This document shows, in pieces, positions 1-64,000 of a DNA stretch of 64,000 bases; positions within the stretch are counted from its first letter, which is position 1; every line of letters starts with the position of its first letter. Under the pieces are notes generated by a model. It worked only from the letters and a program-made list of their open reading frames with translations. It did no database searches and was not told where the DNA came from. This DNA comes from Dactylosporangium siamense. GTDB taxonomy: Bacteria; Actinomycetota; Actinomycetes; Mycobacteriales; Micromonosporaceae. The position numbers and the translations under genes were made by a program. Where the stretch lies: positions 1 to 64,000 of the forward strand of contig NZ_BONQ01000018.1 of the NCBI RefSeq assembly GCF_016862795.1, in the 5' to 3' direction.

Positions 1-356
1 CCGGCTAGGTCTGCGCGGTGGTGTCTGGGCTGCTGCGCCCGTGCGGTTGTGCCTGCGCGGCGGCGACCGGCCGGTTGTGCCTGCGGGGCGGGGCTGCCTG
101 GTTGGGTCGGGGCGGTCGGGGGCGGTCCGGTCTGGCGTTGGTTGGGTGCGGTGGTGTTGGGGCGTGGCTCGGTGTTGTCGGGGTTGCGGTGGTGGGGTGT
201 CTGGCTGGTGGGAGGGGGGTGAGGTGGTTTGGGGCTGGGGGCGGGTGGTGACGCAGGCGATTTCGCCGATGCGCGGCGGGTGGGTGGGTCGGCAGGCTCC
301 GGGGGTGCGGCCTCCGCCTGGTCGTACCCCCCGTTGAAGCGCTGATCGGAGATCCC
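1..356. other. No gene seen; G-rich low-complexity stretch
   Basis: This region upstream of the lipase gene is strongly strand-skewed: G and T dominate the + strand. The open frames here give proline/histidine/arginine-rich or glycine/tryptophan-rich translations typical of noncoding GC-rich DNA. The last 30 bases hold a GGAG ribosome binding site for the lipase. Nothing else is recognisable. Confidence 0.6.
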
Positions 357-1022
357 ATGCGTCGGATTCTCGTGCTCGTGCTGGCCTGCGCGGCGTTCGT
401 CGTGGCCGGGCCGGTGGATGGTGCTCGGGCCGCCGGGCGTCGGCCGGTGGTGTTCGTTCATGGTTATACCGGTAGTGCGTCGAACTGGGTGACGGCCCAG
501 TCGGTGTTCAGGGCTGCCGGGTACAGCGGCAGTGAGCTGTTCGCGTACGAGTACAACTCCTACGGCAGCAACGTTGCCAACGCGCAGGGGCTTGCCGCGT
601 TCGTGTCGCGGGTCAAGGCGCAGACCGGGGCGTCGAAGGTCGACATCGTCAACCACTCGATGGGTGGGCTGGTCAGTCTGTGGTACCTGAAGCAGTTGGG
701 TGGCACGGCCAACGTCGCGCACCTCGCGTCGCTTGCCGGCGCCAACCATGGCACGACGGCGGCCGGGGCGTGTCTGGTCTTCGTGACGTGTCAGCAGATG
801 TACCCGGGCTCGTTGTTCATCGCGACCCTGTCCGCCGGTGACGAGACGCCCGGCAGCGTCGTCTACCGGACCTGGTACTCACCGTGTGACGGCGTGATCC
901 TGCCCTACACCAGCACGGTCCTCAGCGGGGCCACGAACACCTACGTGGCCTGCGAGAACCATCTTACGTACCTGACCGACACGTCGATCCTCTCCCAGGT
1001 GCGGGCGTTCGTGTCGAGCTGA
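357..1022 (+). CDS. Secreted triacylglycerol lipase (LipA/EstA-type alpha/beta hydrolase)
   Basis: A 221-residue secreted lipase. The N-terminus is a signal peptide: Arg2-Arg3, a hydrophobic core to about residue 20, then Ala-rich cleavage sites near ARAAG at 23-27. The mature part begins with the oxyanion motif PVVFVHGYTGS at 30-40. The nucleophile elbow is NHSMGG with Ser101; the acid is probably Asp178 (PCDGV) and the base His202 (ENHLTYL). Four cysteines (139, 145, 177, 199) could form two disulfides, fitting export. Size and motif order match small Bacillus LipA/actinobacterial class 2 lipases. The start is supported by GGAG 8 bases upstream. It stands alone, with the next gene on the other strand, so it is probably monocistronic. 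Substrate preference (ester or triglyceride) cannot be read from sequence. Confidence 0.88.
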   Translation: MRRILVLVLACAAFVVAGPVDGARAAGRRPVVFVHGYTGSASNWVTAQSVFRAAGYSGSELFAYEYNSYGSNVANAQGLAAFVSRVKAQTGASKVDIVNHSMGGLVSLWYLKQLGGTANVAHLASLAGANHGTTAAGACLVFVTCQQMYPGSLFIATLSAGDETPGSVVYRTWYSPCDGVILPYTSTVLSGATNTYVACENHLTYLTDTSILSQVRAFVSS

Positions 1023-1126
1023 CGACCGTCCCGCCGCACAGTCCACGGTCCGGGTGCGCACATCGAGGTGCGTGCCCGGACTGTGCGTCCGTGCCGGGAC
1101 GATCGGTGACGGTGGCCGGTCCGCTG

Positions 1127-1345
1127 CTACGGCACCGTCCGCTCGATCGCCGCCGGGCCCAGTTCCTCCAGTTTGCGCCGGCTGCGCTCGACGTTCGCCG
1201 GGGTCGGGTCCCGGCCCTCGGCCACGGCCAGGTCCTCTGGGTCCCACGGCTGATCCGCCCCCGTGCGGACCTTGACCGGCCGCCCGCCCGGCTCGGCGGT
1301 CCGCGCCGCCGCGGGTACACCGGAGATGATCGGGTCCTCGCTCAT
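1127..1345 (-). CDS. Small hypothetical protein, 72 aa
   Basis: A short polar, acidic/proline-rich protein without membrane segments or signal peptide. The N-terminus has alanine/glycine/proline-rich disorder, and the C-terminal half (VERSRRKLEELG) looks like one amphipathic helix. It is supported as a gene by a strong purine-rich ribosome site (GGGGAG about 9 bases before ATG), high third-position GC and a balanced composition unlike the shadow frames around it. I do not recognise a family. It is transcribed away from the lipase and downstream of a tandem-repeat region. Confidence 0.6.
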   Translation of the reverse strand: MSEDPIISGVPAAARTAEPGGRPVKVRTGADQPWDPEDLAVAEGRDPTPANVERSRRKLEELGPAAIERTVP

Positions 1346-1409
1346 GATGCGTACTCCCCTCTCGCGTGCTGGCTGCCGTGCCCCTACCCGCCCTCACCCG
1401 TCTCACACC

Positions 1410-1504
1410 GGCCCAGCCCCGCGGAGCAGCACCGGCCCGGCCCCGCGGAGCAGCACCGGCCAGGCGCCGCGGAGCAACGACGGCCGGCGCCGCGGAGCAA
1501 CGAC
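1410..1504. repeat. Four tandem 23-24 bp repeats
   Basis: Units begin at 1410, 1434, 1458 and 1482, each with GGCC, a CCGCGGAGCA core and an ACC or GAC end. The first two copies are nearly identical, and the last two share GAGCAACGAC instead of GAGCAGCACC. It lies in the noncoding gap between two leftward genes. No function is evident. Confidence 0.8.
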
Positions 1505-1577
1505 GGCCCGGCGACGTCCGCGGGCACGGAGCCGGTGTGGGACGGGTGAGAGCCGGGCGGCCGATGTACCCGAAGCC

Positions 1578-1943
1578 CTAAGCGAACCGCCGGTACTCCG
1601 CCGGCAGCTGGGCGAGCGCGTGCTGGACGTGGGTGCTGGACACGGACCGCCGCAGGGTGGTCAGGACCGCCCGCGCGCCGCGCCTGGCCTCGGCCTCGTT
1701 GAGACCGGTGCGTTCGCTGACCTGACGGACGAAGTCCCGCAGCGGCACCGGGTGCGCCCCGCCTGAGTGCTGCGGCAGGCTGTCGGCGAGCCCGTCGGGC
1801 AGGTCGAGCGCCAGGTCGCGCACCTCGCCGCCGCTGAGCTGGTGGCCCAGCGCCTCCAGGGTCGCGCGGGTGAGGTCGGCGGCCTCCTCCTTGCCCAGGC
1901 CGGCCTGCTCCGCGACCGCCGCGGCGAACGCGCGTTCCTCCAT
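1578..1943 (-). CDS. DUF2267 family protein
   Basis: A 121-residue cytosolic protein of the DUF2267 type. It is all-alpha, with the family's opening FxxxVxExxGL-like helix (FAAAVAEQAGLGKEEA), an LxxLxxxLSGGEVRDLALDLP motif about residues 30-48, and a second repeat-like segment DFVRQVSERTGLNEAEARR. The reading frame stays open farther upstream, but that part is repeat DNA. I chose ATG at 1943 because GGGGG lies 7 bases upstream and the family homology begins there. The cellular role of DUF2267 proteins is not established; many sit beside stress or redox genes in actinobacteria. Confidence 0.82.
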   Translation of the reverse strand: MEERAFAAAVAEQAGLGKEEAADLTRATLEALGHQLSGGEVRDLALDLPDGLADSLPQHSGGAHPVPLRDFVRQVSERTGLNEAEARRGARAVLTTLRRSVSSTHVQHALAQLPAEYRRFA

Positions 1944-1960
1944 CGATATCCCCCAAAGCC

Positions 1961-2040
1961 GAAGAAGAAGGCCAACACAGCCAAAGAGCCAAAGAAGAAG
2001 GCGAACACAGCCAAAGGACGAAGGCCAACAACCGCCGAAG
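1961..2040. repeat. Direct repeats in leader of the DUF2267 gene
   Basis: Two near-identical 26-bp copies (1961-1986 and 1991-2016, sharing AAGAAGAAGG-GAACACAGCC) and a partial third copy lie 20-100 bases upstream of the leftward DUF2267 start. On the transcribed strand they are pyrimidine-rich CTTCTTCTT blocks. They would be in the 5' leader or promoter. The A/G composition stands out from the GC-rich surroundings. Confidence 0.7.
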
Positions 2041-2076
2041 GACGAGGTCAAAGGAAAACGTAGCGGCGCACAGGGC

Positions 2077-2123
2077 GTGTCCCCGTCGCTCGCACGGGGT
2101 GACCGCACGAGCGACGGGGACAC
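2077..2123 (-). terminator. Strong hairpin after the polyester hydrolase gene
   Basis: Perfect 16-bp inverted arms at 2077-2092 and 2108-2123 (GTGTCCCCGTCGCTCG and its complement) are separated by 15 bases. The hairpin begins 15 bases past the stop codon of the leftward hydrolase gene. There is no U-tract, which is usual for actinobacterial terminators. Confidence 0.7.
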
Positions 2124-2138
2124 AGAGGGCACGGGCGA

Positions 2139-2978
2139 TCAGCAGGCGTTGGTGCGGAAGCTCGACACCGCGGCACCGGAGAAGCCGCAGGTGAAGGGCG
2201 TGAAGCGGGAGTCCTGGTTCAGCCAGCGCTTGAACCACGAGACCAGGGCACGGGACGTGGTGGCGTTCGACGACTGCGGGAAGAAGTGGCTCGCCCCGGT
2301 CAGTTCGACGTACGTCTTCGGCCCCGCCAGGGTGTTGTAGAACGGCACCGAGTGCGAGGAGACCGGCGCGATGGTGTCGGACTGCCCGCCCACGATCAGG
2401 ACCGGCTCGCTGACGTTGTTCCAGGTCTTGTCGCTGTTCCAGGGTGCGAGCGGCACCCCGGCCTTGACCAGTCCGCTGGTGTCGGCGGCGAGCGCCTCGA
2501 GGGTGCCACCGCCGCCCATCGAGTGGCCGGCCACGCCGCGGCGGCTGCCGTCGACGCGGGACCGCACGGCGGTGGGGGAGGAGCTGACCGCCCAGTTCAG
2601 CGCGGCGAGCAGCTGGCTGCCGCGGCTGCCGGGCTGGTCGTAGATGCTGTTCGTCTCGATGCCGACGACCACGAAGCCCCAGGAGGACAGGCGCGGGCCG
2701 ATCCAGGAGAGGCTCGACCAGGTGGCGGTGAAGCCGGGCGAGATGGCGATCACCGGGTAGGTCCCGGTGGCCGTCGGGTAGTACACGCGGCCGCCGCCGA
2801 AGCCGGCGACCGTGCTGGAGATGCTGGCGGACGTGGTCGCGAAGCTGCCGTTGCCGGTGATGTTGGAGGCGGTGGGTGCCTGGCCGATCTCGTCAGCGAG
2901 CGCTGGGGTGGCGACCGCGGCGACTCCGCCGCCCATGAGCGTGAGGACGACGGCCAGCCTGAGCAGGATTGTTCGCAA
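2139..2978 (-). CDS. Secreted cutinase / PET hydrolase-like polyester hydrolase
   Basis: A 279-residue secreted alpha/beta hydrolase closely resembling Thermobifida cutinases and the IsPETase family. The signal peptide ends near ALADE (26-30). Family landmarks in order: GFGGGRVYYP (59-68), oxyanion motif ISPGFT with Phe82 where most members have Tyr, DQPGSRG, the elbow GHSMGGGG with Ser153, PLAPWNSDK with the substrate-stacking Trp180, acid Asp201 in SDTIAP, and base His231 in GASHFF. The C-terminal Cys264/Cys279 pair matches the conserved disulfide. The extra IsPETase disulfide is missing, and the site has His152 and Phe232 where IsPETase has Trp and Ser, so it is a cutinase-type rather than IsPETase-type site. 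Likely substrates are cutin, aliphatic polyesters or triglycerides; PET activity is possible but unproven. Confidence 0.88.
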   Translation of the reverse strand: MRTILLRLAVVLTLMGGGVAAVATPALADEIGQAPTASNITGNGSFATTSASISSTVAGFGGGRVYYPTATGTYPVIAISPGFTATWSSLSWIGPRLSSWGFVVVGIETNSIYDQPGSRGSQLLAALNWAVSSSPTAVRSRVDGSRRGVAGHSMGGGGTLEALAADTSGLVKAGVPLAPWNSDKTWNNVSEPVLIVGGQSDTIAPVSSHSVPFYNTLAGPKTYVELTGASHFFPQSSNATTSRALVSWFKRWLNQDSRFTPFTCGFSGAAVSSFRTNAC

Positions 2979-3076
2979 CGCTGCACTCCTCTCGAAACAC
3001 CTTCGTAACTTCGATGGGTGTCAGTGTGTGCAGGTCGCGACCCATGCCGTATCGGCGAAATCACCGGTGTTAGAGT

Positions 3077-3092
3077 TTGAACACGCGTTCAA
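3077..3092. promoter_or_regulatory. TetR-like palindromic operator candidate
   Basis: TTGAACACGCGTTCAA has 6-bp perfect arms and a near-symmetric centre. It sits 14 bases before the start of the membrane protein gene and 100 bases upstream of the divergent hydrolase. The shape is typical of TetR-family operators. No TetR gene is adjacent. Confidence 0.5.
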
Positions 3093-3105
3093 GAAGGCAG
3101 CGGGC

Positions 3106-4254
3106 ATGATCAACGTCGGGGCCGCCGTCGACGGGCTGGCCGTCGTCTCCGTCCTCGCCGGCATCGCGCTCACCCTGAGGGCCCGGCCGCAGCCCGCAGA
3201 AGCCGGCGGCAGCCCGGGGCCCTGGCTCGGCGCCGTCGTTGCCGCGATCTACTGCAATCAGCTGCTGTTCACCGTGTACGTCCTCCGCGTCCACGACGGT
3301 GACCCCGCCTTCATCGCCCGGTACCTCCCACCCGGCTGGTTCGATCTCGCCGACGGCGACGTGATGCGGGCGGTCGCGGCCGCGTTCCCCGCGCCGGAAC
3401 TCCTGGCCGCGAGCGTGCTCCGGGTCCAAGCGGTGCTCGAGCTGCCGTTCGTGATCCTCGCCTACCTGTGCGTGTGCCGCTGGCTCGACCCGGCCCGCGC
3501 CCGGATCCTGACCACGCCCGCCGTGCTGTGGGCCGCGTGCGTGGCGTACTCGGTCGTGTTCGGCCTGGTCGAGTGGGGGCTGCGCAATCCGTACACCACC
3601 GATGACCTGATCCTGCGGGGCCTCTCGTGCGTCGGCACGGCCCTGCTCGCCGGCCGCTGGCGCCAGCCTGCCGAACCCCGGGGATCGGCGGTGGACCTGC
3701 TGCTCGCGGTCGGTTCCGCCGGCGCCCTCGGAGTCCTGGTGCTGGTGGTGTACGACACCGCCCTGCTCTACAACCTCGGCCACGTCCCACGGCTGCTGCC
3801 GGTCGCGGTGGCGGCGGGAGCCGTCCTGGCGGTGACCCGGCTCCTCGCCCGCCGCCGGACTGAGACGCCCCGCGAGGCGGGCCCGGGCGTGCGGACCGTG
3901 TCGACCGGCCTGGCCTGGTTCGCGACGCTGTTCTTCGTGCCGGCGCTGCCCATCCGGTACGCCCTCGACCTCGGCACCATGTGGCTGACCGTCGCCGGTG
4001 CCGCGGTCGTCGCCGGGACCGCCGTGGTGCTGACCGTGCGCGACGTGACCCTCGGGTGGACCCGCCGGGCCGTCGGCCGCTGGCTGGCGCAGGTGTCGGT
4101 CGCCGCGGTTGCCGGCCTGGCCGCCGCGAGCGCCGCCCTGCTCCCGCCGCCGACCTACCCGGAGGTGCGGATCCTCCTGGCCGCGGCGCTGTTCCTCACC
4201 ACCGCGACCGCCACGTGCGCCGCCACGGACGCCGTCCTGCGCCGCGAACCGTAG
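3106..4254 (+). CDS. Polytopic membrane protein, unknown function
   Basis: A 382-residue integral membrane protein with roughly ten hydrophobic segments. They start near residue 5 and are separated by short Arg-rich loops (LRARPQPAEAGG, ARRRTETPREAG). I chose ATG 3106, preceded by AAGAAGG at a good spacing, because the frame upstream overlaps the neighbouring gene in antisense. No catalytic motif or transporter signature is visible. The early segments (about 30-130) contain polar residues such as YCNQLLFTVY and PPGWFDLADGD, which could mark an EXPERA-like or other sensor fold, but I cannot place it in a family. The palindrome just upstream suggests repressor control. Confidence 0.75.
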   Translation: MINVGAAVDGLAVVSVLAGIALTLRARPQPAEAGGSPGPWLGAVVAAIYCNQLLFTVYVLRVHDGDPAFIARYLPPGWFDLADGDVMRAVAAAFPAPELLAASVLRVQAVLELPFVILAYLCVCRWLDPARARILTTPAVLWAACVAYSVVFGLVEWGLRNPYTTDDLILRGLSCVGTALLAGRWRQPAEPRGSAVDLLLAVGSAGALGVLVLVVYDTALLYNLGHVPRLLPVAVAAGAVLAVTRLLARRRTETPREAGPGVRTVSTGLAWFATLFFVPALPIRYALDLGTMWLTVAGAAVVAGTAVVLTVRDVTLGWTRRAVGRWLAQVSVAAVAGLAAASAALLPPPTYPEVRILLAAALFLTTATATCAATDAVLRREP

Positions 4255-4335
4255 ATCGCCGAATCATTATGCACGCTAAGTGTCGAAAGATGGTGTAGGG
4301 TCGGCGCACCACGGGGCCCGGCGCAGGAGGTCGGC

Positions 4336-5160
4336 ATGGTGTTCAAAGTGGACGTTCCGCCCGACCTCGTGCAGGGCGATGTCGACGAGGGCTACGGACC
4401 GGTCGCCGACGCGTTCCGGCGCAACTTCGCCGAGCGCGGCGAGATCGGGGCGGCCTGCGCCGTGTACCGCGACGGCCGCAAGGTGGTCGACCTGTGGGGC
4501 GGCTACCGCGACGGCCGCACCCGCACACCGTGGCGGCGCGACACGCTGGTCACCGTGTTCTCCACGACCAAAGGGGTCTCCGGGCTGGCGATCGCGGTCG
4601 CCCACTCGCGCGGCTGGATCGACTACGACGCGACCGTCGCCACGTACTGGCCCGGGTTCGCCCGCAACGGCAAGGAAACGGTGACCGTCCGGCAGCTCCT
4701 CGCCCACCAGGCCGGGCTCGCCGCGATCGACCGGCCGCTCACCGTCACCGACCTCGCCGACCTCGACGTGGTCGCCGACGCCCTCGCCGACCAGCGCCCG
4801 GCGTGGGAGCCGGGGACCCGGCACGGGTATCACGCGATCTCGCTCGGCTGGTACGAGGGCGAGCTCCTGCGCCGCGTCGACCCGGCGAAGCGGTCCCTGG
4901 GCCGGTTCTTCGCCGAGGAGATCGCCGCACCCCTGGACATCGAGTTCCACGTCGGCGTGCCGGACACCGTGGATCCCGAGCGGATCGCGTTCATCCACGG
5001 GTACCGGCCGGCCGAGCTGCTGCTGCACCTGGGCACCATGCCGCGCGGGTTCGTGTTCGGGTTCCTCAACCCGCGCAGCGTGACCGCCCGCTCGTTCGCC
5101 AACCCGAAGGTTGAAATATGGCACACACCAAAGCGGTGTATAACGGGCTCAACCGGATGA
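4336..5160 (+). pseudogene. 5' part of a beta-lactamase/esterase gene split by the prophage
   Basis: The N-terminal 259 residues of an EstB-like serine hydrolase (class C beta-lactamase fold), followed by 15 residues read from phage DNA. The SxxK motif is FSTTK with Ser76 and Lys79, and the second-motif tyrosine is probably Tyr165 (HGYHA). The third motif lies in the remaining part at 21676-22144. Joining 4336-5111 to 21676-22144 gives an unbroken 1,245-nt frame (414 aa, normal for the family) that reads ...SFANPKVLSETGN... across the repair. As it stands the protein lacks the C-terminal motif and is probably inactive; phage excision would restore it. Confidence 0.88.
5100..5111. other. attL core repeat
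   Basis: CAACCCGAAGGT, identical to the copy at 21664-21675. It marks the left host-phage junction inside the split hydrolase gene. Confidence 0.85.
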
Positions 5161-5172
5161 CACGCGAGCCGG

Positions 5173-5454
5173 TCAGAGCGGCTGTCCGGCAGGGGGATTC
5201 CTCCAGGAACCCCACGACGAGGCCGATAGCACGGTCTCGTTGCTGGTGGTGACGATCGCTCGATCCATGGTCCGATAGCTCGGCGTCCACGGTCGCTCGG
5301 GCACATGGTGGTGGTGCGGGGCCTCGGGATGGACCGGTCCGGCCTGGAGTGCGGCCGGGTGTTCGGCGGCGTGTGACTCGCCAACGTGGACCATCGTCAG
5401 GGCGATCAACGGCACCATCGCTGCGCAAGTGACGCAACGGAAATCGATCTGCAT
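5173..5454 (-). CDS. Possible small phage protein, 93 aa
   Basis: This is the last leftward frame before attL. It has a hydrophobic N-terminal third (MVPLIALTMVHVG), then a His/Pro-rich segment (PEAPHHHHVPERP) and a polar tail. AGGG precedes the ATG at 7 bases. The hydrophobic stretch could be a membrane anchor, so a holin-like or moron role cannot be excluded, but one weak segment does not make a holin. No family is recognised. Moderate third-position GC supports coding only weakly. Confidence 0.42.
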   Translation of the reverse strand: MQIDFRCVTCAAMVPLIALTMVHVGESHAAEHPAALQAGPVHPEAPHHHHVPERPWTPSYRTMDRAIVTTSNETVLSASSWGSWRNPPAGQPL

Positions 5455-5546
5455 GGACCCTGACCGTATGCCGACGTTGGCGTGTCGGTGCGCGAAACAC
5501 CGGCCCGGTTCGTGAGACGGCGCTCACATCCTCGTGCGTGCCAGTC

Positions 5547-6284
5547 TCACGCCATCCCGTAGAGGCTGAACTCCGATCCGGCGACCCAGTTGCCCGAGGT
5601 GGGGAAGAGTTGGATCGAGGTGTACGGGCCGGGGATGTTGGCGAGTCCGCCGCGCAGGGTGATGTTGGAGCCGCCTGCGGCGGAGGTCCACCAGGTGGAG
5701 GATGTGCCGGTGAACTGGAGGCTGGCGCGTCCGGCGGGCAGGACCCAACTCGGGATGGTGATCTCGCCTGCGCCGAAGTAGGTGGCGCCGCCAACATTCG
5801 CGCCGGGCATGTTGCCGATCTCGGCGGAGGTCGAGTTGCCGCCGCTGGCACCGCCCTGGGCGGCGTTCAGGAACGGCCCGGTCGCTTGGATGATGTTGAA
5901 GCTGTAGTTGCCGCCGCTGTTGCCGTTGACGCGCATGAGGACGCCGACGAAGTTGGCGGCGGCGTCACCTCGGGCTGAGTAGATGATGCGCAGGTTCTTG
6001 AATGCCGGGATACCGCTGAAGTCGACGGTGGTGGTTGCGCTGGTGAGGGTGCGCCGGGCGATGAGCTGCGTGCCGCCGAGGGACGCCACGGTCCAGGTGG
6101 AGCCGTCCCACTGTTGGATGCCGACCCCGGCGACCCAGCAGAGCTGTCCGGTCTCGGGCGCGGTGAGCTGGGCGTCGCGGGCGCCGGTGCTGGCGAAGCG
6201 CGGGACGGTCTGACTCATGAGGTAGCCGTTCACGTCGGCTGCGTTCAGGTAGTCATCGTCATGGAACTGGTGGTAGCCGCTCAC
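5547..6284 (-). CDS. Phage tail tip / minor structural protein
   Basis: A virion protein of about 245 residues. The N-terminus (HQFHDDDYLNAADVNGYLMSQ) and the segment DAQLTAPETGQLCWV...IQQWDGSTW are patterns I associate with distal tail or fibre proteins of actinophages, where a WDGSTW-type repeat is common. The rest is glycine-, serine- and threonine-rich beta structure (SGGNSTSAEIGN, TGTSSTWWT) ending in an all-beta C-terminus, consistent with a receptor-contacting domain. I chose GTG 6284 because GAGAGAGG lies 7 bases upstream. An in-frame ATG at 6317 overlaps the preceding tail spike gene and is the alternative start. Host surface binding is inferred from position. Confidence 0.7.
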   Translation of the reverse strand: MSGYHQFHDDDYLNAADVNGYLMSQTVPRFASTGARDAQLTAPETGQLCWVAGVGIQQWDGSTWTVASLGGTQLIARRTLTSATTTVDFSGIPAFKNLRIIYSARGDAAANFVGVLMRVNGNSGGNYSFNIIQATGPFLNAAQGGASGGNSTSAEIGNMPGANVGGATYFGAGEITIPSWVLPAGRASLQFTGTSSTWWTSAAGGSNITLRGGLANIPGPYTSIQLFPTSGNWVAGSEFSLYGMA

Positions 6285-6303
6285 GTGCTGGCCTCTCTCG
6301 TGG

Positions 6304-8892
6304 TCATGCGTCGCCATGTCGCAACAGCGACCAGTCGCAGGGGGCGCCGCCGTCTGGGGGCGCAGTGCCGAAGTTGATGGTGAATCCGGTGGTGGCCTTG
6401 TTGGTGATCCACCAGGTGGTGTTCCAGCCGGGCGCGACGGTCACGGTGTAGTTGGTGTCGAACCGCAGGTAGGGCATGGCGATGGTGGCGGTACTGACGC
6501 CGCCGTCCTGGTAGAACTCGAAGCCGTCCACGTCGAACTTGTAGGTCAGGACGCGTTCGATGCGGTCGCGGGACGGTCCTGTGTAGACGTAGGTGGCGCC
6601 GATATCGTCACGCCACCAGGTGGCGCCCGGGACCAGTCCGCGTGGGTTGGCGCTGCCACGGGCGTTGTCCTCGGCGGCGTCGGTGAACCGCATCCCGTTG
6701 TAGGTGTCCCCGACTTTGAGCCCGTAGACGCCGACGGCGGTGGGGTCTGGGCGGGCACCTGCGGGGGCAAGGTCGACAGCGTTGCTGTTCACCACCGTGT
6801 GGTGGCAGTAGTCCTCCAGGGCGATGCCATGCCGCATCGCGACCCAGTCAGCAGGGGTGGCGAAAAATTCTCCGATTCCGGCGTAGATGTAGTTGCCGAT
6901 CAGGGTGTTGTAGGCGGCGGGGTGGCTGGCGCTGCCGGCGATGTTGATGCCGTCGTAGCCGCCCGCTGCCTGCGTCGAGTTGTAGTAGATCTTGTTGGAT
7001 GCGATGTAGTTGTATGAGCCGTACTCGACGATCTTGATGCCGTGCTGGGCGTGGCCTTCGATCTGGCAGCCGATGACCTGGTTGGTGGGTGCGCCGATGA
7101 GGATGCCGTTGGCCTGCTTGGAGCCCCAGATCGTGCAGTTGCGGAGGCTGTTGGAGCCGGCGATCAGGTAGACGCCCTCGTACTGAGTGGCGCCGATGTC
7201 ACCGAAATCGATGTGGTTGTCATCAGACCGGTCTGCGAAGAACACGCCGTACTTGCCGCACGCGTAGATGTACGGGCTGGTGAAGTGCAGCGTGGACGTG
7301 GTCATGTTGAACGCGTCCTCGCCGGACTGTCCGGTCAACGGCAGGCCCTGGATGACCAGCCCGGTGCCGCCGCAGTGCCGGATGGCGAGGTCGTAGAAGT
7401 TGGAGAACTGGACCGCCTCCAGCACCATGCCGTTGTTGCCGGTGAACCCGCTGTCGGCGCGGTAGACGGTGTTGTTGGTCTGGAGCACGTTGTTCATCGA
7501 CTCGGGCTGTCCGCCGTCGAAGAACGGGTTCATCGCGTCGCCGTCCAGGCCGATGCCCTGCCAGTGGATGTTGCGCCGAGGGGTGGGTTCACTCGGGTCG
7601 ACCTTGACCAGGCATTCCATGGTGGTGTTGGGCTTCTGCTTCAAGGTGACCGAACCCTCGGCGAGGTAGGCGCGGTCGGCGCGCAGCAGGATCGGTGTCT
7701 CGATGATGTAGGTGCCGCCGGGGAAGACGATCGCAGCGCCGGACGCTGACGCGGCGATGGCGCGGTTGATGGCCGCACCTGCGTCGGTGCGTCCGTTGGG
7801 GATGGCACCGTGGTCGGTGACGTTGACGCTGCTGTTGATGACTGGTGTGGGCGTGGTGGTGTCACCGCCGGTGCCGGGTGACGGCGTGGCGCTGGCGCTG
7901 CTGCCGCCGGTGGGCTTGAGTTCGAGGCTGGCGCTGTAGTGCCTGCCGAAGCTCTGTGTGACCCGGGCGACCGGAACGACGGTGCCGAACACGCTGATGG
8001 TGTCACCGGCGAGGAATCCGGTGCTGCGGAACAGACTGCCGCCGAGCCGGGAGCGGCCGAGCCGGAACGTGCGGCCGAGCCGGTCGGGGGTGACCGCGAC
8101 GCTCTGCTGTCCGCCCATCAGTCGGGTGTCGTCGGCGCGCACGGTGACGGTGCTCGGGGTGAACTTGCCGCGTGCGGTGGACTCGTAGTCCACGGCGTGT
8201 GCCCAGTCCTGCGCGTCGGCGATGGTGGGTGCGACGCTGCCGGGGTCGAGCACGGTGACGTTGCTGGCGCCGCCGGTCAGGTAGGACCGCATCCGTAGCG
8301 GCAGGGTGGTGGCTGCGCTGAACGCCCGTGCGAGGTCGAGTCTGGTGGCGGTGCCTGCGTCCTCGGCGGGCATGACGGTGTTGAGCAGCGCTACGTGCGC
8401 GGCGCTGACGGCGGTGGTGTCCACGGTGAACCAGCGGGTGAGCCTGGTCAGGGCGGTTTCCTCGGGCAGCGCGTCCCAGGACTCCACGGCGGACATCAGG
8501 GTGGCTTCGCGGCTGGCGAGTTTGTAGGTGGTCTGCTGCGTGAATCCGCCGGTGGGGTCGGCCTCCAGGCCGGTGGTGACGCCGGTGACCTTGCCGCCGA
8601 AGAGGATCACATGTTCGTAGGACACCTCGACCACGTCGCCGACGGCCAGGGTCAGGCCGGTGGGTGCGCCACGGGTGGACATCTGTGCTGTGCCGGTCGC
8701 GGGGTCCAGGCTCAGCTCACCGTTGTCACCGATCGTGTACCCGTCGGCGAGGGTGACCGCAGAGACCGGGATGACCTCACGGAGGTCCGTGGTGGCGCCG
8801 AGCCGGGTGCGGCCCAGGACGGCGGTCCAGCCGAGTCGGGCCGAGCCGCTGAGCCGTTCGAACCTGAGCAGGTCAGGGTTGTACCTGCTCAT
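6304..8892 (-). CDS. Tail protein with C-terminal beta-helix tail-spike domain
   Basis: An 862-residue protein. It starts at ATG 8892, overlapping the tape measure stop by ATGA. Residues 1 to about 370 resemble a siphovirus distal tail/hub protein (FERLSGSARLGWTAVLG..., repeated beta strands). A Ser/Thr/Pro/Gly linker follows (SASATPSPGTGGDTTTPTP), then from VNVTDHGAIPNGRTDAGAAI a classic pectate-lyase-like right-handed parallel beta-helix entry with repeating ...GNYIYAG... and ...NCTIWGSKQ... turns. Such domains are polysaccharide depolymerases or receptor-binding spikes. The C-terminal 120 residues form a separate beta-rich tip. Its target is probably a cell-wall or capsular glycan of an actinomycete (inference). 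Confidence 0.85.
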   Translation of the reverse strand: MSRYNPDLLRFERLSGSARLGWTAVLGRTRLGATTDLREVIPVSAVTLADGYTIGDNGELSLDPATGTAQMSTRGAPTGLTLAVGDVVEVSYEHVILFGGKVTGVTTGLEADPTGGFTQQTTYKLASREATLMSAVESWDALPEETALTRLTRWFTVDTTAVSAAHVALLNTVMPAEDAGTATRLDLARAFSAATTLPLRMRSYLTGGASNVTVLDPGSVAPTIADAQDWAHAVDYESTARGKFTPSTVTVRADDTRLMGGQQSVAVTPDRLGRTFRLGRSRLGGSLFRSTGFLAGDTISVFGTVVPVARVTQSFGRHYSASLELKPTGGSSASATPSPGTGGDTTTPTPVINSSVNVTDHGAIPNGRTDAGAAINRAIAASASGAAIVFPGGTYIIETPILLRADRAYLAEGSVTLKQKPNTTMECLVKVDPSEPTPRRNIHWQGIGLDGDAMNPFFDGGQPESMNNVLQTNNTVYRADSGFTGNNGMVLEAVQFSNFYDLAIRHCGGTGLVIQGLPLTGQSGEDAFNMTTSTLHFTSPYIYACGKYGVFFADRSDDNHIDFGDIGATQYEGVYLIAGSNSLRNCTIWGSKQANGILIGAPTNQVIGCQIEGHAQHGIKIVEYGSYNYIASNKIYYNSTQAAGGYDGINIAGSASHPAAYNTLIGNYIYAGIGEFFATPADWVAMRHGIALEDYCHHTVVNSNAVDLAPAGARPDPTAVGVYGLKVGDTYNGMRFTDAAEDNARGSANPRGLVPGATWWRDDIGATYVYTGPSRDRIERVLTYKFDVDGFEFYQDGGVSTATIAMPYLRFDTNYTVTVAPGWNTTWWITNKATTGFTINFGTAPPDGGAPCDWSLLRHGDA

Positions 8893-10751
8893 GCCGTGCC
8901 TGCCAGGAACTGGCGGCCGATCTGCTGCTGATACGCCTTGATCGCCTTGACCACCTGTCGGCCGACCTCGCCAGGGTCCGTGCTGGGCGGCACGCTGACG
9001 TTGATGTTGACCGTGCTGGCAGTGCCGGTGCCCGTGCCGGCGATGCCGAGGGTGCCGGTCGCGGTGGTGCGTAGGTCCACTGTGGGCATTGCGGACAGCC
9101 CGGCGATGTCGTTTGTGACCCCGGCGAGGGTGCGCCGCAGGGCGGGTGCCTGCGAGTCGATCCCGGAGACCAGGCCGCGCATGATGAGCTTGCCGCTGTC
9201 GTACAACAGGGTGCGGTCCCGCTGCGCCGGGCCTTTCCAGTCCGGGATCAGGTTCGTGAGCTGCGAGAGCTTGTCTTTGACCTTGTTGAACCCGTCGGAG
9301 ATGGCGTTGAGCAGCCCGTCGATGATCTTGCGTCCGGCGTCGACCAGCCATGATCCGGCGTTGGCGAAGATGGCGAAGACGCGGTCACGGAACTCGATCG
9401 CCTTGTTCGCGAGATTGACGATCGTCGACCACACGGCGGTGACGTTGGCGATCCCAGCCTGAATCCGGCCCTGCACGAACGCTACGGCGGCAGCGATCAC
9501 AGCCTGCACTGCGGACCAGACGGCCGAGGTCGCCGACTTCACCGCCGACCAGGCGGCGGCGACGGCGGCAACGCCAGCCTCGAACGGCTTGACGATGTAG
9601 TTCCGCCAGAGGTTCACGAAGAACGACGCGAAGGGGCCGCTGAAGAAATCGACCACGGCCATCGCGCCGGCCTTCAGCCCGGACCATAGAGCATTGACGA
9701 TGTTGCGGAACGCCTCGGAGTGCTGGTACGCGAGGACGATCACGGCGATCAGGGCGACGATCGCGATGACGACCAGGACGATCGGGTTCGCCGCCATCAC
9801 GAAGTTGAACGCAGCGGTGACAGCCGTCCATACGCGCTGGGCTGCGGAGACGATCACCATCGTGACCTCGTAGATCTTGATGGCGGCGTTGACGACCAGG
9901 ACGATCGCGGCCAGGGACGCGAGGACGGCGACCAGGGCAGTGACCGCACCCTTGTTCTCCTTGACGAACCCGACGAACGCGCCGAGCTTCCCGGCGACGG
10001 CGGCCATCACCGGCAGGAGTTGCGCGCCGAGTTCGGCGGTGACATTGGCGAGCTGCGCCTTGAGCGCGACCTGTTGGTTCTTGGCGGAGTCCGAGGTCCG
10101 GGCGAAGTCGCCCATTGCGTCCTTGGACTGCGCGAGGATCGCCTGAGACGCGGCAAGAGCCTTCTGCTGCGGGGTCAACGCCTCTTTGGTGGTCTTGATC
10201 AGGCCGAGCTTGAGCGCCTCGTTGCGCAGCGTCGCGTCATCGAGCAGGATGCCGTAGCGCCGGATCGGCTCTGCCTCACCACGCAGCGCGGCACCGATGG
10301 CCTCGACCGCCTCTTCGGGACTGCCGCCCTTGAACGACGCGAGGTCACCGGCCAGACCCACGAACTGATTCGAGAAGTTCGACAGGTCGGTGCCGGACAG
10401 CCCGGCAGCCTTTCCGATCGTGCCAAACGTCCCCGACGCGTCGAGAGCAGCCTGTTTGGACAGACCGAAGCTCTTGGCGGCACTGCTGGCGAAATCCTCG
10501 ACCGCCTTCGCGGCAGAGCCGAAGACCACCTGTGACGCGGAGATCGAGTCGCTCATCTCCGATGCGGCTTGACCTGCGGCGAACGCGCCTGCGCCGATCG
10601 CGCCCAGGGCGCCGAGGGCGGGGGCGGTCATGCTGCGGCTGGCGTTGGCGACGCGGGTGCCCATCGAGTCGGCGGCGTCGCCGGTGTCGCGCAGGCCACG
10701 TACGGCATCGCGGACGTTAGCGAGGATGCTGATCACGACGCTCGCGGCCAC
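8889..10751 (-). CDS. Tape measure protein
   Basis: A 620-residue tape measure protein of a long-tailed phage. The N-terminus is Ala-rich helix (ANVRDAVRGLRDTGDAADS), followed by a TP901-type tape measure domain (SQVVFGSAAKAVEDFASSAAKSFGLSK split over 75-100). Two strongly hydrophobic segments occupy about 265-300 and 315-350. Amphipathic helices (AGVAAVAAAWSAVKSATSAV) and a C-terminal domain follow. Start is GTG 10751, right after the chaperone stop. At the usual 0.15 nm per residue the tail would be about 90 nm. It sits exactly where expected, between the frameshifted chaperone and the tail-tip genes. Confidence 0.92.
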   Translation of the reverse strand: MAASVVISILANVRDAVRGLRDTGDAADSMGTRVANASRSMTAPALGALGAIGAGAFAAGQAASEMSDSISASQVVFGSAAKAVEDFASSAAKSFGLSKQAALDASGTFGTIGKAAGLSGTDLSNFSNQFVGLAGDLASFKGGSPEEAVEAIGAALRGEAEPIRRYGILLDDATLRNEALKLGLIKTTKEALTPQQKALAASQAILAQSKDAMGDFARTSDSAKNQQVALKAQLANVTAELGAQLLPVMAAVAGKLGAFVGFVKENKGAVTALVAVLASLAAIVLVVNAAIKIYEVTMVIVSAAQRVWTAVTAAFNFVMAANPIVLVVIAIVALIAVIVLAYQHSEAFRNIVNALWSGLKAGAMAVVDFFSGPFASFFVNLWRNYIVKPFEAGVAAVAAAWSAVKSATSAVWSAVQAVIAAAVAFVQGRIQAGIANVTAVWSTIVNLANKAIEFRDRVFAIFANAGSWLVDAGRKIIDGLLNAISDGFNKVKDKLSQLTNLIPDWKGPAQRDRTLLYDSGKLIMRGLVSGIDSQAPALRRTLAGVTNDIAGLSAMPTVDLRTTATGTLGIAGTGTGTASTVNINVSVPPSTDPGEVGRQVVKAIKAYQQQIGRQFLAGTA

Positions 10752-10754
10752 TTG

Positions 10755-11152
10755 TCACCGCCTCCGGTTGGCCTTGTTGATGGCATTGGTGAACTCGTCG
10801 CGCTGGGCGAGGGTGAGTCCGAAGTAGACCGACGGTGGGAAGCCGGTCGCGATGCACCACTCGGCGAGGTGCCGGTCAGCGGCTACTCGCCGCTGCCGTC
10901 TTTTCCCGCCGGGTCGTCCGGCTCGACGGACGGGGCGGCGAAGTAGCCGTTGAGATCGCGCATGGTGCGCTGCTCGACTTCCGCCCACGTGATGTCCGGG
11001 TTCGTGCGGTGTTCGTAGGCGTGCACGACACCGACCAGGGTGCGGATGGCGCCGAGGTTCTCCATGTCGCGCTTGTAGTGCTGCTCGATGCCGATGACCT
11101 CGAAGCCGGTCAACTCCTCGACGGCGTCCTTGAGTGGTAGGTCGATGCTCAC
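10755..11152 (-). CDS. Tail assembly chaperone, long -1 frameshift product (gpGT-like)
   Basis: This is the 132-residue product expected if ribosomes shift -1 at GGGAAAA (10907-10901). Residues 1-84 come from the short chaperone frame, and 85-132 from the overlapping frame (RRQRRVAADRHLAEW...GLTLAQRDEFTNAIN), which ends 3 bases before the tape measure start. Only the part of this second frame downstream of the slip site has sensible protein composition. The arrangement matches the lambda gpG/gpGT pair and most siphoviruses: the long form links the tape measure to the tail tube subunits during assembly. Confidence 0.85.
10883..11152 (-). CDS. Tail assembly chaperone, short form (gpG-like)
   Basis: An 89-residue protein starting at GTG 11152, which overlaps the stop of the gp10-like gene (GTGA). 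It is helical and acidic (DAVEELTGFEVIGIEQHYKRD...WAEVEQRTMRDLNGYF), with an Asp/Pro/Gly-rich C-terminus just where the slippery heptamer lies. Position before the tape measure gene and the overlapping second frame define it as the short tail chaperone. It acts only in virion assembly and is normally absent from mature particles. Confidence 0.85.
   Translation of the reverse strand: MSIDLPLKDAVEELTGFEVIGIEQHYKRDMENLGAIRTLVGVVHAYEHRTNPDITWAEVEQRTMRDLNGYFAAPSVEPDDPAGKDGSGE
10901..10907 (-). other. Programmed -1 frameshift heptamer GGGAAAA
   Basis: Read on the minus strand the site is G GGA AAA in the zero frame, a canonical X-XXY-YYZ slippery sequence. It lies eight codons before the short-form stop and leads into a second open frame that ends at the tape measure start. 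Confidence 0.85.
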
Positions 11153-11523
11153 GACAGCCCCCGCGCGGAGATGAGTCGGTTGATGGCCTGTTCCAGCCGG
11201 GTCGGCAGGGTCGGCTTCATGGCCTCATCGGCGCGTTGCATGAAACGGCTGGCCGCGACCCCTCGACGCGGCCAGCCGTAGTTGATGGGTGCGGCGTAGG
11301 GGACGCTGGCGCCGACTACGGCTTTGGTCTTGATCTGCCCGCCCTTGACCGACGCGGCGAGCCGGCCGGTGCGCCGTGGCGCGAACGACGCTGCGAGTCG
11401 TGCGGTGTCGTCGGCGATGTCGCCCATGACCCGGCTGAGGTCGTCGCCGTCGAGCCCCTCGGCGGTGGCGCGGAGGTCGCGCTGCAACTCCTGGAGGCCG
11501 GTGACCTTAACCTTGGTGACCAT
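11149..11523 (-). CDS. HK97 gp10-family neck / tail completion protein
   Basis: A 124-residue protein of the HK97 gp10 type, which joins head connector and tail. Visible marks: N-terminal GLQELQRDLRA helix, the DDTARLAASFAPRRTGRLAASVKG segment typical of the family (helix, then the APRRTGRL turn), and a following beta part VVGASVPYAAPINYGWPRRG with Y-A-x-x-x-x-x-G. I chose ATG 11523 rather than an upstream start that overlaps the tube gene. It lies between the tail tube and chaperone genes, and its stop overlaps the chaperone GTG. Confidence 0.85.
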   Translation of the reverse strand: MVTKVKVTGLQELQRDLRATAEGLDGDDLSRVMGDIADDTARLAASFAPRRTGRLAASVKGGQIKTKAVVGASVPYAAPINYGWPRRGVAASRFMQRADEAMKPTLPTRLEQAINRLISARGLS

Positions 11524-11525
11524 GC

Positions 11526-11945
11526 TCAGGCCGTGATCCGGGTCGGCTTGGCGAGGAACGTCCACTCCACGTCGGTGGTGAACCGGGCGGTAGTGGAGGC
11601 GTCGGCCTCGCCGCCCAGCAGGTCACCGTCAGGTTCGGTGATGGTGACCGCGCCGGTGAAATGCGGCAGGGTCGCGGACGCGGCGGCGTTGCCGTGCGGA
11701 CGGACGGTGACCGGCACGTCTTGACCTGCGTGGCTCCAGATCTGATCCCACAGGCTGCCGGTCTCGGTGTCCTGGACCATGGTCAGTTTCAGGGTGTAGG
11801 TCCGGCCTCCACCTGCGGCGGCGTCGGCGAAGCTGACGAAGTCCGAATCGGTCTCGGCGCTGGAGATGACGGCGCTGGACACCTCGGGCGTCACGTTGTC
11901 GCCGTCGATGCTCAGCGTGAGCTTGCGGGTTCCAAGGGCTGCCAT
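11526..11945 (-). CDS. Major tail (tube) protein
   Basis: A 139-residue all-beta protein starting at ATG 11945, with AAGGAA upstream. Alternating strands (LTLSIDGDNVTPEVSSAVI, TYTLKLTMVQD, VPVTVRPHG, FTGAVTITEPDGD, ARFTTDVEWTFLAKPTRIT) match the tail tube fold. The C-terminal VEWTF/P pattern is common in actinophage tail tubes. Position immediately upstream of the gp10-like, chaperone and tape measure genes supports it. It would form the stacked rings of the non-contractile tail; there is no sheath gene. Confidence 0.82.
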   Translation of the reverse strand: MAALGTRKLTLSIDGDNVTPEVSSAVISSAETDSDFVSFADAAAGGGRTYTLKLTMVQDTETGSLWDQIWSHAGQDVPVTVRPHGNAAASATLPHFTGAVTITEPDGDLLGGEADASTTARFTTDVEWTFLAKPTRITA

Positions 11946-11955
11946 TTTGCGTTCC

Positions 11956-12318
11956 TTACAGGCGGGTTGGCTTGGACAGATGCACGACGGTGCCGAGGTA
12001 TTCGGTGCCGGAGATCGTGACCAGGGACGGGCTGTCCACACCGGACAGCGACCAGTCGACGGTGTTGCTCAGTACGCCTTCGACCAGCTCTTCGAGGGCG
12101 TTGAGCGCGAGGGCCGGCGACGCCTTCCCGGCGAGGACCACCACGTCCAGCGCGACGGTGTACTCGGTGAAGTTCGGTCCCGCCGTCACGTGCACAGCGC
12201 TGGCGGGCGGGACGACCAGTAGGACCGGCGGGGTGATGCGGTCCGGCCAACCGTTGGCGACCGGCACGCCCAGCACGTCGAGGTCCTTGGCGAGCTGGTC
12301 CCGCAACGTCTTGATCAT
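11956..12318 (-). CDS. Tail terminator-like protein
   Basis: A 120-residue alpha/beta protein. It begins MIKTLRDQLAKDLDVLGVPV (residues 1-20) and continues with a proline-rich strand (RITPPVLLVVPPASAVHV), a strand pair YTVALDVVVLAGKA and a helix ALNALEELVEGVL. That is the usual pattern of tail terminator/completion proteins (gpU-like) encoded before the tube. The ATG overlaps the stop of the connector gene by four bases. The function is inferred mainly from synteny and fold pattern. Confidence 0.68.
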   Translation of the reverse strand: MIKTLRDQLAKDLDVLGVPVANGWPDRITPPVLLVVPPASAVHVTAGPNFTEYTVALDVVVLAGKASPALALNALEELVEGVLSNTVDWSLSGVDSPSLVTISGTEYLGTVVHLSKPTRL

Positions 12319-12647
12319 CCGACCCGGCCCAGCGAACGGTAGGGCTGGAGGAGCGGCTTGACCGAGGTCATCGGGTCGCGGGCGAGTCGGACCGGTTGCC
12401 CGTCCGGGGTCCACTGCGCGATCCCGGACGGGGCGTTGCGGCGGGCGTACAGCTCTGAGCAGAGCTGCTTTGTCGCCAGGGTCAGCACGGAGGAGGGGAC
12501 GGCCGGGATACGGGCACCGACGTAGGCGTTGATCAGGTCAACCGCAGTGTCGACCAGGTCAATGACCATGAAGCGGTTGGCATCTCGGAGATCGACGCCG
12601 ATGTAGTCGGCAACGTCCTCAGGTCGGACCTCCAGCACGTCCACCAT
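12315..12647 (-). CDS. Head-tail connector (gp6-like)
   Basis: A 110-residue helical protein just after the capsid gene. It carries a domain like HK97 gp6/SPP1 gp15: RPEDVADYIGVDLRDANR, then a helix FMVIDLVDTAVDLINAYVG and a long C-terminal helix LTLATKQLCSELYARRNAPSG. Connector proteins of this type form the ring below the portal. The 7-base gap from the capsid stop and ATGA overlap with the next gene show a tight operon. Confidence 0.8.
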   Translation of the reverse strand: MVDVLEVRPEDVADYIGVDLRDANRFMVIDLVDTAVDLINAYVGARIPAVPSSVLTLATKQLCSELYARRNAPSGIAQWTPDGQPVRLARDPMTSVKPLLQPYRSLGRVG

Positions 12648-12654
12648 GTCGACC

Positions 12655-14265
12655 TCAGGAGTGCGTCAGTCGCAGCACGTCGTCATCGCGGATGACGGCC
12701 TCAGCCGAATATTGAAAGAAGCCGATGAATACGCTTTTTACCTGAATTTCGAAGGTGAGCCTCTGCGGCGGCGAAGTCCACTGCCAGACCGATTCCGGCA
12801 CCATGAGGTAGCTCTGGTCGGAGCCGAGCGCCCACGCGGGCACGCCGACGGCGTTGCCGATCTGGACCGCGCCGAAGCTGGACGTTGCCGAACCGTCGGC
12901 GTTGGTCGGGTTGATCATCGGCAGTAGCGGCCGGTTGTCGGCGTCCTTGGCGTTGATCAGCGCCGTGTAGAGGTAGCCGTCCAGCGCGAGGCTGCGGTAC
13001 CGGTTGCCGCCCCGCTTGAACTGGAGGCCGATCAGGATGCCCTTGAGGTCATCGACCAGGACGGCGTTGGCGCCGGTGATGGGATGAGGGGTCAGGGTGA
13101 GTCCGTCGAGCAGGTCCGCGATACGCGCCTCAGCTGCCTCTGCCGATGCGGCAAGCATCTCCTGCCAGACGATCGCGTCGGCCTGAGGTGACCCGCCCTG
13201 GTCGATTAGCTCGCGGTTGATTTCTGCTTTGCCCGACAGCACGCCCGGCGTGATCGTCTGGCTCGTGACGTTCATCGACGCAAGCGACGGCTCGACGCCT
13301 TCGACGTGCGGGTTGACCAGGTTGGTTGCTGCGCCGAACTTCGGCAGCGTGAACGGCGTTGCGTCGCTGATCGTCCCGGTGCTGATCAGCCCGGCGAGCG
13401 GCCGGTTGTACCGCAGCGGCGGCACGTACAGGTCCGGGCGGTTCTGGGTCGGGTTGAGCGCGGCGGCGTTGGCGCGGGTGACGGCGAACGTCTCGCCGAC
13501 CGTGCCGATGAACGCGTTGATCCGCTGCGTCGCTTCACCGTCGCCACGCGTCGAGGCGATCGCGTCGGCGACGAATCCGAACCGGCCACCACGTCCGTCG
13601 AATCGGTACGGTGCCTCCTCTGCGACCTGCGTCGTGGCGGCGTTCGGGACGGGCTGCGGGACCGGACCATCCACAGTGGGCGGGGCTGCGGGTTTGAGGC
13701 CGGCAGCGATGGCCGCGCCCAAGGCGGCGGGGTCAAGGTTGAAGGTCACCGGAGCGACCGGGATGTCAGTGCAGTCCGGCATGACCGGGATTCCTTCCTG
13801 CGGGGTGGCGCTGAGCGCGACGGAGTCGATGCGGCTGCCCGAAAATGCAGGCAGGGGAGTGAGCGAAATTTCCTGGGCGGTCGCGGTGCTGACGTGGAGT
13901 TCCTCGCCGACCAGGCGGGCACCGCCCTCGGGCACATCGATGCCGACGGATAGGCCGACGACCCCGTCATGCGCGAGTTGGAGTGCCTCGTTACCTGCGG
14001 CGGTGCGGGATACGGCGAACTCGACCTCAAGACCTCGATCGGTCCACTCGCCGAGGGTCAGCAGTCCGACCGGGCGGGTTGCGTCGTGGTAGGCCAGCAG
14101 CGGAGTGCGGGTGCCGAACTTCACGGAGTCCTTGAGGAACCGCCAGACACGGCCGGCCTTGCTGGCGGTGGCACCCAACGGGATCGCCAGGCCACGGATG
14201 CGCCGTGCGGGAACGTCCGCGAACGTCTCACGGTGGTCCAGGTCGAAGACGAGCCGCTCGGTCAT
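12655..14265 (-). CDS. Fused prohead protease-major capsid protein
   Basis: A 536-residue protein with two activities in one chain. Residues 1 to about 150 are an HK97-type prohead protease: RGLAIPLG, catalytic His60 (LLAYHD), Ser106 (GLSVG) and a third conserved acid near Glu132 (QEISLTPLPAF). A Pro/Ala-rich linker of about 60-70 residues (AAGLKPAAPPTVDGPVPQPV) stands where the scaffold/delta domain would be. From about 240 on it is an HK97-fold major capsid protein (FVADAIASTRGDGEATQRI, LINPTNADGS, AEAVIRDDDVLRL). The protease would cut itself free during maturation. It overlaps the portal stop by ATGA. Confidence 0.88.
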   Translation of the reverse strand: MTERLVFDLDHRETFADVPARRIRGLAIPLGATASKAGRVWRFLKDSVKFGTRTPLLAYHDATRPVGLLTLGEWTDRGLEVEFAVSRTAAGNEALQLAHDGVVGLSVGIDVPEGGARLVGEELHVSTATAQEISLTPLPAFSGSRIDSVALSATPQEGIPVMPDCTDIPVAPVTFNLDPAALGAAIAAGLKPAAPPTVDGPVPQPVPNAATTQVAEEAPYRFDGRGGRFGFVADAIASTRGDGEATQRINAFIGTVGETFAVTRANAAALNPTQNRPDLYVPPLRYNRPLAGLISTGTISDATPFTLPKFGAATNLVNPHVEGVEPSLASMNVTSQTITPGVLSGKAEINRELIDQGGSPQADAIVWQEMLAASAEAAEARIADLLDGLTLTPHPITGANAVLVDDLKGILIGLQFKRGGNRYRSLALDGYLYTALINAKDADNRPLLPMINPTNADGSATSSFGAVQIGNAVGVPAWALGSDQSYLMVPESVWQWTSPPQRLTFEIQVKSVFIGFFQYSAEAVIRDDDVLRLTHS

Positions 14266-15392
14266 GCCTCCGCCTCCAGGGGCGGGCGGTCCTCCAGCGC
14301 GCGGACCTCATCGACGGTGAGGAATCCCGCGTTGAGGGCGATCTGGTGTGCCTGGTAGCGGGTCAAGGTGTCCGCGCGTAGGAAGCCGTCGAGGTTGAAC
14401 CGCACCCGTTGACCTCGGGGCGTCACGTCACCGAGCGACAATCGCTCCTCGACCGCGTGTAGGTACGGGGCGAGAACGAAGTCCACAAACGACCGTCGAG
14501 CGTCCTGCGCGTTGGCGTAGGTTCGGCTGGTCGTGTTGACCGACAGCCAATCAGCGTCGATGCCCGTGAGTCGGGCGATCTCTGTTACAGAAAATTCCCT
14601 GGCCGCTACGAGCTGCATCGATTCCGGGGACATCCGATCGACGGTGTTGAGCTGCAAGCCGCCCGGCACGTAGGCGGTGGCACGGACCTTGCGGGCGTTG
14701 CGCCAGTCCGTCAGCAGCCTCTCGACCTCGGCAGGGTCCTCGGGGTCCACGCCGTCGACCGGGGTGAAGTAGCTCGCCGGCTCAGGGCTGTCGGCATACA
14801 AGGCTGCCGTTGCTTCGAGCCGGATCAGGTTCCTGATCGCGGGTGCACCGGCGAGAAGCAGCGGGTCACATGGGCTGGTGAACAGGATGATCTGCTCGGG
14901 GCTCATCTCCCGCCCGTCGACCCGGATCGTGCCGGTCTCGTCCTGCGACCACTTGCCGTACTCGATGCGCTCGACGACCTGCGGGAAGCCGGTCGACGTG
15001 CGCAGCACGACCAGCCACAAGGAGCGACCGTCGTAAATAAGGTCCTCGACCAGGCGGGTGACGCTGACGCTTCGGACCAGACCTTGCAGGCTCTCGGGCT
15101 GCTCCAGCAGGGCGTGTGCGACCTGCTCACCTGCGGCGTTGATCGCGTGCAGAGGGAGCGTCCCGATCGTGCCGGCGACCAAATCTCGCGCCCGCTTCAC
15201 GGCGGGGACGGCGAACGCTTCCCGGCGGGAGACCTTCCCTGTCATGGCGGTTCCGCCAACGAGGGCTTGCCAGGTCGGAAAGTCGTTGTCGCCGAGCGCG
15301 AACCGGTGCCGGGCAGGCTGGAGGGCGGGTGCAGTGTCGGGAGACACCGCCTGCACCCGCCCCGTCAAAAGGGTCGACCAGAACCCAGGCAT
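14262..15392 (-). CDS. HK97-family portal protein
   Basis: A 376-residue portal. The start is taken as ATG 15392 (MPGFWSTLLTGR), 8 bases after the terminase stop; a longer frame would run back into the terminase. Family marks: VPAVKRARDLVAGTIGTLPL (crown/clip entry), LVEDLIYDGRSLWLVV, PEQIILFTSPCDPLL, LNTVDRMSPESMQLVAAREF, then EIARLTGIDADWLSV and a C-terminal LSLGDVTPRGQRVRFNLDGFLRADTLTRY characteristic of HK97 gp3-like portals. It forms the dodecameric DNA gate. No obvious ribosome site precedes the ATG, so translation is probably coupled to the terminase. Confidence 0.87.
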   Translation of the reverse strand: MPGFWSTLLTGRVQAVSPDTAPALQPARHRFALGDNDFPTWQALVGGTAMTGKVSRREAFAVPAVKRARDLVAGTIGTLPLHAINAAGEQVAHALLEQPESLQGLVRSVSVTRLVEDLIYDGRSLWLVVLRTSTGFPQVVERIEYGKWSQDETGTIRVDGREMSPEQIILFTSPCDPLLLAGAPAIRNLIRLEATAALYADSPEPASYFTPVDGVDPEDPAEVERLLTDWRNARKVRATAYVPGGLQLNTVDRMSPESMQLVAAREFSVTEIARLTGIDADWLSVNTTSRTYANAQDARRSFVDFVLAPYLHAVEERLSLGDVTPRGQRVRFNLDGFLRADTLTRYQAHQIALNAGFLTVDEVRALEDRPPLEAEA

Positions 15393-15400
15393 TGACAGAT

Positions 15401-16984
15401 CTATCGGTTCGAGTTCTCCGGAACCGTGATCAGGCGGAGCTTGGCGGGTGCGGGCAGCGATCGGGCTAGATGAATCGCTCCGGCGGCGGAATATGCGGCG
15501 TCGGCGTGCCCACCGTCGCGACGGCTGAACCGCCACCCGTCACCGGACGTGAGCCGTTTCGCGCCCAGGACGTGAGCGGCGAGCAGCGGGTCACCGTTGT
15601 GCGCGACGCGGCCGGCTGCGGCGAACTCGGCGAGCCCCTGACAGATGGCGTTGGTCTGTCCGACGGTGAAGCCCTGGGCGTTGCGGACCCGGGCGATGTC
15701 GGTGCCCAGGGCTGCGGCGGGACCGGAGGGGAACCATCCGAAGGTGCGGGGGCGGATGCGGGCGAGCAGGCCGGGCAATGACGCGCGGACCTCGGCGGTC
15801 GATTGCCAGGCAGCGACGACTTCGACTCGAACACGGCCGTCCGGCAGGGTCGCGGCAGCGACCAAGGTCGAGTGCTGCAAGTCCGGGCTGAGGTCCAGGC
15901 ACACCACCACGCGGGACCGGTGCGCGTCGAGGGTGCCCGGGTCGTGGCATGCGGCCCACGCGTCGGCACTGACCGCCTCATTGACGGCGGCGACGACCTG
16001 CGCGAGGTTCTCGGTCCGGAAGACCGAGGCAGGCTGACTGAGCTTCGAGGTCAGCGCACGCTCGGTGATCGTGCGGCCCAGGGACGGGTTGGCTTGCCGC
16101 CACGCATGCCGGTCGGTGATCTCGCATCCGTCCGGGGCGGACCACTCGAACAGGCCGAGGGACGGGTCCTCGCCGGACCGGCCGAGGGCGAGAAAGTGAT
16201 TGAGGACGATCGAGCCGGCGTCACCTGCGTTCGACAGCATCCATGTCTGTGCGTCTCCGACCGCCAAAGTCGCGTTGTCGGCGGCGGCATGCGCCTCGAA
16301 GTCCCGGTGTTCGCGTAGCTCGTCCTCAACGACCCGGTGAGCGGTCAACCCTCGCCCGCCCCGGCGACCAGCAGCAGCGATCTTGTAGCGGCACCGATTG
16401 CCGACGGTGAGTTGCCAGTCCCCATTGGACCGGCGGACCTTCACCCGGCCGAACACGTCGGGCAGATCCTCGGCGAACTCGACCGCGTTCTCCCACACCT
16501 CACGGGCCGTGTCCAGGCTGCTCGACGTGCCCAGGATCAGGGGGACACCCTGACTGAGCCACCACAACGACAGGGCGGTGATCAGGCTGCTCTTGCCCTG
16601 CTGCCGGGCGGCAACGACCAGGACGGTCCGAAAGCGCGGTAGGCCGTCTTCCTGCAACTCCTGGGCGTGGAGTAGAAGGAAGCGCTGCCAGGGAAGTGGA
16701 GTCCACCCGAGTGCCGACTTACACCAGTCGATGACCTCATAGCCGGAAGTCGATTCCGGAGTCAGTGGGCGAAGCGGCTTGGTATAGATGCGCGGCTTTG
16801 CGATGCCCAGGCGTCGTCTTGACTCGATTTGAGGAAGTTCGCTGTTATCTGTATCTATGTGGTCACTCTGGGGGGAGGGATCCACGTCGGAGGTGGGACC
16901 GGGACCCGGCCGGCCGGGAAAAGCGCGGGCATCATTGTCGATTGCAGTGATCGATGCTGAGCCATGAGTCGATGCGCTCACCAT
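15401..16984 (-). CDS. Terminase large subunit
   Basis: A 527-residue DNA packaging motor. After a disordered, acidic N-terminal 55 residues comes the ATPase: Walker A-like AARQQGKS at 125-132, Walker B VVEDE with the catalytic Asp/Glu at 221-222, and the coupling motif WMLSNAGDA. The nuclease half begins with CLDLSPD (first metal-binding aspartate) and ends with DGGHADAAYSAAG (last aspartate), as in HK97/actinophage TerL proteins. The ATG overlaps the HNH nuclease stop by 7 bases. The long N-terminal tail may mean the true start is at a later codon. Confidence 0.92.
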   Translation of the reverse strand: MVSASTHGSASITAIDNDARAFPGRPGPGPTSDVDPSPQSDHIDTDNSELPQIESRRRLGIAKPRIYTKPLRPLTPESTSGYEVIDWCKSALGWTPLPWQRFLLLHAQELQEDGLPRFRTVLVVAARQQGKSSLITALSLWWLSQGVPLILGTSSSLDTAREVWENAVEFAEDLPDVFGRVKVRRSNGDWQLTVGNRCRYKIAAAGRRGGRGLTAHRVVEDELREHRDFEAHAAADNATLAVGDAQTWMLSNAGDAGSIVLNHFLALGRSGEDPSLGLFEWSAPDGCEITDRHAWRQANPSLGRTITERALTSKLSQPASVFRTENLAQVVAAVNEAVSADAWAACHDPGTLDAHRSRVVVCLDLSPDLQHSTLVAAATLPDGRVRVEVVAAWQSTAEVRASLPGLLARIRPRTFGWFPSGPAAALGTDIARVRNAQGFTVGQTNAICQGLAEFAAAGRVAHNGDPLLAAHVLGAKRLTSGDGWRFSRRDGGHADAAYSAAGAIHLARSLPAPAKLRLITVPENSNR

Positions 16985-17232
16985 CGGGTCGCCGAGGAAG
17001 GCTCAGGATCTCCGAGAGGCTGCCCCACCTTGCGGTTGCACTGACGGCACGAGGCGACCACGAAGGTCGGGTCATCACCCGTGATCAATCGACCCAAGGT
17101 GTGATGGCCTGCGGTCGCGTCGAGCGTGCAACCGGGTAGCCGAAGCTGACAGACACCGCCGTCACGGCGCAGCACTATGGCCCGGACACGACGCCACCCG
17201 GTGTCAGTCCCGCCCGCCCACGCTCGCGACAC
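16978..17232 (-). CDS. HNH endonuclease (packaging-associated)
   Basis: An 84-residue HNH nuclease: WRRVRAIVLRRDGGVCQL opens the fold, the two zinc-knuckle pairs are Cys-x5-Cys (CQLRLPGC) and CRQCN, and the catalytic core is GHHTLGR with the His pair. In HK97-like phages an HNH protein beside the terminase is needed for cos cleavage, and this gene lies directly upstream of terL with a short overlap. Start GTG 17232 sits 3 bases after the stop of the small upstream frame, so the two are probably translationally coupled. Confidence 0.88.
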   Translation of the reverse strand: MSRAWAGGTDTGWRRVRAIVLRRDGGVCQLRLPGCTLDATAGHHTLGRLITGDDPTFVVASCRQCNRKVGQPLGDPEPSSATRW

Positions 17233-17235
17233 GGG

Positions 17236-17403
17236 TCACCCGTTGGTGTTGGTGGTGTCGGGGGCGGTGCTGTCGGCGATGTACTCCCCGGTGCGGTTGG
17301 AGACCGGGTTGCCCGGGTCGCGGTCGCTGTGCTCGGGCTGCTCGGGCTGCTCGACGGTCGGCAACTTGCTGGAGCTGACCGACCCGGACGCTTTGCGTGA
17401 CAT
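17236..17403 (-). CDS. Small phage protein, 55 aa
   Basis: A polar, Ser/Pro/Glu-rich protein (MSRKASGSVSSSKLP, then EQPEQPEHSDRD and TGEYIADSTAPDT). It is probably unstructured. It is kept because it ends 3 bases before the HNH start on the same strand and because its composition differs from shadow frames. An in-frame ATG at 17484 would add 27 residues but would run into the divergent rightward gene. No function is recognised. Confidence 0.45.
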   Translation of the reverse strand: MSRKASGSVSSSKLPTVEQPEQPEHSDRDPGNPVSNRTGEYIADSTAPDTTNTNG

Positions 17404-17460
17404 GAGCGCTATATCGGTCGATGAGAGGCCGGCGCGTTTCGTGAGCCGATGGACAGGTGT

Positions 17461-17895
17461 GTGACGGACACTCCCACTCGGCATGCCCATCGACGCTCGT
17501 ACTCACCGGCCTACCGACAGGAGGTGGTCGATCAGGTCCGAGTCGGGCAGCGCAGGATCATGGAGGTCGCCAGAGAGCGCGGGATCGCACCCACCCTGAT
17601 CCGCAACTGGGTCCAACGTGCCATCGCCGAAGAGGTCCCGGCAGAGCCTGAGCGACTGCAATCCCGGTCAGCGCGGGATCGAGCGCTTGACGATTTCCTC
17701 GCCCAGCGGCTGGAGAACCCACCAACGCACGTCCGGGGCGTCCGTCGCGTCGAGGTCGACCTGTTCGCCGGTCACGTCGCGCGGGCGCTGGACGCGTTTG
17801 CGACCGACCCGAGCTATGCGGTCCAGATCGCCAGAGCCGCGTGGGCGCTGACCCAGCGACAAGCGCAGCAAAAGACCCGCAAGCGGGTAACGTGA
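17461..17895 (+). CDS. HTH DNA-binding protein, transposase-like or small terminase-like
   Basis: A 144-residue protein with an N-terminal helix-turn-helix: RRSYSPAYRQEVVDQV, then RRIMEVARERGIAPTLIRNW, matching the IS3/Tc-type HTH (SPEfr...vv...sv..vArelGvs...v.rW). The C-terminal half is helical (FAGHVARALDAFATDPSYAVQIARAAW) without a DDE catalytic region. It could be a small terminase subunit, since such HTHs recognise packaging sites, or a regulator. Against the first idea, it runs opposite to terL. GTG 17461 is chosen; ATG 17449 is an alternative. It is divergent from the late operon, so the 58 bases between probably hold promoters. Confidence 0.68.
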   Translation: MTDTPTRHAHRRSYSPAYRQEVVDQVRVGQRRIMEVARERGIAPTLIRNWVQRAIAEEVPAEPERLQSRSARDRALDDFLAQRLENPPTHVRGVRRVEVDLFAGHVARALDAFATDPSYAVQIARAAWALTQRQAQQKTRKRVT

Positions 17896-17900
17896 GCGCG

Positions 17901-18287
17901 CTATCCGTGCAGGTAGGCCATTCCTGCGAGCGGCGAACCGAAGACCAGGACGGCGGTGCCGTCGTTCGGATAGTGGACCTCGGGAAGCAGTTGCTGACCG
18001 CTGGCGCTGATCACGGTCACGCCCGGCTTCGTTGATAGAGCATGGTTGATCGTCCACGACGCCGACGGGACGGGCTGCGTGTGCACGTAGCGGGAGCCGG
18101 TGCCGACACCGGTGACCTCGGCGGCACGTAGCCGCGCCTCGATGTCGGCGATGAACGGTGCCCAGTCATAGACCGGTCCCTCGCCGAACGTCAGCACCCG
18201 CTCAGGTGGCTCGGGAACTGCCCCACGCTCAGCTGTTACGGCGGAGCGGGCGTAGCCTCCACGCGGATTCTCTTCCGTCGCGGTCAT
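17901..18287 (-). CDS. Phage protein with tail-fibre-type beta domain
   Basis: A 128-residue protein. Its C-terminal 50 residues (ASWTINHALSTKPGVTVI then GQQLLPEVHYPND and FGSPLAGMAYLHG) match the small beta module seen at the ends of many phage fibre and baseplate proteins (W-x-I-x-H-x-L...P-x-V-x-V...D/N-G...F-x-x-P-x-A-G-x-A-Y-L). The N-terminal part is acidic and may be helical. It starts at ATG 18287, overlapping the upstream stop (ATGA). Its position upstream of the packaging genes rather than with the tail genes is unusual; it may be a head or tail decoration. Confidence 0.62.
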   Translation of the reverse strand: MTATEENPRGGYARSAVTAERGAVPEPPERVLTFGEGPVYDWAPFIADIEARLRAAEVTGVGTGSRYVHTQPVPSASWTINHALSTKPGVTVISASGQQLLPEVHYPNDGTAVLVFGSPLAGMAYLHG

Positions 18288-18553
18288 CGCGCGCTCAAAG
18301 GTGCTCGGTAGCCGACGTACGCGGTGCCCGTGCGCGCACTGGCCGTGATCCGCTCGATCCCAGCCAAGGAGCATACGCGGCCGAACAGCTTGCGGCTGAT
18401 CCCGGCACCGAAGTGCTGGCGCTCTTCGGCGAAGCGTTGCCACGCCAGATAGAAGTCGATCGCTGCCACGCAGGAGTTCGACGCAGAGTGACGGTCGAGG
18501 AAGGCGCGGAAGGTGTCTGAGTCAGCTAGCGCTTGGGATCGACTGCACGCCAT
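18284..18553 (-). CDS. Small winged-helix-like protein resembling primase C-terminal module
   Basis: An 89-residue protein whose pattern (DTFRAFLDRHSASNSCVAAI, DFYLAWQRFAEERQ, SRKLFGRVCSLAG, AYVGYRAPL) resembles the winged-helix tail of phage/plasmid primase-helicases (FLEerc...l...Y.aW..w....g.....FGr.L...G). Only this module is present; there is no primase or helicase domain. It may bind DNA at an origin or act as a regulator. ATG 18553 has GGAG about 12 bases upstream. It is the first leftward gene after the divergent control region 18554-18694. Confidence 0.55.
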   Translation of the reverse strand: MACSRSQALADSDTFRAFLDRHSASNSCVAAIDFYLAWQRFAEERQHFGAGISRKLFGRVCSLAGIERITASARTGTAYVGYRAPLSAR

Positions 18554-18682
18554 ATTTGAAGCTTACTCCTGCATAGCAAAGGAATGCGAACCAAAGATCG
18601 ACTAACTTTGCGTGCAAGATCGCTCCTCCGGGTAGCGACTTCGGTCCCTGGAACGCGGTAACGGTCCGTGGTCGACCGTGGC

Positions 18683-18688
18683 TATAGT
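18683..18688 (+). promoter_or_regulatory. -10 element of a leaderless phage transcript
   Basis: TATAGT ends 6 bases before ATG 18695. There is no ribosome binding site, so the mRNA probably starts at or next to the start codon. A GGTCGACC palindrome lies at 18670-18677, where a -35 or operator would be. Confidence 0.6.
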
Positions 18689-18694
18689 TGATCC

Positions 18695-18922
18695 ATGACG
18701 AGCACTCAAAGCGCAGGTCCACATCGGACCTCCGCAGCGACCGCAGCGCGCAGGTCGAAGGCGCAGGCGCGGCGAGTCGAGAAGATGGCGGAGCGGCTTC
18801 GAGAGTCGGGCTACACGGTCACGAAGAACACGGAGCCGACCGAGAAGACGCCCGGCAACTTGGTCTCGAAGAGTGTCACGCGGGTCGAGTTCGCCGGCTC
18901 TGAGGAGGACGGCACCCGATAA
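18695..18922 (+). CDS. Small basic phage protein, 75 aa
   Basis: A Lys/Arg/Ala-rich protein (TAARRSKAQARRVEKMAERLRES split near 15-40) with one amphipathic helix and a C-terminal strand pair (YTVTKNTEPTEK, VTRVEF). It is followed by a hairpin terminator. It is the first rightward gene from the divergent control region, the position usual for immunity or excision functions, but no HTH or Xis motif is visible. It is probably nucleic-acid binding given its charge; that is inference. Confidence 0.6.
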   Translation: MTSTQSAGPHRTSAATAARRSKAQARRVEKMAERLRESGYTVTKNTEPTEKTPGNLVSKSVTRVEFAGSEEDGTR

Positions 18923-18931
18923 GCACGAACA

Positions 18932-18955
18932 AGCCCCGGGCGGGAACCCGGGGCT
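18932..18955 (+). terminator. Hairpin terminator after small phage gene
   Basis: AGCCCCGGG and CCCGGGGCT form a 9-bp perfect stem with a 6-base loop, starting 10 bases past the stop codon. Read-through would lead into the next rightward gene. Confidence 0.65.
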
Positions 18956-19001
18956 CAACGGTTTCACTGGACCGTCCACTGTCCGAAGTAGAGGTTACCG
19001 C

Positions 19002-19967
19002 ATGTCCCGCACCACCGTGGACAAGAGTCAGGGGTACCGATGGGTCACGTGGCTGCGCAGCCACCACCGGAGCGAGTTCGCTCGGATCCTGCGGTACGGC
19101 ACCCCCTCCGACGAACTCGTTGCCCTCGCGGAGTTCCCGGTCCTGCTGCGCAGCGCACATGAATCGGAGATGGAGTGGGTAGAGTTCCCGCTCTCGCTGA
19201 GCCGGCGATCCGGGCAGGCGCTGCTCTTCGAGACCGCGAAGCAGGTCGACTCTTACATGAAGTCGATCCCGATGTTCTCCTGGACCACGGTGTCATCCTG
19301 CCGGGAGATCTCCTCGACCCGCAGGACGTGGGAGATGCGGCGCAGTGCTGAGCTGGTCGCGGAGGCGATCCTGTACCGGGCGGCGGTGGAGTTCGTGAAC
19401 ACGGTGCTGTGCGCCTACTCCACCATCCAGACCTGGATCAGCAAGGCCCACGGCGTGGAGCTGAGCTTGCTCGGGATCGGCAACGCGCTGCGGTGGTGGA
19501 GCGAAGTCGAAGGCTCGCCCTTTTCTGTTCTGGAGTGGGGACAGCGGGGCGGATTCGGTCAGCCCACAAGGATCAGGATCAGGTTTGGGACTGAGGTAGG
19601 AGCTACCCCTAGCCCTACACCGGAAGCACCCGCCCGGACCTCCCCTCGGAGACCTACTGGTACTACAAGATCGTTTAGGGCATCCCAAGAGCAAGCTGAT
19701 GAATGGGTTCTCTCCTACGCCCATGCCATGAACGCTGTGTACCGCCTCCAGGACGAACTCAAGGCCCACGCCCAGAAGCGCCGGAAAGAGCAGGGCGAGC
19801 GCAAGAGCATCGAGCACGCGCAGGAGAAGGAGGCGATCCGTAAGCGGGTGACTGAGCACCTGCGTGCTGGTCAACCCCTCTTCGGCACGCTGGAGGACCT
19901 CGTTCCCGCCGTACGGGTCGGCGCTACAGCCCCTGTCGAGCCCGCACCCATACCCGTACCTGCGTAA
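19002..19967 (+). CDS. Hypothetical phage protein, 321 aa
   Basis: A cytosolic protein of unknown family. Residues 1-170 are mixed helix with aromatic residues (SQGYRWVTWLRSHHRSEFARI, then RRTWEMRRSAELVAEAILYRAAVEF) and look folded. A Pro/Thr/Arg-rich hinge follows (PTPEAPARTSPRRPTGTTR). The C-terminus is a long charged helix (DELKAHAQKRRKEQGERKS), probably coiled coil. No replication-initiator, helicase or nuclease motif is visible. ATG 19002 has GAGG at a good spacing. It is the largest non-structural gene of the element apart from the integrase, so it is the best candidate for replication or host interaction, but nothing in the sequence proves that. Confidence 0.68.
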   Translation: MSRTTVDKSQGYRWVTWLRSHHRSEFARILRYGTPSDELVALAEFPVLLRSAHESEMEWVEFPLSLSRRSGQALLFETAKQVDSYMKSIPMFSWTTVSSCREISSTRRTWEMRRSAELVAEAILYRAAVEFVNTVLCAYSTIQTWISKAHGVELSLLGIGNALRWWSEVEGSPFSVLEWGQRGGFGQPTRIRIRFGTEVGATPSPTPEAPARTSPRRPTGTTRSFRASQEQADEWVLSYAHAMNAVYRLQDELKAHAQKRRKEQGERKSIEHAQEKEAIRKRVTEHLRAGQPLFGTLEDLVPAVRVGATAPVEPAPIPVPA

Positions 19968-19988
19968 TCCTGCGAGATCCCCGTATAG

Positions 19989-20180
19989 GTGAGTGTGGGA
20001 GAGATGTGCGGCGACGAGCCGGCGAAGACGAGGGACCACCGGGATGCCGCCTACTGGGCACACATCGACAAAGTGCTCGACGGGTTCACGCCCGTCGAGC
20101 ACTGGCCGGAGGAGAAGAGGCGCCGTATGGCGCTGCTGTGGTCTACAGCTTCTCCACGATCTGGACGTACTCAGGCTTGA
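19989..20180 (+). CDS. Small mobile-element protein, 63 aa
   Basis: A short protein with the sequence pattern DHRDAAYWAHIDKVLDGFTPV...WPEEKRRRMALLW, common in small proteins next to actinobacterial integrases (a W-x-x-I...P-x-x-x-x-x-R-x-x-x-x-L-L motif). Its 3' end overlaps the convergent integrase stop by 38 bases. Start GTG 19989 is used; ATG 20004 is the alternative and has GGGAGAG too close upstream. Function unknown. Confidence 0.5.
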   Translation: MSVGEMCGDEPAKTRDHRDAAYWAHIDKVLDGFTPVEHWPEEKRRRMALLWSTASPRSGRTQA

Positions 20181-21633
20181 AGCCGGGACCTCTCGGAGCG
20201 GGCAGGACCGTCACCTCCAGCAGCTCCGAGAGGATCGCGCGCTGGATGCCCAGTGACATCGACTCCCACTTCGCGCGCTTGTCTTCTGCCTCCACGAGCT
20301 GCTTCACGGGCGACTCGACCACCACGGAGCCGAGCTGCTGCTGAACTGCGTCGAGCCGCGCTCTGGTCACCTTGGTGCCCTCCAGCATCTGGGCCCGGGT
20401 GATGAGGTCGGCGGCCTCGTCGCGGGTGTACTGGGCGAGCTTCTCGATGAGGGCCGCCTCCTTCTCGCGCAGGGCGGGCACGTCGATCCCGGGGTCGGTT
20501 GTCCGCAGCAGGTTGATCGCTCCTGGTCGCTGAGCCCACCGGATGATGAAGTCGGTGATGTAGCCATCCAAGATGTCGCACTGCCGGGAGGTGTGGGGTC
20601 CACCCGGACCACGGGTGCTGCACAGATACGCAGGCCCGGGAGGGGCACCCCGCTTCTTGATGCTCTTGCCCGGGTTACCTGGTCGCATCGGCGAATCGCA
20701 GGCGCACTTGTAGAGGAACGAGCCGAGCCACCGGTGAGCGGGACCAGGACCAGATCGGCGAGCCGGGTCCTCCAGTACCGCGACTACGGACTCCCACACG
20801 TCCCGGTCGAGGATCGGTTTCCACGGCGCAGCCCCGACCTTCTCTCCACGGTGGACCATGAGTCCCGCGTTGCGCGGGCGGAGCAGGATCAGCCTCACGG
20901 TCCGGGCCGACCACGGCCGCTCACGTGCGACCTCGCGCTTGATGAGGTCGCGGACGATGACCCGCAAGGGCACCTCGTTCAGCACCTGCTCCGCCATCTT
21001 CACGATCTCGCCGGCCTCGTTCTCGCGGATGGTGATGCCGTCCGGCTCGAAGCCATAGGGGCGGGGACCTCCACCGTGCTCGCCGTTCATGGCCTGACGG
21101 AGTCGAGCGGCGGCGACACGACGCGCGGTATCGGTGCTCGACTTGTTCGCCATCGTGACCATCATGCGGGCGATGGTGCGCTCGTCCGGCGTGCCGCCGT
21201 TGGTGAAGGACAGCGTCCCGGTCAGCGACTTCACGTTGGCGCTGTGCGCCTCCACCGTGTCGATGAGGTCTTCGAGGTCCCGAGGGTTGCGCACTGCCCG
21301 GTCGAGGTCGACACAGAGGAAGCCGCCAGATTTGCCAGAGCGAATGCGGTCGAGCAACTCATCGAAGCCCGGCCGAATGACGCGCAGTGCGGTAGTGCCG
21401 TCAGCGAGTGTCACTTTCCTGCGCTTGAATGCGGACGCGGGCTTCGGCTTTCCACCCTTCATGTCGTTCTCGATGACGGGCTTGCCGATGGTCCAGCCCT
21501 CCCGCTTCGCCCGCTCCCGCAGGAGGCGCTCGTGCTCGACCAGACCCTTGCTCAGACCGTCCTCGTTGAGGTCCTCGGTCCGTAGGTCGGACAGCCGCAG
21601 GTAGAGATCCATTGGAGCGTTTGCGCTGGTCAT
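20143..21633 (-). CDS. Large serine integrase
   Basis: A 496-residue site-specific recombinase of the phiC31/Bxb1 type. The N-terminal catalytic domain has DLYLRLSD with nucleophile Ser15 and Arg13, the conserved SGGFLCVDLDRAVRNPRDLE block and ARMMVTMANKSSTDTARR on the E-helix. The recombinase domain follows (RQAMNGEHGGGPRPYGFE), then the zinc ribbon (CACDSPMRPG... YLCS... C) with an inserted coiled coil (LREKEAALIEKLAQYTRDEAADLI), and a C-terminal tail. It lies 30 bases from attR and would catalyse attP x attB integration. Excision would need a directionality factor, which I cannot identify among the small genes. Confidence 0.93.
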   Translation of the reverse strand: MTSANAPMDLYLRLSDLRTEDLNEDGLSKGLVEHERLLRERAKREGWTIGKPVIENDMKGGKPKPASAFKRRKVTLADGTTALRVIRPGFDELLDRIRSGKSGGFLCVDLDRAVRNPRDLEDLIDTVEAHSANVKSLTGTLSFTNGGTPDERTIARMMVTMANKSSTDTARRVAAARLRQAMNGEHGGGPRPYGFEPDGITIRENEAGEIVKMAEQVLNEVPLRVIVRDLIKREVARERPWSARTVRLILLRPRNAGLMVHRGEKVGAAPWKPILDRDVWESVVAVLEDPARRSGPGPAHRWLGSFLYKCACDSPMRPGNPGKSIKKRGAPPGPAYLCSTRGPGGPHTSRQCDILDGYITDFIIRWAQRPGAINLLRTTDPGIDVPALREKEAALIEKLAQYTRDEAADLITRAQMLEGTKVTRARLDAVQQQLGSVVVESPVKQLVEAEDKRAKWESMSLGIQRAILSELLEVTVLPAPRGPGFKPEYVQIVEKL

Positions 21634-21663
21634 GGCTTGAGTCTGTCATAACTCAACCTTGGG

Positions 21664-21675
21664 CAACCCGAAGGT
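21664..21675. other. attR core repeat
   Basis: CAACCCGAAGGT, identical to 5100-5111. The phage side carries TCAACCTT (21653-21660), which pairs with AAGGTTGA at the other phage end. A circularised attP would thus have 8-bp inverted arms around a 10-base centre. Confidence 0.85.
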
Positions 21676-22144
21676 GCTGTCGGAGACCGGCAACTACAAC
21701 CTGCCCGAGGTGCGCCGGCTGGAGCTGCCCGCCGCCAACGGCACCGGCGAGGTCCGCGCCATCGCCCGCGCCTACGGCGACGCGGCCACCGGCGGCGGCA
21801 CGCTCGGCCTCGCACCGTCCACACTGGACGCCCTGGCCCGGCCGGCCGAGCCGCCGAGCGGCGGGCTGCGGGACGTGGTGCTGCGGGTGCCGACGATCTT
21901 CTCGCTCGGCTACGTCAAACCGTTCCCGCGGCTGCGCTTCGGCGCCGCCGGCGACCGGGCGTTCGGCACTCCCGGCGCGGGCGGGTCGTTCGGGTTCGCC
22001 GACCCGGAGACCGGCGTCGGGTTCGCCTACGCCATGAACCGCGCCGGGTTCCACCTCTGGGACGACCCGCGCGAGCTGGCACTGCGCGAGGCCCTGTACA
22101 CGACGGTCCTCGGCGAGCGGACCCAGCGCCCGGACAAGAGCTAG
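21664..22144 (+). pseudogene. 3' part of the split beta-lactamase/esterase gene
   Basis: The C-terminal part of the hydrolase begun at 4336. In the restored frame it contributes 155 residues: NYNLPEVRRLELPAANGTGE, GDAATGGGTLGLAP, and the conserved FGTPGAGGSFGFADPETGVGF, which carries the third active-site motif (GxGG region), then the C-terminal helix ELALREALYTTVLG. Its stop overlaps the stop of the convergent acyl-CoA binding protein gene by four bases. With the phage inserted it has no start or promoter of its own. An ATG within the phage junction at 21659 is unlikely to be used. Confidence 0.87.
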
Positions 22145-22395
22145 CCGCGCAGCTCGGTCACCAGGGCGACGTACTGGCGCTGCGCGTCCTCCTGGCCGGT
22201 GCCGGCGAGGGCCTTCCAGGCGTCGTACTTGGCCCGGCCCACCAGGTCGAAGACGCCCGGCCGCTTGCCGTCGGCGTCGCCGTGGGTGCCCTGCTTGTAC
22301 AGGGCGTAGAGCCGCAGCAGGACGTCGTTGGCGGGGCGCTGGTCGAGCTGCTTGACGTCGATCTGGGCCTGGTCGAACTCCGCGCTGAGTGACAT
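22141..22395 (-). CDS. Acyl-CoA binding protein
   Basis: An 84-residue ACBP, full length for this four-helix family: FDQAQIDVKQLDQRPANDVL, then the ligand-binding LLRLYALYKQGTHGD, GKRPGVFDLVGRAKYDAWKAL and YVALVTEL. The conserved Tyr (LYALYKQ), Lys (YKQ) and AKYDAW residues that contact CoA are present. It binds and buffers long-chain acyl-CoA esters in the cytosol. It follows the YjbR-like gene by 9 bases and is probably cotranscribed, although a TAGTCT hexamer 6 bases before its ATG may also drive a leaderless transcript. Confidence 0.9.
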   Translation of the reverse strand: MSLSAEFDQAQIDVKQLDQRPANDVLLRLYALYKQGTHGDADGKRPGVFDLVGRAKYDAWKALAGTGQEDAQRQYVALVTELRG

Positions 22396-22404
22396 GCCCG
22401 CAGA

Positions 22405-22758
22405 CTAGCGCCTCAGCGGGTGATCCTCGGCGAGCGACTCGGGTGCTGACAGCTGCCACGCCTCGTAGAGCAGCTCGGCGAGCTCGTCGGCGTCGATCTT
22501 CTGCAGGTAGACGACCACCCAGCCGAAACCGCCGGACGTGAACTGGATCTCGAACACGTCGGGGCGCTCGGCGACGAGGGCGATCTGCTCGGAAATGGTC
22601 TGTTTCAACCCGGTGGTGTGGGTGCGGGGCCAGTAGTAGCCGAAACGCTTGCCGCGCACGCTGAACGACGTGTAGTCCGCGGCGTGCGCCCGCTCGACCT
22701 CGGCGAGCTCGTCCACCATCGCCAGGAACTGCTCGTCCGGAACCGCCACGACAAGCAT
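22405..22758 (-). CDS. MmcQ/YjbR family protein
   Basis: A 117-residue protein of the MmcQ/YjbR (DUF419-like) fold: RGKRFGYYWPRTHTTGLKQTI, then PDVFEIQFTSGGFGWVVVYLQKID and ELAELLYEAW, the family's K/R-x-F...W-V...L pattern. It is probably DNA- or ligand-binding with a CyaY-like fold; the biological role is not established. ATG 22758 is chosen; the frame is open upstream but loses homology there. No clear ribosome site is visible. It lies upstream of the ACBP gene on the same strand. Confidence 0.78.
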   Translation of the reverse strand: MLVVAVPDEQFLAMVDELAEVERAHAADYTSFSVRGKRFGYYWPRTHTTGLKQTISEQIALVAERPDVFEIQFTSGGFGWVVVYLQKIDADELAELLYEAWQLSAPESLAEDHPLRR

Positions 22759-22813
22759 TGTGGCAGGTGTCGTGGAAGTTTCATCCTCCCGCCTGGACAG
22801 CGGCCGCACCCGG

Positions 22814-22843
22814 TTGACACGTCAGGGAACAGGTTCGTAGCGT
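22814..22843 (+). promoter_or_regulatory. Promoter of the alpha-xylosidase gene
   Basis: TTGACA (22814-22819) and TAGCGT (22838-22843) are separated by 18 bases. The expected start of transcription falls inside the adjacent 20-bp palindrome, a classical repressor-over-promoter layout. Confidence 0.6.
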
Positions 22844-22846
22844 CGA

Positions 22847-22866
22847 CTGTCGAAGCGCTTCGACAG
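22847..22866. promoter_or_regulatory. LacI-type operator
   Basis: CTGTCGAAGCGCTTCGACAG is a perfect 20-bp palindrome with the central CG typical of LacI-family sites. It covers the likely transcription start of the alpha-xylosidase gene, 13 bases before its ATG. The LacI gene convergent to the enzyme gene is the obvious partner. Confidence 0.78.
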
Positions 22867-22879
22867 GGATGGGCAGTGC

Positions 22880-25216
22880 ATGAAGTTCAGCGACGGGTAC
22901 TGGCAGCTGCGCGACGGGGTGCACCCCCTGTACCCGGTGCACGTCCATGACGTGGCGGTCGGCGCGAACAGCCTGTCGGTCTACGCGCCGACCCGGCGGG
23001 TCACCGGCCGGGGCGACACGCTCAACACGCCCCTGATCACGGTCGAGTGCACCACCCCCGCGCCCGACGTCGTCGCGGTGCGGGTCAGCCGGCACACCGG
23101 CGGCCGGGTCCGCGGCCCCCGGTTCCGCCTCGACGCCGACCCGGCCGCCGACGGCAAGGTGACCCGCGACGACGACGCCGTCACGTTCACCGCCGGCGCA
23201 CTGAGCGCCCGGTTCTCCCTCGGCGGGCAGTGGCGCCTCGACTTCCTCGCCGAGGGGCGGATCCTCACCACCAGCGCGCCCAAGGCCCTCGCCGCGCTGC
23301 GCACCCCGGACGGGCACTTCCTGCGCGAGCAGCTCAACCTCGGCGTCGGTGAGGTGGTGTACGGCCTGGGCGAGCGCTTCGGACCGGTGGTCAAGAACGG
23401 CCAGACGGTCGACGTGTGGAACGCCGACGGCGGCACCAGCAGCGAGCAGGCGTACAAGAACGTGCCGTTCTACCTGACCAGCGCGGGCTACGGCGTCTTC
23501 GTCGACGACCCGGGCCCGGTGTCGTTCGAGGTCGGCTCCGAGGCCGTGTCGCGGGTCCAGTTCAGCGTCCCCGGCCAGGTCCTGTCGTACCTGGTCATCT
23601 ACGGCCCGACGCCGCGCGACGTGCTGCGCAAGTACACGGCGCTGACCGGCCGCCCGGCGCTGCCGCCCGCCTGGTCGTTCGGGCTGTGGCTGTCCACGTC
23701 GTTCACCACGTCCTACGACGAGGCGACCGTGACGTCCATCGTGGACGGCATGGCGGAGCGCGGGCTGCCGCTGTCGGTGTTCCACTTCGACACGTTCTGG
23801 ATGCGCGAGTTCCACTGGTGCGACTTCGAGTGGGACCCGGTGACCTTCCCCGACCCGGCCGGCATGCTCGCCCGCCTCAAGGCGAAGGGGCTGCGGATCT
23901 GCGTGTGGATCAACCCGTACATCGCGCAGCGCTCCGCGCTGTTCGACGAGGGCGCCGCGGCGGGTTACCTGGTCCGCCGGGAAGGCGGCGACGTGTGGCA
24001 GTGGGACCAGTGGCAGGCCGGGATGAGCCTGGTCGACTTCACCGACCCGGCGGCGCGAGCGTGGTTTCAGGGCAAGCTGAGGAGCCTGCTCGACCTCGGC
24101 GTCGACTGCTTCAAGTCCGACTTCGGCGAGCGGATCCCGACCGACGTGGTCTGGGCCGACGGCGCCGACCCGCTGCGGATGCACAACTACTACACCCACC
24201 TGTACAACGAGGCGGTCTTCGAGGTGCTGCGGGAGCACCGCGGCGACGGCGAGGCGGTCCTGTTCGCCCGGTCCGCGACCGCCGGCGGGCAGCAGTTCCC
24301 GGTGCACTGGGGCGGCGACTGCGCCGCCACGTTCGAGTCGATGGCGGAGAGCCTGCGCGGCGGGCTGTCCCTGGCCTGGTCCGGCTTCGGGTTCTGGAGC
24401 CACGACATCGGCGGGTTCGAGGGCACCCCCGACCCGGCGGTGTTCACCAGGTGGATCCCGTTCGGGCTGCTGTCCTCGCACAGCCGCCTGCACGGCAACG
24501 AGTCCTACCGAGTGCCGTGGCACTTCGGCGACGAGGCGGTCGCCGTGCTGCGCGAGTACACCCGGCTCAAGGCGCGGCTGATGCCGTACCTGTACGGCGC
24601 CGCCGTCACCGCGCACCGCGAGGGCCTGCCGGTGCTGCGGCCCCTCGCGCTGGAGTTCCCCGACGACCCCGCCTGCGCCCACCTGGACCGCCAGTACCTG
24701 CTCGGCGGCAGCATCCTCGTCGCGCCGGTGTTCAGCGCCGCCGGCGACGTCACCTTCTATCTGCCGGCGGGGCGGTGGACCGACCTGCGCAGCGGGGAGG
24801 TGCTGACCGGGCCGGGCTGGATCCGCCGCCGGTACGGGATCGGCGACCTGCCGGTGCTCGTCCGGCCCGGCTCGGTCGTGCCGTTCGGCGCGCACGACGA
24901 CCGCCCCGACTACCCCTACGCCGACGGCGTCACCCTGCGGGTCTACGAGCTGCCCGACGGCGCGGGCACGACCGTGGACATCCCTTCACCGCGGGGCCGG
25001 CCCGACACCACCTTCACGGTGCGCCGGGCCGGGACGACCGTCGAGGCGCGCCGACGCGGCAGTTCGCCGGCGCGCTGGCGGGTGCAGCTGGCCGGCGTCA
25101 CGACGGTGGCGGCCGTCGACGCCGGCCGGCTCACTCCCGCGTCGAGCACCGACCCCGCCGGGGTGCTCATCGAGGTGGACGCTGGTGTGGACCAGGTGAC
25201 CGTGCGGCTGACCTGA
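22880..25216 (+). CDS. GH31 alpha-xylosidase (YicI-like)
   Basis: A 778-residue cytosolic glycoside hydrolase family 31 enzyme without signal peptide. N-terminal beta-sandwich to about 255, then the (beta/alpha)8 barrel: FGLWLSTSFTT, SVFHFDTFWMREFHWCDFEWD (split), and the catalytic KSDFGE with nucleophile Asp414. The acid/base is Asp480 in HWGGDC. FWSHDIGGFEG and SSHSRLHG shape the active site; C-terminal beta domains follow. The FxxDTFWM and RIPTDV details match alpha-xylosidases such as YicI rather than alpha-glucosidases. It releases xylose from the non-reducing end of xyloglucan-type oligosaccharides. It is controlled by the palindrome just upstream. No xyloside transporter is in the window. 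Confidence 0.87.
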   Translation: MKFSDGYWQLRDGVHPLYPVHVHDVAVGANSLSVYAPTRRVTGRGDTLNTPLITVECTTPAPDVVAVRVSRHTGGRVRGPRFRLDADPAADGKVTRDDDAVTFTAGALSARFSLGGQWRLDFLAEGRILTTSAPKALAALRTPDGHFLREQLNLGVGEVVYGLGERFGPVVKNGQTVDVWNADGGTSSEQAYKNVPFYLTSAGYGVFVDDPGPVSFEVGSEAVSRVQFSVPGQVLSYLVIYGPTPRDVLRKYTALTGRPALPPAWSFGLWLSTSFTTSYDEATVTSIVDGMAERGLPLSVFHFDTFWMREFHWCDFEWDPVTFPDPAGMLARLKAKGLRICVWINPYIAQRSALFDEGAAAGYLVRREGGDVWQWDQWQAGMSLVDFTDPAARAWFQGKLRSLLDLGVDCFKSDFGERIPTDVVWADGADPLRMHNYYTHLYNEAVFEVLREHRGDGEAVLFARSATAGGQQFPVHWGGDCAATFESMAESLRGGLSLAWSGFGFWSHDIGGFEGTPDPAVFTRWIPFGLLSSHSRLHGNESYRVPWHFGDEAVAVLREYTRLKARLMPYLYGAAVTAHREGLPVLRPLALEFPDDPACAHLDRQYLLGGSILVAPVFSAAGDVTFYLPAGRWTDLRSGEVLTGPGWIRRRYGIGDLPVLVRPGSVVPFGAHDDRPDYPYADGVTLRVYELPDGAGTTVDIPSPRGRPDTTFTVRRAGTTVEARRRGSSPARWRVQLAGVTTVAAVDAGRLTPASSTDPAGVLIEVDAGVDQVTVRLT

Positions 25217-25230
25217 AGGGGTGGGTGGGA

Positions 25231-26262
25231 TCAGCGCCGCCGCGACCCGGTCCGGGTGTTCCGGGCCGCGGCGGCGCTGTCGCGCACCGTCAACGCCGGC
25301 GGCAGCAGCGTCGCCTCCGGCACCGCCCGGCCGTCGAGCTTCGCCATGAGCAGGTCGACCGCGAGCCGCCCGACCTCCTCGGCCGGGATGCTCACCGACG
25401 TGAGCCGCGGCTTGCCCCGCTCGGCGACCTCGTCGGGGCAGATCGCCACCACCGACACGTCCCGCGGCACCCGCAGCCCGAGCGCGGCGAACGCGTCCAG
25501 CAGCGGCGGCACCGTCGGCTCGTTGTGCACCACCACGCCGGTCAGGTCGGGGTGGCGGCGCAGCAGACCCGTGACCGTCTCCAGGACCGCGTCCGGGGTC
25601 GGCTCGCACGGCACGGTCGTGCCCCGCAGCCCCCGCCGGCGCAGCGCCTCGTCGAACCCGGCGGCGGTGCGGCTGGCGAAGCCCAGCTCCCGCTCGTAGA
25701 CCTCCGGCGGCGAGCCGACCAGCGCGACACACGCGTGGCCGAGGTCCGCGAGGTGATCCACGCAGGCCGCGCCGGCCGCGGCGAAGTCCAGGTCGATGCA
25801 GGTCAGCCCGTCGGCGTCGGCGGGGAAGCCGATGAGCACCGACGGCCGGCCGAGGCTGCGCAGCCGCGGCAGCCGCCGGTCGTGCAGCTCGACGTCCATC
25901 ACGATGAGCGCGTCGGCGAGCGAACTGGCGGCGACCCGCTCCAGGCCCTGCTCGCCCTCGTCCTGGGTGAGCAGCAGCACGTCATGGTCGAAGCGCCGCG
26001 CCGCCGTCACGACCGAGATCACGAACTGCATCAGCACCGGCACGTACAGGCCGGTGTAGAGCGGCATGATCAGCGCGATGACGTTGGACCGGTTGCTGGC
26101 CAGGGCGCGGGCGCCGGCGTGCGGGTGGTAGCCGAGCACCTCGACCGCGGCGAGCACCCGCTGCCGGGTCTCCTCCGAGATCGTCCGCTTGCCGCTCAGG
26201 ACATACGACACGGTGCTCGGAGACACCCCCGCCTGCCGTGCCACGTCACCGATCGTCGCCAT
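25231..26262 (-). CDS. LacI-family transcriptional repressor
   Basis: A 343-residue regulator. The N-terminal HTH is ATIGDVARQAGVSPSTVSYV (2-21) with the hinge helix GARALASNRSN (50-60). The periplasmic-binding-like effector domain runs from IALIMPLYTGLY to the end, with the usual FAAAGAACVDHLADLGH and TVPPLLDAFAALGLRVPRDVSVV motifs. It is convergent with the alpha-xylosidase gene, 14 bases apart, so it cannot share its promoter, but it is the best candidate for binding the operator at 22847-22866. The inducer is probably a xylose-containing oligosaccharide (inference). GGGAGGG precedes the ATG. Confidence 0.9.
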   Translation of the reverse strand: MATIGDVARQAGVSPSTVSYVLSGKRTISEETRQRVLAAVEVLGYHPHAGARALASNRSNVIALIMPLYTGLYVPVLMQFVISVVTAARRFDHDVLLLTQDEGEQGLERVAASSLADALIVMDVELHDRRLPRLRSLGRPSVLIGFPADADGLTCIDLDFAAAGAACVDHLADLGHACVALVGSPPEVYERELGFASRTAAGFDEALRRRGLRGTTVPCEPTPDAVLETVTGLLRRHPDLTGVVVHNEPTVPPLLDAFAALGLRVPRDVSVVAICPDEVAERGKPRLTSVSIPAEEVGRLAVDLLMAKLDGRAVPEATLLPPALTVRDSAAAARNTRTGSRRR

Positions 26263-26280
26263 GCCCCTGCCCTCCCATGG

Positions 26281-27395
26281 TCACGACAGTATGCGGCAGC
26301 GGCGCCGCGCCCCCGTGGTGCGGGAAACGCGACGCCGCTGCCCGGCCGGTTGGCCCACCGGGGCCGCGGTGCTGGTCCAGGCCTTGTTGACGGTGGTGGC
26401 GTTCAGCGTGGCGGTCGCCAGGACCGGTCCGGTCGGCGAGTCGAGCCGCAGCTCGACGGTGGCGCGGGCGGTGCCGGCGGTCGCCGCCGAACCACGCGAG
26501 TGCCGCAGCGTGACGGTGCCGACGCCGCCGAGGCTGACCGGGTCGAACGCGACGTGGTCGCCGGGGTCGAAGCCGGTCAGGTGCTGCCCGCCGCCGGTGT
26601 CACCGCTGACGGTGGCCTCGACGCCCTACACCCGTGCAGCCGGTCGTGGACGCGTGGCCGTGGCCGTGGCTGTCGTGGCCGAGCACGAAACTTACCGTCA
26701 CCCGCGAACAGTCGACGGGTCCGTCCTCCGGGTCGGTGACCGTGAACGGCACGGCGTCGCCCCACGTGAAGCACGAGCCCGCGACCGGCGCGACGACGGT
26801 GACCGCCGGCGCGGTGTCGCCGACCGTGACGGTGCGGGTGAGCACCGCCGTCGTGCCGCTGGAGTCGGCCACGGTGAGCTTCGCCGTGGAGACGCCGTTG
26901 GTGGTGTACGTCCTCGTCGTGCTGGCAGACCGGGGCTGGCGCCGGCCGCCGGGTCGAAGAGGCGGATCTCGCCGCCGTGGTTGTTGTGCAGGACCCGCCC
27001 GTCGGGCAGGACCGTGAGGGACATCGGCTCGCCGGCTCGTCGTTGTGGGTGACCTTCTCGCAGTTGCCGATGACGGTCGCGCCGCAGTCGCCCTCGACCA
27101 CGCCGGTCACGTGCCCCTCGAACGCCGCCTGCCGCGCCGGGTCGAGCACGTCGCCGATGGTGTTGAGCAAGACGACCGCGCGGTAGCGGGCCAGGTTGGC
27201 GGCGGTGAACGCGCGGGCGTCCCGGGTCACCGTCGCGGTGAAACCGTTGCCGCGGGCCAGGTCCTGGATCTCGTCGAGCACAACGGCACGACCCCCGAGC
27301 TGGTGCAGATGTTCACGGTCCTGGTCGGGGAGAGCGTGGCCGCCGACCATCCGGCCCGCGCCTGAAGCGGTCTCTCGCGCCACCCGCGTAGGCAT
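26281..27395 (-). pseudogene. Decayed ThuA-PKD-CBM6-like exported protein gene
   Basis: A remnant of a large multidomain protein, with pieces in different frames. From the 5' end: a ThuA-like part (VLDEIQDLARGNGFTATVTR, AANLARYRAVVLLNTIGDVL), then after a deletion a sorbosone-dehydrogenase-like start (SLTVLPDGRVLHNNHGGEIRL), then a PKD-like strand set (VGDTAPAVTVVAPVAGSCF, PFTVTDPEDGPVDCSRVTV) in another frame, then a CBM6-like end (HLTGFDPGDHVAFDPVSLGG, LDSPTGPVLATATL) in a third. Intact relatives are over 1,000 residues; here about 1.1 kb remains, without signal peptide. At least two frame changes and an internal deletion make it nonfunctional. Confidence 0.75.
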
Positions 27396-27676
27396 GTCCT
27401 TTTTCGCCCCGTGATGCGGAAATCTCCGGACCGGACCAAATTGACGACGGTTGGTTACAGTCATGCATTGAGTTCAATGCTTGAATACTATTCATCCCCC
27501 TTGCTGGGTCCCTCTTCCGGTGCGATTATTCTGGACATTGACCACAATTGACGCCGGATCAATCCGTGCGCCCTTCCGTGCCTGTCTCGGCGAACGCTAG
27601 GCTCCCGGGCATTGCCGGAGCACCCGGATTCCGCTGGTGCGGATCGACGGGCAGCCATGCCGAAAGGGGGAAGACC
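27396..27676. other. AT-richer intergenic stretch
   Basis: About 280 bases with visibly more A and T than the surroundings (for example around 27460-27560), between the pseudogene and the condensation-domain gene. TAGGCT at 27598-27603 could be a -10 element for the rightward transcript. No coding sequence is evident. It may be a remnant of a lost element. Confidence 0.45.
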
Positions 27677-27703
27677 ATGCCGAAGGCCGTTCGCTCGCTC
27701 TAG
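27677..27703 (+). CDS. Tiny leader peptide candidate, 8 aa (MPKAVRSL)
   Basis: ATG is preceded by a strong GGGGGA site (27666-27671) with 5-base spacing and followed by seven codons and TAG. A 12-bp-stem hairpin begins 10 bases after the stop, and the condensation-domain gene starts 80 bases farther on. The layout resembles leader-peptide attenuators. The peptide has no run of one amino acid that would name an effector. A chance ORF remains possible. Confidence 0.4.
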   Translation: MPKAVRSL

Positions 27704-27712
27704 GAGTCAGCA

Positions 27713-27747
27713 CTGCGCCGGCGCCGTTCAACAATGCGCCGGCGCAG
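27713..27747 (+). promoter_or_regulatory. Leader hairpin, possible attenuator
   Basis: CTGCGCCGGCGC and GCGCCGGCGCAG form a perfect 12-bp stem with an 11-base loop. It lies between the tiny leader ORF and the condensation-domain gene, and could terminate transcription or block ribosomes. Confidence 0.55.
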
Positions 27748-27783
27748 GTTCCATCCCGTTTCGGCGAAAGAACTGGAATCGCT

Positions 27784-29136
27784 GTGACCATGCGTATTAC
27801 GGTGCCCTTCGAAGGGGGCGGCAGCGGGGTCGGGGAACTGACCTGGGGACAATTCGCCGCCTGGCGTTCGATGCAGGTCGTCGAGGCCACCGAGTGGGCC
27901 GGCGGCACGATGCCCCTGGCGCCCGGCACGAGCGTCCGGGACGTGGCGACCACGCTCGGGTTCATCATGAGCCGGCACCAGTCGCTGCGGACCCGGTTGC
28001 TCGCCGACGGCGACGGCCCCCCGAAGCAGCTCCTGTCCTCGTTCGGGGCGGTCACCCTCGAGGTGCACGAGGACGACGGCGACCCCGAGCGCCTCGCCGC
28101 CGCCATCCGCGCCCGGTTCGAGGCGCTGCCGTGGGACGCGTACACCGACTGGCCGGTGCGGATGGCGGTCGTCGCCGACGCCGCGGACCCCGACCGGGCC
28201 CTGTGGTTCGTGGCCCTGTACTGCCACATGGTCATCGACGGCTACGGCTTCGAGGCGCTCATCGCCGACCTCGCCAACCTCGACCTGGCCACGGGCCGCC
28301 ACCTCGCCCCGGTCGCCGGCGTCCAGCCCCTGGAGCTCGCCGCCGCCCAGCGTGGCACCGCCGCGCTGCGGCAGCACAACGCGTCGCTGCGGTACTGGGA
28401 GAAGCACCTGCGGGCGATCGAGCCGCGCCGGTTCCCGGTGGCGCTGACCCCGCAGCCCGAGCGGTGGTGCGAGGCGACCCTCACCTCACCCGCGACGCGG
28501 CTCGCCCTCGCCGTGGTCGCCGAGCGCGCCAAGGTGCACACCGGCACGGTGCTGCTCGCCGCGTACGCCGTGCTGCTCGGCCGCCTGTCGGGCCAGCCGG
28601 TCGGGGCGTGCCGGATCGTGGTGAGCAACCGGTTCCGGCCCGGGTTCGCGGCGTCGGTCAGCAACCTGGCCCAGGCGGGGCTCGCGGTCATCGACGCGGG
28701 CGCCGGCGGGTTCGACGACGTCGTCGCCCGCGCCTTCAAGAGCCAGCTCACCGCCGGGATGCACGCCTACTACCACCCCCGCGACCTGTGGGCGCTGGTC
28801 GAGCGGGTCGGCGCCGAACGCGGCGTGGAGCTCGACACCGCCTGCTACTTCAACGACCGCCGCCGCTCGGCCGCGCAGGCACCGGCCCCGGGCCGGCCGG
28901 AGCCGGACCGGATCCTCGCCGCGCTGCCGCGCAGCGAGCTGCGGTGGGGGCCGAGCTCCAACGAGTGGGACGCGACCTGCTTCCTGCATGTCGACGCCGC
29001 CCCCGAGGCCGTCGAGCTCACCTGGCGGGTCGACACGGCCGCGGTCTCGCCGGCGATGCTGGAGACCTGCCTGCGCGGGATCGAGTCCCTGGTGGTGACC
29101 GCCGCCCTTGACGCCGCCGCCACCGTCGCGGCCTGA
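27784..29136 (+). CDS. Free-standing condensation-domain protein
   Basis: A 450-residue protein of the NRPS condensation / CoA-acyltransferase superfamily. The active-site motif is CHMVIDG, with His148 and Asp152; the canonical first His is Cys147, which is tolerated because the second His is the essential one. Other marks: SRHQSLRTRLLADGDG (N-lobe, substrate channel), RYWEKHLR, VLLAAYAVLLGRLSGQ and the floor-loop region VVSNRFRPGFAASVSN. No adenylation or carrier domain is attached or nearby, so it may work with carriers encoded elsewhere or on CoA substrates. GTG 27784 has GGA 8 bases upstream; ATG 27790 is an alternative. Product unknown. Confidence 0.78.
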   Translation: MTMRITVPFEGGGSGVGELTWGQFAAWRSMQVVEATEWAGGTMPLAPGTSVRDVATTLGFIMSRHQSLRTRLLADGDGPPKQLLSSFGAVTLEVHEDDGDPERLAAAIRARFEALPWDAYTDWPVRMAVVADAADPDRALWFVALYCHMVIDGYGFEALIADLANLDLATGRHLAPVAGVQPLELAAAQRGTAALRQHNASLRYWEKHLRAIEPRRFPVALTPQPERWCEATLTSPATRLALAVVAERAKVHTGTVLLAAYAVLLGRLSGQPVGACRIVVSNRFRPGFAASVSNLAQAGLAVIDAGAGGFDDVVARAFKSQLTAGMHAYYHPRDLWALVERVGAERGVELDTACYFNDRRRSAAQAPAPGRPEPDRILAALPRSELRWGPSSNEWDATCFLHVDAAPEAVELTWRVDTAAVSPAMLETCLRGIESLVVTAALDAAATVAA

Positions 29137-29143
29137 CCACCCA

Positions 29144-29373
29144 CCCGAGGTGGTCAGCGGCGGGCGAGCCAGGCGCGGAGGTTGGCGATCCACAGGGCGA
29201 CCGCGCCCGCGGCCAGCAGCGCGGCAACGGTCCACCCGAGCCACAGGGCGACCGCGCCCGCGGCCAGCAGCGCGGCGACGGTCCGCCCGAGGTGGTCAGC
29301 GGCGGGCGAGCCAGGCGCGGAGGTTGGCGACCCACAGGGCGACCGCGCCCGCGGCCAGCAGCGCGGCGACGGT
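29144..29373. repeat. Tandem duplication of the 3' end of the Vps62-like gene
   Basis: An 88-bp segment at 29286-29373, which includes the last 26 codons and stop of the leftward gene, is repeated almost exactly at 29144-29231 (offset 142). A third 42-bp copy of its middle lies at 29241-29282. The extra copies lie beyond the stop codon, so they look like recent duplications that left the gene intact. Confidence 0.85.
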
Positions 29374-30960
29374 GACGCGCCAGTGCCGGGCGGCGGTCTC
29401 GACCAGGGTCCAGCCGGCGAGCAGGACCACCGCCGTCATGACGCCGCGGCGCAGGAGGCGCAGCAGCCTGCGCCGCGCCGCGGCCTCCACCGCGACGAGC
29501 CCGGCCAGCAGCGCGGCGACGGACCAGAACACGCCGAGCGGCGGGTTGAGCACGATCAGCGCGGCGCCGCCGAGCACCACCGACGCCGACGCCGCCGACC
29601 ACAGCACCAGGAACCGGCGCCGCCGGGCGTCGGGCCGCGCGGCCAGCCGGTGGACGGGCTGCGCCGCCGGCGGCGGTGGCGGGTCGCCGTCCCGCAGGGC
29701 CACCAGCTCCGCCTGCAGCGCCTCCAGCTCCGGGTCGGCGCGCGGGTCTGGGCCGCGGCCGGCGGCCCTCGCCGCGGCCCGCCGCCGGCGCAGCTGCCCG
29801 CGGCGCCGGGCGATGAGGGCGGTGACCTCGCGCCGGCGGGCGCCGGCGGCGGCGCCGGGGTCCGGCCCCTCGGCGTCCAGGCCGGCCCAGGTGACCGGGT
29901 ACCCCCAGGACGCCCGCACGGTGCCGTCCCGCTCGTACCGGGGGCCGGCCGGCGCCCGCTCGCCGCCGAAGCGGTCCTCGGTGTCCAGGCCCCACAGCCC
30001 CCGGTAGTCGCGGACCCAGGGGGTGTCGTCGCCGATCAGGACCGGCGTCCACGGGTGCCGTTCGCCGGCGCCGATGCCCGCGCCGTCGCCGCGGTGGTAG
30101 TCCAGGAACGGCAGGCCGAACCCCGGCCCGGCCGCCGCTGTCGGCGCGGCGACCAGCCGCCGCGCCGCGTGCCACCAGCCGCCGGCCCGCTCCAGCCACG
30201 GCCAGCTCACGGTCGTGACGTAGTCGCCGGGGCCGTACGCACCGGCGTGCGAGCCGCCGCCCGCGTAGACGACCGGATGCTCGCCGACCCGTTCGAGGTC
30301 CGGGTCGTCCCAGCGGCGGCGCAGCTCGGGGCCCAGTTTGTCGTGCGAGGAGAACACCACCCACGCGGGCGGTCCGCCGGGCTCCGCGACGAAGACCGTC
30401 ACCTGCTCCCAGTCCGCCTCGTGGTCGTTGACGCCGCCGAAGGTGGAGCGCCAGTCGTTCATGGCGTAGAAGTACCAGTACTGCATGACCAGGTAGCCGC
30501 CGTCGCGGGAGACCCGGCCGTAGTACGGGTGGACCTCGGGCGACGGCCGCGCGGCGTGGCGGACCTGGGCCGCGGCCCGCGTGCCGCCGGGCACCGTGCC
30601 GCGCACGAGCAGCGACAGGCGCAGCGCCGCGTCGACCAGCCGGGACGTCAGGCCGACCGCGGCGAGGCGGTCCCCCGGACGGAACGCCGCCGGGCCCAGT
30701 TCGCGGCGCCAGCGCCGGTACGCCTGCCCGCGCAGCGGACGATCCACGAACCGCAGGTGCAGCGGCTCGCCCCGCAGCCGGCGGCCGTGTTCGGCGAGCC
30801 GGTCGGGATCCAGGGCACCGGCCGGGGCGAGACAGCCGCCGGCGCGCCAGAGCGAGGCGGCGCCCAGGAAGCCCTCCACGGACGTCGGCAGGAACAGTTC
30901 GCCCGCCGTGTAGCGGAACACGGGCTCGTAGCGGGTGAGGAGCCGAAGATCGTCTGACAC
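29296..30960 (-). CDS. Vps62-like protein with C-terminal membrane segments
   Basis: A 554-residue protein starting at GTG 30960. The first 370 residues resemble the Vps62/DUF946 family: RYEPVFRYTAGELFLPTSVE, YWYFYAMNDW, NDHEADWEQVTVFV, VVFSSHDKLG and VVYAGGGSHAGAYG are the conserved aromatic/His-rich blocks. A basic coiled region follows (RRREVTALIARRRGQLRRRR), then a proline patch and four hydrophobic segments near 455-550. Function in bacteria is unknown; in fungi the family is linked to vacuolar sorting. It is divergent from the chemoreceptor gene. Its 3' end has been duplicated downstream. Confidence 0.75.
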   Translation of the reverse strand: MSDDLRLLTRYEPVFRYTAGELFLPTSVEGFLGAASLWRAGGCLAPAGALDPDRLAEHGRRLRGEPLHLRFVDRPLRGQAYRRWRRELGPAAFRPGDRLAAVGLTSRLVDAALRLSLLVRGTVPGGTRAAAQVRHAARPSPEVHPYYGRVSRDGGYLVMQYWYFYAMNDWRSTFGGVNDHEADWEQVTVFVAEPGGPPAWVVFSSHDKLGPELRRRWDDPDLERVGEHPVVYAGGGSHAGAYGPGDYVTTVSWPWLERAGGWWHAARRLVAAPTAAAGPGFGLPFLDYHRGDGAGIGAGERHPWTPVLIGDDTPWVRDYRGLWGLDTEDRFGGERAPAGPRYERDGTVRASWGYPVTWAGLDAEGPDPGAAAGARRREVTALIARRRGQLRRRRAAARAAGRGPDPRADPELEALQAELVALRDGDPPPPPAAQPVHRLAARPDARRRRFLVLWSAASASVVLGGAALIVLNPPLGVFWSVAALLAGLVAVEAAARRRLLRLLRRGVMTAVVLLAGWTLVETAARHWRVTVAALLAAGAVALWVANLRAWLARR

Positions 30961-31045
30961 CGGGCCGCTCTACCCGGGCCGGCGCGGGTCGCGGGGGATT
31001 CCCCGCATGAGCCGGGGTGAAACATTTCGCTCCGGGCGGATTCTC

Positions 31046-31072
31046 TCAACGGCGACGCGGCCGGGCCGATGG
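31046..31072 (+). promoter_or_regulatory. FliA/WhiG (sigma-28)-type promoter of the chemoreceptor
   Basis: TCAA (31046-31049) and GCCGATGG (31065-31072) are separated by exactly 15 bases, matching the TAAA/TCAA-N15-GCCGATAA consensus of motility sigma factors. It lies 47 bases before the ATG. Confidence 0.65.
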
Positions 31073-31118
31073 GGCGGTTGGACCCCTGTTTTTCCGGCCC
31101 GGGCGGCAAGGACGGCAC

Positions 31119-32771
31119 ATGAGCACAGGTACGAACCCCATCGAGGTGACGGTCCGTCGTGGCGCACTGGTCGGCTGGGTGGCCGACCGGTCCGTCGGGA
31201 CGAAGAACCTGATCGGCATCGCCCTGGTCGCGCTGGTCGCGGTCGGCGTCGGCGTCCTGTCGATCTCGAGCATGTCGCAGCTCAACGACCGGCTCGGGCA
31301 CCTCAAGTCCCGGCATCTGGAGAGCGTCGAGCAGCTCGTGGTGATCCGGCAGGGCGTCAGCGAGAACTACCGGGGCCAGTCGCTGTTCGCGTGGTCGAGC
31401 TACGACCCGACCCTCGGCCCGCGGGCCGTGCAGGCGATCGACGGCGGCGACGCGATGATCGACGAGGCGGTGGCGAAGTACCGGACCCGGCTGGCCGGCT
31501 CGGCGACCCGCGAGGCCGCGCTGAACGACTTCGCGAAGGCGTGGACCGACTACAGCAACCTGCGCGACGTCGTGGTGTTCCAGAAGACGCCCGCGGCCGG
31601 CGTCACCGTCCCGACCGACCCGGCCGCCAGGAACACGCTGTGGCAGAGCCTGGAGGCGCAGATGAACGCCGCCCTGGGGAAGCTGCAGCAGCAGGAGATC
31701 GTCGAGTCCGCGGCCATGGCGAAGTCCGCCGCGGACGACTACGCGACCGCGCGGAACTGGACCATCGGCTCGCTCGTGGCCGGGCTGGGCCTGGCGCTGC
31801 TCCTGGCGCTCGGCATCGCGCGGCGGATGAACCAGCAGCTGCGGTCGGTCTCCGACACCCTGCGCGGCGTCGCCGACGGTGACCTGACCCTGCGCGCCGA
31901 CGTGTACGCCCGCGACGAGCTCGGCTCGATGGCGGCCGCGATGAACCGCGCCAACGAGAGCGTCGGGCGCACCGTGCAGACCCTGGCCGCCGCCGCGGGC
32001 ACCCTCGGCGCCAGCACCGGCCGGCTGACCAGCGTCACGACCCGCATCGCGGACAGCGCCAAGGCGGCGGCGTCCCGCGCCAACGTGGTGGCCGGCGACG
32101 CCGGCACCGTGTCGCACAACGTGCAGACGGTCGCGGCCGGCTCCGAGGAGATGGGCGCGTCGATCCGCGAGATCGCGCAGAACGCCAACGACGCCGCACG
32201 GGTCGCCTCGGAGGCGGTCGGCGTGGCCGAGTCGACGAACCGGACCGTGTCGAAGCTCGGCGACTCCTCGACCGAGATCGGCAACGTGGTCAAGGTGATC
32301 ACCTCGATCGCCGAGCAGACGAACCTCCTGGCCCTCAACGCCACGATCGAGGCGGCCCGCGCGGGTGCGGCGGGCAAGGGCTTCGCGGTCGTCGCGAGCG
32401 AGGTGAAGGACCTCGCGCAGGAGACCGCCCGGGCCACCGAGGACATCTCCCGCCGGGTCGAGGCGATCCAGTCGGACACCGCCAACGCGGTCGGCGCGAT
32501 CGGCGAGATCAGCCGGATCATCGCGCGCATCAACGACTACCAGCTCACCATCGCCTCGGCGGTCGAGGAGCAGACCGCGACGACGAGCGAGATGAGCCGC
32601 AGCGTCGGCGACGCCGCCCACGGCGCGGCGAACATCGCCGGGAACATCGCCGGGGTCGCCGACGCCGCGGACACCACGACGGCGACCCTGAGCGAGGTCG
32701 ACGCGACGGTGGCGGAGCTCAACGGCCTCGCCGCCGACCTGCAGCAGGCCGTGGGCCGCTTCCGCATCTGA
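31119..32771 (+). CDS. Methyl-accepting chemotaxis protein
   Basis: A 550-residue transmembrane chemoreceptor. First membrane segment near 27-50 ([19 protein letters not shown]), an extracellular four-helix sensor to about 210 ([18 protein letters not shown]), second segment about 215-235 ([16 protein letters not shown]), HAMP ([20 protein letters not shown]) and a long signalling coiled coil with the hairpin tip [20 protein letters not shown], which contacts CheA/CheW. ATG 31119 has AAGGA upstream. No che genes are adjacent. The promoter matches flagellar sigma sites, which suggests coregulation with motility, as in zoospore-forming actinomycetes. Confidence 0.93.
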
Positions 32772-32780
32772 CGCCCGCCG

Positions 32781-32830
32781 TGATCCGGAAGGCCTTGTGC
32801 GGCCAGGAGCGCACGAGGTCTTCCGGATCA
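32781..32830. repeat. Recurrent 50-bp palindrome, copy A
   Basis: The near-perfect inverted repeat begins TGATCCGGAAG and ends CTTCCGGATCA. It starts 10 bases after the chemoreceptor stop. It shares its outer arms with copies at 42269-42320 and 45812-45863. It probably acts as a terminator. Confidence 0.85.
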
Positions 32831-32862
32831 TGAAAAATGGGCGTTGAAGCACTGTGCGTCAT

Positions 32863-32872
32863 ACAGTACTGT
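32863..32872. promoter_or_regulatory. PadR-type operator
   Basis: ACAGTACTGT is a perfect palindrome inside an ATACAGTACTGTGT stretch. It sits 8 bases before the PadR gene start and is typical for PadR autoregulation. Confidence 0.65.
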
Positions 32873-32879
32873 GTGCCAC

Positions 32880-33227
32880 ATGGTAAGCGGTGCCGCGGAC
32901 AAGCTCGAGCAGGAGCTGCGTCGCGGGGTCCTCGTGCTCGCGGTGCTGTCGCAGCTGCGGACGCTGCGCTATGGCTACGAGCTGCGGCAGTCCCTCGTGG
33001 AGCGAGGGCTGTCGATCGAGGAGGGCACCCTCTACCCGCTGCTGCGCCGGCTCGAGGCGCAGGGCGTGCTGCGCAGCGAGTGGCGCACCGCCGAGGGCCC
33101 GCCCCGGCGCTACTACGAGCTCAGCGCCGACGGCGCGGAGCTGTTCGAAGGGCTCACCGCCACCTGGCGGGGCCTCAACACGGCCATGGATCTTCTCCTG
33201 GAAGGCGAACGGTGCGATGACCGCTGA
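32880..33227 (+). CDS. PadR-family transcriptional regulator
   Basis: A 115-residue winged-helix repressor. ELRRGVLVLAVLSQLRTLRYG is helix 1-2, YELRQSLVERGLSIEEGTLY the recognition region, LLRRLEAQGVLRSEWR the wing entry and PPRRYYELSADG the wing, exactly the PadR pattern; a short C-terminal helix gives dimerisation. The start at ATG 32880 is preferred over ATG 32844 because homology and the operator agree with it. It overlaps the next gene by 11 bases; such PadR-membrane protein pairs usually control their own operon in response to envelope stress or ligands. Confidence 0.92.
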   Translation: MVSGAADKLEQELRRGVLVLAVLSQLRTLRYGYELRQSLVERGLSIEEGTLYPLLRRLEAQGVLRSEWRTAEGPPRRYYELSADGAELFEGLTATWRGLNTAMDLLLEGERCDDR

Positions 33228-34122
33228 CGAGCTGATCGACGGCTACGTGGCCGAGGTGGTCGGTCTCCTGCCCCGCGCCCAGCGCCGCGACGTGGCACTG
33301 GAGCTGCGGCAGCTGCTGAGCGAGGAGGTCGCCGCGGCACCCGACCGGGCGGAGGCGGCCCGGGCGCTCCTGGCCGGTTTCGGGCGCCCGGCCGAGGTGG
33401 CGGCGCGCTACGGCACGCCGGTGACCCTCATCGACCCGGCCGACACCCGCCGGTTCCTCACCCTCGCCGCGGGCGGGGCCGGGCTGATCCTGTTCGCCGC
33501 CGTGCTGCACGAGCTGATCGAGCGGGCCGCCCCGCAGCGCGACCTGGAGCGGGCCGGGCAGCAGGCGCTCCCGTTCGTCTTCGCGTGGCTCGGCCTGCTC
33601 CTCGCCGGGTTCGCCGTCGCCGCGTGGGCCCGCCGTCGCCGTCCGGACACCGGTTGGCAGCCTCGGCCGGTGCCCACCGACCGGATCAACCGGCTGGGCC
33701 GGGCGGCCGGGCTCGCGTTCTACATCCTCGGCACGTTGGTGCTGCTGGATCCCGCCCGCGTGATCGTGCCGCTCGCCGGGGAGGCGGCCGAGCCGGCGCT
33801 GCGCGAGGCGTTCGCCTATGACGGGGACTTCCTGCGGGTGCGCGGCCCGGTCCTGCTCGCGCTGCTGGTCGCCAGCCTGGTCGTCGAGGCGGTGCTGGTG
33901 GTCAAGGGGCGGTGGTTCCCGCTGCTGCACCATGTCACCCTCGGGCTCGGCCTGGTCATGTGCGCGGTGCTCACCTGGGTCATCGGCGCGGGGCCGGTCT
34001 TCACGGCGGCCCTGACCGACCAGACCGCCAAGGAGATCGTCGGGCTGATCGTCCTCGGCTCGCTGATCGACCTCGCGGTGCGGGCCCGCAAGCACCACGT
34101 GCGGCGCGCCGTCCACCATTGA
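33217..34122 (+). CDS. HAAS-domain membrane protein, partner of PadR
   Basis: A 301-residue protein. The N-terminal 65 residues are a HAAS-type helical domain (ADELIDGYVAEVVGLLPRAQ, DVALELRQLLSEEV, ALLAGFGRPAEVAARY). Six hydrophobic segments follow from about 80 to 285 (FLTLAAGGAGLILFAAVLHE, FVFAWLGLLLAGFAVAAW, LAFYILGTLVLL, VLLALLVASLVVEAVLVV and two more). HAAS proteins are regularly encoded directly after PadR regulators and are thought to sense membrane state. There is no transporter signature. ATG 33217 lies inside the padR 3' end, giving translational coupling. Confidence 0.8.
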   Translation: MTADELIDGYVAEVVGLLPRAQRRDVALELRQLLSEEVAAAPDRAEAARALLAGFGRPAEVAARYGTPVTLIDPADTRRFLTLAAGGAGLILFAAVLHELIERAAPQRDLERAGQQALPFVFAWLGLLLAGFAVAAWARRRRPDTGWQPRPVPTDRINRLGRAAGLAFYILGTLVLLDPARVIVPLAGEAAEPALREAFAYDGDFLRVRGPVLLALLVASLVVEAVLVVKGRWFPLLHHVTLGLGLVMCAVLTWVIGAGPVFTAALTDQTAKEIVGLIVLGSLIDLAVRARKHHVRRAVHH

Positions 34123-34162
34123 GAGCGCTCTCTTGACGGGGTGGCCGGCGACTTTGTAGGTT
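34121..34162 (+). promoter_or_regulatory. Promoter and palindromic operator of the GH16 gene
   Basis: GAGAGCGCTCTC (34121-34132), a perfect 12-bp palindrome of LacI/CebR type, abuts the -35 TTGACG (34133-34138). The -10 TAGGTT follows at 34157-34162 with an 18-base spacer. A LacI-family regulator of glucan use would be expected to bind; no such gene is adjacent. Confidence 0.65.
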
Positions 34163-34234
34163 CGACAAAAGTCAATCTGTGAAGATTGCTTACTGTAGCC
34201 GCACGGACACCGCCATGTCCTCGGGAGGTCGCCC

Positions 34235-35485
34235 ATGCACATCCACCTCAAGGCTCGTTCCCTGCTCATGCTGGGCGCGACCGTCATCACGTTCCTCACC
34301 GCGATCGCGGTGCGGGACGCCGGCACCACCGCGGCCCAGGCCGCCATCGGCGGGCTCACGTGGTCCGACGAGTTCGACGGCGCGGCCGGCAGCGCGCCCA
34401 ACGCCAGCAAGTGGAAGCGGGACATCGGCGGGGGCGGGTGGGGCAACAACGAGCAGCAGTACTACACCAACAGCACCAGCAACGCCTCGCTCAACGGCGC
34501 CGGCCAGCTCGTGATCACCGCGCGCCGGGAGAACCCGGCCAACTACCAGTGCCACTACGGCACCTGCCAGTACACCTCGGCCCGGCTGCTGACGCAGGAC
34601 AAGTTCACCCAGGCCTACGGGCGCTTCGAGTCCCGCATGAAGATCCCGCGGGGGCAGGGCATCTGGCCGGCGTTCTGGATGCTCGGCGCCGACATCGGCA
34701 CCAACCCGTGGCCCAACAGCGGCGAGATCGACATCATGGAGAACATCGGCCGTGAACCGAACCAGGTCCACGGCACCATCCACGGCCCGGGCTACTCCGG
34801 CGCCGAGGGCATCGGCGCCGGCTACACCATCGGCGCGCCGTTCGCCGACGCGTTCCACACGTTCGCGGTCGAGTGGGAGCCCAACGCGCTGCGCTGGTAC
34901 GTCGACGGCAACCTGTACCAGACCCGGACCCCCGCCGACCTGGGCGGCGACCGCTGGGTCTTCGACCACCCGTTCTTCATGCTGCTGAACCTCGCGGTCG
35001 GCGGCTACTGGCCCGGCTACCCGGACGGCACCACCCAGTTCCCGCAGACGCTGACGGTCGACTACGTGCGGGTGTACGCGTACACCAGCGGCGGCGGCGG
35101 AGGCAGCGCCGGACCGATCATCGGCAACGGGAGCAACCGCTGCATCGACGTGCCCAGCTCCAACGCGGCCGACGGCAACCGGCTGCAGATCTGGGACTGC
35201 AACGGCACCGGCGCGCAGCAGTGGACGTTCAACTCGGACGGTTCGGTGCGGGCGCTGGGCAAGTGCATGGACGTGTCCGGCGGCTCCACCGCCGACGGCG
35301 CGGTCGTGCAGCTGTGGACGTGCAACGGCTCGGGCGCGCAGAAGTTCACCCTGAGCGGCGCGGGCGACCTGGTGAACATCCAGGCGAACAAGTGCGTCGA
35401 CGTGCAGAACGTGGCCACCGCCAACGGCTCGAAGCTGCACATCTGGACCTGCAACGGCGCCAGCAACCAGAAGTGGCACCGTTAG
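34235..35485 (+). CDS. Secreted GH16 endo-beta-1,3-glucanase with ricin-type CBM13
   Basis: A 416-residue exported enzyme. Signal peptide to about AQA (34-36). GH16 domain 40-285: LTWSDEFDG, WGNNEQQYYT, the catalytic GEIDIMEN with nucleophile Glu164, Asp166 and acid/base Glu169, plus RFESRMKIPRGQGIWPAFWM and VEWEPNALRWYVDG, all typical of laminarinases. After a GGGGGSAG linker comes a CBM13 ricin-B trefoil (about 292-416) with three GAQQWTF/GAQKFTL/SNQKWHR (QxW-type) repeats. It degrades beta-1,3-glucans of fungal or algal walls. Expression is probably repressed through the upstream palindrome. Confidence 0.92.
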   Translation: MHIHLKARSLLMLGATVITFLTAIAVRDAGTTAAQAAIGGLTWSDEFDGAAGSAPNASKWKRDIGGGGWGNNEQQYYTNSTSNASLNGAGQLVITARRENPANYQCHYGTCQYTSARLLTQDKFTQAYGRFESRMKIPRGQGIWPAFWMLGADIGTNPWPNSGEIDIMENIGREPNQVHGTIHGPGYSGAEGIGAGYTIGAPFADAFHTFAVEWEPNALRWYVDGNLYQTRTPADLGGDRWVFDHPFFMLLNLAVGGYWPGYPDGTTQFPQTLTVDYVRVYAYTSGGGGGSAGPIIGNGSNRCIDVPSSNAADGNRLQIWDCNGTGAQQWTFNSDGSVRALGKCMDVSGGSTADGAVVQLWTCNGSGAQKFTLSGAGDLVNIQANKCVDVQNVATANGSKLHIWTCNGASNQKWHR

Positions 35486-35498
35486 TTTCGTGACCGGA

Positions 35499-35530
35499 CT
35501 GCGGTGGCGTCAGGGATGGCGCCACCGCAG
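35499..35530. terminator. Bidirectional hairpin between GH16 and PucR genes
   Basis: CTGCGGTGGCG and CGCCACCGCAG form an 11-bp stem with a 10-base loop, 14 bases after the GH16 stop. The right arm is also the last codons of the leftward pucR-like gene. Confidence 0.6.
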
Positions 35531-36733
35531 CACCTCCAGGGCCGCGCCGACGCTGACCACGTTCTCCTCCAGGGGGCGCGGGAGCAGTTCGTCGGCGCGG
35601 GCCAGCCGGCGCAGGACCGTGTTGCGGTGCGTGTAGAGCCGTTCCGCGGTGCGGGTGGTGCTGCACTGCTCGCGCACGTACGTCAGCACGGTGAAGCGGG
35701 TCGCCGGGTCCGCGTGCAGCAGCTCGCCGAGCGTGTCGGCGAGGAACTCGTCCGCCCGCGTCGGCTCGGCGGTCAGCAACGCGACCAACTGGACGTCCTC
35801 GTACCGGGCGACCTGCTGCGGTGACGTCAGCCTGGTGAGCATCCGCTGCGCCTCCGCGGCGTCGAGGTGGCTGCGGCGGAAGCCGTCCACGTCGGCTCCG
35901 GGCCGGCCCAGCGCGACCCGCACGTCCGGGTGCAGCTCCGCCAGGTCACCCGTCCGAGGGGCGGCACCCGCGGGGAACCACACCCACAGCGCCGCGGCGC
36001 TCGCCACGACCGTGAGCCGGTGGGTGGCGCCGGCCGCCCGCATGACCGTCTCCGCGGCGCCCTCCAGGTGCTCGCCGCTGGACGCGCTCCACAGGATCGC
36101 CGCCGTGTGCGGGCCGGCCAGGCCGTAGCCGAGCTGCGCCTCCGCCCGGGCCCGGCCGATCGGCGCGCCCTCCAGCAGCAGCGTCACCGCCGCCCGGCGC
36201 TCCGCCGACGCGCCCAGGGTCAGCTCGGCGCGCTCCGCCTCCATCCGCCGCGACACGGCCGCGACGGTGTCGTCGATGAACGTCGCGATCGACAGCGCCG
36301 ACGCGTCGAGCAGCTCACGCAGCAGCACCGGGTCCGTCGTCAGGTCGAAGCAGATCTCCATCCACCGGCGCCACGCCACGCTCTGCGCGGTCCGGTACGC
36401 GTCGAGGCCCCGCTCGTCGAGCCCCCGGCGCACCATGTCCCGGGCCGCGTCGAGCGCCTCCGCGCCCATGTTGGCCGGCACCCGCCGGCCGGGATGCCGC
36501 ACGTTCTGCGCCGCCCAGTGCAGCAGGTTGGCGAGGTTGGCCCGTTTCGTCGCCTCCGCGAGGACCGGGTCCGCGGCGACCGGGCGCATCCGGTCCCCGC
36601 CCAGCGCGGCCGCGTGCAGCTCCTCGATCCAGTCGGCGCGCGGGTCGAGCGCGATCTCCGCGCCGCGCCGGAACAGCTCGGCGACCGCGGGCGACAGCCG
36701 GGGCCACGACGGCTGCGCAGCAGTGTGCACCAT
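35510..36733 (-). CDS. PucR/CdaR-family transcriptional regulator
   Basis: A 407-residue regulator. The C-terminal 65 residues hold the PucR helix-turn-helix ([39 protein letters not shown]). The middle carries a GGDEF-like CdaR region ([37 protein letters not shown]). The N-terminal half is helical, with an RsbR-like pattern [18 protein letters not shown]. It is divergent from the monooxygenase operon with only 65 bases between the starts, so it very likely controls that operon, probably as an activator responding to a substrate. Confidence 0.88.
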
Positions 36734-36757
36734 GCGGCGAGTATTTCGGTGCAGATC

Positions 36758-36767
36758 GCGCTAGCGC
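36758..36767. promoter_or_regulatory. Palindrome in the PucR-monooxygenase intergenic gap
   Basis: GCGCTAGCGC is a perfect 10-bp palindrome in the 65-base gap between divergent genes, the most likely site for the PucR regulator. No clear promoter hexamers are visible. Confidence 0.4.
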
Positions 36768-36798
36768 AAGGCGGGGGTGGTGGCGCATCGTCGTGACT

Positions 36799-38271
36799 AT
36801 GAGCGCTGTGGAGCACCTCGACGTCCTGATCGTCGGGGCCGGCATCTCCGGCATCGGGGCCGGCCGCTACCTGCGCACCGAGCTGCCGGGCAGGTCGTTC
36901 GCGATCCTGGAGGCGCGCGCCGCGTCCGGCGGCACCTGGGACCTGTTCCGGTATCCCGGCATCCGGTCCGACTCGGACCTGCACACGTTCGGCTACGAGT
37001 TCAAACCGTGGCGGGACGAGGAGTCCATCGCCTCCGCCGACCGGATCCTCGCCTACCTGCGGGAGACGGCGACCGAGAACGGCCTCGACGCCCACATCCG
37101 CTACCACCACAGGGTCGTCGCGGCGGCCTGGTCGAGCGCCGAGGCCCGCTGGAGCGTCGAGGTCGAGCGCGCCGACACCGGCGAGCGGACCCGGCTCACC
37201 GCCGGCTGGCTGTTCTGCGCCGGCGGCTACTACCGCTACGACGAGGGCTTCACCCCGCACTTCGAGGGCCGGGACCGCTTCGCCGGCCCGATCGTGCACC
37301 CGCAGCGGTGGCCCGAGGACCTCGACTGCGCCGGCAAGCGGGTCCTGGTCATCGGCAGCGGCGCCACCGCCGTCACCCTCGTGCCGGCCCTGGCCCGCAC
37401 CGCCGCGCACGTGACCATGCTGCAGCGCACCCCGTCCTACGTGATGCCGGTGGCGAAGAAGGACCCGGTCGCCAACCTGCTGCGCCGGTGGCTCGGCGAG
37501 GAGCGCGGCTACCGGGCGACCCGGCGCAAGAACATCGCCCAGCAGCGCGCGGTCTGGCGGTTCTGCCAGCGGTTCCCGAAGGCGGCCCGCCGGCTCATCC
37601 GGTGGGTCAACACGAGACAGCTGCCGGCCGGGTATCCCGTCGACGAGCACTTCAACCCGCCCTACGGCCCGTGGGACCAGCGGCTGTGCGCGGTGCCCGA
37701 CGGTGACCTGTTCAAGGCGATCCGCCGGGGTGCCGCATCCGTCGTCACCGAACGCATCGCGACCTTCACCGAACGGGGTGTGCTGCTCGCCTCCGGCACG
37801 GAACTGGCGGCGGACGTCATCGTCACCGCCACCGGCCTCAACGTCCAGGCCCTCGCCGGGCTGGCCCTCACCGTCGACGGCACCCCGGTGCGCCTGCCGG
37901 AGACGGTCGCGTACAAGGGGATGATGCTTTCCGGCGTGCCGAACTTCGCCTTCGCGATCGGGTACACCAACTCGTCCTGGACCCTCAAGATCGGGCTGCT
38001 GTGCGAGCATTTCTGCCGGCTCCTGGCCCACATGGACGCCACCGGCACCACCGTCTGCCGGCCCGAGGTCAGTGACCCGGACATGCCGACCCGCCCGTTC
38101 CTCGACTTCGCCGCCGGCTACGTCCAGCGCGTCGTCGACCAGCTGCCCCGGCAAGGAGACCGCATGCCCTGGCTCACGTCGATGGACTACCACTCCGACG
38201 TCAAACTGCTGCGTAACGGTCGTGTCGACGATGCGTCGCTGCGGTTCTCACGTGCGAAGGTCTCGGCATGA
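36799..38271 (+). CDS. Flavin-containing Baeyer-Villiger monooxygenase (MymA/EthA-like)
   Basis: A 490-residue FAD/NADPH monooxygenase. FAD Rossmann motif GAGISG (13-18), [19 protein letters not shown] typical of EthA/MymA-type enzymes, the Baeyer-Villiger fingerprint FxGxxxHxxxW as [11 protein letters not shown] (161-171), and the NADPH Rossmann GSGATA (186-191). ATG/ATG-like starts: ATG 36799 is used, GTG 36793 adds two residues. It would insert oxygen into ketones to give esters or lactones. It overlaps the next gene (ATGA), whose hydrolase could open such esters, and is followed by a dehydrogenase that could supply the ketone. Confidence 0.88.
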
Positions 38272-39161
38272 CCGACGATCTGTTCGTGCAGCTGCCCGAC
38301 GGGCGGCCGCGGATCTGCTACCGCGTCGACGGGCCGGCCGACGGCGCGCCGCTGCTGCTCATCGCCGGCCTCGGCCTGGACCTGACCTCGTGGCCGCAGC
38401 GGATGCTGGACGGGCTCACCGGCCAGGGCCTGCGGGTCATCCGCCTGGACAACCGCGACGCCGGCCGCTCGACCCGGGTCGCGGCCCGGCCGCCGGGCCT
38501 GCTGCGGCAGCTCTTCGCCCGGCCGCTGCCCGGCGCGTACGACCTCGCCGACATGGCCGAGGACGCGCACGGTCTGCTCGAACACCTCGGGGTCGGGCGG
38601 GTCCACCTGGCCGGGATGTCGATGGGCGGCATGATCGCGCAGACCCTCACGGCCCGCCACCCCGACCGGGTCGCCACGCTCACCTCGATCTTCTCCACCA
38701 CCGGCGACCGCCGGGTGGGACAGCCGGCCCGCTCGACGATGATGCGCATGGCGAAACGACCCGCCCGCACCGTGGAGGAGTCCGCCGCCCGGCACCTGGC
38801 GCTGCTGCGGCACATCGGCTCGACCGAGTTCCCGCCGGACGAGGCCGTCGAGCGGGAGTGGATCGCGCAGCTGTGGGACCGCGGGTCGGGCCGGCCCAAC
38901 CACGCCGGCGTCGCCCGCCAGATCGGCGCCATCCAGGCGTCGGGGGACCGCACCGCGCAGCTGCGCACGATCACCGCGCCGACCCTGGTCATCCACGGCG
39001 ACGTCGACCGCATGGTGCACCCCAGCGGCGGGCGGGCCACCGCCGCCGCGATCCCGGGCGCCCGGCACGTCGAGATCGCCGGCATGCGGCACCACCTGGC
39101 GCCCGGCGTCCAGGACCGGCTCGTCGAGCTCATCGCCTCGGCCGCGGTGGCCCGCGCATGA
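38268..39161 (+). CDS. Alpha/beta hydrolase (esterase/lactonase) of the monooxygenase operon
   Basis: A 297-residue alpha/beta hydrolase. Oxyanion region [13 protein letters not shown], elbow AGMSMGG with Ser118, acid in HGDVDRMV, base in GMRHHLAPG. It belongs to the group often annotated as TAP/haloperoxidase-like esterases. Cytosolic, no signal. Its ATG overlaps the monooxygenase stop, so both are made together; the obvious job is hydrolysis of the ester or lactone from the Baeyer-Villiger step (inference from context). Confidence 0.86.
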
Positions 39162-39225
39162 GCGGTCCGGCGCGAAGCGGAGGATTGAGCACAGGCCGAC
39201 GCCGCAGCGATGCGGAGGGGGCGGC

Positions 39226-40074
39226 ATGAGTCCGGTCGCGGGCAAGGTCGCCGTCATCACCGGGGCCGCGTCCGGCATCGGGCGGGCGCTCGCGCTGGAG
39301 CTGGCCCGGCGCGGGGCCCGGCTCGCGCTGAGCGACGTGGAGGAGGCCGGCCTCGCGGAGACCGCCGAGCTGGCCGGGGGCGCCCACGTCAGTGTCCTGG
39401 ACGTCAGCGACCGGCCGGCCGTGGAGGCCTACGCGGCCGCGGTCGCCGGGCACTTCGGCGTGGTGCACCAGGTGTACAACAACGCCGGGGTCGCCGGTGG
39501 CGGGCGCAGCGTGCTGGACAACGACTGGGCGGCGTATGAGCGGACCCTCGCGGTCAACCTCTTCGGCGTCATCCACGGCACGAAGGCGTTCCTGCCGCAC
39601 CTCATCGCGTCCGGCGACGGGCACGTCGTCAACGTGTCCAGCCTCAACGGGATCATGGCCCAGCCGGCGCTGAGCGACTACTGCGCGGCGAAGTTCGGCG
39701 TGCGCGGCTTCAGCGAGGCGTTGCGCGGGGAGCTGCTGACGGCCCGGCATCCGGTGCGGGTGAGTGTCGTGCATCCGGGCGGGGTCCGCACCAACATCGC
39801 CACCGCCGCGCTCGAGCACGCACGGAGGACCGGCGTGCCGGTGACGGCCCGGGACGAGGCACGGACCCGGCACTACAACGAGAAGCTGCTGAAGATGCCG
39901 GCGTCGCGGGCGGCCCGCATCGTGGTGGACGGGGTCGAGGCCGGCCGGCCGCGGATCCTCGTGGGGCGGGACGCGAAGACCGTCGACCTGGTGGTGCGGT
40001 TGCTGCCGCGGTGGTACCCCAAGCTGGCGGTCCGCCTGGAGCGGGCGCTGTCTACGGCTTCAGCAGGGCGTTGA
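39226..40074 (+). CDS. Short-chain dehydrogenase/reductase (SadH-like)
   Basis: A 282-residue classical SDR. Cofactor motif TGAASGIG (12-19), NNAG (85-88), catalytic Ser139 (NVSS), Tyr152 and Lys156 (YCAAK). Asp at the end of strand 2 (LALSDVEE) suggests NAD(H). The C-terminal extension (RILVGRDAKTVDLVVRLLPR) resembles mycobacterial SadH/Rv3085, which is next to the mymA monooxygenase. Start ATG 39226 lies 64 bases after the hydrolase. Its 3' end overlaps the convergent tetR gene by 23 bases. It probably interconverts an alcohol with the ketone used by the monooxygenase. Confidence 0.88.
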   Translation: MSPVAGKVAVITGAASGIGRALALELARRGARLALSDVEEAGLAETAELAGGAHVSVLDVSDRPAVEAYAAAVAGHFGVVHQVYNNAGVAGGGRSVLDNDWAAYERTLAVNLFGVIHGTKAFLPHLIASGDGHVVNVSSLNGIMAQPALSDYCAAKFGVRGFSEALRGELLTARHPVRVSVVHPGGVRTNIATAALEHARRTGVPVTARDEARTRHYNEKLLKMPASRAARIVVDGVEAGRPRILVGRDAKTVDLVVRLLPRWYPKLAVRLERALSTASAGR

Positions 40075-40645
40075 CCAGCCTGGCGAGCGGTGCGACGAGG
40101 TCGTCGTGGCCGGCCGAGGCCAGGGGCTCCAGGGTGGTCGAGGAGCGCAGCACCGCCAGCCCGAACGCGGTCGCGAGGGTGACCTGCGCGCTGAGCAGCC
40201 GCTGATCCGCGTCGGGCAGGTCGGCCCGCCACCCGGCCGCCGCAGCCAGGCGCACGGCGAACGTGCCGAGGATGTCCTGGCGGATCCGTTCCGCCCGCTC
40301 GTCGCCGGAGGAGCGCAGGAGCAGCAGGATCTGGTTGGGGTGTTTGGCGGTGTGCGGGCCGACGAGCCGGGCGGCGATGTCGTGCGCGATCCGGTCCAGG
40401 GTCAGGTCTTCGCCGGCGGTCCGGCCGAGCTCGTCGCCGACACCGGTCAGGCAGGCCTCGAACAGGCCTTCCTTCGAGGTGAAGTACCGGTGGATGAGCG
40501 CCACGTTGACCCCGGCGTCCTCGGCGATGTCCCGCACGGTGGTGGCGGAGTAGCCGTCGGCGGCGAAGCGGCGCCGGGCGGCGTCCAGCAGCAGCAGCCG
40601 CGTCGCGGCCGCGTCCCGGCGCCGTGGCGCGGCGGTGTCGGTCAT
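40052..40645 (-). CDS. TetR-family repressor
   Basis: A 197-residue TetR protein. HTH at about 18-62: RLLLLDAARRRFAADGYSATT, VRDIAEDAGVNVALIHRYF, SKEGLFEACL. The C-terminal ligand domain is the common TetR_C type with conserved RSSGDERAERIR and a QVTLATAFGLAVLRS helix. It is divergent from the MFS exporter gene, with a long inverted repeat between them; repression of both genes and release by an exported drug is the likely scheme. Its stop lies inside the SDR 3' end. Confidence 0.92.
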   Translation of the reverse strand: MTDTAAPRRRDAAATRLLLLDAARRRFAADGYSATTVRDIAEDAGVNVALIHRYFTSKEGLFEACLTGVGDELGRTAGEDLTLDRIAHDIAARLVGPHTAKHPNQILLLLRSSGDERAERIRQDILGTFAVRLAAAAGWRADLPDADQRLLSAQVTLATAFGLAVLRSSTTLEPLASAGHDDLVAPLARLVNALLKP

Positions 40646-40687
40646 TTCCTCAGGTTAGCCGGGCGTTGCCGGGTGCTCCGGTGTGAC

Positions 40688-40748
40688 GTAAACGATTGTT
40701 GACTTATCCGCGACCGGGTCAATACTGGCTAAGTCAGCAATCGTTTAC
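40688..40748. promoter_or_regulatory. Long inverted repeat between tetR and MFS genes
   Basis: Arms of 19 bp at 40688-40706 and 40730-40748 (GTAAACGATTGTTGACTTA and its complement, one mismatch) flank a 23-base centre. TTGACT in the left arm and AATACT (40721-40726) can serve as rightward -35/-10. The arms probably bind TetR dimers and cover promoters in both directions. Confidence 0.75.
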
Positions 40749-40768
40749 ATATCGCCTCGGGGATCCTC

Positions 40769-42256
40769 ATGACGCGAACCATCGAACCGCCGGTGGCCAC
40801 CAGCCGGCACGTCAACAGCACCCTGCTGGTGGTGTACCTGTCGCTCGGCGGCCTGGCCTTCGCGGTGCTGCAGTCCCTGGTCGCCCCGGCGATGTCGACG
40901 ATCGCCCGGGACCTGAACGCCTCCACCGCGGACATCAGCTGGATCCTCACCGCATACCTGCTGTCGGCGTCGGTCCTCACGCCGATCCTCGGCCGGCTCG
41001 GCGACATGGTCGGCAAGCGCCGGGTCCTCATCGCCGTCCTGGCCGTCCTGGCCGCCGGCACGCTCCTGGCCGCCCTCGCCCCCAACCTGACGGTGCTCAT
41101 CGTCGCCCGGGCGATGCAGGGCGCGGCCGGCGCGATCCTGCCGCTGTCCATCGGCATCGTGCGCGACGAGCTGCCCCGCGAGAAGGTCGCCGTGACCGTC
41201 GGCCTGCTGTCGGCGATCTTCGGCGTCGGCGCCGGTGTCGGCATCGTCGGCGCCGGCCCGATCGTCGAGCACCTCTCCTGGCACTGGCTGTTCTGGCTGC
41301 CGCTCGTCCTCGTCGTCATCGCCCTGCTCGGCGCCGTGTTCGGGATGCCCGAGTCGCCCGTGCGCACGCCCGGCCGCCTCGACGTGCTCGGCGCGTCGAT
41401 CCTGTCCGTGTCGCTGGTGTCGCTGCTGCTGGCGATCAGCAAGGGCCAGTCCTGGGGCTGGGGCGACACCAAGACCGTCGCCCTCCTCGCCCTCGGCGTC
41501 GCGGCCCTCGTCGCGTTCGTGCTGGTCGAGCGGCGCGTGAAGGAGCCGCTCGTCGACATGCGCCTGATGTCGATCCGCGGCGTCTGGGCCACCGACCTCG
41601 TCGCCCTGATCCTGGGCTTCGCGATGTTCGGCACGTTCCTGCTCGTCCCGACCCTGCTGCAGCTGCCCGCCGCGACCGGCTACGGCTTCGGCAAGTCCGT
41701 GTCGGAGTCCGGCCTGTTCCTGCTGCCCACGGTCCTCATGATGGTCGTGTTCGGCCCCATCGCCGGCCTGCTCAACCGCCGCTACGGCCCCAAGGTGCCG
41801 CTGTTCCTCGGCGCCGTCGCGGTCGTCGCCGCGTTCACGCTCCCCGCGATCGCCCATGGCGCGGTCTGGCAGGTGCTCGCCTCCGGCCTGCTCACCGGCG
41901 CCGGCATCGGCCTGTCCTTCGCGGCCATGTCCAACGCCATCATCGAGAGCGTCCCGGCCACCCAGACCGGCGAGGCCAGCAGCGTCAACACCATCGCCCG
42001 CACCATCGGCAGCAGCATCGGCACCGCCGTCGTCGCCGCCGTGATCACCGCCAACAGCACTCCGCGGGGCCTGCCGACCGACACCGCGTTCACGGCCGGC
42101 TTCTGGGTCTGCGCCGGCGTCGCGGTCCTCGCCGTGCTCGCCTCGCTCGCCCTGCCCTCGGCGCACCGCCGCCACGAGGAGGCCGTCGCCGCCGGCGTGC
42201 AGGACCTGCCGCCGGAGCCCGCCGAACTGCACCTGCCGCTGCGCCACCACAACTGA
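40769..42256 (+). CDS. MFS multidrug exporter (DHA2 type)
   Basis: A 495-residue membrane transporter with about 14 segments. Motif A GRLGDMVGKRR between segments 2 and 3, motif C-like GVGAGVGIVGAGP in segment 5 typical of drug-proton antiporters, and the central EPLVDMRLM loop found in DHA2 members. The C-terminal 35 residues are a hydrophilic tail. It is regulated by the divergent TetR gene. Substrate unknown; it may serve efflux of a toxic compound or a product of the neighbouring operon. Confidence 0.9.
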   Translation: MTRTIEPPVATSRHVNSTLLVVYLSLGGLAFAVLQSLVAPAMSTIARDLNASTADISWILTAYLLSASVLTPILGRLGDMVGKRRVLIAVLAVLAAGTLLAALAPNLTVLIVARAMQGAAGAILPLSIGIVRDELPREKVAVTVGLLSAIFGVGAGVGIVGAGPIVEHLSWHWLFWLPLVLVVIALLGAVFGMPESPVRTPGRLDVLGASILSVSLVSLLLAISKGQSWGWGDTKTVALLALGVAALVAFVLVERRVKEPLVDMRLMSIRGVWATDLVALILGFAMFGTFLLVPTLLQLPAATGYGFGKSVSESGLFLLPTVLMMVVFGPIAGLLNRRYGPKVPLFLGAVAVVAAFTLPAIAHGAVWQVLASGLLTGAGIGLSFAAMSNAIIESVPATQTGEASSVNTIARTIGSSIGTAVVAAVITANSTPRGLPTDTAFTAGFWVCAGVAVLAVLASLALPSAHRRHEEAVAAGVQDLPPEPAELHLPLRHHN

Positions 42257-42268
42257 CGGCTCGTTCTC

Positions 42269-42320
42269 GTGATCCGGAAGATCTTGTGCACCCAGGGGTG
42301 CACAAGATCTTCCGGACCAC
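42269..42320. repeat. Recurrent 50-bp palindrome, copy B
   Basis: Starts 13 bases after the MFS stop. The arms begin GTGATCCGGAAGATCTTGTG and are mirrored with a single mismatch. The centre is CACCCAGGGGTG. It is a close relative of copies A (32781) and C (45812). Confidence 0.88.
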
Positions 42321-42385
42321 GGGACGGCGACGGAGCGACGGACAGCGGACAACACTCTTGATCACATCGATGGTGCGCCGCGACA

Positions 42386-42817
42386 ATGCCCGCCGTGGAG
42401 ACAGAGAACGAAGGGCAGCAGCGGCAATCGCGATGGTCGGACAACTGCAACATCGGTGGTTGTGACATCCCCGACTGCGACATCCCCGGCTGCGACGGAT
42501 GCGACATCCCCGGCTGTGACTGCAACTTCATGCTGGGCACGATGCTGCTCGGCACGATGGCGATCAGCACGCCCACGAAGAAGCCGCGGGCCACCGCCAG
42601 TGGGCCGGGCCGGGCCGGGATGGTGGCGATCCGCGGGTATCAGCGGTGGCTGTCGCCGCACCTGCCGACCCGCTGCCGGCAGATCCCGACCTGCAGCAAC
42701 TACGGCCTCGAGGCGGTCCGGCGGTACGGGCTGGTCGTCGGCTCCCGGCTGACCGCGGCCCGGATCCGCCGGTGCAACCCGTCGACCCCGAGGGGCACCC
42801 GCGACCTGGTCCCGTAG
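42386..42817 (+). CDS. YidD-like membrane insertion factor with Cys-rich N-terminal repeats
   Basis: A 143-residue protein. The C-terminal 65 residues are the YidD/DUF37 domain: AIRGYQRWLSPHLPTRCRQI, then PTCSNYGLEAVRRYG and RCNP, with the family's three cysteines and amphipathic helix. YidD assists YidC-dependent membrane protein insertion. Before it is a region with repeated CDIPGCD units (about 20-47: nine Cys, many Asp), which standard YidD lacks. Such a repeat could bind metal. ATG 42386 has no evident ribosome site. It is not next to rpmH/rnpA/yidC, so it may be an additional YidD paralogue. Confidence 0.82.
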   Translation: MPAVETENEGQQRQSRWSDNCNIGGCDIPDCDIPGCDGCDIPGCDCNFMLGTMLLGTMAISTPTKKPRATASGPGRAGMVAIRGYQRWLSPHLPTRCRQIPTCSNYGLEAVRRYGLVVGSRLTAARIRRCNPSTPRGTRDLVP

Positions 42818-42923
42818 CTCTGGACTGAACTGCCCCGGGTGACCGGCCGGGATCTGGCCGGCCGGTCGCCCGGATGCCATACTCTGCCGCTACCAGCACC
42901 GGTGGCGGACGGGAGCCCCTGCC

Positions 42924-43316
42924 ATGAAGGCCCTCATCAGCGGATTCATCTGGATCGCGAACTCGGTCAAGGCAACCGTGGCGACCTACCTCGTGCTCAT
43001 GCTCATCGGCGGGACGCTGTACAGCCTCTTCGAGCACAAGAGCTTCGGCGACTCGTTCTGGTGGGCGGTCGTCACCGCCTCGACGGTCGGCTACGGCGAC
43101 ACGTACCCGACGACGACGCCGGGGCGGATCGTCGCCGGCTTCCTCATCTCGATCATGGTGCTGGTCGTCATCCCGCTCATCACCGCCCACTTCGCCAGCA
43201 AGCTCATCGTCGACAACGACGCGTTCCGGCACGAGGAGCAGGAAGAGATCAAGGAAAGCCTCCGGGCGATCCGGGCCGCCCTGGAGCGCATGGAGCGGGA
43301 GCGCGAGGCGCCCTGA
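42924..43316 (+). CDS. Two-TM potassium channel
   Basis: A 130-residue KcsA-like channel subunit: membrane helix 1 (VATYLVLMLIGGTLYSLFE), pore helix FWWAVVTAST, selectivity filter TVGYGD (54-59) and helix 2 (IVAGFLISIMVLVVIPLI). The C-terminus is a charged helix (EEQEEIKESLRAIRAALERM), probably a coiled coil that holds the tetramer together. There is no RCK or ligand-binding domain. GGGAG precedes the ATG. A TACTCT hexamer at 42879 may be its -10. Confidence 0.92.
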   Translation: MKALISGFIWIANSVKATVATYLVLMLIGGTLYSLFEHKSFGDSFWWAVVTASTVGYGDTYPTTTPGRIVAGFLISIMVLVVIPLITAHFASKLIVDNDAFRHEEQEEIKESLRAIRAALERMEREREAP

Positions 43317-43423
43317 AAATCCTTTGCGGTGCGCGGGGCGGATCCGCGATGGTGGACCGCATGACGCTCTGACGGACGACCCCGGCCCGCCCCTGTTGAC
43401 TTCGAATCGCGAAGCGAGCGTCC

Positions 43424-44578
43424 GTGCCCGAAAACAAGGCTTCCGTCAGTGTGTTCGCCGGCCCCACCAGCTGGATCGAGTCCGACGCCGTCGACCAGTG
43501 CCACCAGGTCGCCGCGCTGGACGGCATGCTCCACGTCGCCGGCATGCCCGACCTGCACCCCGGCAAGGGCGCCCCGATCGGCGCCGCGATGGCCTCGACC
43601 GTGTTGTACCCGTTCCTCGTCGGCTCCGACATCGGCTGCGGCATCGCCGTGTTCCCGATCGGCCTCAAGCGCGCCGTCCCGGAGAAGCTGGCCGCCCGGT
43701 TCCCCGACCTCGACACTGCCCTGGATCCCGAACGGGACGCCGACGACCCCGCCTGGGCGGTGCTCGACGGCGACATCCCCGGCGGGCACACCGAAGGGCT
43801 CGGCACCGTCGGGCGGGGCAACCACTTCGTCGAACTGGCCCGGATCGGCACCGTCCTCGACGGCGCCCACGCGGACCGCCTCGGGCTCGCCGCCGGTGAT
43901 CTCGTCCTCGTCGTCCACAGCGGCTCCCGGGGGCTCGGGGAGCGGATCCTGCGGGCGCACACCGAGGTGCACGGCGCCGGCCCGGCCGCGGACCCCGCCG
44001 CGTACCTGGCCGCCCACGACGACGCCGTGCGCTGGGGTTCGCTCAACCGGCGGCTCATGGCCGCGCGGGTCGCGCACGCCCTCGGCGCCGAACCCACCGA
44101 GCCGATCGTCGACCAGTGCCACAACCTCGTCGAGGTCCGCGACGGTGTCTACCTGCACCGCAAGGGCGCCGCGCCCGGCGACGGCCAGGACGTCCTGGTC
44201 GCCGGCACCCGGGGCACCCCGTCCTACCTCGTCGCCGCCCACGCCGGGCCGGAGGCCAACCACTCGGTGGCGCACGGCGCGGGCCGCAAGATGTCGCGCG
44301 CCGACGCCCTGCGCCGGGGCAAGGCCAAGCACACCGTCGAGGAGCTGCGCCGCACCCCGGTCGGGTCGGTGGTCGTCTGCGGCGACCGCCAGCTGCTGTT
44401 CGAGGAGGCGCCGACCGCGTACAAGCGCATCGAGCAGGTGATCGGCGACCTCGTCGAGCACCGGCTGGCCACGCCGGTGGCGACCACGGTGCCCCTCGTC
44501 ACGTACAAGACCCCGGAGGCCGGTTCGGCGCCGCAACGGGACCGACCGGACCACCGGGGCCGGCGGTTCAGCAGGTGA
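43424..44578 (+). CDS. RtcB-family RNA ligase homologue
   Basis: A 384-residue RtcB-type protein starting at GTG 43424. Active-site pieces: MPDLHPGKGAPIGAA, the metal-binding VGSDIGCGIAVF (Asp and Cys), GNHFVEL, VVHSGSRGLG, RKGAAPGDGQDVLV and the guanylated-His region AHGAGRKMSRADA. It is shorter than E. coli RtcB (about 408) and lacks the insert, matching the RtcB2-like branch. Family members join 2',3'-cyclic phosphate and 5'-OH RNA ends in tRNA repair. No archease, RtcA or PrfH gene is adjacent, so the partner and RNA substrate are unknown. Confidence 0.87.
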   Translation: MPENKASVSVFAGPTSWIESDAVDQCHQVAALDGMLHVAGMPDLHPGKGAPIGAAMASTVLYPFLVGSDIGCGIAVFPIGLKRAVPEKLAARFPDLDTALDPERDADDPAWAVLDGDIPGGHTEGLGTVGRGNHFVELARIGTVLDGAHADRLGLAAGDLVLVVHSGSRGLGERILRAHTEVHGAGPAADPAAYLAAHDDAVRWGSLNRRLMAARVAHALGAEPTEPIVDQCHNLVEVRDGVYLHRKGAAPGDGQDVLVAGTRGTPSYLVAAHAGPEANHSVAHGAGRKMSRADALRRGKAKHTVEELRRTPVGSVVVCGDRQLLFEEAPTAYKRIEQVIGDLVEHRLATPVATTVPLVTYKTPEAGSAPQRDRPDHRGRRFSR

Positions 44579-44927
44579 TGCCCTGCTTGGCGAGCTCGGC
44601 GATCAGGGCGGTGGCGGTGAGGTTGGTGAAGTTGACGTCCTTGCCGTTGGCGGTCTCGATGACGTAGTCGTGGTCGCCGGAGTCCTGCTCGATCTCCACG
44701 GCGCAGTTGCCGGCCTTCGCGTCGGCCTCGTAGTCGTCGAGCTTCTTCACGTTCTTCTTCTTTTTCTTGTCATACACCTGGTCGTAGTCGGCCTCGGCGT
44801 TCACGTTCGTGTACCCGGCCTTGGTCAGCTGCTTCTCCAGGTCGTCCACCTGCGAGGAGCAGCCGGCGAGCCCAGCGCCGAGCAGCAGCATGGTCGTGGC
44901 GGCAACGATGGTTCGGGAGGCTCGCAT
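44568..44927 (-). CDS. Small secreted lipoprotein, DUF-type
   Basis: A 119-residue lipoprotein starting at ATG 44927. Signal peptide with lipobox LAGC, Cys23. The mature part holds EKQLTKAGYTNVNAEADYDQ, a lysine run KKKKKNVKKL, CAVEIEQDSGDHDY and a terminal Cys118-119 region. The two cysteines besides the lipid-bearing one may form a disulfide. It is anchored to the outer face of the membrane. The family is common in actinobacteria without assigned function. It is convergent with rtcB, overlapping by 11 bases. Confidence 0.8.
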   Translation of the reverse strand: MRASRTIVAATTMLLLGAGLAGCSSQVDDLEKQLTKAGYTNVNAEADYDQVYDKKKKKNVKKLDDYEADAKAGNCAVEIEQDSGDHDYVIETANGKDVNFTNLTATALIAELAKQGITC

Positions 44928-44984
44928 GGGGTATCCGCGCTTCTTTCCGTCTGGGGGTGTCTCGGGGGTGCGCACCATTCTGGA

Positions 44985-45779
44985 TCATCCAGTGGGCGGC
45001 GCTGTCGGGATGCCGATGACCGTTGTGTCGGCAAACGGCATGGTGCCCGTGCGACGGGCGTCGTAGTCCGGATCCAGCGTGCCGAACAGCCGGTCCCACA
45101 CCGTCGTGTAGAAGCCGAGGTTGTACCGCGGCGCCGCGTGATGCCCGGCGTGCATGGCGGGCGTCGCCACCCAGCGGAAGACCGCGGCGGCGCGCACCCG
45201 CTGCGGCAACGGCTCCACCCCCAGGTGCCCGAGGATCCCGAAGAGCAGGTTCAGCACGGTGTAGCCGCCGAGCGCCCACGCCGAGAACGGGTGGACGGCG
45301 AGCACGACCAGCCACGCCCCGCCGAACCCGAGCACCTCGACCGGGTGCAGCGCGAACAGTGTGATCGGCCGGGCGTCGGCGAAGACGTGGTGCAGCCGGT
45401 GCGCGAGCGGGAACAGCCGGCGCACGTGGGCGAGGGCGTGCCCGGCGTACAGCAGCACGTCCATCACCACGATCAGCACGGCGAGGTCGACCAGCGCCCG
45501 CCAGCCGAACGGCAGGGTCAGGCTGATGACCCCGGCCCGCCACAGCCACCAGCCGGCCACGGTGACGGCCGCGTTGAGCACCGTCGCAACCGCCACCAAA
45601 CCGAGCTCCAGCCGGCCGACCGGCCCCGGCGGCGCGGTCACCCGGTGCGCGCCCGGAAGTCGCAGCACCCAGTGCCCGAGCACCGCCGTGACCCCGACCA
45701 GCGCCGCGTTCTCGACCAGGGCGAGCACCACGACCCACCCCACGTCCAGCCCCCGCAGCCAGGCGACGATCTCATGCAC
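44985..45779 (-). CDS. Fatty acid hydroxylase / sterol desaturase superfamily protein
   Basis: A 264-residue membrane di-iron enzyme candidate. Four to five hydrophobic segments and the superfamily's histidine clusters: HALAHVRRLFPLAHRLHH (HxxxH...HxxHH) and HAGHHAAPRYN, with a further His in FALHPVEV. GTG 45779 is taken as start; an in-frame frame upstream runs into the palindrome. It would hydroxylate or desaturate a lipid at the membrane. Substrate unknown. It follows the palindromic copy C on the same strand as the exonuclease gene. Confidence 0.82.
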   Translation of the reverse strand: MHEIVAWLRGLDVGWVVVLALVENAALVGVTAVLGHWVLRLPGAHRVTAPPGPVGRLELGLVAVATVLNAAVTVAGWWLWRAGVISLTLPFGWRALVDLAVLIVVMDVLLYAGHALAHVRRLFPLAHRLHHVFADARPITLFALHPVEVLGFGGAWLVVLAVHPFSAWALGGYTVLNLLFGILGHLGVEPLPQRVRAAAVFRWVATPAMHAGHHAAPRYNLGFYTTVWDRLFGTLDPDYDARRTGTMPFADTTVIGIPTAPPTG

Positions 45780-45811
45780 ACCACGACTGTGCCACCCGCC
45801 GGCAACCTTCC

Positions 45812-45863
45812 GTGATCCGGAAGACCGTGTGCACCCAGGGGTACACACGGTCTTGCGGATCAC
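45812..45863. repeat. Recurrent 50-bp palindrome, copy C
   Basis: Arms GTGATCCGGAAGACCGTGTG and the complement with one mismatch, centre CACCCAGGGGTA. It begins 3 bases after the stop of the leftward exonuclease-TerD gene. It is a close relative of copies A and B. Confidence 0.88.
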
Positions 45864-45866
45864 GGG

Positions 45867-47909
45867 TCAGTCGTCGACGGTGACGCCGTGGAGGGTGGCG
45901 AGCTCGGCGAGGCCGTGGTCGTAGCCCTGGCCGATGGCACGCAGCCGCCAGCGGCCGTCGCGCCGGTAGACGTGGGCGAGGAGCAGGCTGCGCTCGGTGG
46001 TGGCGGCGTCGAGGGTGGCCCGCAGGCGGGTCGTGCCGTCGCCGGTGCGGGCGACGAACTCGACCGGTCCCAGGTCGCCGAACGTGTGGGTGCCGGGCAG
46101 GGCGGCGGCGATGATGATCCGGCTGACGTCGTCGGGGACGCGGTCGAGCCGGACGTCGACGAGGGCCTCGCGGCGCACGTCGAGGGTGAGCTCCACGGAC
46201 CCGTCAGCGGCGGCGGGCTGGTTGTAGAAGACGAAGTCGGCGTCGGCGCGGACCTGCTCGTCAGCGTCGGTGAGGAACGCGACGACGTCGACCTCCACGT
46301 CGGTGCCCGTCGGCCACGTGACGGAGACCGTCCAGTCGCCGACCCCCTCAGGCAGGTCGACCACCGCACCACGGGACAACACCGCGACCGGCGCCCCGGA
46401 AGCGGCGGCCGGCGTCGCACCAATGGCGGGCGGCGCGGCAGTAGGCGACGCCTCGGCAGTGGGCAGCGCTTCGGCAGTGGGCGGCGCGGCGGTGGGCGAC
46501 GCCTCGGCAGTGGGCAGCGCGGCGGTGGTGGGCGGCGCTTCGGCAGTGTTGGGCGGCGCTTCGGCAAGGGCGGGCGGCGCAGTAGCGGCAGCGGCAGCGG
46601 GCGGCTCCGGTGCGGCGGCGGGCGGTGCGGCGGCGGGCGGTGCGGCGGCGAGCGGGGCAGCGGCGGGCGGGGTGGTCGCGGGCAGAGCGAGGGCCGCGGG
46701 TTGCAGGGCCTCCGGGGCGCAGACGGGCAGGGCCAGCGCGGTGACGGTGGCCCAGCGGCGGTCCGCGGACGCGCCCGGGAGGGCGACGACGTCGGTGACC
46801 CGGGCGGTGAGGTTGACCGCGGCGATGCCTCCGAGCTCGCCGATCACGGTGCGGACCTCGGCGGCCTCGCCGTGGGTGCCGCCGAGGACGAGCAGGCACC
46901 GCCCGGTCAAAGGCCCGGTCAAAGGCCCCGTAAAAGGCCCGGTCGAAGGTGCGGCGGCGCGCTGGGACGGCACCGCCGGCCGCGCCGGCGTGGCCTCCTT
47001 CGGCGTGCCGGGTTCGACGTCGGCCAGGAGCCCGGCGAAGGTGGTCTCGTCCACGACGGGGACGGCGTACCTGGCGGCGTCGCGCAGCTTCGAGGTCGCG
47101 GCGGCCGGGTCGTTGGTGACGAGCAGGCCGGTCCGGCCGCTGACCGTGTTCATCACGTCGAGTCCCGCGTCGGTCGCGCGGGCGGCGAGCGCGTCCCGGG
47201 CGGTGGCGGTGCTGCCGGTGATGGCGACCTTCGCGCCCTGGACCAGGCGCCGGCCCGGGATCCACCGGCCCGGCCAGGCCCACGGGCAGGCGGGCCGGGG
47301 GAGGCGGGCCGGGTAGACGCGGTCGGTCTCGGCGGGGTCGCAGGCGCTGAGTGGCAGTTCGACGGCGAGGGTGTCGGCGAAGGCGAGGCTGTGCCGGAGG
47401 ATCTCGGTGAGGACCCGGGTGTCGTCCTCCGCGTCGTGCGGCCGGGCCTGGCTGACGCCCCAGTGCGCGGCGAGGGCGGCGAGGGACAGGCCCGGGGTCG
47501 GCAGGTCGAGCCGGCGGCTCAGCGCGAGGGTGCACAGCCGGGTGCTGACCGGCAGGCGGTGCACGGCCCGGTGCGCCTCCGCGGCCAGGAACCGCCAGTC
47601 GAACGCGGCGTTGTGCGCGACCAGGACCCGCCCGGCGAGCAGTTCGGCCAGGTGAGCCACCACGGTGTCGAAGCGGGGCGCGCCGGCCAGCCGCTCGCGG
47701 GTGATGCCATGGATGTGCACGGGGCCCGGGTCGCAGCCGGGGTCGACGAGGGTCGACCAGGTCCGGCCCACCGACCCGTCGGCCTCCATCTGCGCGACGG
47801 CGATCTGCAGGACCCGGTCACTTGGCGCGTGCAGGCCGGTGGTCTCCACGTCCACGACGGCGTACCGCAGCGGGTACCGCGTCGAAACCCGCGAGGGCAG
47901 CGTCTCCAT
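45867..47909 (-). CDS. DEDDh exonuclease-BRCT-TerD fusion protein
   Basis: A 680-residue protein, ATG 47909. Residues 12-175 are a DnaQ-like 3'-5' exonuclease: VVDVETTG (Asp20, Glu22), AAFDWRF (Asp104), HDAEDDT (His158 plus Asp). Residues about 222-300 form a BRCT domain (GAKVAITGSTATARDAL, GLLVTNDPAAATSKL), and about 330-400 may be a second (RCLLVLGGTHGEAAEV). A 100-residue Ala/Pro/Thr linker with repeated EASPTAAPP units follows. From about 505 the C-terminus is a TerD-type calcium-binding domain ([29 protein letters not shown]). It links DNA end processing with a stress-response module; a DNA repair role is inferred. Confidence 0.88.
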   Translation of the reverse strand: METLPSRVSTRYPLRYAVVDVETTGLHAPSDRVLQIAVAQMEADGSVGRTWSTLVDPGCDPGPVHIHGITRERLAGAPRFDTVVAHLAELLAGRVLVAHNAAFDWRFLAAEAHRAVHRLPVSTRLCTLALSRRLDLPTPGLSLAALAAHWGVSQARPHDAEDDTRVLTEILRHSLAFADTLAVELPLSACDPAETDRVYPARLPRPACPWAWPGRWIPGRRLVQGAKVAITGSTATARDALAARATDAGLDVMNTVSGRTGLLVTNDPAAATSKLRDAARYAVPVVDETTFAGLLADVEPGTPKEATPARPAVPSQRAAAPSTGPFTGPLTGPLTGRCLLVLGGTHGEAAEVRTVIGELGGIAAVNLTARVTDVVALPGASADRRWATVTALALPVCAPEALQPAALALPATTPPAAAPLAAAPPAAAPPAAAPEPPAAAAATAPPALAEAPPNTAEAPPTTAALPTAEASPTAAPPTAEALPTAEASPTAAPPAIGATPAAASGAPVAVLSRGAVVDLPEGVGDWTVSVTWPTGTDVEVDVVAFLTDADEQVRADADFVFYNQPAAADGSVELTLDVRREALVDVRLDRVPDDVSRIIIAAALPGTHTFGDLGPVEFVARTGDGTTRLRATLDAATTERSLLLAHVYRRDGRWRLRAIGQGYDHGLAELATLHGVTVDD

Positions 47910-48045
47910 CCGCGCGATTCTCGGGCCGCCGCCACGGAAACCGGCGCGCGAAACGCGGGACGCGCCGACAAAAGCCCGACACAGCCCCGACAAAGCGCCG
48001 AACGGGCACGCGGCGGGGGTGACGGCATGCGTTACGGTGCGGATC

Positions 48046-49632
48046 GTGGAGAACTCGATCGTCGCCGTCACCGTCTACCCCAGGCAGGCGCGGGTCACCC
48101 GCCGTGGCCGGACCACGCTCGAGGCCGGCGAGCAGGTCGTCGAGGTCGGGCCGCTGCCGTTGAGCATGGACGGCGACTCGATCCGGGTCAGCGGGCGGGG
48201 CGCCGCCACGGTCCTGGGCGTGGACGTGGTGCTGCGCCGGCAGGCCACGCCGTCCGACGGCACGGTGACGAAGGTGACCGAGGAGCGCCGCGGGCTCCAG
48301 GACGAGCTGGCGGAGATCGCCGACACCGAGACCGTGCTGCGCCAGCGGCAGACGTTCCTGACGACGCTCGGCGAGCGGGCCAGCGGCGCGTACGCGCGGG
48401 CCCTCGCCAGCGGCGACACGGCGCCGGACACGGTCACCGCGTTCACGGCCACGATGGGCGGCGAGCTGACGTCGGTCCTCGCCGACATCCGCGAGCTGCA
48501 GCACCGCCGCACCCGGGTCACGGAGCGCGTCGCGGCGCTGGACCGGCAGCTGCTCGACCTGTCCGGCAAGCGGGAGCCCGACGCGCGCTACGCCGTCGTC
48601 GCCCTCGCCGTGTCGGCGCCGGGCCCGGTCGAGCTGGACGTGTCGTATCAGGTGCCGGACGCGGGCTGGCGCTCCACCTATGACGTGCGGCTCACCGGTG
48701 AGACGCTGAGCCTCACCTGGTTCGGCCTGGTCGAGCAGCGCACCGGCGAGGACTGGCCGGAATGCGAGCTGGCGCTGTCGACGGCCCGCGCGTCCGGCGT
48801 CGTGGCGATCCCCGAACTGCAGCCGTGGTACCTGGACCCGCTGCTGCCCCCGCCGCCGGCTCCGCCGATGCAGTCCCTCGGCTACGGTGGCGCGCCCGGT
48901 GCCGCGATGCCGGCCGCCTCGATGGCCCCGGCGCCCCGGGCGGCGAAGCTCTCGCTGGCGCAGTTCGACGAGGCCCCGCCGGTGCAGGTGGCGCAGGCGC
49001 GGGTCGAGGAGGGCGCGGTCGCCGCGACCTACCGGCCGGCGCGGGTGGTCGCGGTCCCGGCCGACGGCACCACGTCCCGGGCCACGGTGCTGGTGCTGGA
49101 GCTGGCCACCCAGCTGGACCACGTGGCCGCGCCGGCCCGCTCGACGGACGTGCACCTGCGGGCCGTGGTGACGAACACGTCGCAGCACACGCTGCCGCCC
49201 GGGTCGGCGGCGGTGTTCCACGAGGCCGACTTCGTCAGCAGGACCACCCTGGCGACCTGGGCGCCCGGCGAGGAGCTGGAGCTGGCGCTGGGCCTGGACG
49301 ACCGGGTCCGGGTCGAGCGGGAGCTGACCCGGCGCACCGCGACGAAGGCGACGCTGGGCTCCACCCGGCGCCGCGAGGTGGAGTACCGCACCAGCGTCGG
49401 CAACTACACCGGCCGGCCGGTGCGGATCACCGTGCTCGACCAGCTGCCGGTCAGCCGCCACGACCAGATCACGGTCAAGGAGACCGTGCTGGAGCCGCAG
49501 CCGGCCGAACGCACCGACCTCGGCGTCCTGACCTGGCGTCTGGTCATCCCGGAGGGACAGACGCAGACGGTGCGGCTGGGGTACCGGGTCGAGACGGGCA
49601 AGGGCATCGAGCTGTCCGGCTGGCGGGAGTAG
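48046..49632 (+). CDS. DUF4139 / mucoidy-inhibitor-like protein
   Basis: A 528-residue protein of the MuiA/DUF4139 type. N-terminal DUF4140-like part VTVYPRQARVTRRGR...GEQVVEVGPLPLSM, a central coiled coil (TEERRGLQDELAEIADTETV), then the DUF4139 beta domain with YQVPDAGWRSTYDVRLTG, TWFGLVEQRTGEDWPECELALSTA and a C-terminal RYRVETGKG. A Pro/Ala-rich loop (PPPPAPPMQS) is inserted. No signal peptide is seen, so it is cytosolic. GTG 48046 lies 8 bases after TACGGT, consistent with leaderless transcription. It is divergent from the exonuclease-TerD gene. Role unknown. Confidence 0.82.
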   Translation: MENSIVAVTVYPRQARVTRRGRTTLEAGEQVVEVGPLPLSMDGDSIRVSGRGAATVLGVDVVLRRQATPSDGTVTKVTEERRGLQDELAEIADTETVLRQRQTFLTTLGERASGAYARALASGDTAPDTVTAFTATMGGELTSVLADIRELQHRRTRVTERVAALDRQLLDLSGKREPDARYAVVALAVSAPGPVELDVSYQVPDAGWRSTYDVRLTGETLSLTWFGLVEQRTGEDWPECELALSTARASGVVAIPELQPWYLDPLLPPPPAPPMQSLGYGGAPGAAMPAASMAPAPRAAKLSLAQFDEAPPVQVAQARVEEGAVAATYRPARVVAVPADGTTSRATVLVLELATQLDHVAAPARSTDVHLRAVVTNTSQHTLPPGSAAVFHEADFVSRTTLATWAPGEELELALGLDDRVRVERELTRRTATKATLGSTRRREVEYRTSVGNYTGRPVRITVLDQLPVSRHDQITVKETVLEPQPAERTDLGVLTWRLVIPEGQTQTVRLGYRVETGKGIELSGWRE

Positions 49633-49680
49633 CCCCGCGACGGGCGCGCGGGTCGAGCGCGATCAATGTAGAGTCCCTGA

Positions 49681-50793
49681 GTGGTCACTTCGATGACTTC
49701 TACGGGGAACCTGCAGGCCAACGACTATCGGTACAAGCGCGACATCAGTGAGCTGCGGTATTTCTACGTGCTCAACCCGGCGTCGCCGCACAGCGGGTGG
49801 GCGCTGCGCGAGATCATCCAGCCGGCGTTCCGGGCCCTGCACGCCGAATACGGGGTGACGGTCCAGCCCCTCGCGTACGGTGACGTGCCCGAGCACCGGG
49901 CGGACGGCGTCACCTACGTCGTCTACGGGCCGACGAACCCGCTCACGATGCCGGTCGACGAGCAGGGCTATCTCGCCGCCCTCGCGGCGACCGGCGCCAG
50001 GACGAACATCATCTCGGCGTATCCGCTGACCGAGACCAACGAGGACCGGCCCGACTACGCCAGGGCCGGCACCTGGGTGCCGGAGCTGTGCGACCTGCTC
50101 GACATCAACGCGATCTTCCCGGACGAGGTCGACCTGTCGCGGGGCATCCGCACCAACACCTGGCAGGACGTCTACGTCAACGCGATCGGCGAGACGATCC
50201 GGGTCAAGTACCAGCCGACGCAGAGCGCCGACCCCGGCGACCGGGCGGTGCTGCACCGGCTGCGTCACGAGCACGACGCCGAGATCGCCGAGCTGGCCCG
50301 GGTGCACCGCGACCACCACCTGTGGCAGCGCAAGCCCTACACCGACGGCTCCATCATGTTCACCCACGACGGGCACTGGTTCGCCTCGCAGACCGTCACC
50401 GACAAGTCGCGGATGACCGCCGACGACTTCGACCTGATCACCTCGTTCGACGAGGGGACCGCCAGCCTGACGTACACGGGACCGCGGCTGCCGAGCTCCG
50501 ACGCGCCGGAGTTCCTGATGCTCAGCAGCGTGCTGGGCATGCACGGGCGCCGGCCGCGGCTCATCGTGCACTTCCACCACCGGGAGCTGACCCGCGGCCC
50601 GCGCTACCGGGAGCTCGTCACCGACGCGCGGATCGAAGGCGGGCGGTTCTCCGCCGGGCGGCTCTTCTACCGGGAGCTGTGCCAGAAGCAGACCGACTGG
50701 TTCATCATCCGCGAGCACGGCATGGTGTGGACCGGCGACTCGGTCGCGCAGTTCGAGGAGTTCGTCCACCGCGTCGTCGTGCCCGGCGGCTGA
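49681..50793 (+). CDS. Class II aldolase-like protein with unknown N-terminal domain
   Basis: A 370-residue protein. The C-terminal half fits the class II aldolase/adducin fold: DKSRMTADDFDLI, YTGPRLPSSDAPEFLML, RPRLIVHFHHREL (metal-binding His pair), GRFSAGRLFYREL and REHGMVWTGDSVAQFEEFV. The first 150 residues (YFYVLNPASPHSGWALREII, VTYVVYGPTNPLTMPV, TNIISAYPLTETNEDRPDY) match nothing I can name and look like an alpha/beta domain. GTG 49681 follows TAGAGT by 6 bases (leaderless). It precedes a GT2 gene by 14 bases, so a role in making an unusual sugar or glycan is plausible but unproven. Confidence 0.72.
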   Translation: MVTSMTSTGNLQANDYRYKRDISELRYFYVLNPASPHSGWALREIIQPAFRALHAEYGVTVQPLAYGDVPEHRADGVTYVVYGPTNPLTMPVDEQGYLAALAATGARTNIISAYPLTETNEDRPDYARAGTWVPELCDLLDINAIFPDEVDLSRGIRTNTWQDVYVNAIGETIRVKYQPTQSADPGDRAVLHRLRHEHDAEIAELARVHRDHHLWQRKPYTDGSIMFTHDGHWFASQTVTDKSRMTADDFDLITSFDEGTASLTYTGPRLPSSDAPEFLMLSSVLGMHGRRPRLIVHFHHRELTRGPRYRELVTDARIEGGRFSAGRLFYRELCQKQTDWFIIREHGMVWTGDSVAQFEEFVHRVVVPGG

Positions 50794-50807
50794 CGGGGGC
50801 CCGGGGG

Positions 50808-51824
50808 ATGTTGAGCATCGGGGTCGCCGCCCGCAACGAGGAGGCGACGATCGGGCAGACCCTGCGGTCGATCGAGGCCGCCGTCGCGGAGGTGCCGGGA
50901 CCGGTCCCGGCGGAGATCATCGTCGCGCTCAACGGGTGCACCGACCGCACCCGCGACGTCGTCGAGCACTACGAGGCCGGCGACGGCGTCACGGTCCACG
51001 TCATCGAGACCGCGCCGGGCCTGATCGAGGCGCAGCGGGCGATCGCCCGGCTGGCCCGCTCCGCGGAGCACCTGATCCTCGTGGACGCCGACTGCGTCCT
51101 GGACCCCGGCTGCCTGCGGGAACTGGTCCGGGTGATGGCCGAGCACCCGGACGCGGAGGCGGCCTGGGCGAGCATGGTCCCGGCCGGCGACGGCACGGCC
51201 TTCTGGCCGGTCGTCTACAACTTCGCCGACTACCACCCCGACGTCGTGCACCGCGGCCGGCACCTGTGCGGCCGGGCGTTCGCCATCCGGCACTACGACG
51301 TCGCGTGGCGCGTGCCGCACCGGCAGCCGGACGTCGACGCGCGGGTCGCGGAGTACCTCAGCCTGCAGCGGGGGCCGGTCAGCGACGACTCGTACCTGTC
51401 CCGGGCCATCGTCGACCGTCACGGACCCGGCGCCATCCGGCACGCGGCGGCGGCCCGCGTCACCTTCCATCCGATCCCGCGGCTGCGCGACTTCGCCCGC
51501 GCGCAGCGCCGCAAGACCTATGAGGCGCGGCGGCTGGACCTGCTCTTCCCGGAGTACCGCGGGGTGCGGCGCCGCCACTTCGGCCGCCGGATCGACCCGG
51601 CGGGCTACGCGCGGCTGCGACCGGTCCAGCGCCTGCAGTGCCGGCTCTACGTGCTGCTGTACGCCCTGCTCGGGCGGCTCGCCGCGGCCCGCCTGGCGGC
51701 GGGTCTCACGCTGCTGCGGCTCGGCGTGCCGGTGCGCCCCTGCGACGTGTGGCCGGTCGTGGAGGGCACCAAGCGGCCCTTCACGACCGTTGCGGCACCA
51801 CGACCGCCGGCTCCTCCCGCGTAG
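50808..51824 (+). CDS. GT2-family glycosyltransferase
   Basis: A 338-residue GT-A enzyme: SIGVAARNEEATIGQTLRSI, IIVALNGCTDRTRDVV, then the DxD equivalent VDADCVLDPG. C-terminal part has SDDSYLSRAIVDRHGPGAIR, the acceptor-side acidic motif, and a basic amphipathic region with weak hydrophobic stretches (LYVLLYALLGRLAAARLA) that may touch the membrane. It transfers a sugar from a nucleotide donor; donor and acceptor unknown. GGGGG precedes ATG 50808. Its 3' end overlaps the convergent MFS gene by 44 bases. Confidence 0.85.
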   Translation: MLSIGVAARNEEATIGQTLRSIEAAVAEVPGPVPAEIIVALNGCTDRTRDVVEHYEAGDGVTVHVIETAPGLIEAQRAIARLARSAEHLILVDADCVLDPGCLRELVRVMAEHPDAEAAWASMVPAGDGTAFWPVVYNFADYHPDVVHRGRHLCGRAFAIRHYDVAWRVPHRQPDVDARVAEYLSLQRGPVSDDSYLSRAIVDRHGPGAIRHAAAARVTFHPIPRLRDFARAQRRKTYEARRLDLLFPEYRGVRRRHFGRRIDPAGYARLRPVQRLQCRLYVLLYALLGRLAAARLAAGLTLLRLGVPVRPCDVWPVVEGTKRPFTTVAAPRPPAPPA

Positions 51825-53046
51825 CCGCGGCGACCTCGTGGCGGCGGGCCAGGAACAGCACCGGCAGGGCGAAGGCCTGCAGCACCCCGCCGAGGACGAA
51901 CGAGGTCGGGTAGCCCCGCTGGTCGGCGACCCAGCCCAGGCCGGGCTGCGTCACCACACCGCCGCTGGAGGAGATCAGCGAGTCGAAGGACAGCACCGTC
52001 GCCCGTTTCCCGGACGGCAGGAGGCTGTTGAGATACGCCTGCCGCGACGGCAGGATCGCCGCCGACACCATGCTGATGCCGGCGAGCAGCGCGATGGCGA
52101 CGGGCACCGAACGGGCCAGCCCGAACCCGACCAGCAGCGCGCCGTTGAGCAGCACCCCGGTGATGATGACCGACACGCGCCGGCGGAACAGCCGCTGGAC
52201 CGCCATGGACAGCAGCCCGCCGACCGTCTGCGCCGCCGCGTTGGCCGCGGCCGCGATGCCGAGCAGCCCGTAGGCGTGCGGGTCGTGGGCCAGCTGCAGC
52301 AGGTAGGGCTTCATGGTGAACGCGACGTAGTAGCTGACCCCGGCGGCGAACACCGCGCCGAGCATCACCCAGCGCACCGCCGGATGCCCCCAGCCGTGCC
52401 GCACCGACTCCGTGACGACCCGCCGCACCTCCCGCAGCGGCCCGGCGCTCCGGCGGCGGCTGAACCCGATGTCGTGCATGACCCGCCACGCGACGACGGT
52501 GAGGGTCAGCAGCAGCGCGGCCCGGATGAGGAACGGCACGCCCACGTTCGTCGCCTGCGCCACGTAGGCGCCGCCCAGCGAGCCGGCGAGGGTGCCGATC
52601 CCGGTGACGATCTGCGCCCGCGCGAACACCTGCTCGAGCCGGCCGTCGTACTGCAGGAAGTGCAGGGCGTCGACCAGCCACGCCTCGGTGGCGCCGGAGA
52701 AGAACGTGAAGCCCACGGCGAGCACCACCGACACCGCCGCCCACGCCCACACGCCCGCGTGCAGGCGCCACGCCAGCCAGTACAGCAGCGTCGTCACCGT
52801 CAGTGTGCCCCCGCCGAGCAGGTAGGACGCCCGCCGCCCCCACGTGTCGGCGATCGACCCGGTCGGGATCTCGAACGCGGCGTAACCGAGCGTGAAGCAG
52901 GCGTTGGCGGTGAGGGCCTCGGTGTTGCTCAGCCCGGCCTCGAACAGCAGCAGCGAGTTGATGCCCCAGATGAACGTGACGGCAAGGGTGTTGAGCAGCA
53001 CGAGGCTGAGATAGATGCGTCGCACGCGGCGGCTCGTCACAGCCAT
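51781..53046 (-). CDS. MFS transporter
   Basis: A 421-residue major facilitator with 12 segments. It begins RRVRRIYLSLVLLNTLAVTF. The segment 2-3 loop GSIADTWGRRASYLLGG is motif A, and PTGSIADT is conserved in the Tet/macrolide-efflux branch. The DALHFLQYDGRLEQVFARAQ loop after segment 4 fits the DUF894/MFS_3-like group. It lies between two glycosyltransferase genes but on the opposite strand. Possibly an exporter of a glycoside or drug; the direction of transport cannot be read. Confidence 0.86.
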   Translation of the reverse strand: MAVTSRRVRRIYLSLVLLNTLAVTFIWGINSLLLFEAGLSNTEALTANACFTLGYAAFEIPTGSIADTWGRRASYLLGGGTLTVTTLLYWLAWRLHAGVWAWAAVSVVLAVGFTFFSGATEAWLVDALHFLQYDGRLEQVFARAQIVTGIGTLAGSLGGAYVAQATNVGVPFLIRAALLLTLTVVAWRVMHDIGFSRRRSAGPLREVRRVVTESVRHGWGHPAVRWVMLGAVFAAGVSYYVAFTMKPYLLQLAHDPHAYGLLGIAAAANAAAQTVGGLLSMAVQRLFRRRVSVIITGVLLNGALLVGFGLARSVPVAIALLAGISMVSAAILPSRQAYLNSLLPSGKRATVLSFDSLISSSGGVVTQPGLGWVADQRGYPTSFVLGGVLQAFALPVLFLARRHEVAAATREEPAVVVPQRS

Positions 53047-53092
53047 GGCGCCACTGTAAGGCCTAGGCGCCTATCTATTTGGAGGAATGTCG

Positions 53093-53992
53093 ATGAAGGT
53101 GAGCGTCGTTCTGCCGTGCTACAACGCGGGCCCGGCGCTCGGCCGGTGCCTGACCGCGCTGCGCCGCCAGGACCTCGGCGGGGCGCACCGGCTCGAGGTC
53201 GTCGTCGTGGACGACGGCTCGACCGACGGCACGGCGTCGTTGGTCGAGGCCTTCGATCCCGGCCTGCGCCTGGTGTACGTCCACCTGCCGCGCACCGCCA
53301 CCTCGGGCCGCTCGGCCGCGCGCAACACCGGCATCCGCCACGCCACCGGTGACCTGATCGTCATGATCGACCCGGATCACGTGTTCCCGAGCGACTTCCT
53401 CGCCCGGCACGTCCGCCGTCACGAACAGCGGACCGACCTGGTCGTCGCCGGTCCCCGGCACCGCCTGGCCGGCGCCGTCTTCGACGTCACGCACGACCGG
53501 TCGTTCGAGGCGCTGCCACCACCGCGGGACGTGCGCGTGATCGTCCTGGCCCGGCTCGGCCTGCCCTTCGGCGACCTCGCGACCTGCTGGTACTACACGT
53601 TCAGCTGCAACCTGTCGGTGCGCCGGGAGCACCTGCTCGCGACCGGCGGGTTCGACGAGGGCTTCACCGGCTGGGGCCTCGAGGACTCCGAGCTGGGCTA
53701 CCGGCTGCACCGCCACGGGCTCGCGTTCGCCTTCGAACCGGCCGCGGTCCTCTACACCTGGGAGCGCGGCGGCATGACGGCCCGCCGCTACACGGACTGG
53801 CGGCGCAACCTGGACCACTTCACCGCCGTGCACCCCGGCGCGGACGTCGCCCAGATCCGGGTGCTCGACGACACGTTCAACCCGGACGTCACCGTCGAGG
53901 ACGGCATCGGCCGCTACGTGCGCTTCGAGCACGCCGTCCGCGCGCTCACCGCCCCGGCACCTCGACCGCGTCCGGGAACCGCCTCGGGCTGA
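53093..53992 (+). CDS. GT2-family glycosyltransferase with galactosyltransferase-like C-terminus
   Basis: A 299-residue GT-A enzyme: VSVVLPCYNAGPALGRCLTA, VVVDDGSTDG, RNTGIRHATGDLIVMIDPDH (donor DxD as Asp-Pro-Asp), then a CWYYTFSCNLSVRREHLLA motif and the acceptor motif FTGWGLEDSELGYRL that is the glycosyltransferase_7C (galactosyltransferase) signature. I chose ATG 53093 because GGAGG lies 7 bases upstream; ATG 53087 is too close to it. It probably belongs functionally with the other GT and the aldolase-like gene, though it is separated by the leftward MFS gene. Confidence 0.86.
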   Translation: MKVSVVLPCYNAGPALGRCLTALRRQDLGGAHRLEVVVVDDGSTDGTASLVEAFDPGLRLVYVHLPRTATSGRSAARNTGIRHATGDLIVMIDPDHVFPSDFLARHVRRHEQRTDLVVAGPRHRLAGAVFDVTHDRSFEALPPPRDVRVIVLARLGLPFGDLATCWYYTFSCNLSVRREHLLATGGFDEGFTGWGLEDSELGYRLHRHGLAFAFEPAAVLYTWERGGMTARRYTDWRRNLDHFTAVHPGADVAQIRVLDDTFNPDVTVEDGIGRYVRFEHAVRALTAPAPRPRPGTASG

Positions 53993-54138
53993 AGCTCCCG
54001 TATCCGTCGGTGAGCGCCGCCGGCGGCAGGCCCAGGCTCTCGATGATCGCCTGGTGCTGCAACTCGGCCCACACGCGGTCGACGCCTGGGGCTCGGGTGG
54101 TCCCAGCCGGGTCGTTGGTGTCGCCATCGTGTCCCCGT
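53946..54138 (-). pseudogene. 3' remnant of an unidentified gene
   Basis: A leftward open stretch of about 63 codons ends at 53946 inside the glycosyltransferase 3' end. The last 45 residues (VDRVWAELQHQAIIESLGLP, then ALTDGYGSFSP) look like real protein, but there is a stop just upstream and no start or ribosome site. It may be the truncated C-terminus of a lost convergent gene. Confidence 0.35.
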
Positions 54139-54617
54139 GATCAAAGTCGCCCCGCGGCTATCCACCCGACCAGCCCACGACTTCGATCACGCCCGAACGA
54201 CCCCGCGAGCCAAACGACTTGCCTGCAGTCGCCCGGGGTCGTCCACGAGCCTGTTGCGGATTGACGTCGCCGGTGGGTTGGCGGTGGTCCGGAGCTCTTG
54301 GGTGCTGCCGGCTTCAAAACTTCCGGCAGATCACCCGCTGGTGGAGCCCGCACCAAGGTCTCACGATCTTGGTCGCTTGATCAAAGGCGTTGGGTGGTCG
54401 TGTGGACGGCTGTGCGGCCATGGCGCTCCTCCGATCATGAGCGGACCGAATGATGCCCTCGACGGCGCTGGGTCAGGTGAGCTCGGACCGCGGGGAACCG
54501 CGCTTGCGAGCCTGTTCCAACACCAGCGCCGCCCACCTCCGTGATCCACGTCGCTCCGCGGCAGCCCCGCCGTCGCGGGGGCGGTCCGGCGAGCGGCGGC
54601 TGGATACAGTCGTGACC
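54139..54617. other. Noncoding gap, no gene recognised
   Basis: Nearly 480 bases with lower GC than its neighbours and no frame with coding character. Related GTGATCAAAGTCGCC and TTGATCAAAGGCG segments occur at 54138 and 54377. No transposase fragment, tRNA or terminator is visible until TACAGT at 54605-54610, a likely -10 for the next gene. Confidence 0.5.
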
Positions 54618-55139
54618 ATGGGGACGGACATGGGGACGGGCGAGCTCGCCGGTTGGCGGCCGAGGTCGCGGGTCGGTGCGGTGGTGGCGGCGTTGCTCGT
54701 GGGGGACCAGGACGCCGCCGAGCAGGTGGCCGCCGAGCCGGAGCCGGCCGCGGATGAGCCGCAGGATGACCGGGAGCCGCAGGTCCTGGCGGCGGCGATC
54801 CGGCTCGCCGTCCGGAGCCTGTTCGACGACGACACCCCGGCGGAGGCGATCGCCGAGGACGTCGCGCTGATGGCCCGCGACGTCGAGGTCGACCAGGACG
54901 CGGCGGTGGCGGTCATCCAGGCCCACCTCGGGCCGGACGACGCGCTGGAGCGGCTGTTGACACCGTTCCCGCCGCAGGTGGTGATCGACACCACCTGGAC
55001 GGTGTTCGGCTACCTGTGTGAGCAGCGTCTCGGCCGCGAGGACTCGCTCGAGCTCATCGCCCAGGCGGAGCGCGAAACCCTGGGGCCGGAGCGCGAAACG
55101 CCGGAGCCGGGACGGGAAAGCCGGGAGGGCGGGGCGTAA
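54618..55139 (+). CDS. Acidic hypothetical protein, 173 aa
   Basis: A soluble acidic protein. It has an Asp/Glu/Pro-rich early region (AAEPEPAADEPQDDREP), then mostly helix (VLAAAIRLAVRSLFDDD, EDVALMARDVEVDQDAAVAV, FGYLCEQRLGREDSLELIAQ) and a repetitive charged tail (ERETLGPERETPEPGRE). No family recognised. ATG 54618 follows TACAGT by 7 bases without a ribosome site, so it is a leaderless candidate. The next gene is 64 bases downstream. Confidence 0.65.
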   Translation: MGTDMGTGELAGWRPRSRVGAVVAALLVGDQDAAEQVAAEPEPAADEPQDDREPQVLAAAIRLAVRSLFDDDTPAEAIAEDVALMARDVEVDQDAAVAVIQAHLGPDDALERLLTPFPPQVVIDTTWTVFGYLCEQRLGREDSLELIAQAERETLGPERETPEPGRESREGGA

Positions 55140-55203
55140 TCACCGGCATGGCGGGCACCTGGGCGGGCGAAGGACTCCCAAGCTCGGCCGAAGGAGGCCA
55201 ACC

Positions 55204-56055
55204 ATGCCGTACATCACCGTGGGCAAAGAGAACTCCGGCCCGATCGACCTGTACTACGAGGACCACGGCTCGGGTCAGCCGGTCCTGCTGATCCACGGGT
55301 TCCCGTTCAACGGCGCCACCTGGGAGAAGCTGTCCACCCCGCTGCTCGCCGCCGGCTACCGGGTGATCACCTACGACCGGCGCGGCTTCGGCAACTCGTC
55401 GCAGCCGTCGACCGGCTACGACTACGACACGTTCTCCGCCGACCTCGACGCGCTGATGACGAAGCTCGACCTGCGCGACACGATCCTGGTCGGGCACTCG
55501 ATGGGCACCGGCGAGGTGACCCGCTACCTGGGGAAGTACGGCTCGCGCCGGGTCTCCCGGGCGGTGCTGCTCGCGCCGCTCGCGCCGTTCCTGCTCAAGA
55601 CCGCCGACAACCCCGAGGGGGTCGACAAGAGCCTGTTCGAGGGGTTCCAGTCGGCGATCATCGAGGACCGGTTCGCGTACCTCACCCAGTTCTGCAAGGC
55701 GTTCTTCAACTGGGACGAGAACAAGGGCACCCGGGTGAGCGAGGAGGCGTTCCGCGGGCACTGGGACATCGGCGCGCGCGGCTCCGCGAAGGGCACCCAC
55801 GACTGCGTGGCGGCCTGGCTCACCGACTTCCGGCCCGACCTGCCGCGCATCGACGTGCCGGTGCTCATCGTGCAGGGCGACCAGGACAACGTGCTGCCCT
55901 ACGCGAAGACCGGGCAGCGCCTGCAGCCGATGCTGCCCGACGCCCGGCTGGTCACCCTGAAGGGCGCCCCGCACGGCATCCCGTGGACCCACCCGCGCGA
56001 GGTGGCCCAGGCGACCGCGGAGTTCATCGGCGCGAAGGCGATGGCGCGCGCCTGA
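55204..56055 (+). CDS. Non-haem chloroperoxidase-type alpha/beta hydrolase
   Basis: A 283-residue cytosolic hydrolase of the cofactor-free haloperoxidase/arylesterase group. LLIHGFPFNGATWEKL (oxyanion, HGFP), TYDRRGFGNSSQP, elbow VGHSMGTGE with Ser99, acid in QGDQDNVLPY, base in GAPHGIPWTH. The PLAPFLLKT segment and RRGFG motif are typical. Known members hydrolyse esters and perform peracid-driven halogenation in vitro; the natural role is unclear. AAGGAGG gives an excellent ribosome site before ATG 55204. A block of 36-bp tandem repeats follows its stop. Confidence 0.87.
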   Translation: MPYITVGKENSGPIDLYYEDHGSGQPVLLIHGFPFNGATWEKLSTPLLAAGYRVITYDRRGFGNSSQPSTGYDYDTFSADLDALMTKLDLRDTILVGHSMGTGEVTRYLGKYGSRRVSRAVLLAPLAPFLLKTADNPEGVDKSLFEGFQSAIIEDRFAYLTQFCKAFFNWDENKGTRVSEEAFRGHWDIGARGSAKGTHDCVAAWLTDFRPDLPRIDVPVLIVQGDQDNVLPYAKTGQRLQPMLPDARLVTLKGAPHGIPWTHPREVAQATAEFIGAKAMARA

Positions 56056-56057
56056 CC

Positions 56058-56201
56058 CTTCGTCCAGCGAACGCCGGGCCCGGCGGGCCCGACCGTTCGT
56101 CCGCGAACGCCGGGCCGAGCGGCCCGACCCGTTCGTCCGCGAACGCCGGGCCGAGCGGCCCGACCCGTTCATCCAGCGGGCGTCGGGCCCAGCGGCCCGG
56201 C
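56058..56201. repeat. Four tandem 36-bp repeats
   Basis: Units at about 56058, 56094, 56130 and 56166. The two central copies are identical (CGTTCGTCCGCGAACGCCGG at the start, then GCCGAGCGGCCCGACC); the outer ones are diverged. Each contains GCGAACGCC/CCGGGCCG hairpin potential. They fill the gap between the hydrolase and mntH-like genes. Confidence 0.85.
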
Positions 56202-56273
56202 GCCCGCCGTGTCCGGTGAATCATGCCGGTGGCGTGAGGCCGGCTCGTCGCGGCCGGCAGCACGCTCGACCTC

Positions 56274-57530
56274 ATGGCGGAAACCACGCGCGTCGTGACC
56301 ACCGAGCGGCCGCAGGTCGTGCCGGGCCGGCCGGCGCGGCTGACACCGTTGATGGGCCCGGCCGTCGTCGCCGCCATCGCCTACGTCGACCCGGGCAACG
56401 TCGCCACCAACCTGACCGCCGGCGCCACCTCCGGCTACCGGCTGGTCTGGGTCGTCGTCGCCGCCAGCCTCGTCGCGATCCTGGTGCAGTACCAGGCCGC
56501 GAAGCTCGGTGTGGCGACCGGCCGGAGCCTGCCGGAGCTGTGCCGGGACCGGTTCCCGCGCTGGGGCCGGCGGATCCTGTGGCTGCAGGCGGAACTGGTC
56601 GTCCTGGCCACCGACCTCGCCGAGTTCGTCGGGGCGGCGATCGGCCTGCGGCTGCTGTTCGGCATGCCGGTCGCGCTGTCGGCGCTCGTCACCGCCGGCG
56701 TCTCGCTGCTGCTGCTCGCGCTGCGCCGGCGCGGCCGGACCCGGCGGTTCGAGTCCGCGACCGCGGCGGCGCTGCTGCTGATCGGCGCCGGCATGGCCTA
56801 TGACCTGGTCACCGTCGGGCACCAGTCCGGGTCGGGGTTCGCCGGCGGGCTCGTGCCGCACCTCGGCGGCAGCGGCCAGATCGTCCTCGCGATGGGCATC
56901 GTCGGCGCGACCGTCATGCCGCACGCGGTCTACCTGCACTCGGCGCTCGCCAAGCCCGGCGCCCGCGCCGGTGCGCGCCCCCGGGACGTGCGGCGGGCGC
57001 TGCGCTACGACTGCGGGATCGCGCTGAGCGCCGCCGCGACCGTCAACGTGTCGATGATCGCGCTCGGCGCCGGGCTGGGCGCGCTGACCGGCGGCGCGTG
57101 GACCGGTGACCTGTTCGAGGCGCACAGCGTCCTCGCCGAACGCGTCGGCGGCGCCGCGGCCCTCGCCTTCGCGGTGGCTCTGCTGTCGTCCGGGTTCGCG
57201 TCCTCCGGCGTCGGCACCCTCGCCGGGGACGTGGTCATGGGTGGCTTCCTCGGCCGGCGGATCCCGGTGTACCTGCGCCGGATCGTCACCATGCTGCCGG
57301 CGGTGGTGCTGCTGACGATCGGCACGTCGCTGACCTCGCTGCTGGTGGCGAGCCAGGTCGTCATCTCCTTCGGCGTGCCGGTCGCGCTGTTCCTGCTCAT
57401 CCACTTCTGCCGGGACCGGGCGCTCATGGGCCCGCTCGTCAACGCCCGGGTCACCACGACGGTGGCGGCCGTCGCGGCGGCGGTCGTCGCGGGCGTCGGC
57501 TGCGCGCTGCCGTTCCTGCTGCTGGCCTGA
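56274..57530 (+). CDS. mntH: NRAMP manganese/divalent metal transporter
   Basis: A 418-residue proton-coupled metal importer with 11 segments. The metal-binding first unwound helix is AYVDPGN (Asp39, Asn42), and the matching helix 6 is GATVMPHAVYLHS (Met215, His217). LATDLAEFVGAA and the QYQAAKLGVATG loop are also family signatures. It imports Mn2+ (possibly Fe2+). It is followed 248 bases later by a Mn-dependent oxalate decarboxylase on the same strand, which suggests metal supply for that enzyme. No Mn riboswitch or MntR box is recognisable by eye. Confidence 0.93.
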   Translation: MAETTRVVTTERPQVVPGRPARLTPLMGPAVVAAIAYVDPGNVATNLTAGATSGYRLVWVVVAASLVAILVQYQAAKLGVATGRSLPELCRDRFPRWGRRILWLQAELVVLATDLAEFVGAAIGLRLLFGMPVALSALVTAGVSLLLLALRRRGRTRRFESATAAALLLIGAGMAYDLVTVGHQSGSGFAGGLVPHLGGSGQIVLAMGIVGATVMPHAVYLHSALAKPGARAGARPRDVRRALRYDCGIALSAAATVNVSMIALGAGLGALTGGAWTGDLFEAHSVLAERVGGAAALAFAVALLSSGFASSGVGTLAGDVVMGGFLGRRIPVYLRRIVTMLPAVVLLTIGTSLTSLLVASQVVISFGVPVALFLLIHFCRDRALMGPLVNARVTTTVAAVAAAVVAGVGCALPFLLLA

Positions 57531-57778
57531 CGCAGTGACAGTGACCATGACAGCGCCGGTGCCGGCCCGGATCCGGGCCAAGCTGCTCGGGTCGGGCGCG
57601 CTGACGGTCGCGGCCGTCCTCACCGGCGCGCCCGCGGTGACCGTCGTGGCGCTCGCCGCGACCTGCGCCGCGATCCCACTCGCCGCCGGCGTGCTCGGCG
57701 GTGCCGGACTGCTCCGGGCCGTGCTCGTGCCCGGGGCGGAGCTACCACGTACCAACTCCTCAGGAAGGTCGACGCAGA

Positions 57779-58930
57779 ATGGCTCAGACGACCACCCAGC
57801 GGACGACGCCGCAGCCGAAGCGCGGGAACCGCGGCGGCACCGACACCGGCCCGCGGAACCTCGAACTGGACCTGCAGAACCCGGACCTGCTCACGCCGCC
57901 GGCGACGGACTACGGGACGATCCCGAACCTGAAGTTCTCCATGTCCATGGCGCACACCCGGATGGAGGAGGGCGGCTGGACGCGTGAGGTCACGCAGCGG
58001 GAGCTGCCGGTCGCCACCCAGCTGGCGGGCGTCGACATGAAGCTCAACCCGGGCGCCTACCGGGAGATGCACTGGCACAAGCAGTCCGAGTGGGCCTACG
58101 TGCTGGAGGGCAGCTGCCGCATCGGCGCCGTCGACCAGGAGGGGCGCACCTTCCTCGACGACGTGCAGCGCGGCGACCTGTGGTTCTTCCCCAAGGGGGT
58201 GCCGCACCACATCCAGGCGCTCGACGAGGGCGTGGAGTTCCTGCTCGTCTTCGACGACGGCATGTTCTCGGAGAACTCGACGTTCATGATCAGCGACTAC
58301 TTCGCCCACACGCCGCAGAGCGTCCTGGCGAAGAACTTCGGCTGGTCGCAGGAGCTGCTGGCGAAGCTGCCGGAGCGGGAGAAGTACATCTTCAACGGGC
58401 AGGTCCCGCCGTCGCTCGAGTCCGACAAGCTGGTCAGTCCCACCGGTGACGTGCCGCGCACGTTCAAGCACCGCATGCTCGCCGAGACCCCGGAACGGTT
58501 CGAGGGCGGCTCGGCGCGGGTCGTCGACTCGACGAGGTTCGCGGCGTCGAACGCGATCAGCGCCGCGCTGGTGGAGATCGACCCGGGCGGGATGCGCGAG
58601 CTGCACTGGCACACGACCGACGACGAGTGGCAGTACTACATCTCCGGCACCGGCCGGATGGGGGTCTTCGCCGGCTCCGGCATGAACCGGACGTTCAACT
58701 ACCAGGCCGGCGACGTCGGATACGTGCCGTTCGCCTACGGGCACTACATCGAGAACACCGGCAAGGAGCCCCTGGTGTTCCTGGAGATGTTCCGCAACCC
58801 GCGGTTCGAGGACATCTCCCTCAGCCAGTGGATGGCGAACACCCCGCCGGAGGTCGCCGCCGCCACCCTCAACCAGGACCGGGCGACGATCGAGGCGCTG
58901 CCGCACACGAAGCCGCGCATCACCCGCTGA
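57779..58930 (+). CDS. oxdC: Oxalate decarboxylase (bicupin)
   Basis: A 383-residue Mn-dependent bicupin. First metal site His98, His100, Glu104 (MHWHKQSEW) and His143/144; second His276, His278, Glu283 (LHWHTTDDEW) and His322, matching the spacing of B. subtilis OxdC. The lid loop is SENST with Glu165, the proton donor that makes the enzyme a decarboxylase rather than an oxidase. There is no signal peptide, so it acts inside the cell, turning oxalate into formate and CO2 and consuming protons. AGGAAGG lies upstream of ATG 57779. The preceding NRAMP gene may feed it manganese. Confidence 0.93.
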   Translation: MAQTTTQRTTPQPKRGNRGGTDTGPRNLELDLQNPDLLTPPATDYGTIPNLKFSMSMAHTRMEEGGWTREVTQRELPVATQLAGVDMKLNPGAYREMHWHKQSEWAYVLEGSCRIGAVDQEGRTFLDDVQRGDLWFFPKGVPHHIQALDEGVEFLLVFDDGMFSENSTFMISDYFAHTPQSVLAKNFGWSQELLAKLPEREKYIFNGQVPPSLESDKLVSPTGDVPRTFKHRMLAETPERFEGGSARVVDSTRFAASNAISAALVEIDPGGMRELHWHTTDDEWQYYISGTGRMGVFAGSGMNRTFNYQAGDVGYVPFAYGHYIENTGKEPLVFLEMFRNPRFEDISLSQWMANTPPEVAAATLNQDRATIEALPHTKPRITR

Positions 58931-58937
58931 GCACGGC

Positions 58938-58968
58938 CGTGCCGGGCCTTACCGAAGGGCCCGGCACG
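58938..58968. terminator. Bidirectional hairpin between oxdC and chitinase genes
   Basis: CGTGCCGGGCC and GGCCCGGCACG form an 11-bp perfect stem with a 9-base loop, 7 bases after the oxdC stop and 14 bases from the convergent chitinase stop. Confidence 0.75.
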
Positions 58969-58981
58969 GAGCTGTGTGCGC

Positions 58982-61570
58982 TCAGCAGGCGCCCTGGTCC
59001 TCCCAGGCGCCCCACTGCCCGCTCGTCGACGGGTTCTCGCCCTGCGTCCACCACTTCGCCCGGTACTTGCGGCCGCTGTACTGCACGACCGTGTTGCCGG
59101 TGTACGCGCTGGTCGAGTTCCACACCGGCAGCGATGCGCAACCGGTGCCCGTGGACGTGCTGGGGCTCGTGCTCGGGCTCGTGCTCGGGCTCCGGCTCGG
59201 GGAAGCGCTGGTGCTCGGGCTCTTGCTGGGGGACGCGCTCGTCGACGGCGACGGACCGGAGCAGACGCCCTGGTCGACCCAGACCGCGTTGCCGCCCGGG
59301 GTGTCACCCTGCGTCCACCACTGGGCCTTCCACGTGTGGCCGTTGTGGGACACCAGGTTGCCGCCGGTGTACACAGTGGACGCCGACCACGCCGGAGCGG
59401 TGCAGGTGCCCGTCGACGGGTTCGTCGACACGGTGGGGGAGGCGGTCGGCGCGGTGCCGCCGCGGGCGTAGTCGGCCGAGAGGGCGTAGGTCTGCCCGCC
59501 GATGGTGAGCGTGAAGTTCGACGGTCCGGAGATCGGCAGCTGGTAGTTCAGCGTGACCTCGGCGAACGCGCCCGCCGCGATCGCCGGTACCGTCAGACGC
59601 ACCCGGTTGAAGTCGCCCTTGAGACCGCCGACGTTGCTGCCGGTGTGCCCGGTCGACACGGTCGTCAGCGCCCACCCGGACTGCTGGCTGAGGTTGCCCG
59701 GCGCGGTGGTCGGGTAGTCGAACTCCAGCGTCGAGCCGGCCGGGATCGCCGCCCCGGTGTTGTTGGTCAGCCGCAGCTCCGGGTTGATCGGGTAGTTGTT
59801 GTCACCGAGCGCGAACCCGCCGACCGACACCCCGACGTTGAGGGTCTGCGTCGGCAGCGTGATGTTGGCTTTGCGGGCCCCGTACGGCGCGGCCGTCTTG
59901 AACTTGTCGTACAGCAGGTTCGTCAGGGTGTTGCCGATGTAGTACTCGTTGCGGGTCGCGTCCCACGCGTAGTCGCCGGCGAGCTCCCAGATCATGACGC
60001 CGCCGATGCCCTTGTTCACCACGTAGTCGGCCTTGGTGCCCAGCGACTGGTCGTCCTCGGTGGACAGGAACACCTGCTTCTGCGCGTTCCACAGCCACGG
60101 CGCGACCAGCGCGCTGGAGTAGTTGCGGGCGTAGGTGCCGGTGATGCGGTCCTCCGGGTCGGTCGCCGGGGTCAGCCCGTAGGCCTCCAGGTAGTCACCG
60201 GTGCGGCCCTCCTGCAGGTTCTTCGCGTGCCACATCGGGTTGGCGCCCGCGGGCACCTCCGCGTTGAGCTCGACGTCGTGCCACAGGTTGTCGATGCCGA
60301 CCGCGCCGTTGCCGCACGGGGTGGTCGAGCCGATCGCCCCGCCGGTGCCGGCCGGGCACTTCGTCTGGTCCGGCAGCGCCGCCCGGCCCCACAGGCCGTT
60401 GGTGCCGCCGGTGACGCCGCGCCAGCCACGGGTGTAGTACGGCACGCCGATGTTGATCCGGCCGGACTGCATCGCGCCGCGGAAGTAGTGGTACGCCCAG
60501 TCGGTGTTCAGGTACCCGATGTTCGAGTACGCCCCGTACACACCGCCGGTGGACAGTTCCGCGTCGTCGCCGTTGTCGTACAGGGCCGCGTTCGGCCCGA
60601 CGAAGTTGTTCCACGAGCCGTGCAGGTCGTAGGACATGATGTTGACGTAGTCGAGGTACTGCAGCGCCTGGTAGGACTCCAGGCCGCGCAGCAGCCAGCC
60701 GGACGCGGGCGCGGCGACGGTCACCATGTAGTACTTGCCGTCGCTGGCCGCGGCCGCGTCGAGCTTCTCCCGCAGCGTCTTCATCAGCAGGTGGTAGGAG
60801 GCGTTGAGGCCGGCCCGCTTCGCGTCCGCCTGGGCGAAGTCGAGCGGGTTGCCGGCCTTCGCGTTCGACGTCGGGTACTCGTAGTCGATGTCCACGCCGT
60901 CGAAGCCGTACGTGCGCAGGAACGTCACGACCGAGTCGGCGAACGTGTTGATGCCGGCGACGTTGACGCTGTTGTCGCTGTTCGTGGTCATCCGGTAGAA
61001 GCCGCCGGAGTCGATCCGGTCGCCGTTGTCGGCGAAGTAGCCGCCGGTCTCGGCCCAGCCGCCGACGCTGATCAGCGTCTTGACCTGCGGGTGCTGCTTC
61101 TTGAACTTGTTGAGCAGGTTGAAGTGGCCGGTGTAGGAGTACGCCGGGTCCATCTCCGCGCCGGCGGTGCCGGGCCAGGTCATGTTCGTCGCCGCGTTGT
61201 TCGCCGCGGTGGGCGTGCCGACGGAGATCTTGTTCGTGCCGTCGACGTGCGCGAAGGCGTAGTTGACGTGGGTGACCTTGTCCCACGGGATCTGGCTGGC
61301 GAGATACGCGGGGGCGCCGTTCTTGCCGGTGCGCCAGCTGGTGAAGTACCCGATGATCCGGCGGCCGTGGTCGGCGCCGAGGTTCTCGCGGCCGTTGGTG
61401 TCGTACACGTTGCAGTACGGCACCGTGACGCCCGGGGTCGGGTACAGCCCGTCCGGACGGCAGGCGGCGTGGTCGACCTCCGCGTTGGCGGTGGTCACGA
61501 AGAACGCCGCGGAAGCGGCCACGAGCGCGGCTGTCGCGGCGGACAGGAGGTGCAGGGTACGTCGTCGCAT
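58982..61570 (-). CDS. Secreted GH18 chitinase with two chitin-binding domains
   Basis: An 862-residue exported chitinase. Signal peptide to about ANA (28-30). GH18 barrel about 70-545: RIIGYFTSW, KTLISVGGWAET, the catalytic DGVDIDYEYP with acid Glu231, YDLHGSWNNFVGPNAALY and GGVMIWELAGDYAWD. Then a beta-sandwich of CBM2/ChBD-like type about 560-700 (LGDNNYPINPELRLTNNTGA). Two small CBM5/12 modules follow (APAWSASTVYTGGNLVSHNG..., LPVWNSTSAYTGNTVVQYSG..., each with AxWW), joined by a Ser/Pro/Thr repeat linker of about 45 residues. It degrades fungal or insect chitin. GAGGG precedes the ATG. Confidence 0.95.
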   Translation of the reverse strand: MRRRTLHLLSAATAALVAASAAFFVTTANAEVDHAACRPDGLYPTPGVTVPYCNVYDTNGRENLGADHGRRIIGYFTSWRTGKNGAPAYLASQIPWDKVTHVNYAFAHVDGTNKISVGTPTAANNAATNMTWPGTAGAEMDPAYSYTGHFNLLNKFKKQHPQVKTLISVGGWAETGGYFADNGDRIDSGGFYRMTTNSDNSVNVAGINTFADSVVTFLRTYGFDGVDIDYEYPTSNAKAGNPLDFAQADAKRAGLNASYHLLMKTLREKLDAAAASDGKYYMVTVAAPASGWLLRGLESYQALQYLDYVNIMSYDLHGSWNNFVGPNAALYDNGDDAELSTGGVYGAYSNIGYLNTDWAYHYFRGAMQSGRINIGVPYYTRGWRGVTGGTNGLWGRAALPDQTKCPAGTGGAIGSTTPCGNGAVGIDNLWHDVELNAEVPAGANPMWHAKNLQEGRTGDYLEAYGLTPATDPEDRITGTYARNYSSALVAPWLWNAQKQVFLSTEDDQSLGTKADYVVNKGIGGVMIWELAGDYAWDATRNEYYIGNTLTNLLYDKFKTAAPYGARKANITLPTQTLNVGVSVGGFALGDNNYPINPELRLTNNTGAAIPAGSTLEFDYPTTAPGNLSQQSGWALTTVSTGHTGSNVGGLKGDFNRVRLTVPAIAAGAFAEVTLNYQLPISGPSNFTLTIGGQTYALSADYARGGTAPTASPTVSTNPSTGTCTAPAWSASTVYTGGNLVSHNGHTWKAQWWTQGDTPGGNAVWVDQGVCSGPSPSTSASPSKSPSTSASPSRSPSTSPSTSPSTSTGTGCASLPVWNSTSAYTGNTVVQYSGRKYRAKWWTQGENPSTSGQWGAWEDQGAC

Positions 61571-61586
61571 AGAACCCTCGCCAACC

Positions 61587-61601
61587 GTTAATAAAGTTAA
61601 C
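61587..61601. promoter_or_regulatory. Inverted repeat in the chitinase upstream region
   Basis: GTTAATAAAGTTAAC has 5-bp arms, 17 bases upstream of the chitinase ATG in an unusually AT-rich stretch. It does not match the DasR site seen in Streptomyces chitinase promoters; it may bind another regulator. Confidence 0.45.
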
Positions 61602-61679
61602 AGTAAAGTGTCCTAGATGTATAGCGGCCATCGACGACGGTGCGCAAGAGCCAGGCTTAACGGCGCCTTAGTACGCGAC

Positions 61680-62597
61680 TTATTTCTGGACGGACCGGTG
61701 CAGGGCCTGCATCGCGAGGATCGATGAGCGGACTTCCTGCAGCAGCTCGGTGGTCGCCAGGGGCCGGCCCCACTCGGCCGTCGCGAGGTCGTCCATGCCG
61801 ATCGTCTCGATGCCGCAGCCGTAGGTTCGGCCCAGCAGCCGGACCGCGTCGCAGTGCTGGTGCCGCACATAGGGGTCGTTGGTCACCACGAGGACGCGGT
61901 CGCGCTCGGTGGGGGTGTGGATGTGCTCCGCCCAGCCGAGCAGGGTGCAGGCGGTGCTCGCGCGCAGCGGCAGCCGGGTCGACGCGGCGGCCAGGACGTG
62001 GACCCTGTCGTGCGGCCAGGCCTGGTGCCACCAGCCGTCGCCGGAGCGCGTCGTCGTGGGCGCGGGCAGGTCGAGGAAGCGCCGCAGCGCGGCCGTCATC
62101 ATGTCGGCCTCGGTATCGAGGGTGCCGAGCCCCAGGCGGATGCCTTCGCGGTGCTCCCGGTCGTCGCGGTGCCGGAGGCTGCCCAGCCCGGCGACGGTGC
62201 CGGTTCTCACGTCGCCGCCCAGGAGGCGGGCGGTGAAGTCGACCCGGCCGAGGGTGACCCGGATGCCGCCACCGAGGATGACCACGTGGTCGTAGCGGTC
62301 GTGCGCGGGGCGGGTCCGGCCGCCGAGGCCGAGGGCGTGGATCAGGGCCCGGATCCGCTCGTCCGCCTCGCCGTAGCCGACCCGGGCGGTGTCGAACCGC
62401 TCCTTCGTCCCGCCGCGGAAGTCCCACACCGCGCAGAAGGCCGCCACCTCGTCCAGGGCCGGGCCGCCGGGCACCTCGCCGCCGAACTGGCCCACCAGGT
62501 CGCGCATGGCCGCCGAGCTGAACCACGCCTCGATCGAGGCGGTCACCGCGGCCGGGTCCACGCCGCCGGGCTCGCACGGGGGCAGTGGTTCCGACAC
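61680..62597 (-). CDS. DUF218-like / YdcF-type protein
   Basis: A 305-residue cytosolic protein. The central part RYDHVVILGGGIRVTLGRVD resembles the first strand-loop (D-x-x-x-x-L-G-G-G) of the DUF218 (YdcF/SanA) fold, and RVLVVTNDPYVRHQHCDAVR matches its late VxVVTxxxH...R strand and helix. Between are a GSLRHRDDREHREGIR loop and a Trp-rich segment (GDGWWHQAWPHDRVHVL). DUF218 proteins bind nucleotides such as SAM in the one studied case; their role is unclear. The N-terminal 100 residues are unassigned. It is divergent from the ABM gene with 42 bases between. Confidence 0.62.
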   Translation of the reverse strand: MSEPLPPCEPGGVDPAAVTASIEAWFSSAAMRDLVGQFGGEVPGGPALDEVAAFCAVWDFRGGTKERFDTARVGYGEADERIRALIHALGLGGRTRPAHDRYDHVVILGGGIRVTLGRVDFTARLLGGDVRTGTVAGLGSLRHRDDREHREGIRLGLGTLDTEADMMTAALRRFLDLPAPTTTRSGDGWWHQAWPHDRVHVLAAASTRLPLRASTACTLLGWAEHIHTPTERDRVLVVTNDPYVRHQHCDAVRLLGRTYGCGIETIGMDDLATAEWGRPLATTELLQEVRSSILAMQALHRSVQK

Positions 62598-62639
62598 GGA
62601 TCAGGAGCCTACCGCAGGTCGCGGCGGTACCCTGGAGCG

Positions 62640-62969
62640 ATGATCTTCATCACCGCGAAGTTCCAGGTCCGGCCCGAATACGCCGACCGGTGGGGCGAGC
62701 TGACGGGTGATTTCACCCGGGCGACCCGGGCGGAGCCGGGGTGCCTGTGGTTCGAGTGGTCCCGCAGCCTCGACGACCCGTCCTCGTACGTCCTGGTGGA
62801 GGCGTTCCGCGACGACGCCGGCGCGGCGCACGTGGAGTCCGCGCACTTCAAGGAGATGCAGCGGACGCTGCCGCGGTATCTGGCCGCGACGCCGCGCATC
62901 GTCAACGCCACCGTCGAGCAGGACGGCTGGTCGGAGCTCGGCGAGCTGGCGGTGCCGTCCGGTCCATAG
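62640..62969 (+). CDS. ABM-family (antibiotic biosynthesis) monooxygenase-like protein
   Basis: A 109-residue dimeric alpha+beta barrel protein: IFITAKFQVRPEYADRWGEL, TRAEPGCLWFEWSRSLDDPS, YVLVEAFRDDAGAAHVESAH and the family's F-x-x-M...L-P-x-Y-L ending (FKEMQRTLPRYLAATP). Members are small quinol or anthrone monooxygenases without cofactors, or have no known activity. TACCCT lies 6 bases before GGAGCGATG, so it may be leaderless or use the overlapping GGAG. Role unknown. Confidence 0.82.
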   Translation: MIFITAKFQVRPEYADRWGELTGDFTRATRAEPGCLWFEWSRSLDDPSSYVLVEAFRDDAGAAHVESAHFKEMQRTLPRYLAATPRIVNATVEQDGWSELGELAVPSGP

Positions 62970-63213
62970 TGGCCGGTCGGCGGCGGGCCGCGGGGCCGGT
63001 CGGCGGCGGGCGGGCCGGTCGGCCGCGGGCCGGTCGGCGGCGGGTCGCGGGGCCCGGTCGGCCGCGGGCAGGTCGCCGGCGGTCGGTCGGCTGCGGGTCG
63101 GTCGGCTGCGGGCCGGTCGGCGGCCGGCCGGTCCATAGTGGACGTTCGGGGGTGTGCGGCGTTGATCGACTCCGAGATACGGTCTCGATACGCTCACGCC
63201 GGAGGTGACCCGC
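62970..63213. repeat. GGTCGGC(T)GCGGG-type simple repeats
   Basis: About 165 bases (62970-63135) of degenerate GGTCGGCGGCGGGC units, flanked by direct repeats of GCCGGTCCATAGTGG at its two ends (about 62960 and 63125). Six-frame translations are pure PAADRP-type repeats, so it is noncoding. The remaining 80 bases lead to the TerD gene with its GGAGGTGA site. Confidence 0.7.
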
Positions 63214-64000
63214 ATGACGACCGCAGCACTCGCCCGCGGCGCGAACACCGCGATCGACGAGACGGCGGTCGAGGCCCGCGTGGCCTGGCGCGCCGGCGCG
63301 ACCGTCGACGCGTGCGCGCTGCTCGTCGGCGAGGGCGGCAAGGTGCGCGGCGACGCCGACTTCGTGTTCTACAACCAGCCGCGGGACGGGTCGGGCGCGG
63401 TGTCGTTGCGTACCGACGGATCCAACGCGGCGAACCTCGCCGTCGACCTCGCACGCGTGCCCGCGGACGTCGCCGGTGTCGTCATCGCCGGCTCGATGGA
63501 CACCGGCACGTTCGACGCGGTGCCGGGCCTCGAGGTCACCGTCCGGGGCCCGGGCGGCCGGGTCCTCGCGAGCTTCCCGGTGCGCGACGTCGAGCCGGTC
63601 ACCGCGATGGTGTTCGGCGAGTTCTACCGGCGGCAGGGGCGCTGGAAGTTCCGCGCCATCGGGCAGGGCTGGGACTCCGGGCTCGACGGCCTGGTGACGG
63701 CCTATGGCGTGACGGTCACCTCGTCGCCTTCCTTGCCTGCGGCGCCTCCCTTGCCTGCCGCGCCTCCCTTGCCTGCCGCGCCTCCCTTGCCTGCCGCGCC
63801 TCCCTTGCCTGCCACGCCTGCGTCGCCTTCCTTGCCTGCGGCGCCGTCCTCGCCCCGGCCGGACTGGTATCCGGCGCACGGAAACCCTTCCCAGTTGCGC
63901 TGGTGGAACGGCACCGAGTGGAGCGTGCAGACGGTGCCGCTCATCCACGACACGCCCACCGTCTGCGGGCGGTGCGGCGGGCCGAAGTACCGCAACCACG
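63214..64000 (+). CDS. TerD-family protein with Pro/Ala repeat linker, cut by window end
   Basis: The first 262 residues are present and the frame is still open at the window end. Residues 1-170 form a TerD domain ([57 protein letters not shown]), with the Asp-rich DADFVFYNQ calcium-binding block shared with the exonuclease-TerD fusion. A linker of PPLPAA hexapeptides follows (63720-63840), encoded by 18-bp DNA repeats. Then comes a DUF2510-like strand ([20 protein letters not shown]) and the start of a zinc ribbon (CGRCGGPKY). The start has a near-perfect GGAGGTGA. TerD proteins belong to stress and tellurite-resistance networks. Confidence 0.85.

Follow-up and report, generated by a model that had tools for sequence, protein, structure and literature searches.

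What does a protein do in which a DEDDh exonuclease, BRCT modules and a TerD domain are joined in one chain, and does such a chain tie DNA processing to a Ter-type stress system, as the initial annotation of this stretch of Dactylosporangium siamense DNA had proposed? The gene in question lies in a window of 64,000 nucleotides, by which we mean the whole stretch of DNA that was analyzed, and the reading of its domains proved right, with open reading frame, strand and ends exact (Table 1). Pfam recognizes the exonuclease (RNase_T, PF00929; residues 18-171, E = 4.4e-24, 86.3 bits against a gathering score of 24) and the TerD domain (PF02342; residues 511-672, E = 3.5e-29, 102 bits against a gathering score of 25.3). 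An AlphaFold2 model of the whole protein, built from a 17-sequence alignment, has a mean pLDDT of 76.8, with mostly confident domains and a low-scoring linker; its pTM of 0.40 means that the mutual arrangement of the domains is not fixed by the model. The exonuclease part of the model aligns with the exonucleases of DinG, PolC and DnaQ (Z 20-23), and its TerD tail with SCP2 in 9a6r (Z 25.1) and with Streptomyces coelicolor 3ibz (Z 20.2). A failure of structure prediction for the BRCT or TerD parts, which had been named as grounds for rejecting the domain reading, thus did not occur. The DEDDh catalytic set (D20, E22, D104, H158 and D163) is invariant in 30 of 30 intact proteins with the full domain series, here called long forms, and the domain together with its intact catalytic residues predicts a 3'-5' exonuclease activity for the product.

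Table 1. Coordinates of the fusion gene, its domains and associated features in the window
Feature	Position	Strand	Remarks
Exo-BRCT1-BRCT2-linker-TerD gene	45867..47909	-	680 aa, ATG at 47909; ORF reading, Pfam
DEDDh 3'-5' exonuclease domain	47325..47867	-	residues 15-195; Pfam RNase_T, fold, catalytic residues
BRCT1	47010..47246	-	residues 222-300; LigA/RFC1 class; Pfam, profile search
BRCT2	46695..46907	-	residues 335-405; divergent; recognized through fold only
Pro/Ala-rich repetitive linker	46398..46685	-	residues 409-504; pLDDT under 50
TerD domain	45876..46382	-	residues 510-678; acidic loop shortened; Pfam, fold
Hairpin	45810..45865	-	directly 3' of the stop codon; 27-nt arms, 93% complementary
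Second TerD gene	63205..63999	+	TerD-linker-DUF2510-...-HNH, 567 aa in full; runs past the window (L085:205-1905)

The number of BRCT domains had been left at one or two, and two is the most likely count, since BRCT1 is clear by profile and the model of BRCT2 matches the BRCT fold. As a single sequence, BRCT1 stays below the Pfam cutoff (residues 222-289, E = 0.0021, 18.7 bits against a gathering score of 21.3), while a profile of 11 homologues finds the BRCT domains of NAD ligase (1l7b, E = 7.4e-13) and RFC1 (2k6g, E = 4.1e-6). Judged by this family profile, BRCT1 belongs to the NAD-ligase/RFC1 sequence class; it is joined here to an exonuclease and not to a ligase or clamp loader. In BRCT domains of this class, a Thr or Ser together with a Lys holds a phosphate, and the corresponding positions are well kept among the 30 long forms: K274 is Lys in all of them, and T231 is Thr in 27 and Ser in three. 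BRCT2 escaped recognition by sequence: a profile search returned no BRCT match, only three unrelated matches up to E = 10, and hhalign gave a probability of 3.9% for its alignment with BRCT1. When its own structure model was compared with known structures, the top rows by Z were BRCT proteins (Z 10.9, rmsd 2.1, 79 residues), and the single Foldseek match to reach E = 0.001 was a BRCT domain of TopBP1. One of the five models of BRCT2 is confident (pLDDT 91.2; the others 75.8, 61.9, 60.0 and 58.2), and the domain is present in the long forms examined.

Could the chain merely be a chance read-through or an assembly join of neighboring genes? Beyond the low complexity of the linker nothing speaks for such an origin, and we give it next to no probability: the domain search across actinobacteria that had been proposed as a check recovered 30 intact long forms from several genera, all with the four domains in this order, a conservation that rules out a chance fusion. 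Pairwise distances between the exonuclease domains of these long forms parallel those between their TerD domains (r = 0.88), those of all four domains agree with r between 0.78 and 0.88, and in neither comparison did any of 999 permutations reach as high; all four have diverged in step, as a single unit. The set of 30 consists of the window's own protein, 19 from family- and class-level searches and 10 from named organisms, and it does not amount to 30 independent cases, since close relatives are among them. Left out of it were L055, whose TerD is mostly deleted, L122, whose frame is broken, the broken L029/L083 and L084, L051, which has no detectable TerD and groups with the long forms, and L124, which is cut by a contig edge.

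The distribution of the long form is patchy. Among 101 genomes searched at the level of the family, the organism's own included, an intact four-domain protein was found in the own genome and in three of the 100 others (G064, G024 and G055), one of which is among the four same-genus relatives; its presence in every relative is thereby ruled out. Broken copies were seen in G037 and, as a second copy, in G024; 26 further loci that were checked all lack BRCT2 and TerD, and the remaining genomes were judged only by a weaker exonuclease match. At the level of the class, 81 of 394 genomes gave a match to the exonuclease-BRCT1 part at E = 1e-40 or better. The domains of 49 class-level loci were examined, and 16 are long forms, one holds a TerD remnant and 32 have no TerD in frame, proportions that cannot be read as a frequency because 20 of the 49 loci were fetched by choice. 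The best 80 of a longer list of named loci include 10 intact long forms, in Streptomyces (7), Actinomadura spongiicola, a Rhodococcus and Nocardia amikacinitolerans, and one broken copy in Rhodococcus zopfii. Ten plasmid records were searched and yielded two near-full matches, one on a 1.7-Mb linear Streptomyces replicon and one in a Nocardia farcinica record. No phage record covered 80% of the query, and none of the 80 viral loci among the matches listed extends past residue 314 or holds the full form, observations that rule against a phage origin. In a tree of the exonuclease-BRCT1 part, long and short forms are intermixed, with six label changes when L051 and L055 are left out and L124, cut by the contig edge and possibly mislabeled, is counted as short; the position of the root is not fixed. 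This mixing suggests repeated loss, or repeated gain, of the BRCT2-TerD half.

We then turn to the TerD domain, which had been read as calcium binding. The fused TerD shares sequence family and fold with the TerD family (PF02342; Klebsiella pneumoniae TerD 2kxt, S. coelicolor 3ibz), from which it differs by its place behind a nuclease, by a shortened acidic loop and by its position apart from the other TerD domains of its genome. This loop, GDNxTGxGxGDDE in canonical TerDs, which we take to be part of the calcium site, has nine residues instead of 15 in 30 of 30 fused TerDs, with one to three acidic residues left, whereas 7 of the 19 other TerDs of the own genome keep the full 15. The loss of six loop residues in all 30 fused TerDs makes calcium binding doubtful and goes against the initial annotation. 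The idea of a TerD domain that senses calcium and so switches the nuclease would be in keeping with its TerD fold, close to 3ibz and SCP2, and with the acidic residues D541 and D556, which are invariant in 30 of 30 long forms; given the shortened loop and its retention at full length elsewhere in the genome, we hold this idea to be improbable. In a TerD tree, the 30 fused domains fall on one side of a branch with a support of 100/100, opposite the 19 other TerDs of the own genome, a separation to be read with the comparison set drawn from one genome, with a long-branch warning, and with one of these other TerDs, L016, placed with the fused domains. A ligand of another kind has been suggested in passing in an eLife paper, where TerD is said possibly to recognize specialized nucleotide derivatives (PMC7159879).

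Next, we consider where the gene resides. The hairpin behind it is terminator-like, with a dG of -50.3 kcal/mol and a z of -7.9, and has no U-run. It stands directly behind the stop codon and its 34-nt core is single-copy in the genome, with up to three mismatches allowed, from which we infer that the gene is probably transcribed alone. Divergent from the fusion gene is a DUF4140/DUF4139 gene of the mucoidy inhibitor MuiA type (48037-49632, +), and this adjacency was seen again in one same-genus genome only. The DUF4139 gene was found in all seven relatives searched; it has another context in three genus-mates that lack the fusion, so that no clean empty site was found. Further along the window lie a gene for an RtcB family RNA ligase (43424-44578, +; NF007153, TIGR03073) and a small open reading frame (42386-42817, +) that, by eye, is presumably YidD-like.

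The sharpest view of the genomic placement comes from genomes that carry the long form beside a shorter relative. In group g70, which we call streptomycete-like because its rows fall with named Streptomyces in the exonuclease-BRCT1 tree, 38 genomes have an exonuclease-BRCT1 match and nine have two copies. All nine two-copy genomes hold the long form; the second copy is a short form without TerD, as checked in four of them and inferred from match and frame in five. For each of these nine, we compared the 19 kb surrounding the long form with the 19 kb surrounding the second copy, calling genes by our own codon-bias heuristic. Around the short-type copy, 137 of 147 neighboring genes recur (pair fraction 0.597), against 21 of 122 around the long form (pair fraction 0.034). 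Seven long loci of named Streptomyces gave the same picture, with none of 73 neighbors recurring, versus 132 of 147 around ten named short-form loci. In these nine genomes the short paralogue keeps its neighbors and the long form mostly does not, which makes the latter look like a solitary accessory gene. Its placement is not wholly free, since three of the nine streptomycete-like long loci (G454, G139 and G476) share a block of about 5 kb next to the gene; in G454, the copy that was scanned, two dynamin-type GTPases, an SSB and a thioester-domain protein are encoded there. In all three genomes the long form and the block (L199:10518-16588 and its counterparts in L200 and L204) are divergently oriented.

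Across 14 long loci from all genera, only 11 of 174 genes have a match at another locus, one of them being the second part of the broken R. zopfii gene, and no conserved operon partner emerged: no family occurs at more than four of the 14 loci, and those that recur are generic types such as response regulators. A Pfam scan of 30 neighbors from ten long loci left six without a match and otherwise returned a mixture of regulatory, metabolic and cell-wall genes, with no TerB or TerC among the 30. In Streptomyces sp. sk2.1 (L120:9898-11492), a single case, the long form stands tail to tail with CRISPR_assoc (Cas6-type) and Cas5 genes. The short relatives have the size of the curated model NF004719/PRK06063 ('DEDDh family exonuclease', 331 positions), with which our protein shares the exonuclease and BRCT1 over residues 6-311. 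It scores 375.3 bits, below the curated equivalog value of 389, and has more than the model's length: NF004719 has no room for BRCT2, the linker and TerD, and relatives of its size keep their neighbors in streptomycetes, whereas the long form mostly does not.

Taken together, the reading we lean towards, with somewhat more confidence than doubt, is that of a single-gene, DNA-end-directed 3'-5' exonuclease, a solitary accessory protein in which TerD serves as a docking or regulatory module. BRCT1 would bring the enzyme to DNA ends with a 5' phosphate, and the exonuclease would then resect or degrade from the 3' side. DNA is the presumed substrate; DEDDh enzymes trim RNA too. BRCT2 and the tethered TerD might anchor the enzyme on a partner or make it ligand-gated, such that it would be active only under a condition sensed by TerD. 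Since the gene stands alone before its own hairpin and occurs at different genomic sites, the enzyme probably works without a dedicated operon partner. Instead of DNA ends, BRCT1 could also bind phosphopeptides, or nothing.

As to the purpose of such an enzyme, defence and stress repair appear about equally probable. In the first case, the protein would be a single-gene nuclease against phages or plasmids, whose TerD detects infection or attaches itself to a Ter complex, and whose exonuclease degrades invader DNA from free ends, a role that we regard as possible but would not bet on. Its patchy presence and variable placement, the copy on the 1.7-Mb linear Streptomyces replicon, the single locus beside cas6- and cas5-type genes and the other TerD-nuclease fusions of the genome (below) fit this role, as does the mention of a TerD-dependent anti-phage system with a McrBC-like restriction system (PMC3710099). 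The protein also matches, strongly but in part, the PADLOC candidate defence family PDC-S48, a family for which we found no paper in the literature searched (two stretches, 234.6 bits). However, the best PDC-S48 stretch covers the exonuclease alone (residues 15-180, positions 5-172 of the 411-position model, which is far shorter than our protein); a second stretch also passes, and a DEDDh exonuclease is present in both. Related exonucleases of 410-486 aa, which need not be PDC-S48, also occur in the same family of genomes; their BRCT domain follows the exonuclease at a distance of some 150-160 residues, and they lack TerD. The phage result given above speaks against a defence role too, and the other neighbors scanned are mostly metabolic, regulatory, cell-wall or unassigned genes.

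In the second case, the protein would act in DNA repair or stress, resecting ends or cleaning up when the cell faces oxidative or tellurite stress, with TerD as its tie to a Ter/calcium stress response; we rate this, like defence, as conceivable rather than probable. A BRCT1 of the ligase/RFC1 class, the conserved catalytic residues and the SSB gene in the approximately 5-kb block beside the gene in three of nine streptomycete-like genomes (content scanned in G454) would suit such a function, but the gene is absent from most relatives, which argues that the fusion is not a core repair gene. A pilot study of an Escherichia coli ter operon cuts both ways: the operon is credited there with better UVC survival, and direct DNA repair by ter genes is argued against (PMC8123226). 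We scanned the regions upstream of 31 long forms with LexA-type and RecA-NDp consensus sequences. A LexA-type box with three mismatches is present in 8 of the 31 regions against about 7% of shuffles, an excess that is weak because there are no closer boxes (none of the 31 has fewer than three mismatches or a perfect core) and because the rows are related. The RecA-NDp motif, with one occurrence in 31 against about 1% of shuffles, is not above shuffles, and SOS control of the long form is at most weakly hinted at by these upstream regions. A RecA-NDp-like promoter motif with four mismatches was seen upstream of 3 of 13 short forms (L127 to L150), compared with 0.4% of shuffles.

The fusion is not the only TerD-nuclease combination of its genome, which has 20 TerD domains in 18 proteins. 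A Pfam scan covered eleven of the 18; six others have the size of a single domain (190-194 aa), and one, on contig C83, is of 421 aa. At least four of the 18 carry a nuclease domain, namely DEDDh, HNH twice and T5orf172, a domain of the GIY-YIG type. One of the HNH proteins is encoded by the second TerD gene of the window, placed by the initial annotation at 63214; the gene is real, its start is at 63205 and it ends beyond the window. A paralogue on contig C19 (L092:4061-5626) is likewise a TerD-DUF2510-HNH protein, giving two copies in the genome, and a protein on contig C91 (L093:1746-3893, -) is a TerD-DUF4041-T5orf172 fusion. The kinship that had been drawn between the fusion and the 63205 protein holds only in outline. 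Both linkers are repetitive, with different repeat units, and the shared block of ten residues is a generic TerD signature, exact in 3 of the 20 TerD domains of the genome. While TerD and a nuclease occur in one chain in both, the TerD-DUF2510-HNH proteins have another nuclease fold, the opposite domain order and a TerD of another lineage; a special kinship of the TerD domains is not borne out, as the fused TerDs group apart in the TerD tree. The HNH type is conserved: its 22 loci, the two of the own genome among them, come from 17 of 296 class genomes, and 19 of these loci have TerD in frame, the remaining three being two contig edges and one short frame. In the DUF4041-T5orf172 family, TerD is present at just 2 of the 23 loci of the C-terminal half, the own one included. 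The acidic loop is absent from all four nuclease-linked TerDs of the genome.

Of the proposal that the fusion ties DNA processing to a Ter system, the link to DNA is thus strengthened by the other TerD-nuclease fusions and by the conservation of the catalytic residues, and linkage to a Ter operon was not seen around the long loci examined. It is tempting to go further and to speculate that actinomycetes use TerD generally as a plug-in module for effectors that cut DNA. Loop-less TerDs on unrelated nucleases (DEDDh-BRCT-BRCT, HNH and GIY-YIG) would then form single-gene effectors, all of them licensed by a common TerD signal (a Ter complex or a nucleotide-like ligand) to act on foreign or damaged DNA, and the DEDDh type would wander between genomic sites; we put this forward tentatively, as a minority view. 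In the literature searched, which did not extend to Anantharaman et al. 2012 on Ter systems, we found no description of the TerD, BRCT and exonuclease architecture, and the single paper naming both TerD and BRCT does so in unconnected places; a description may be in print.

Within the same genomes, the short and the long form contrast in their neighbors, which points to the BRCT2-TerD half as the portion associated with accessory behavior. A TerD domain permanently joined to an enzyme whose activity can be read out offers a direct handle on TerD function: should the domain gate or target the exonuclease, following the nuclease activity could lead to the ligand or partner of TerD.
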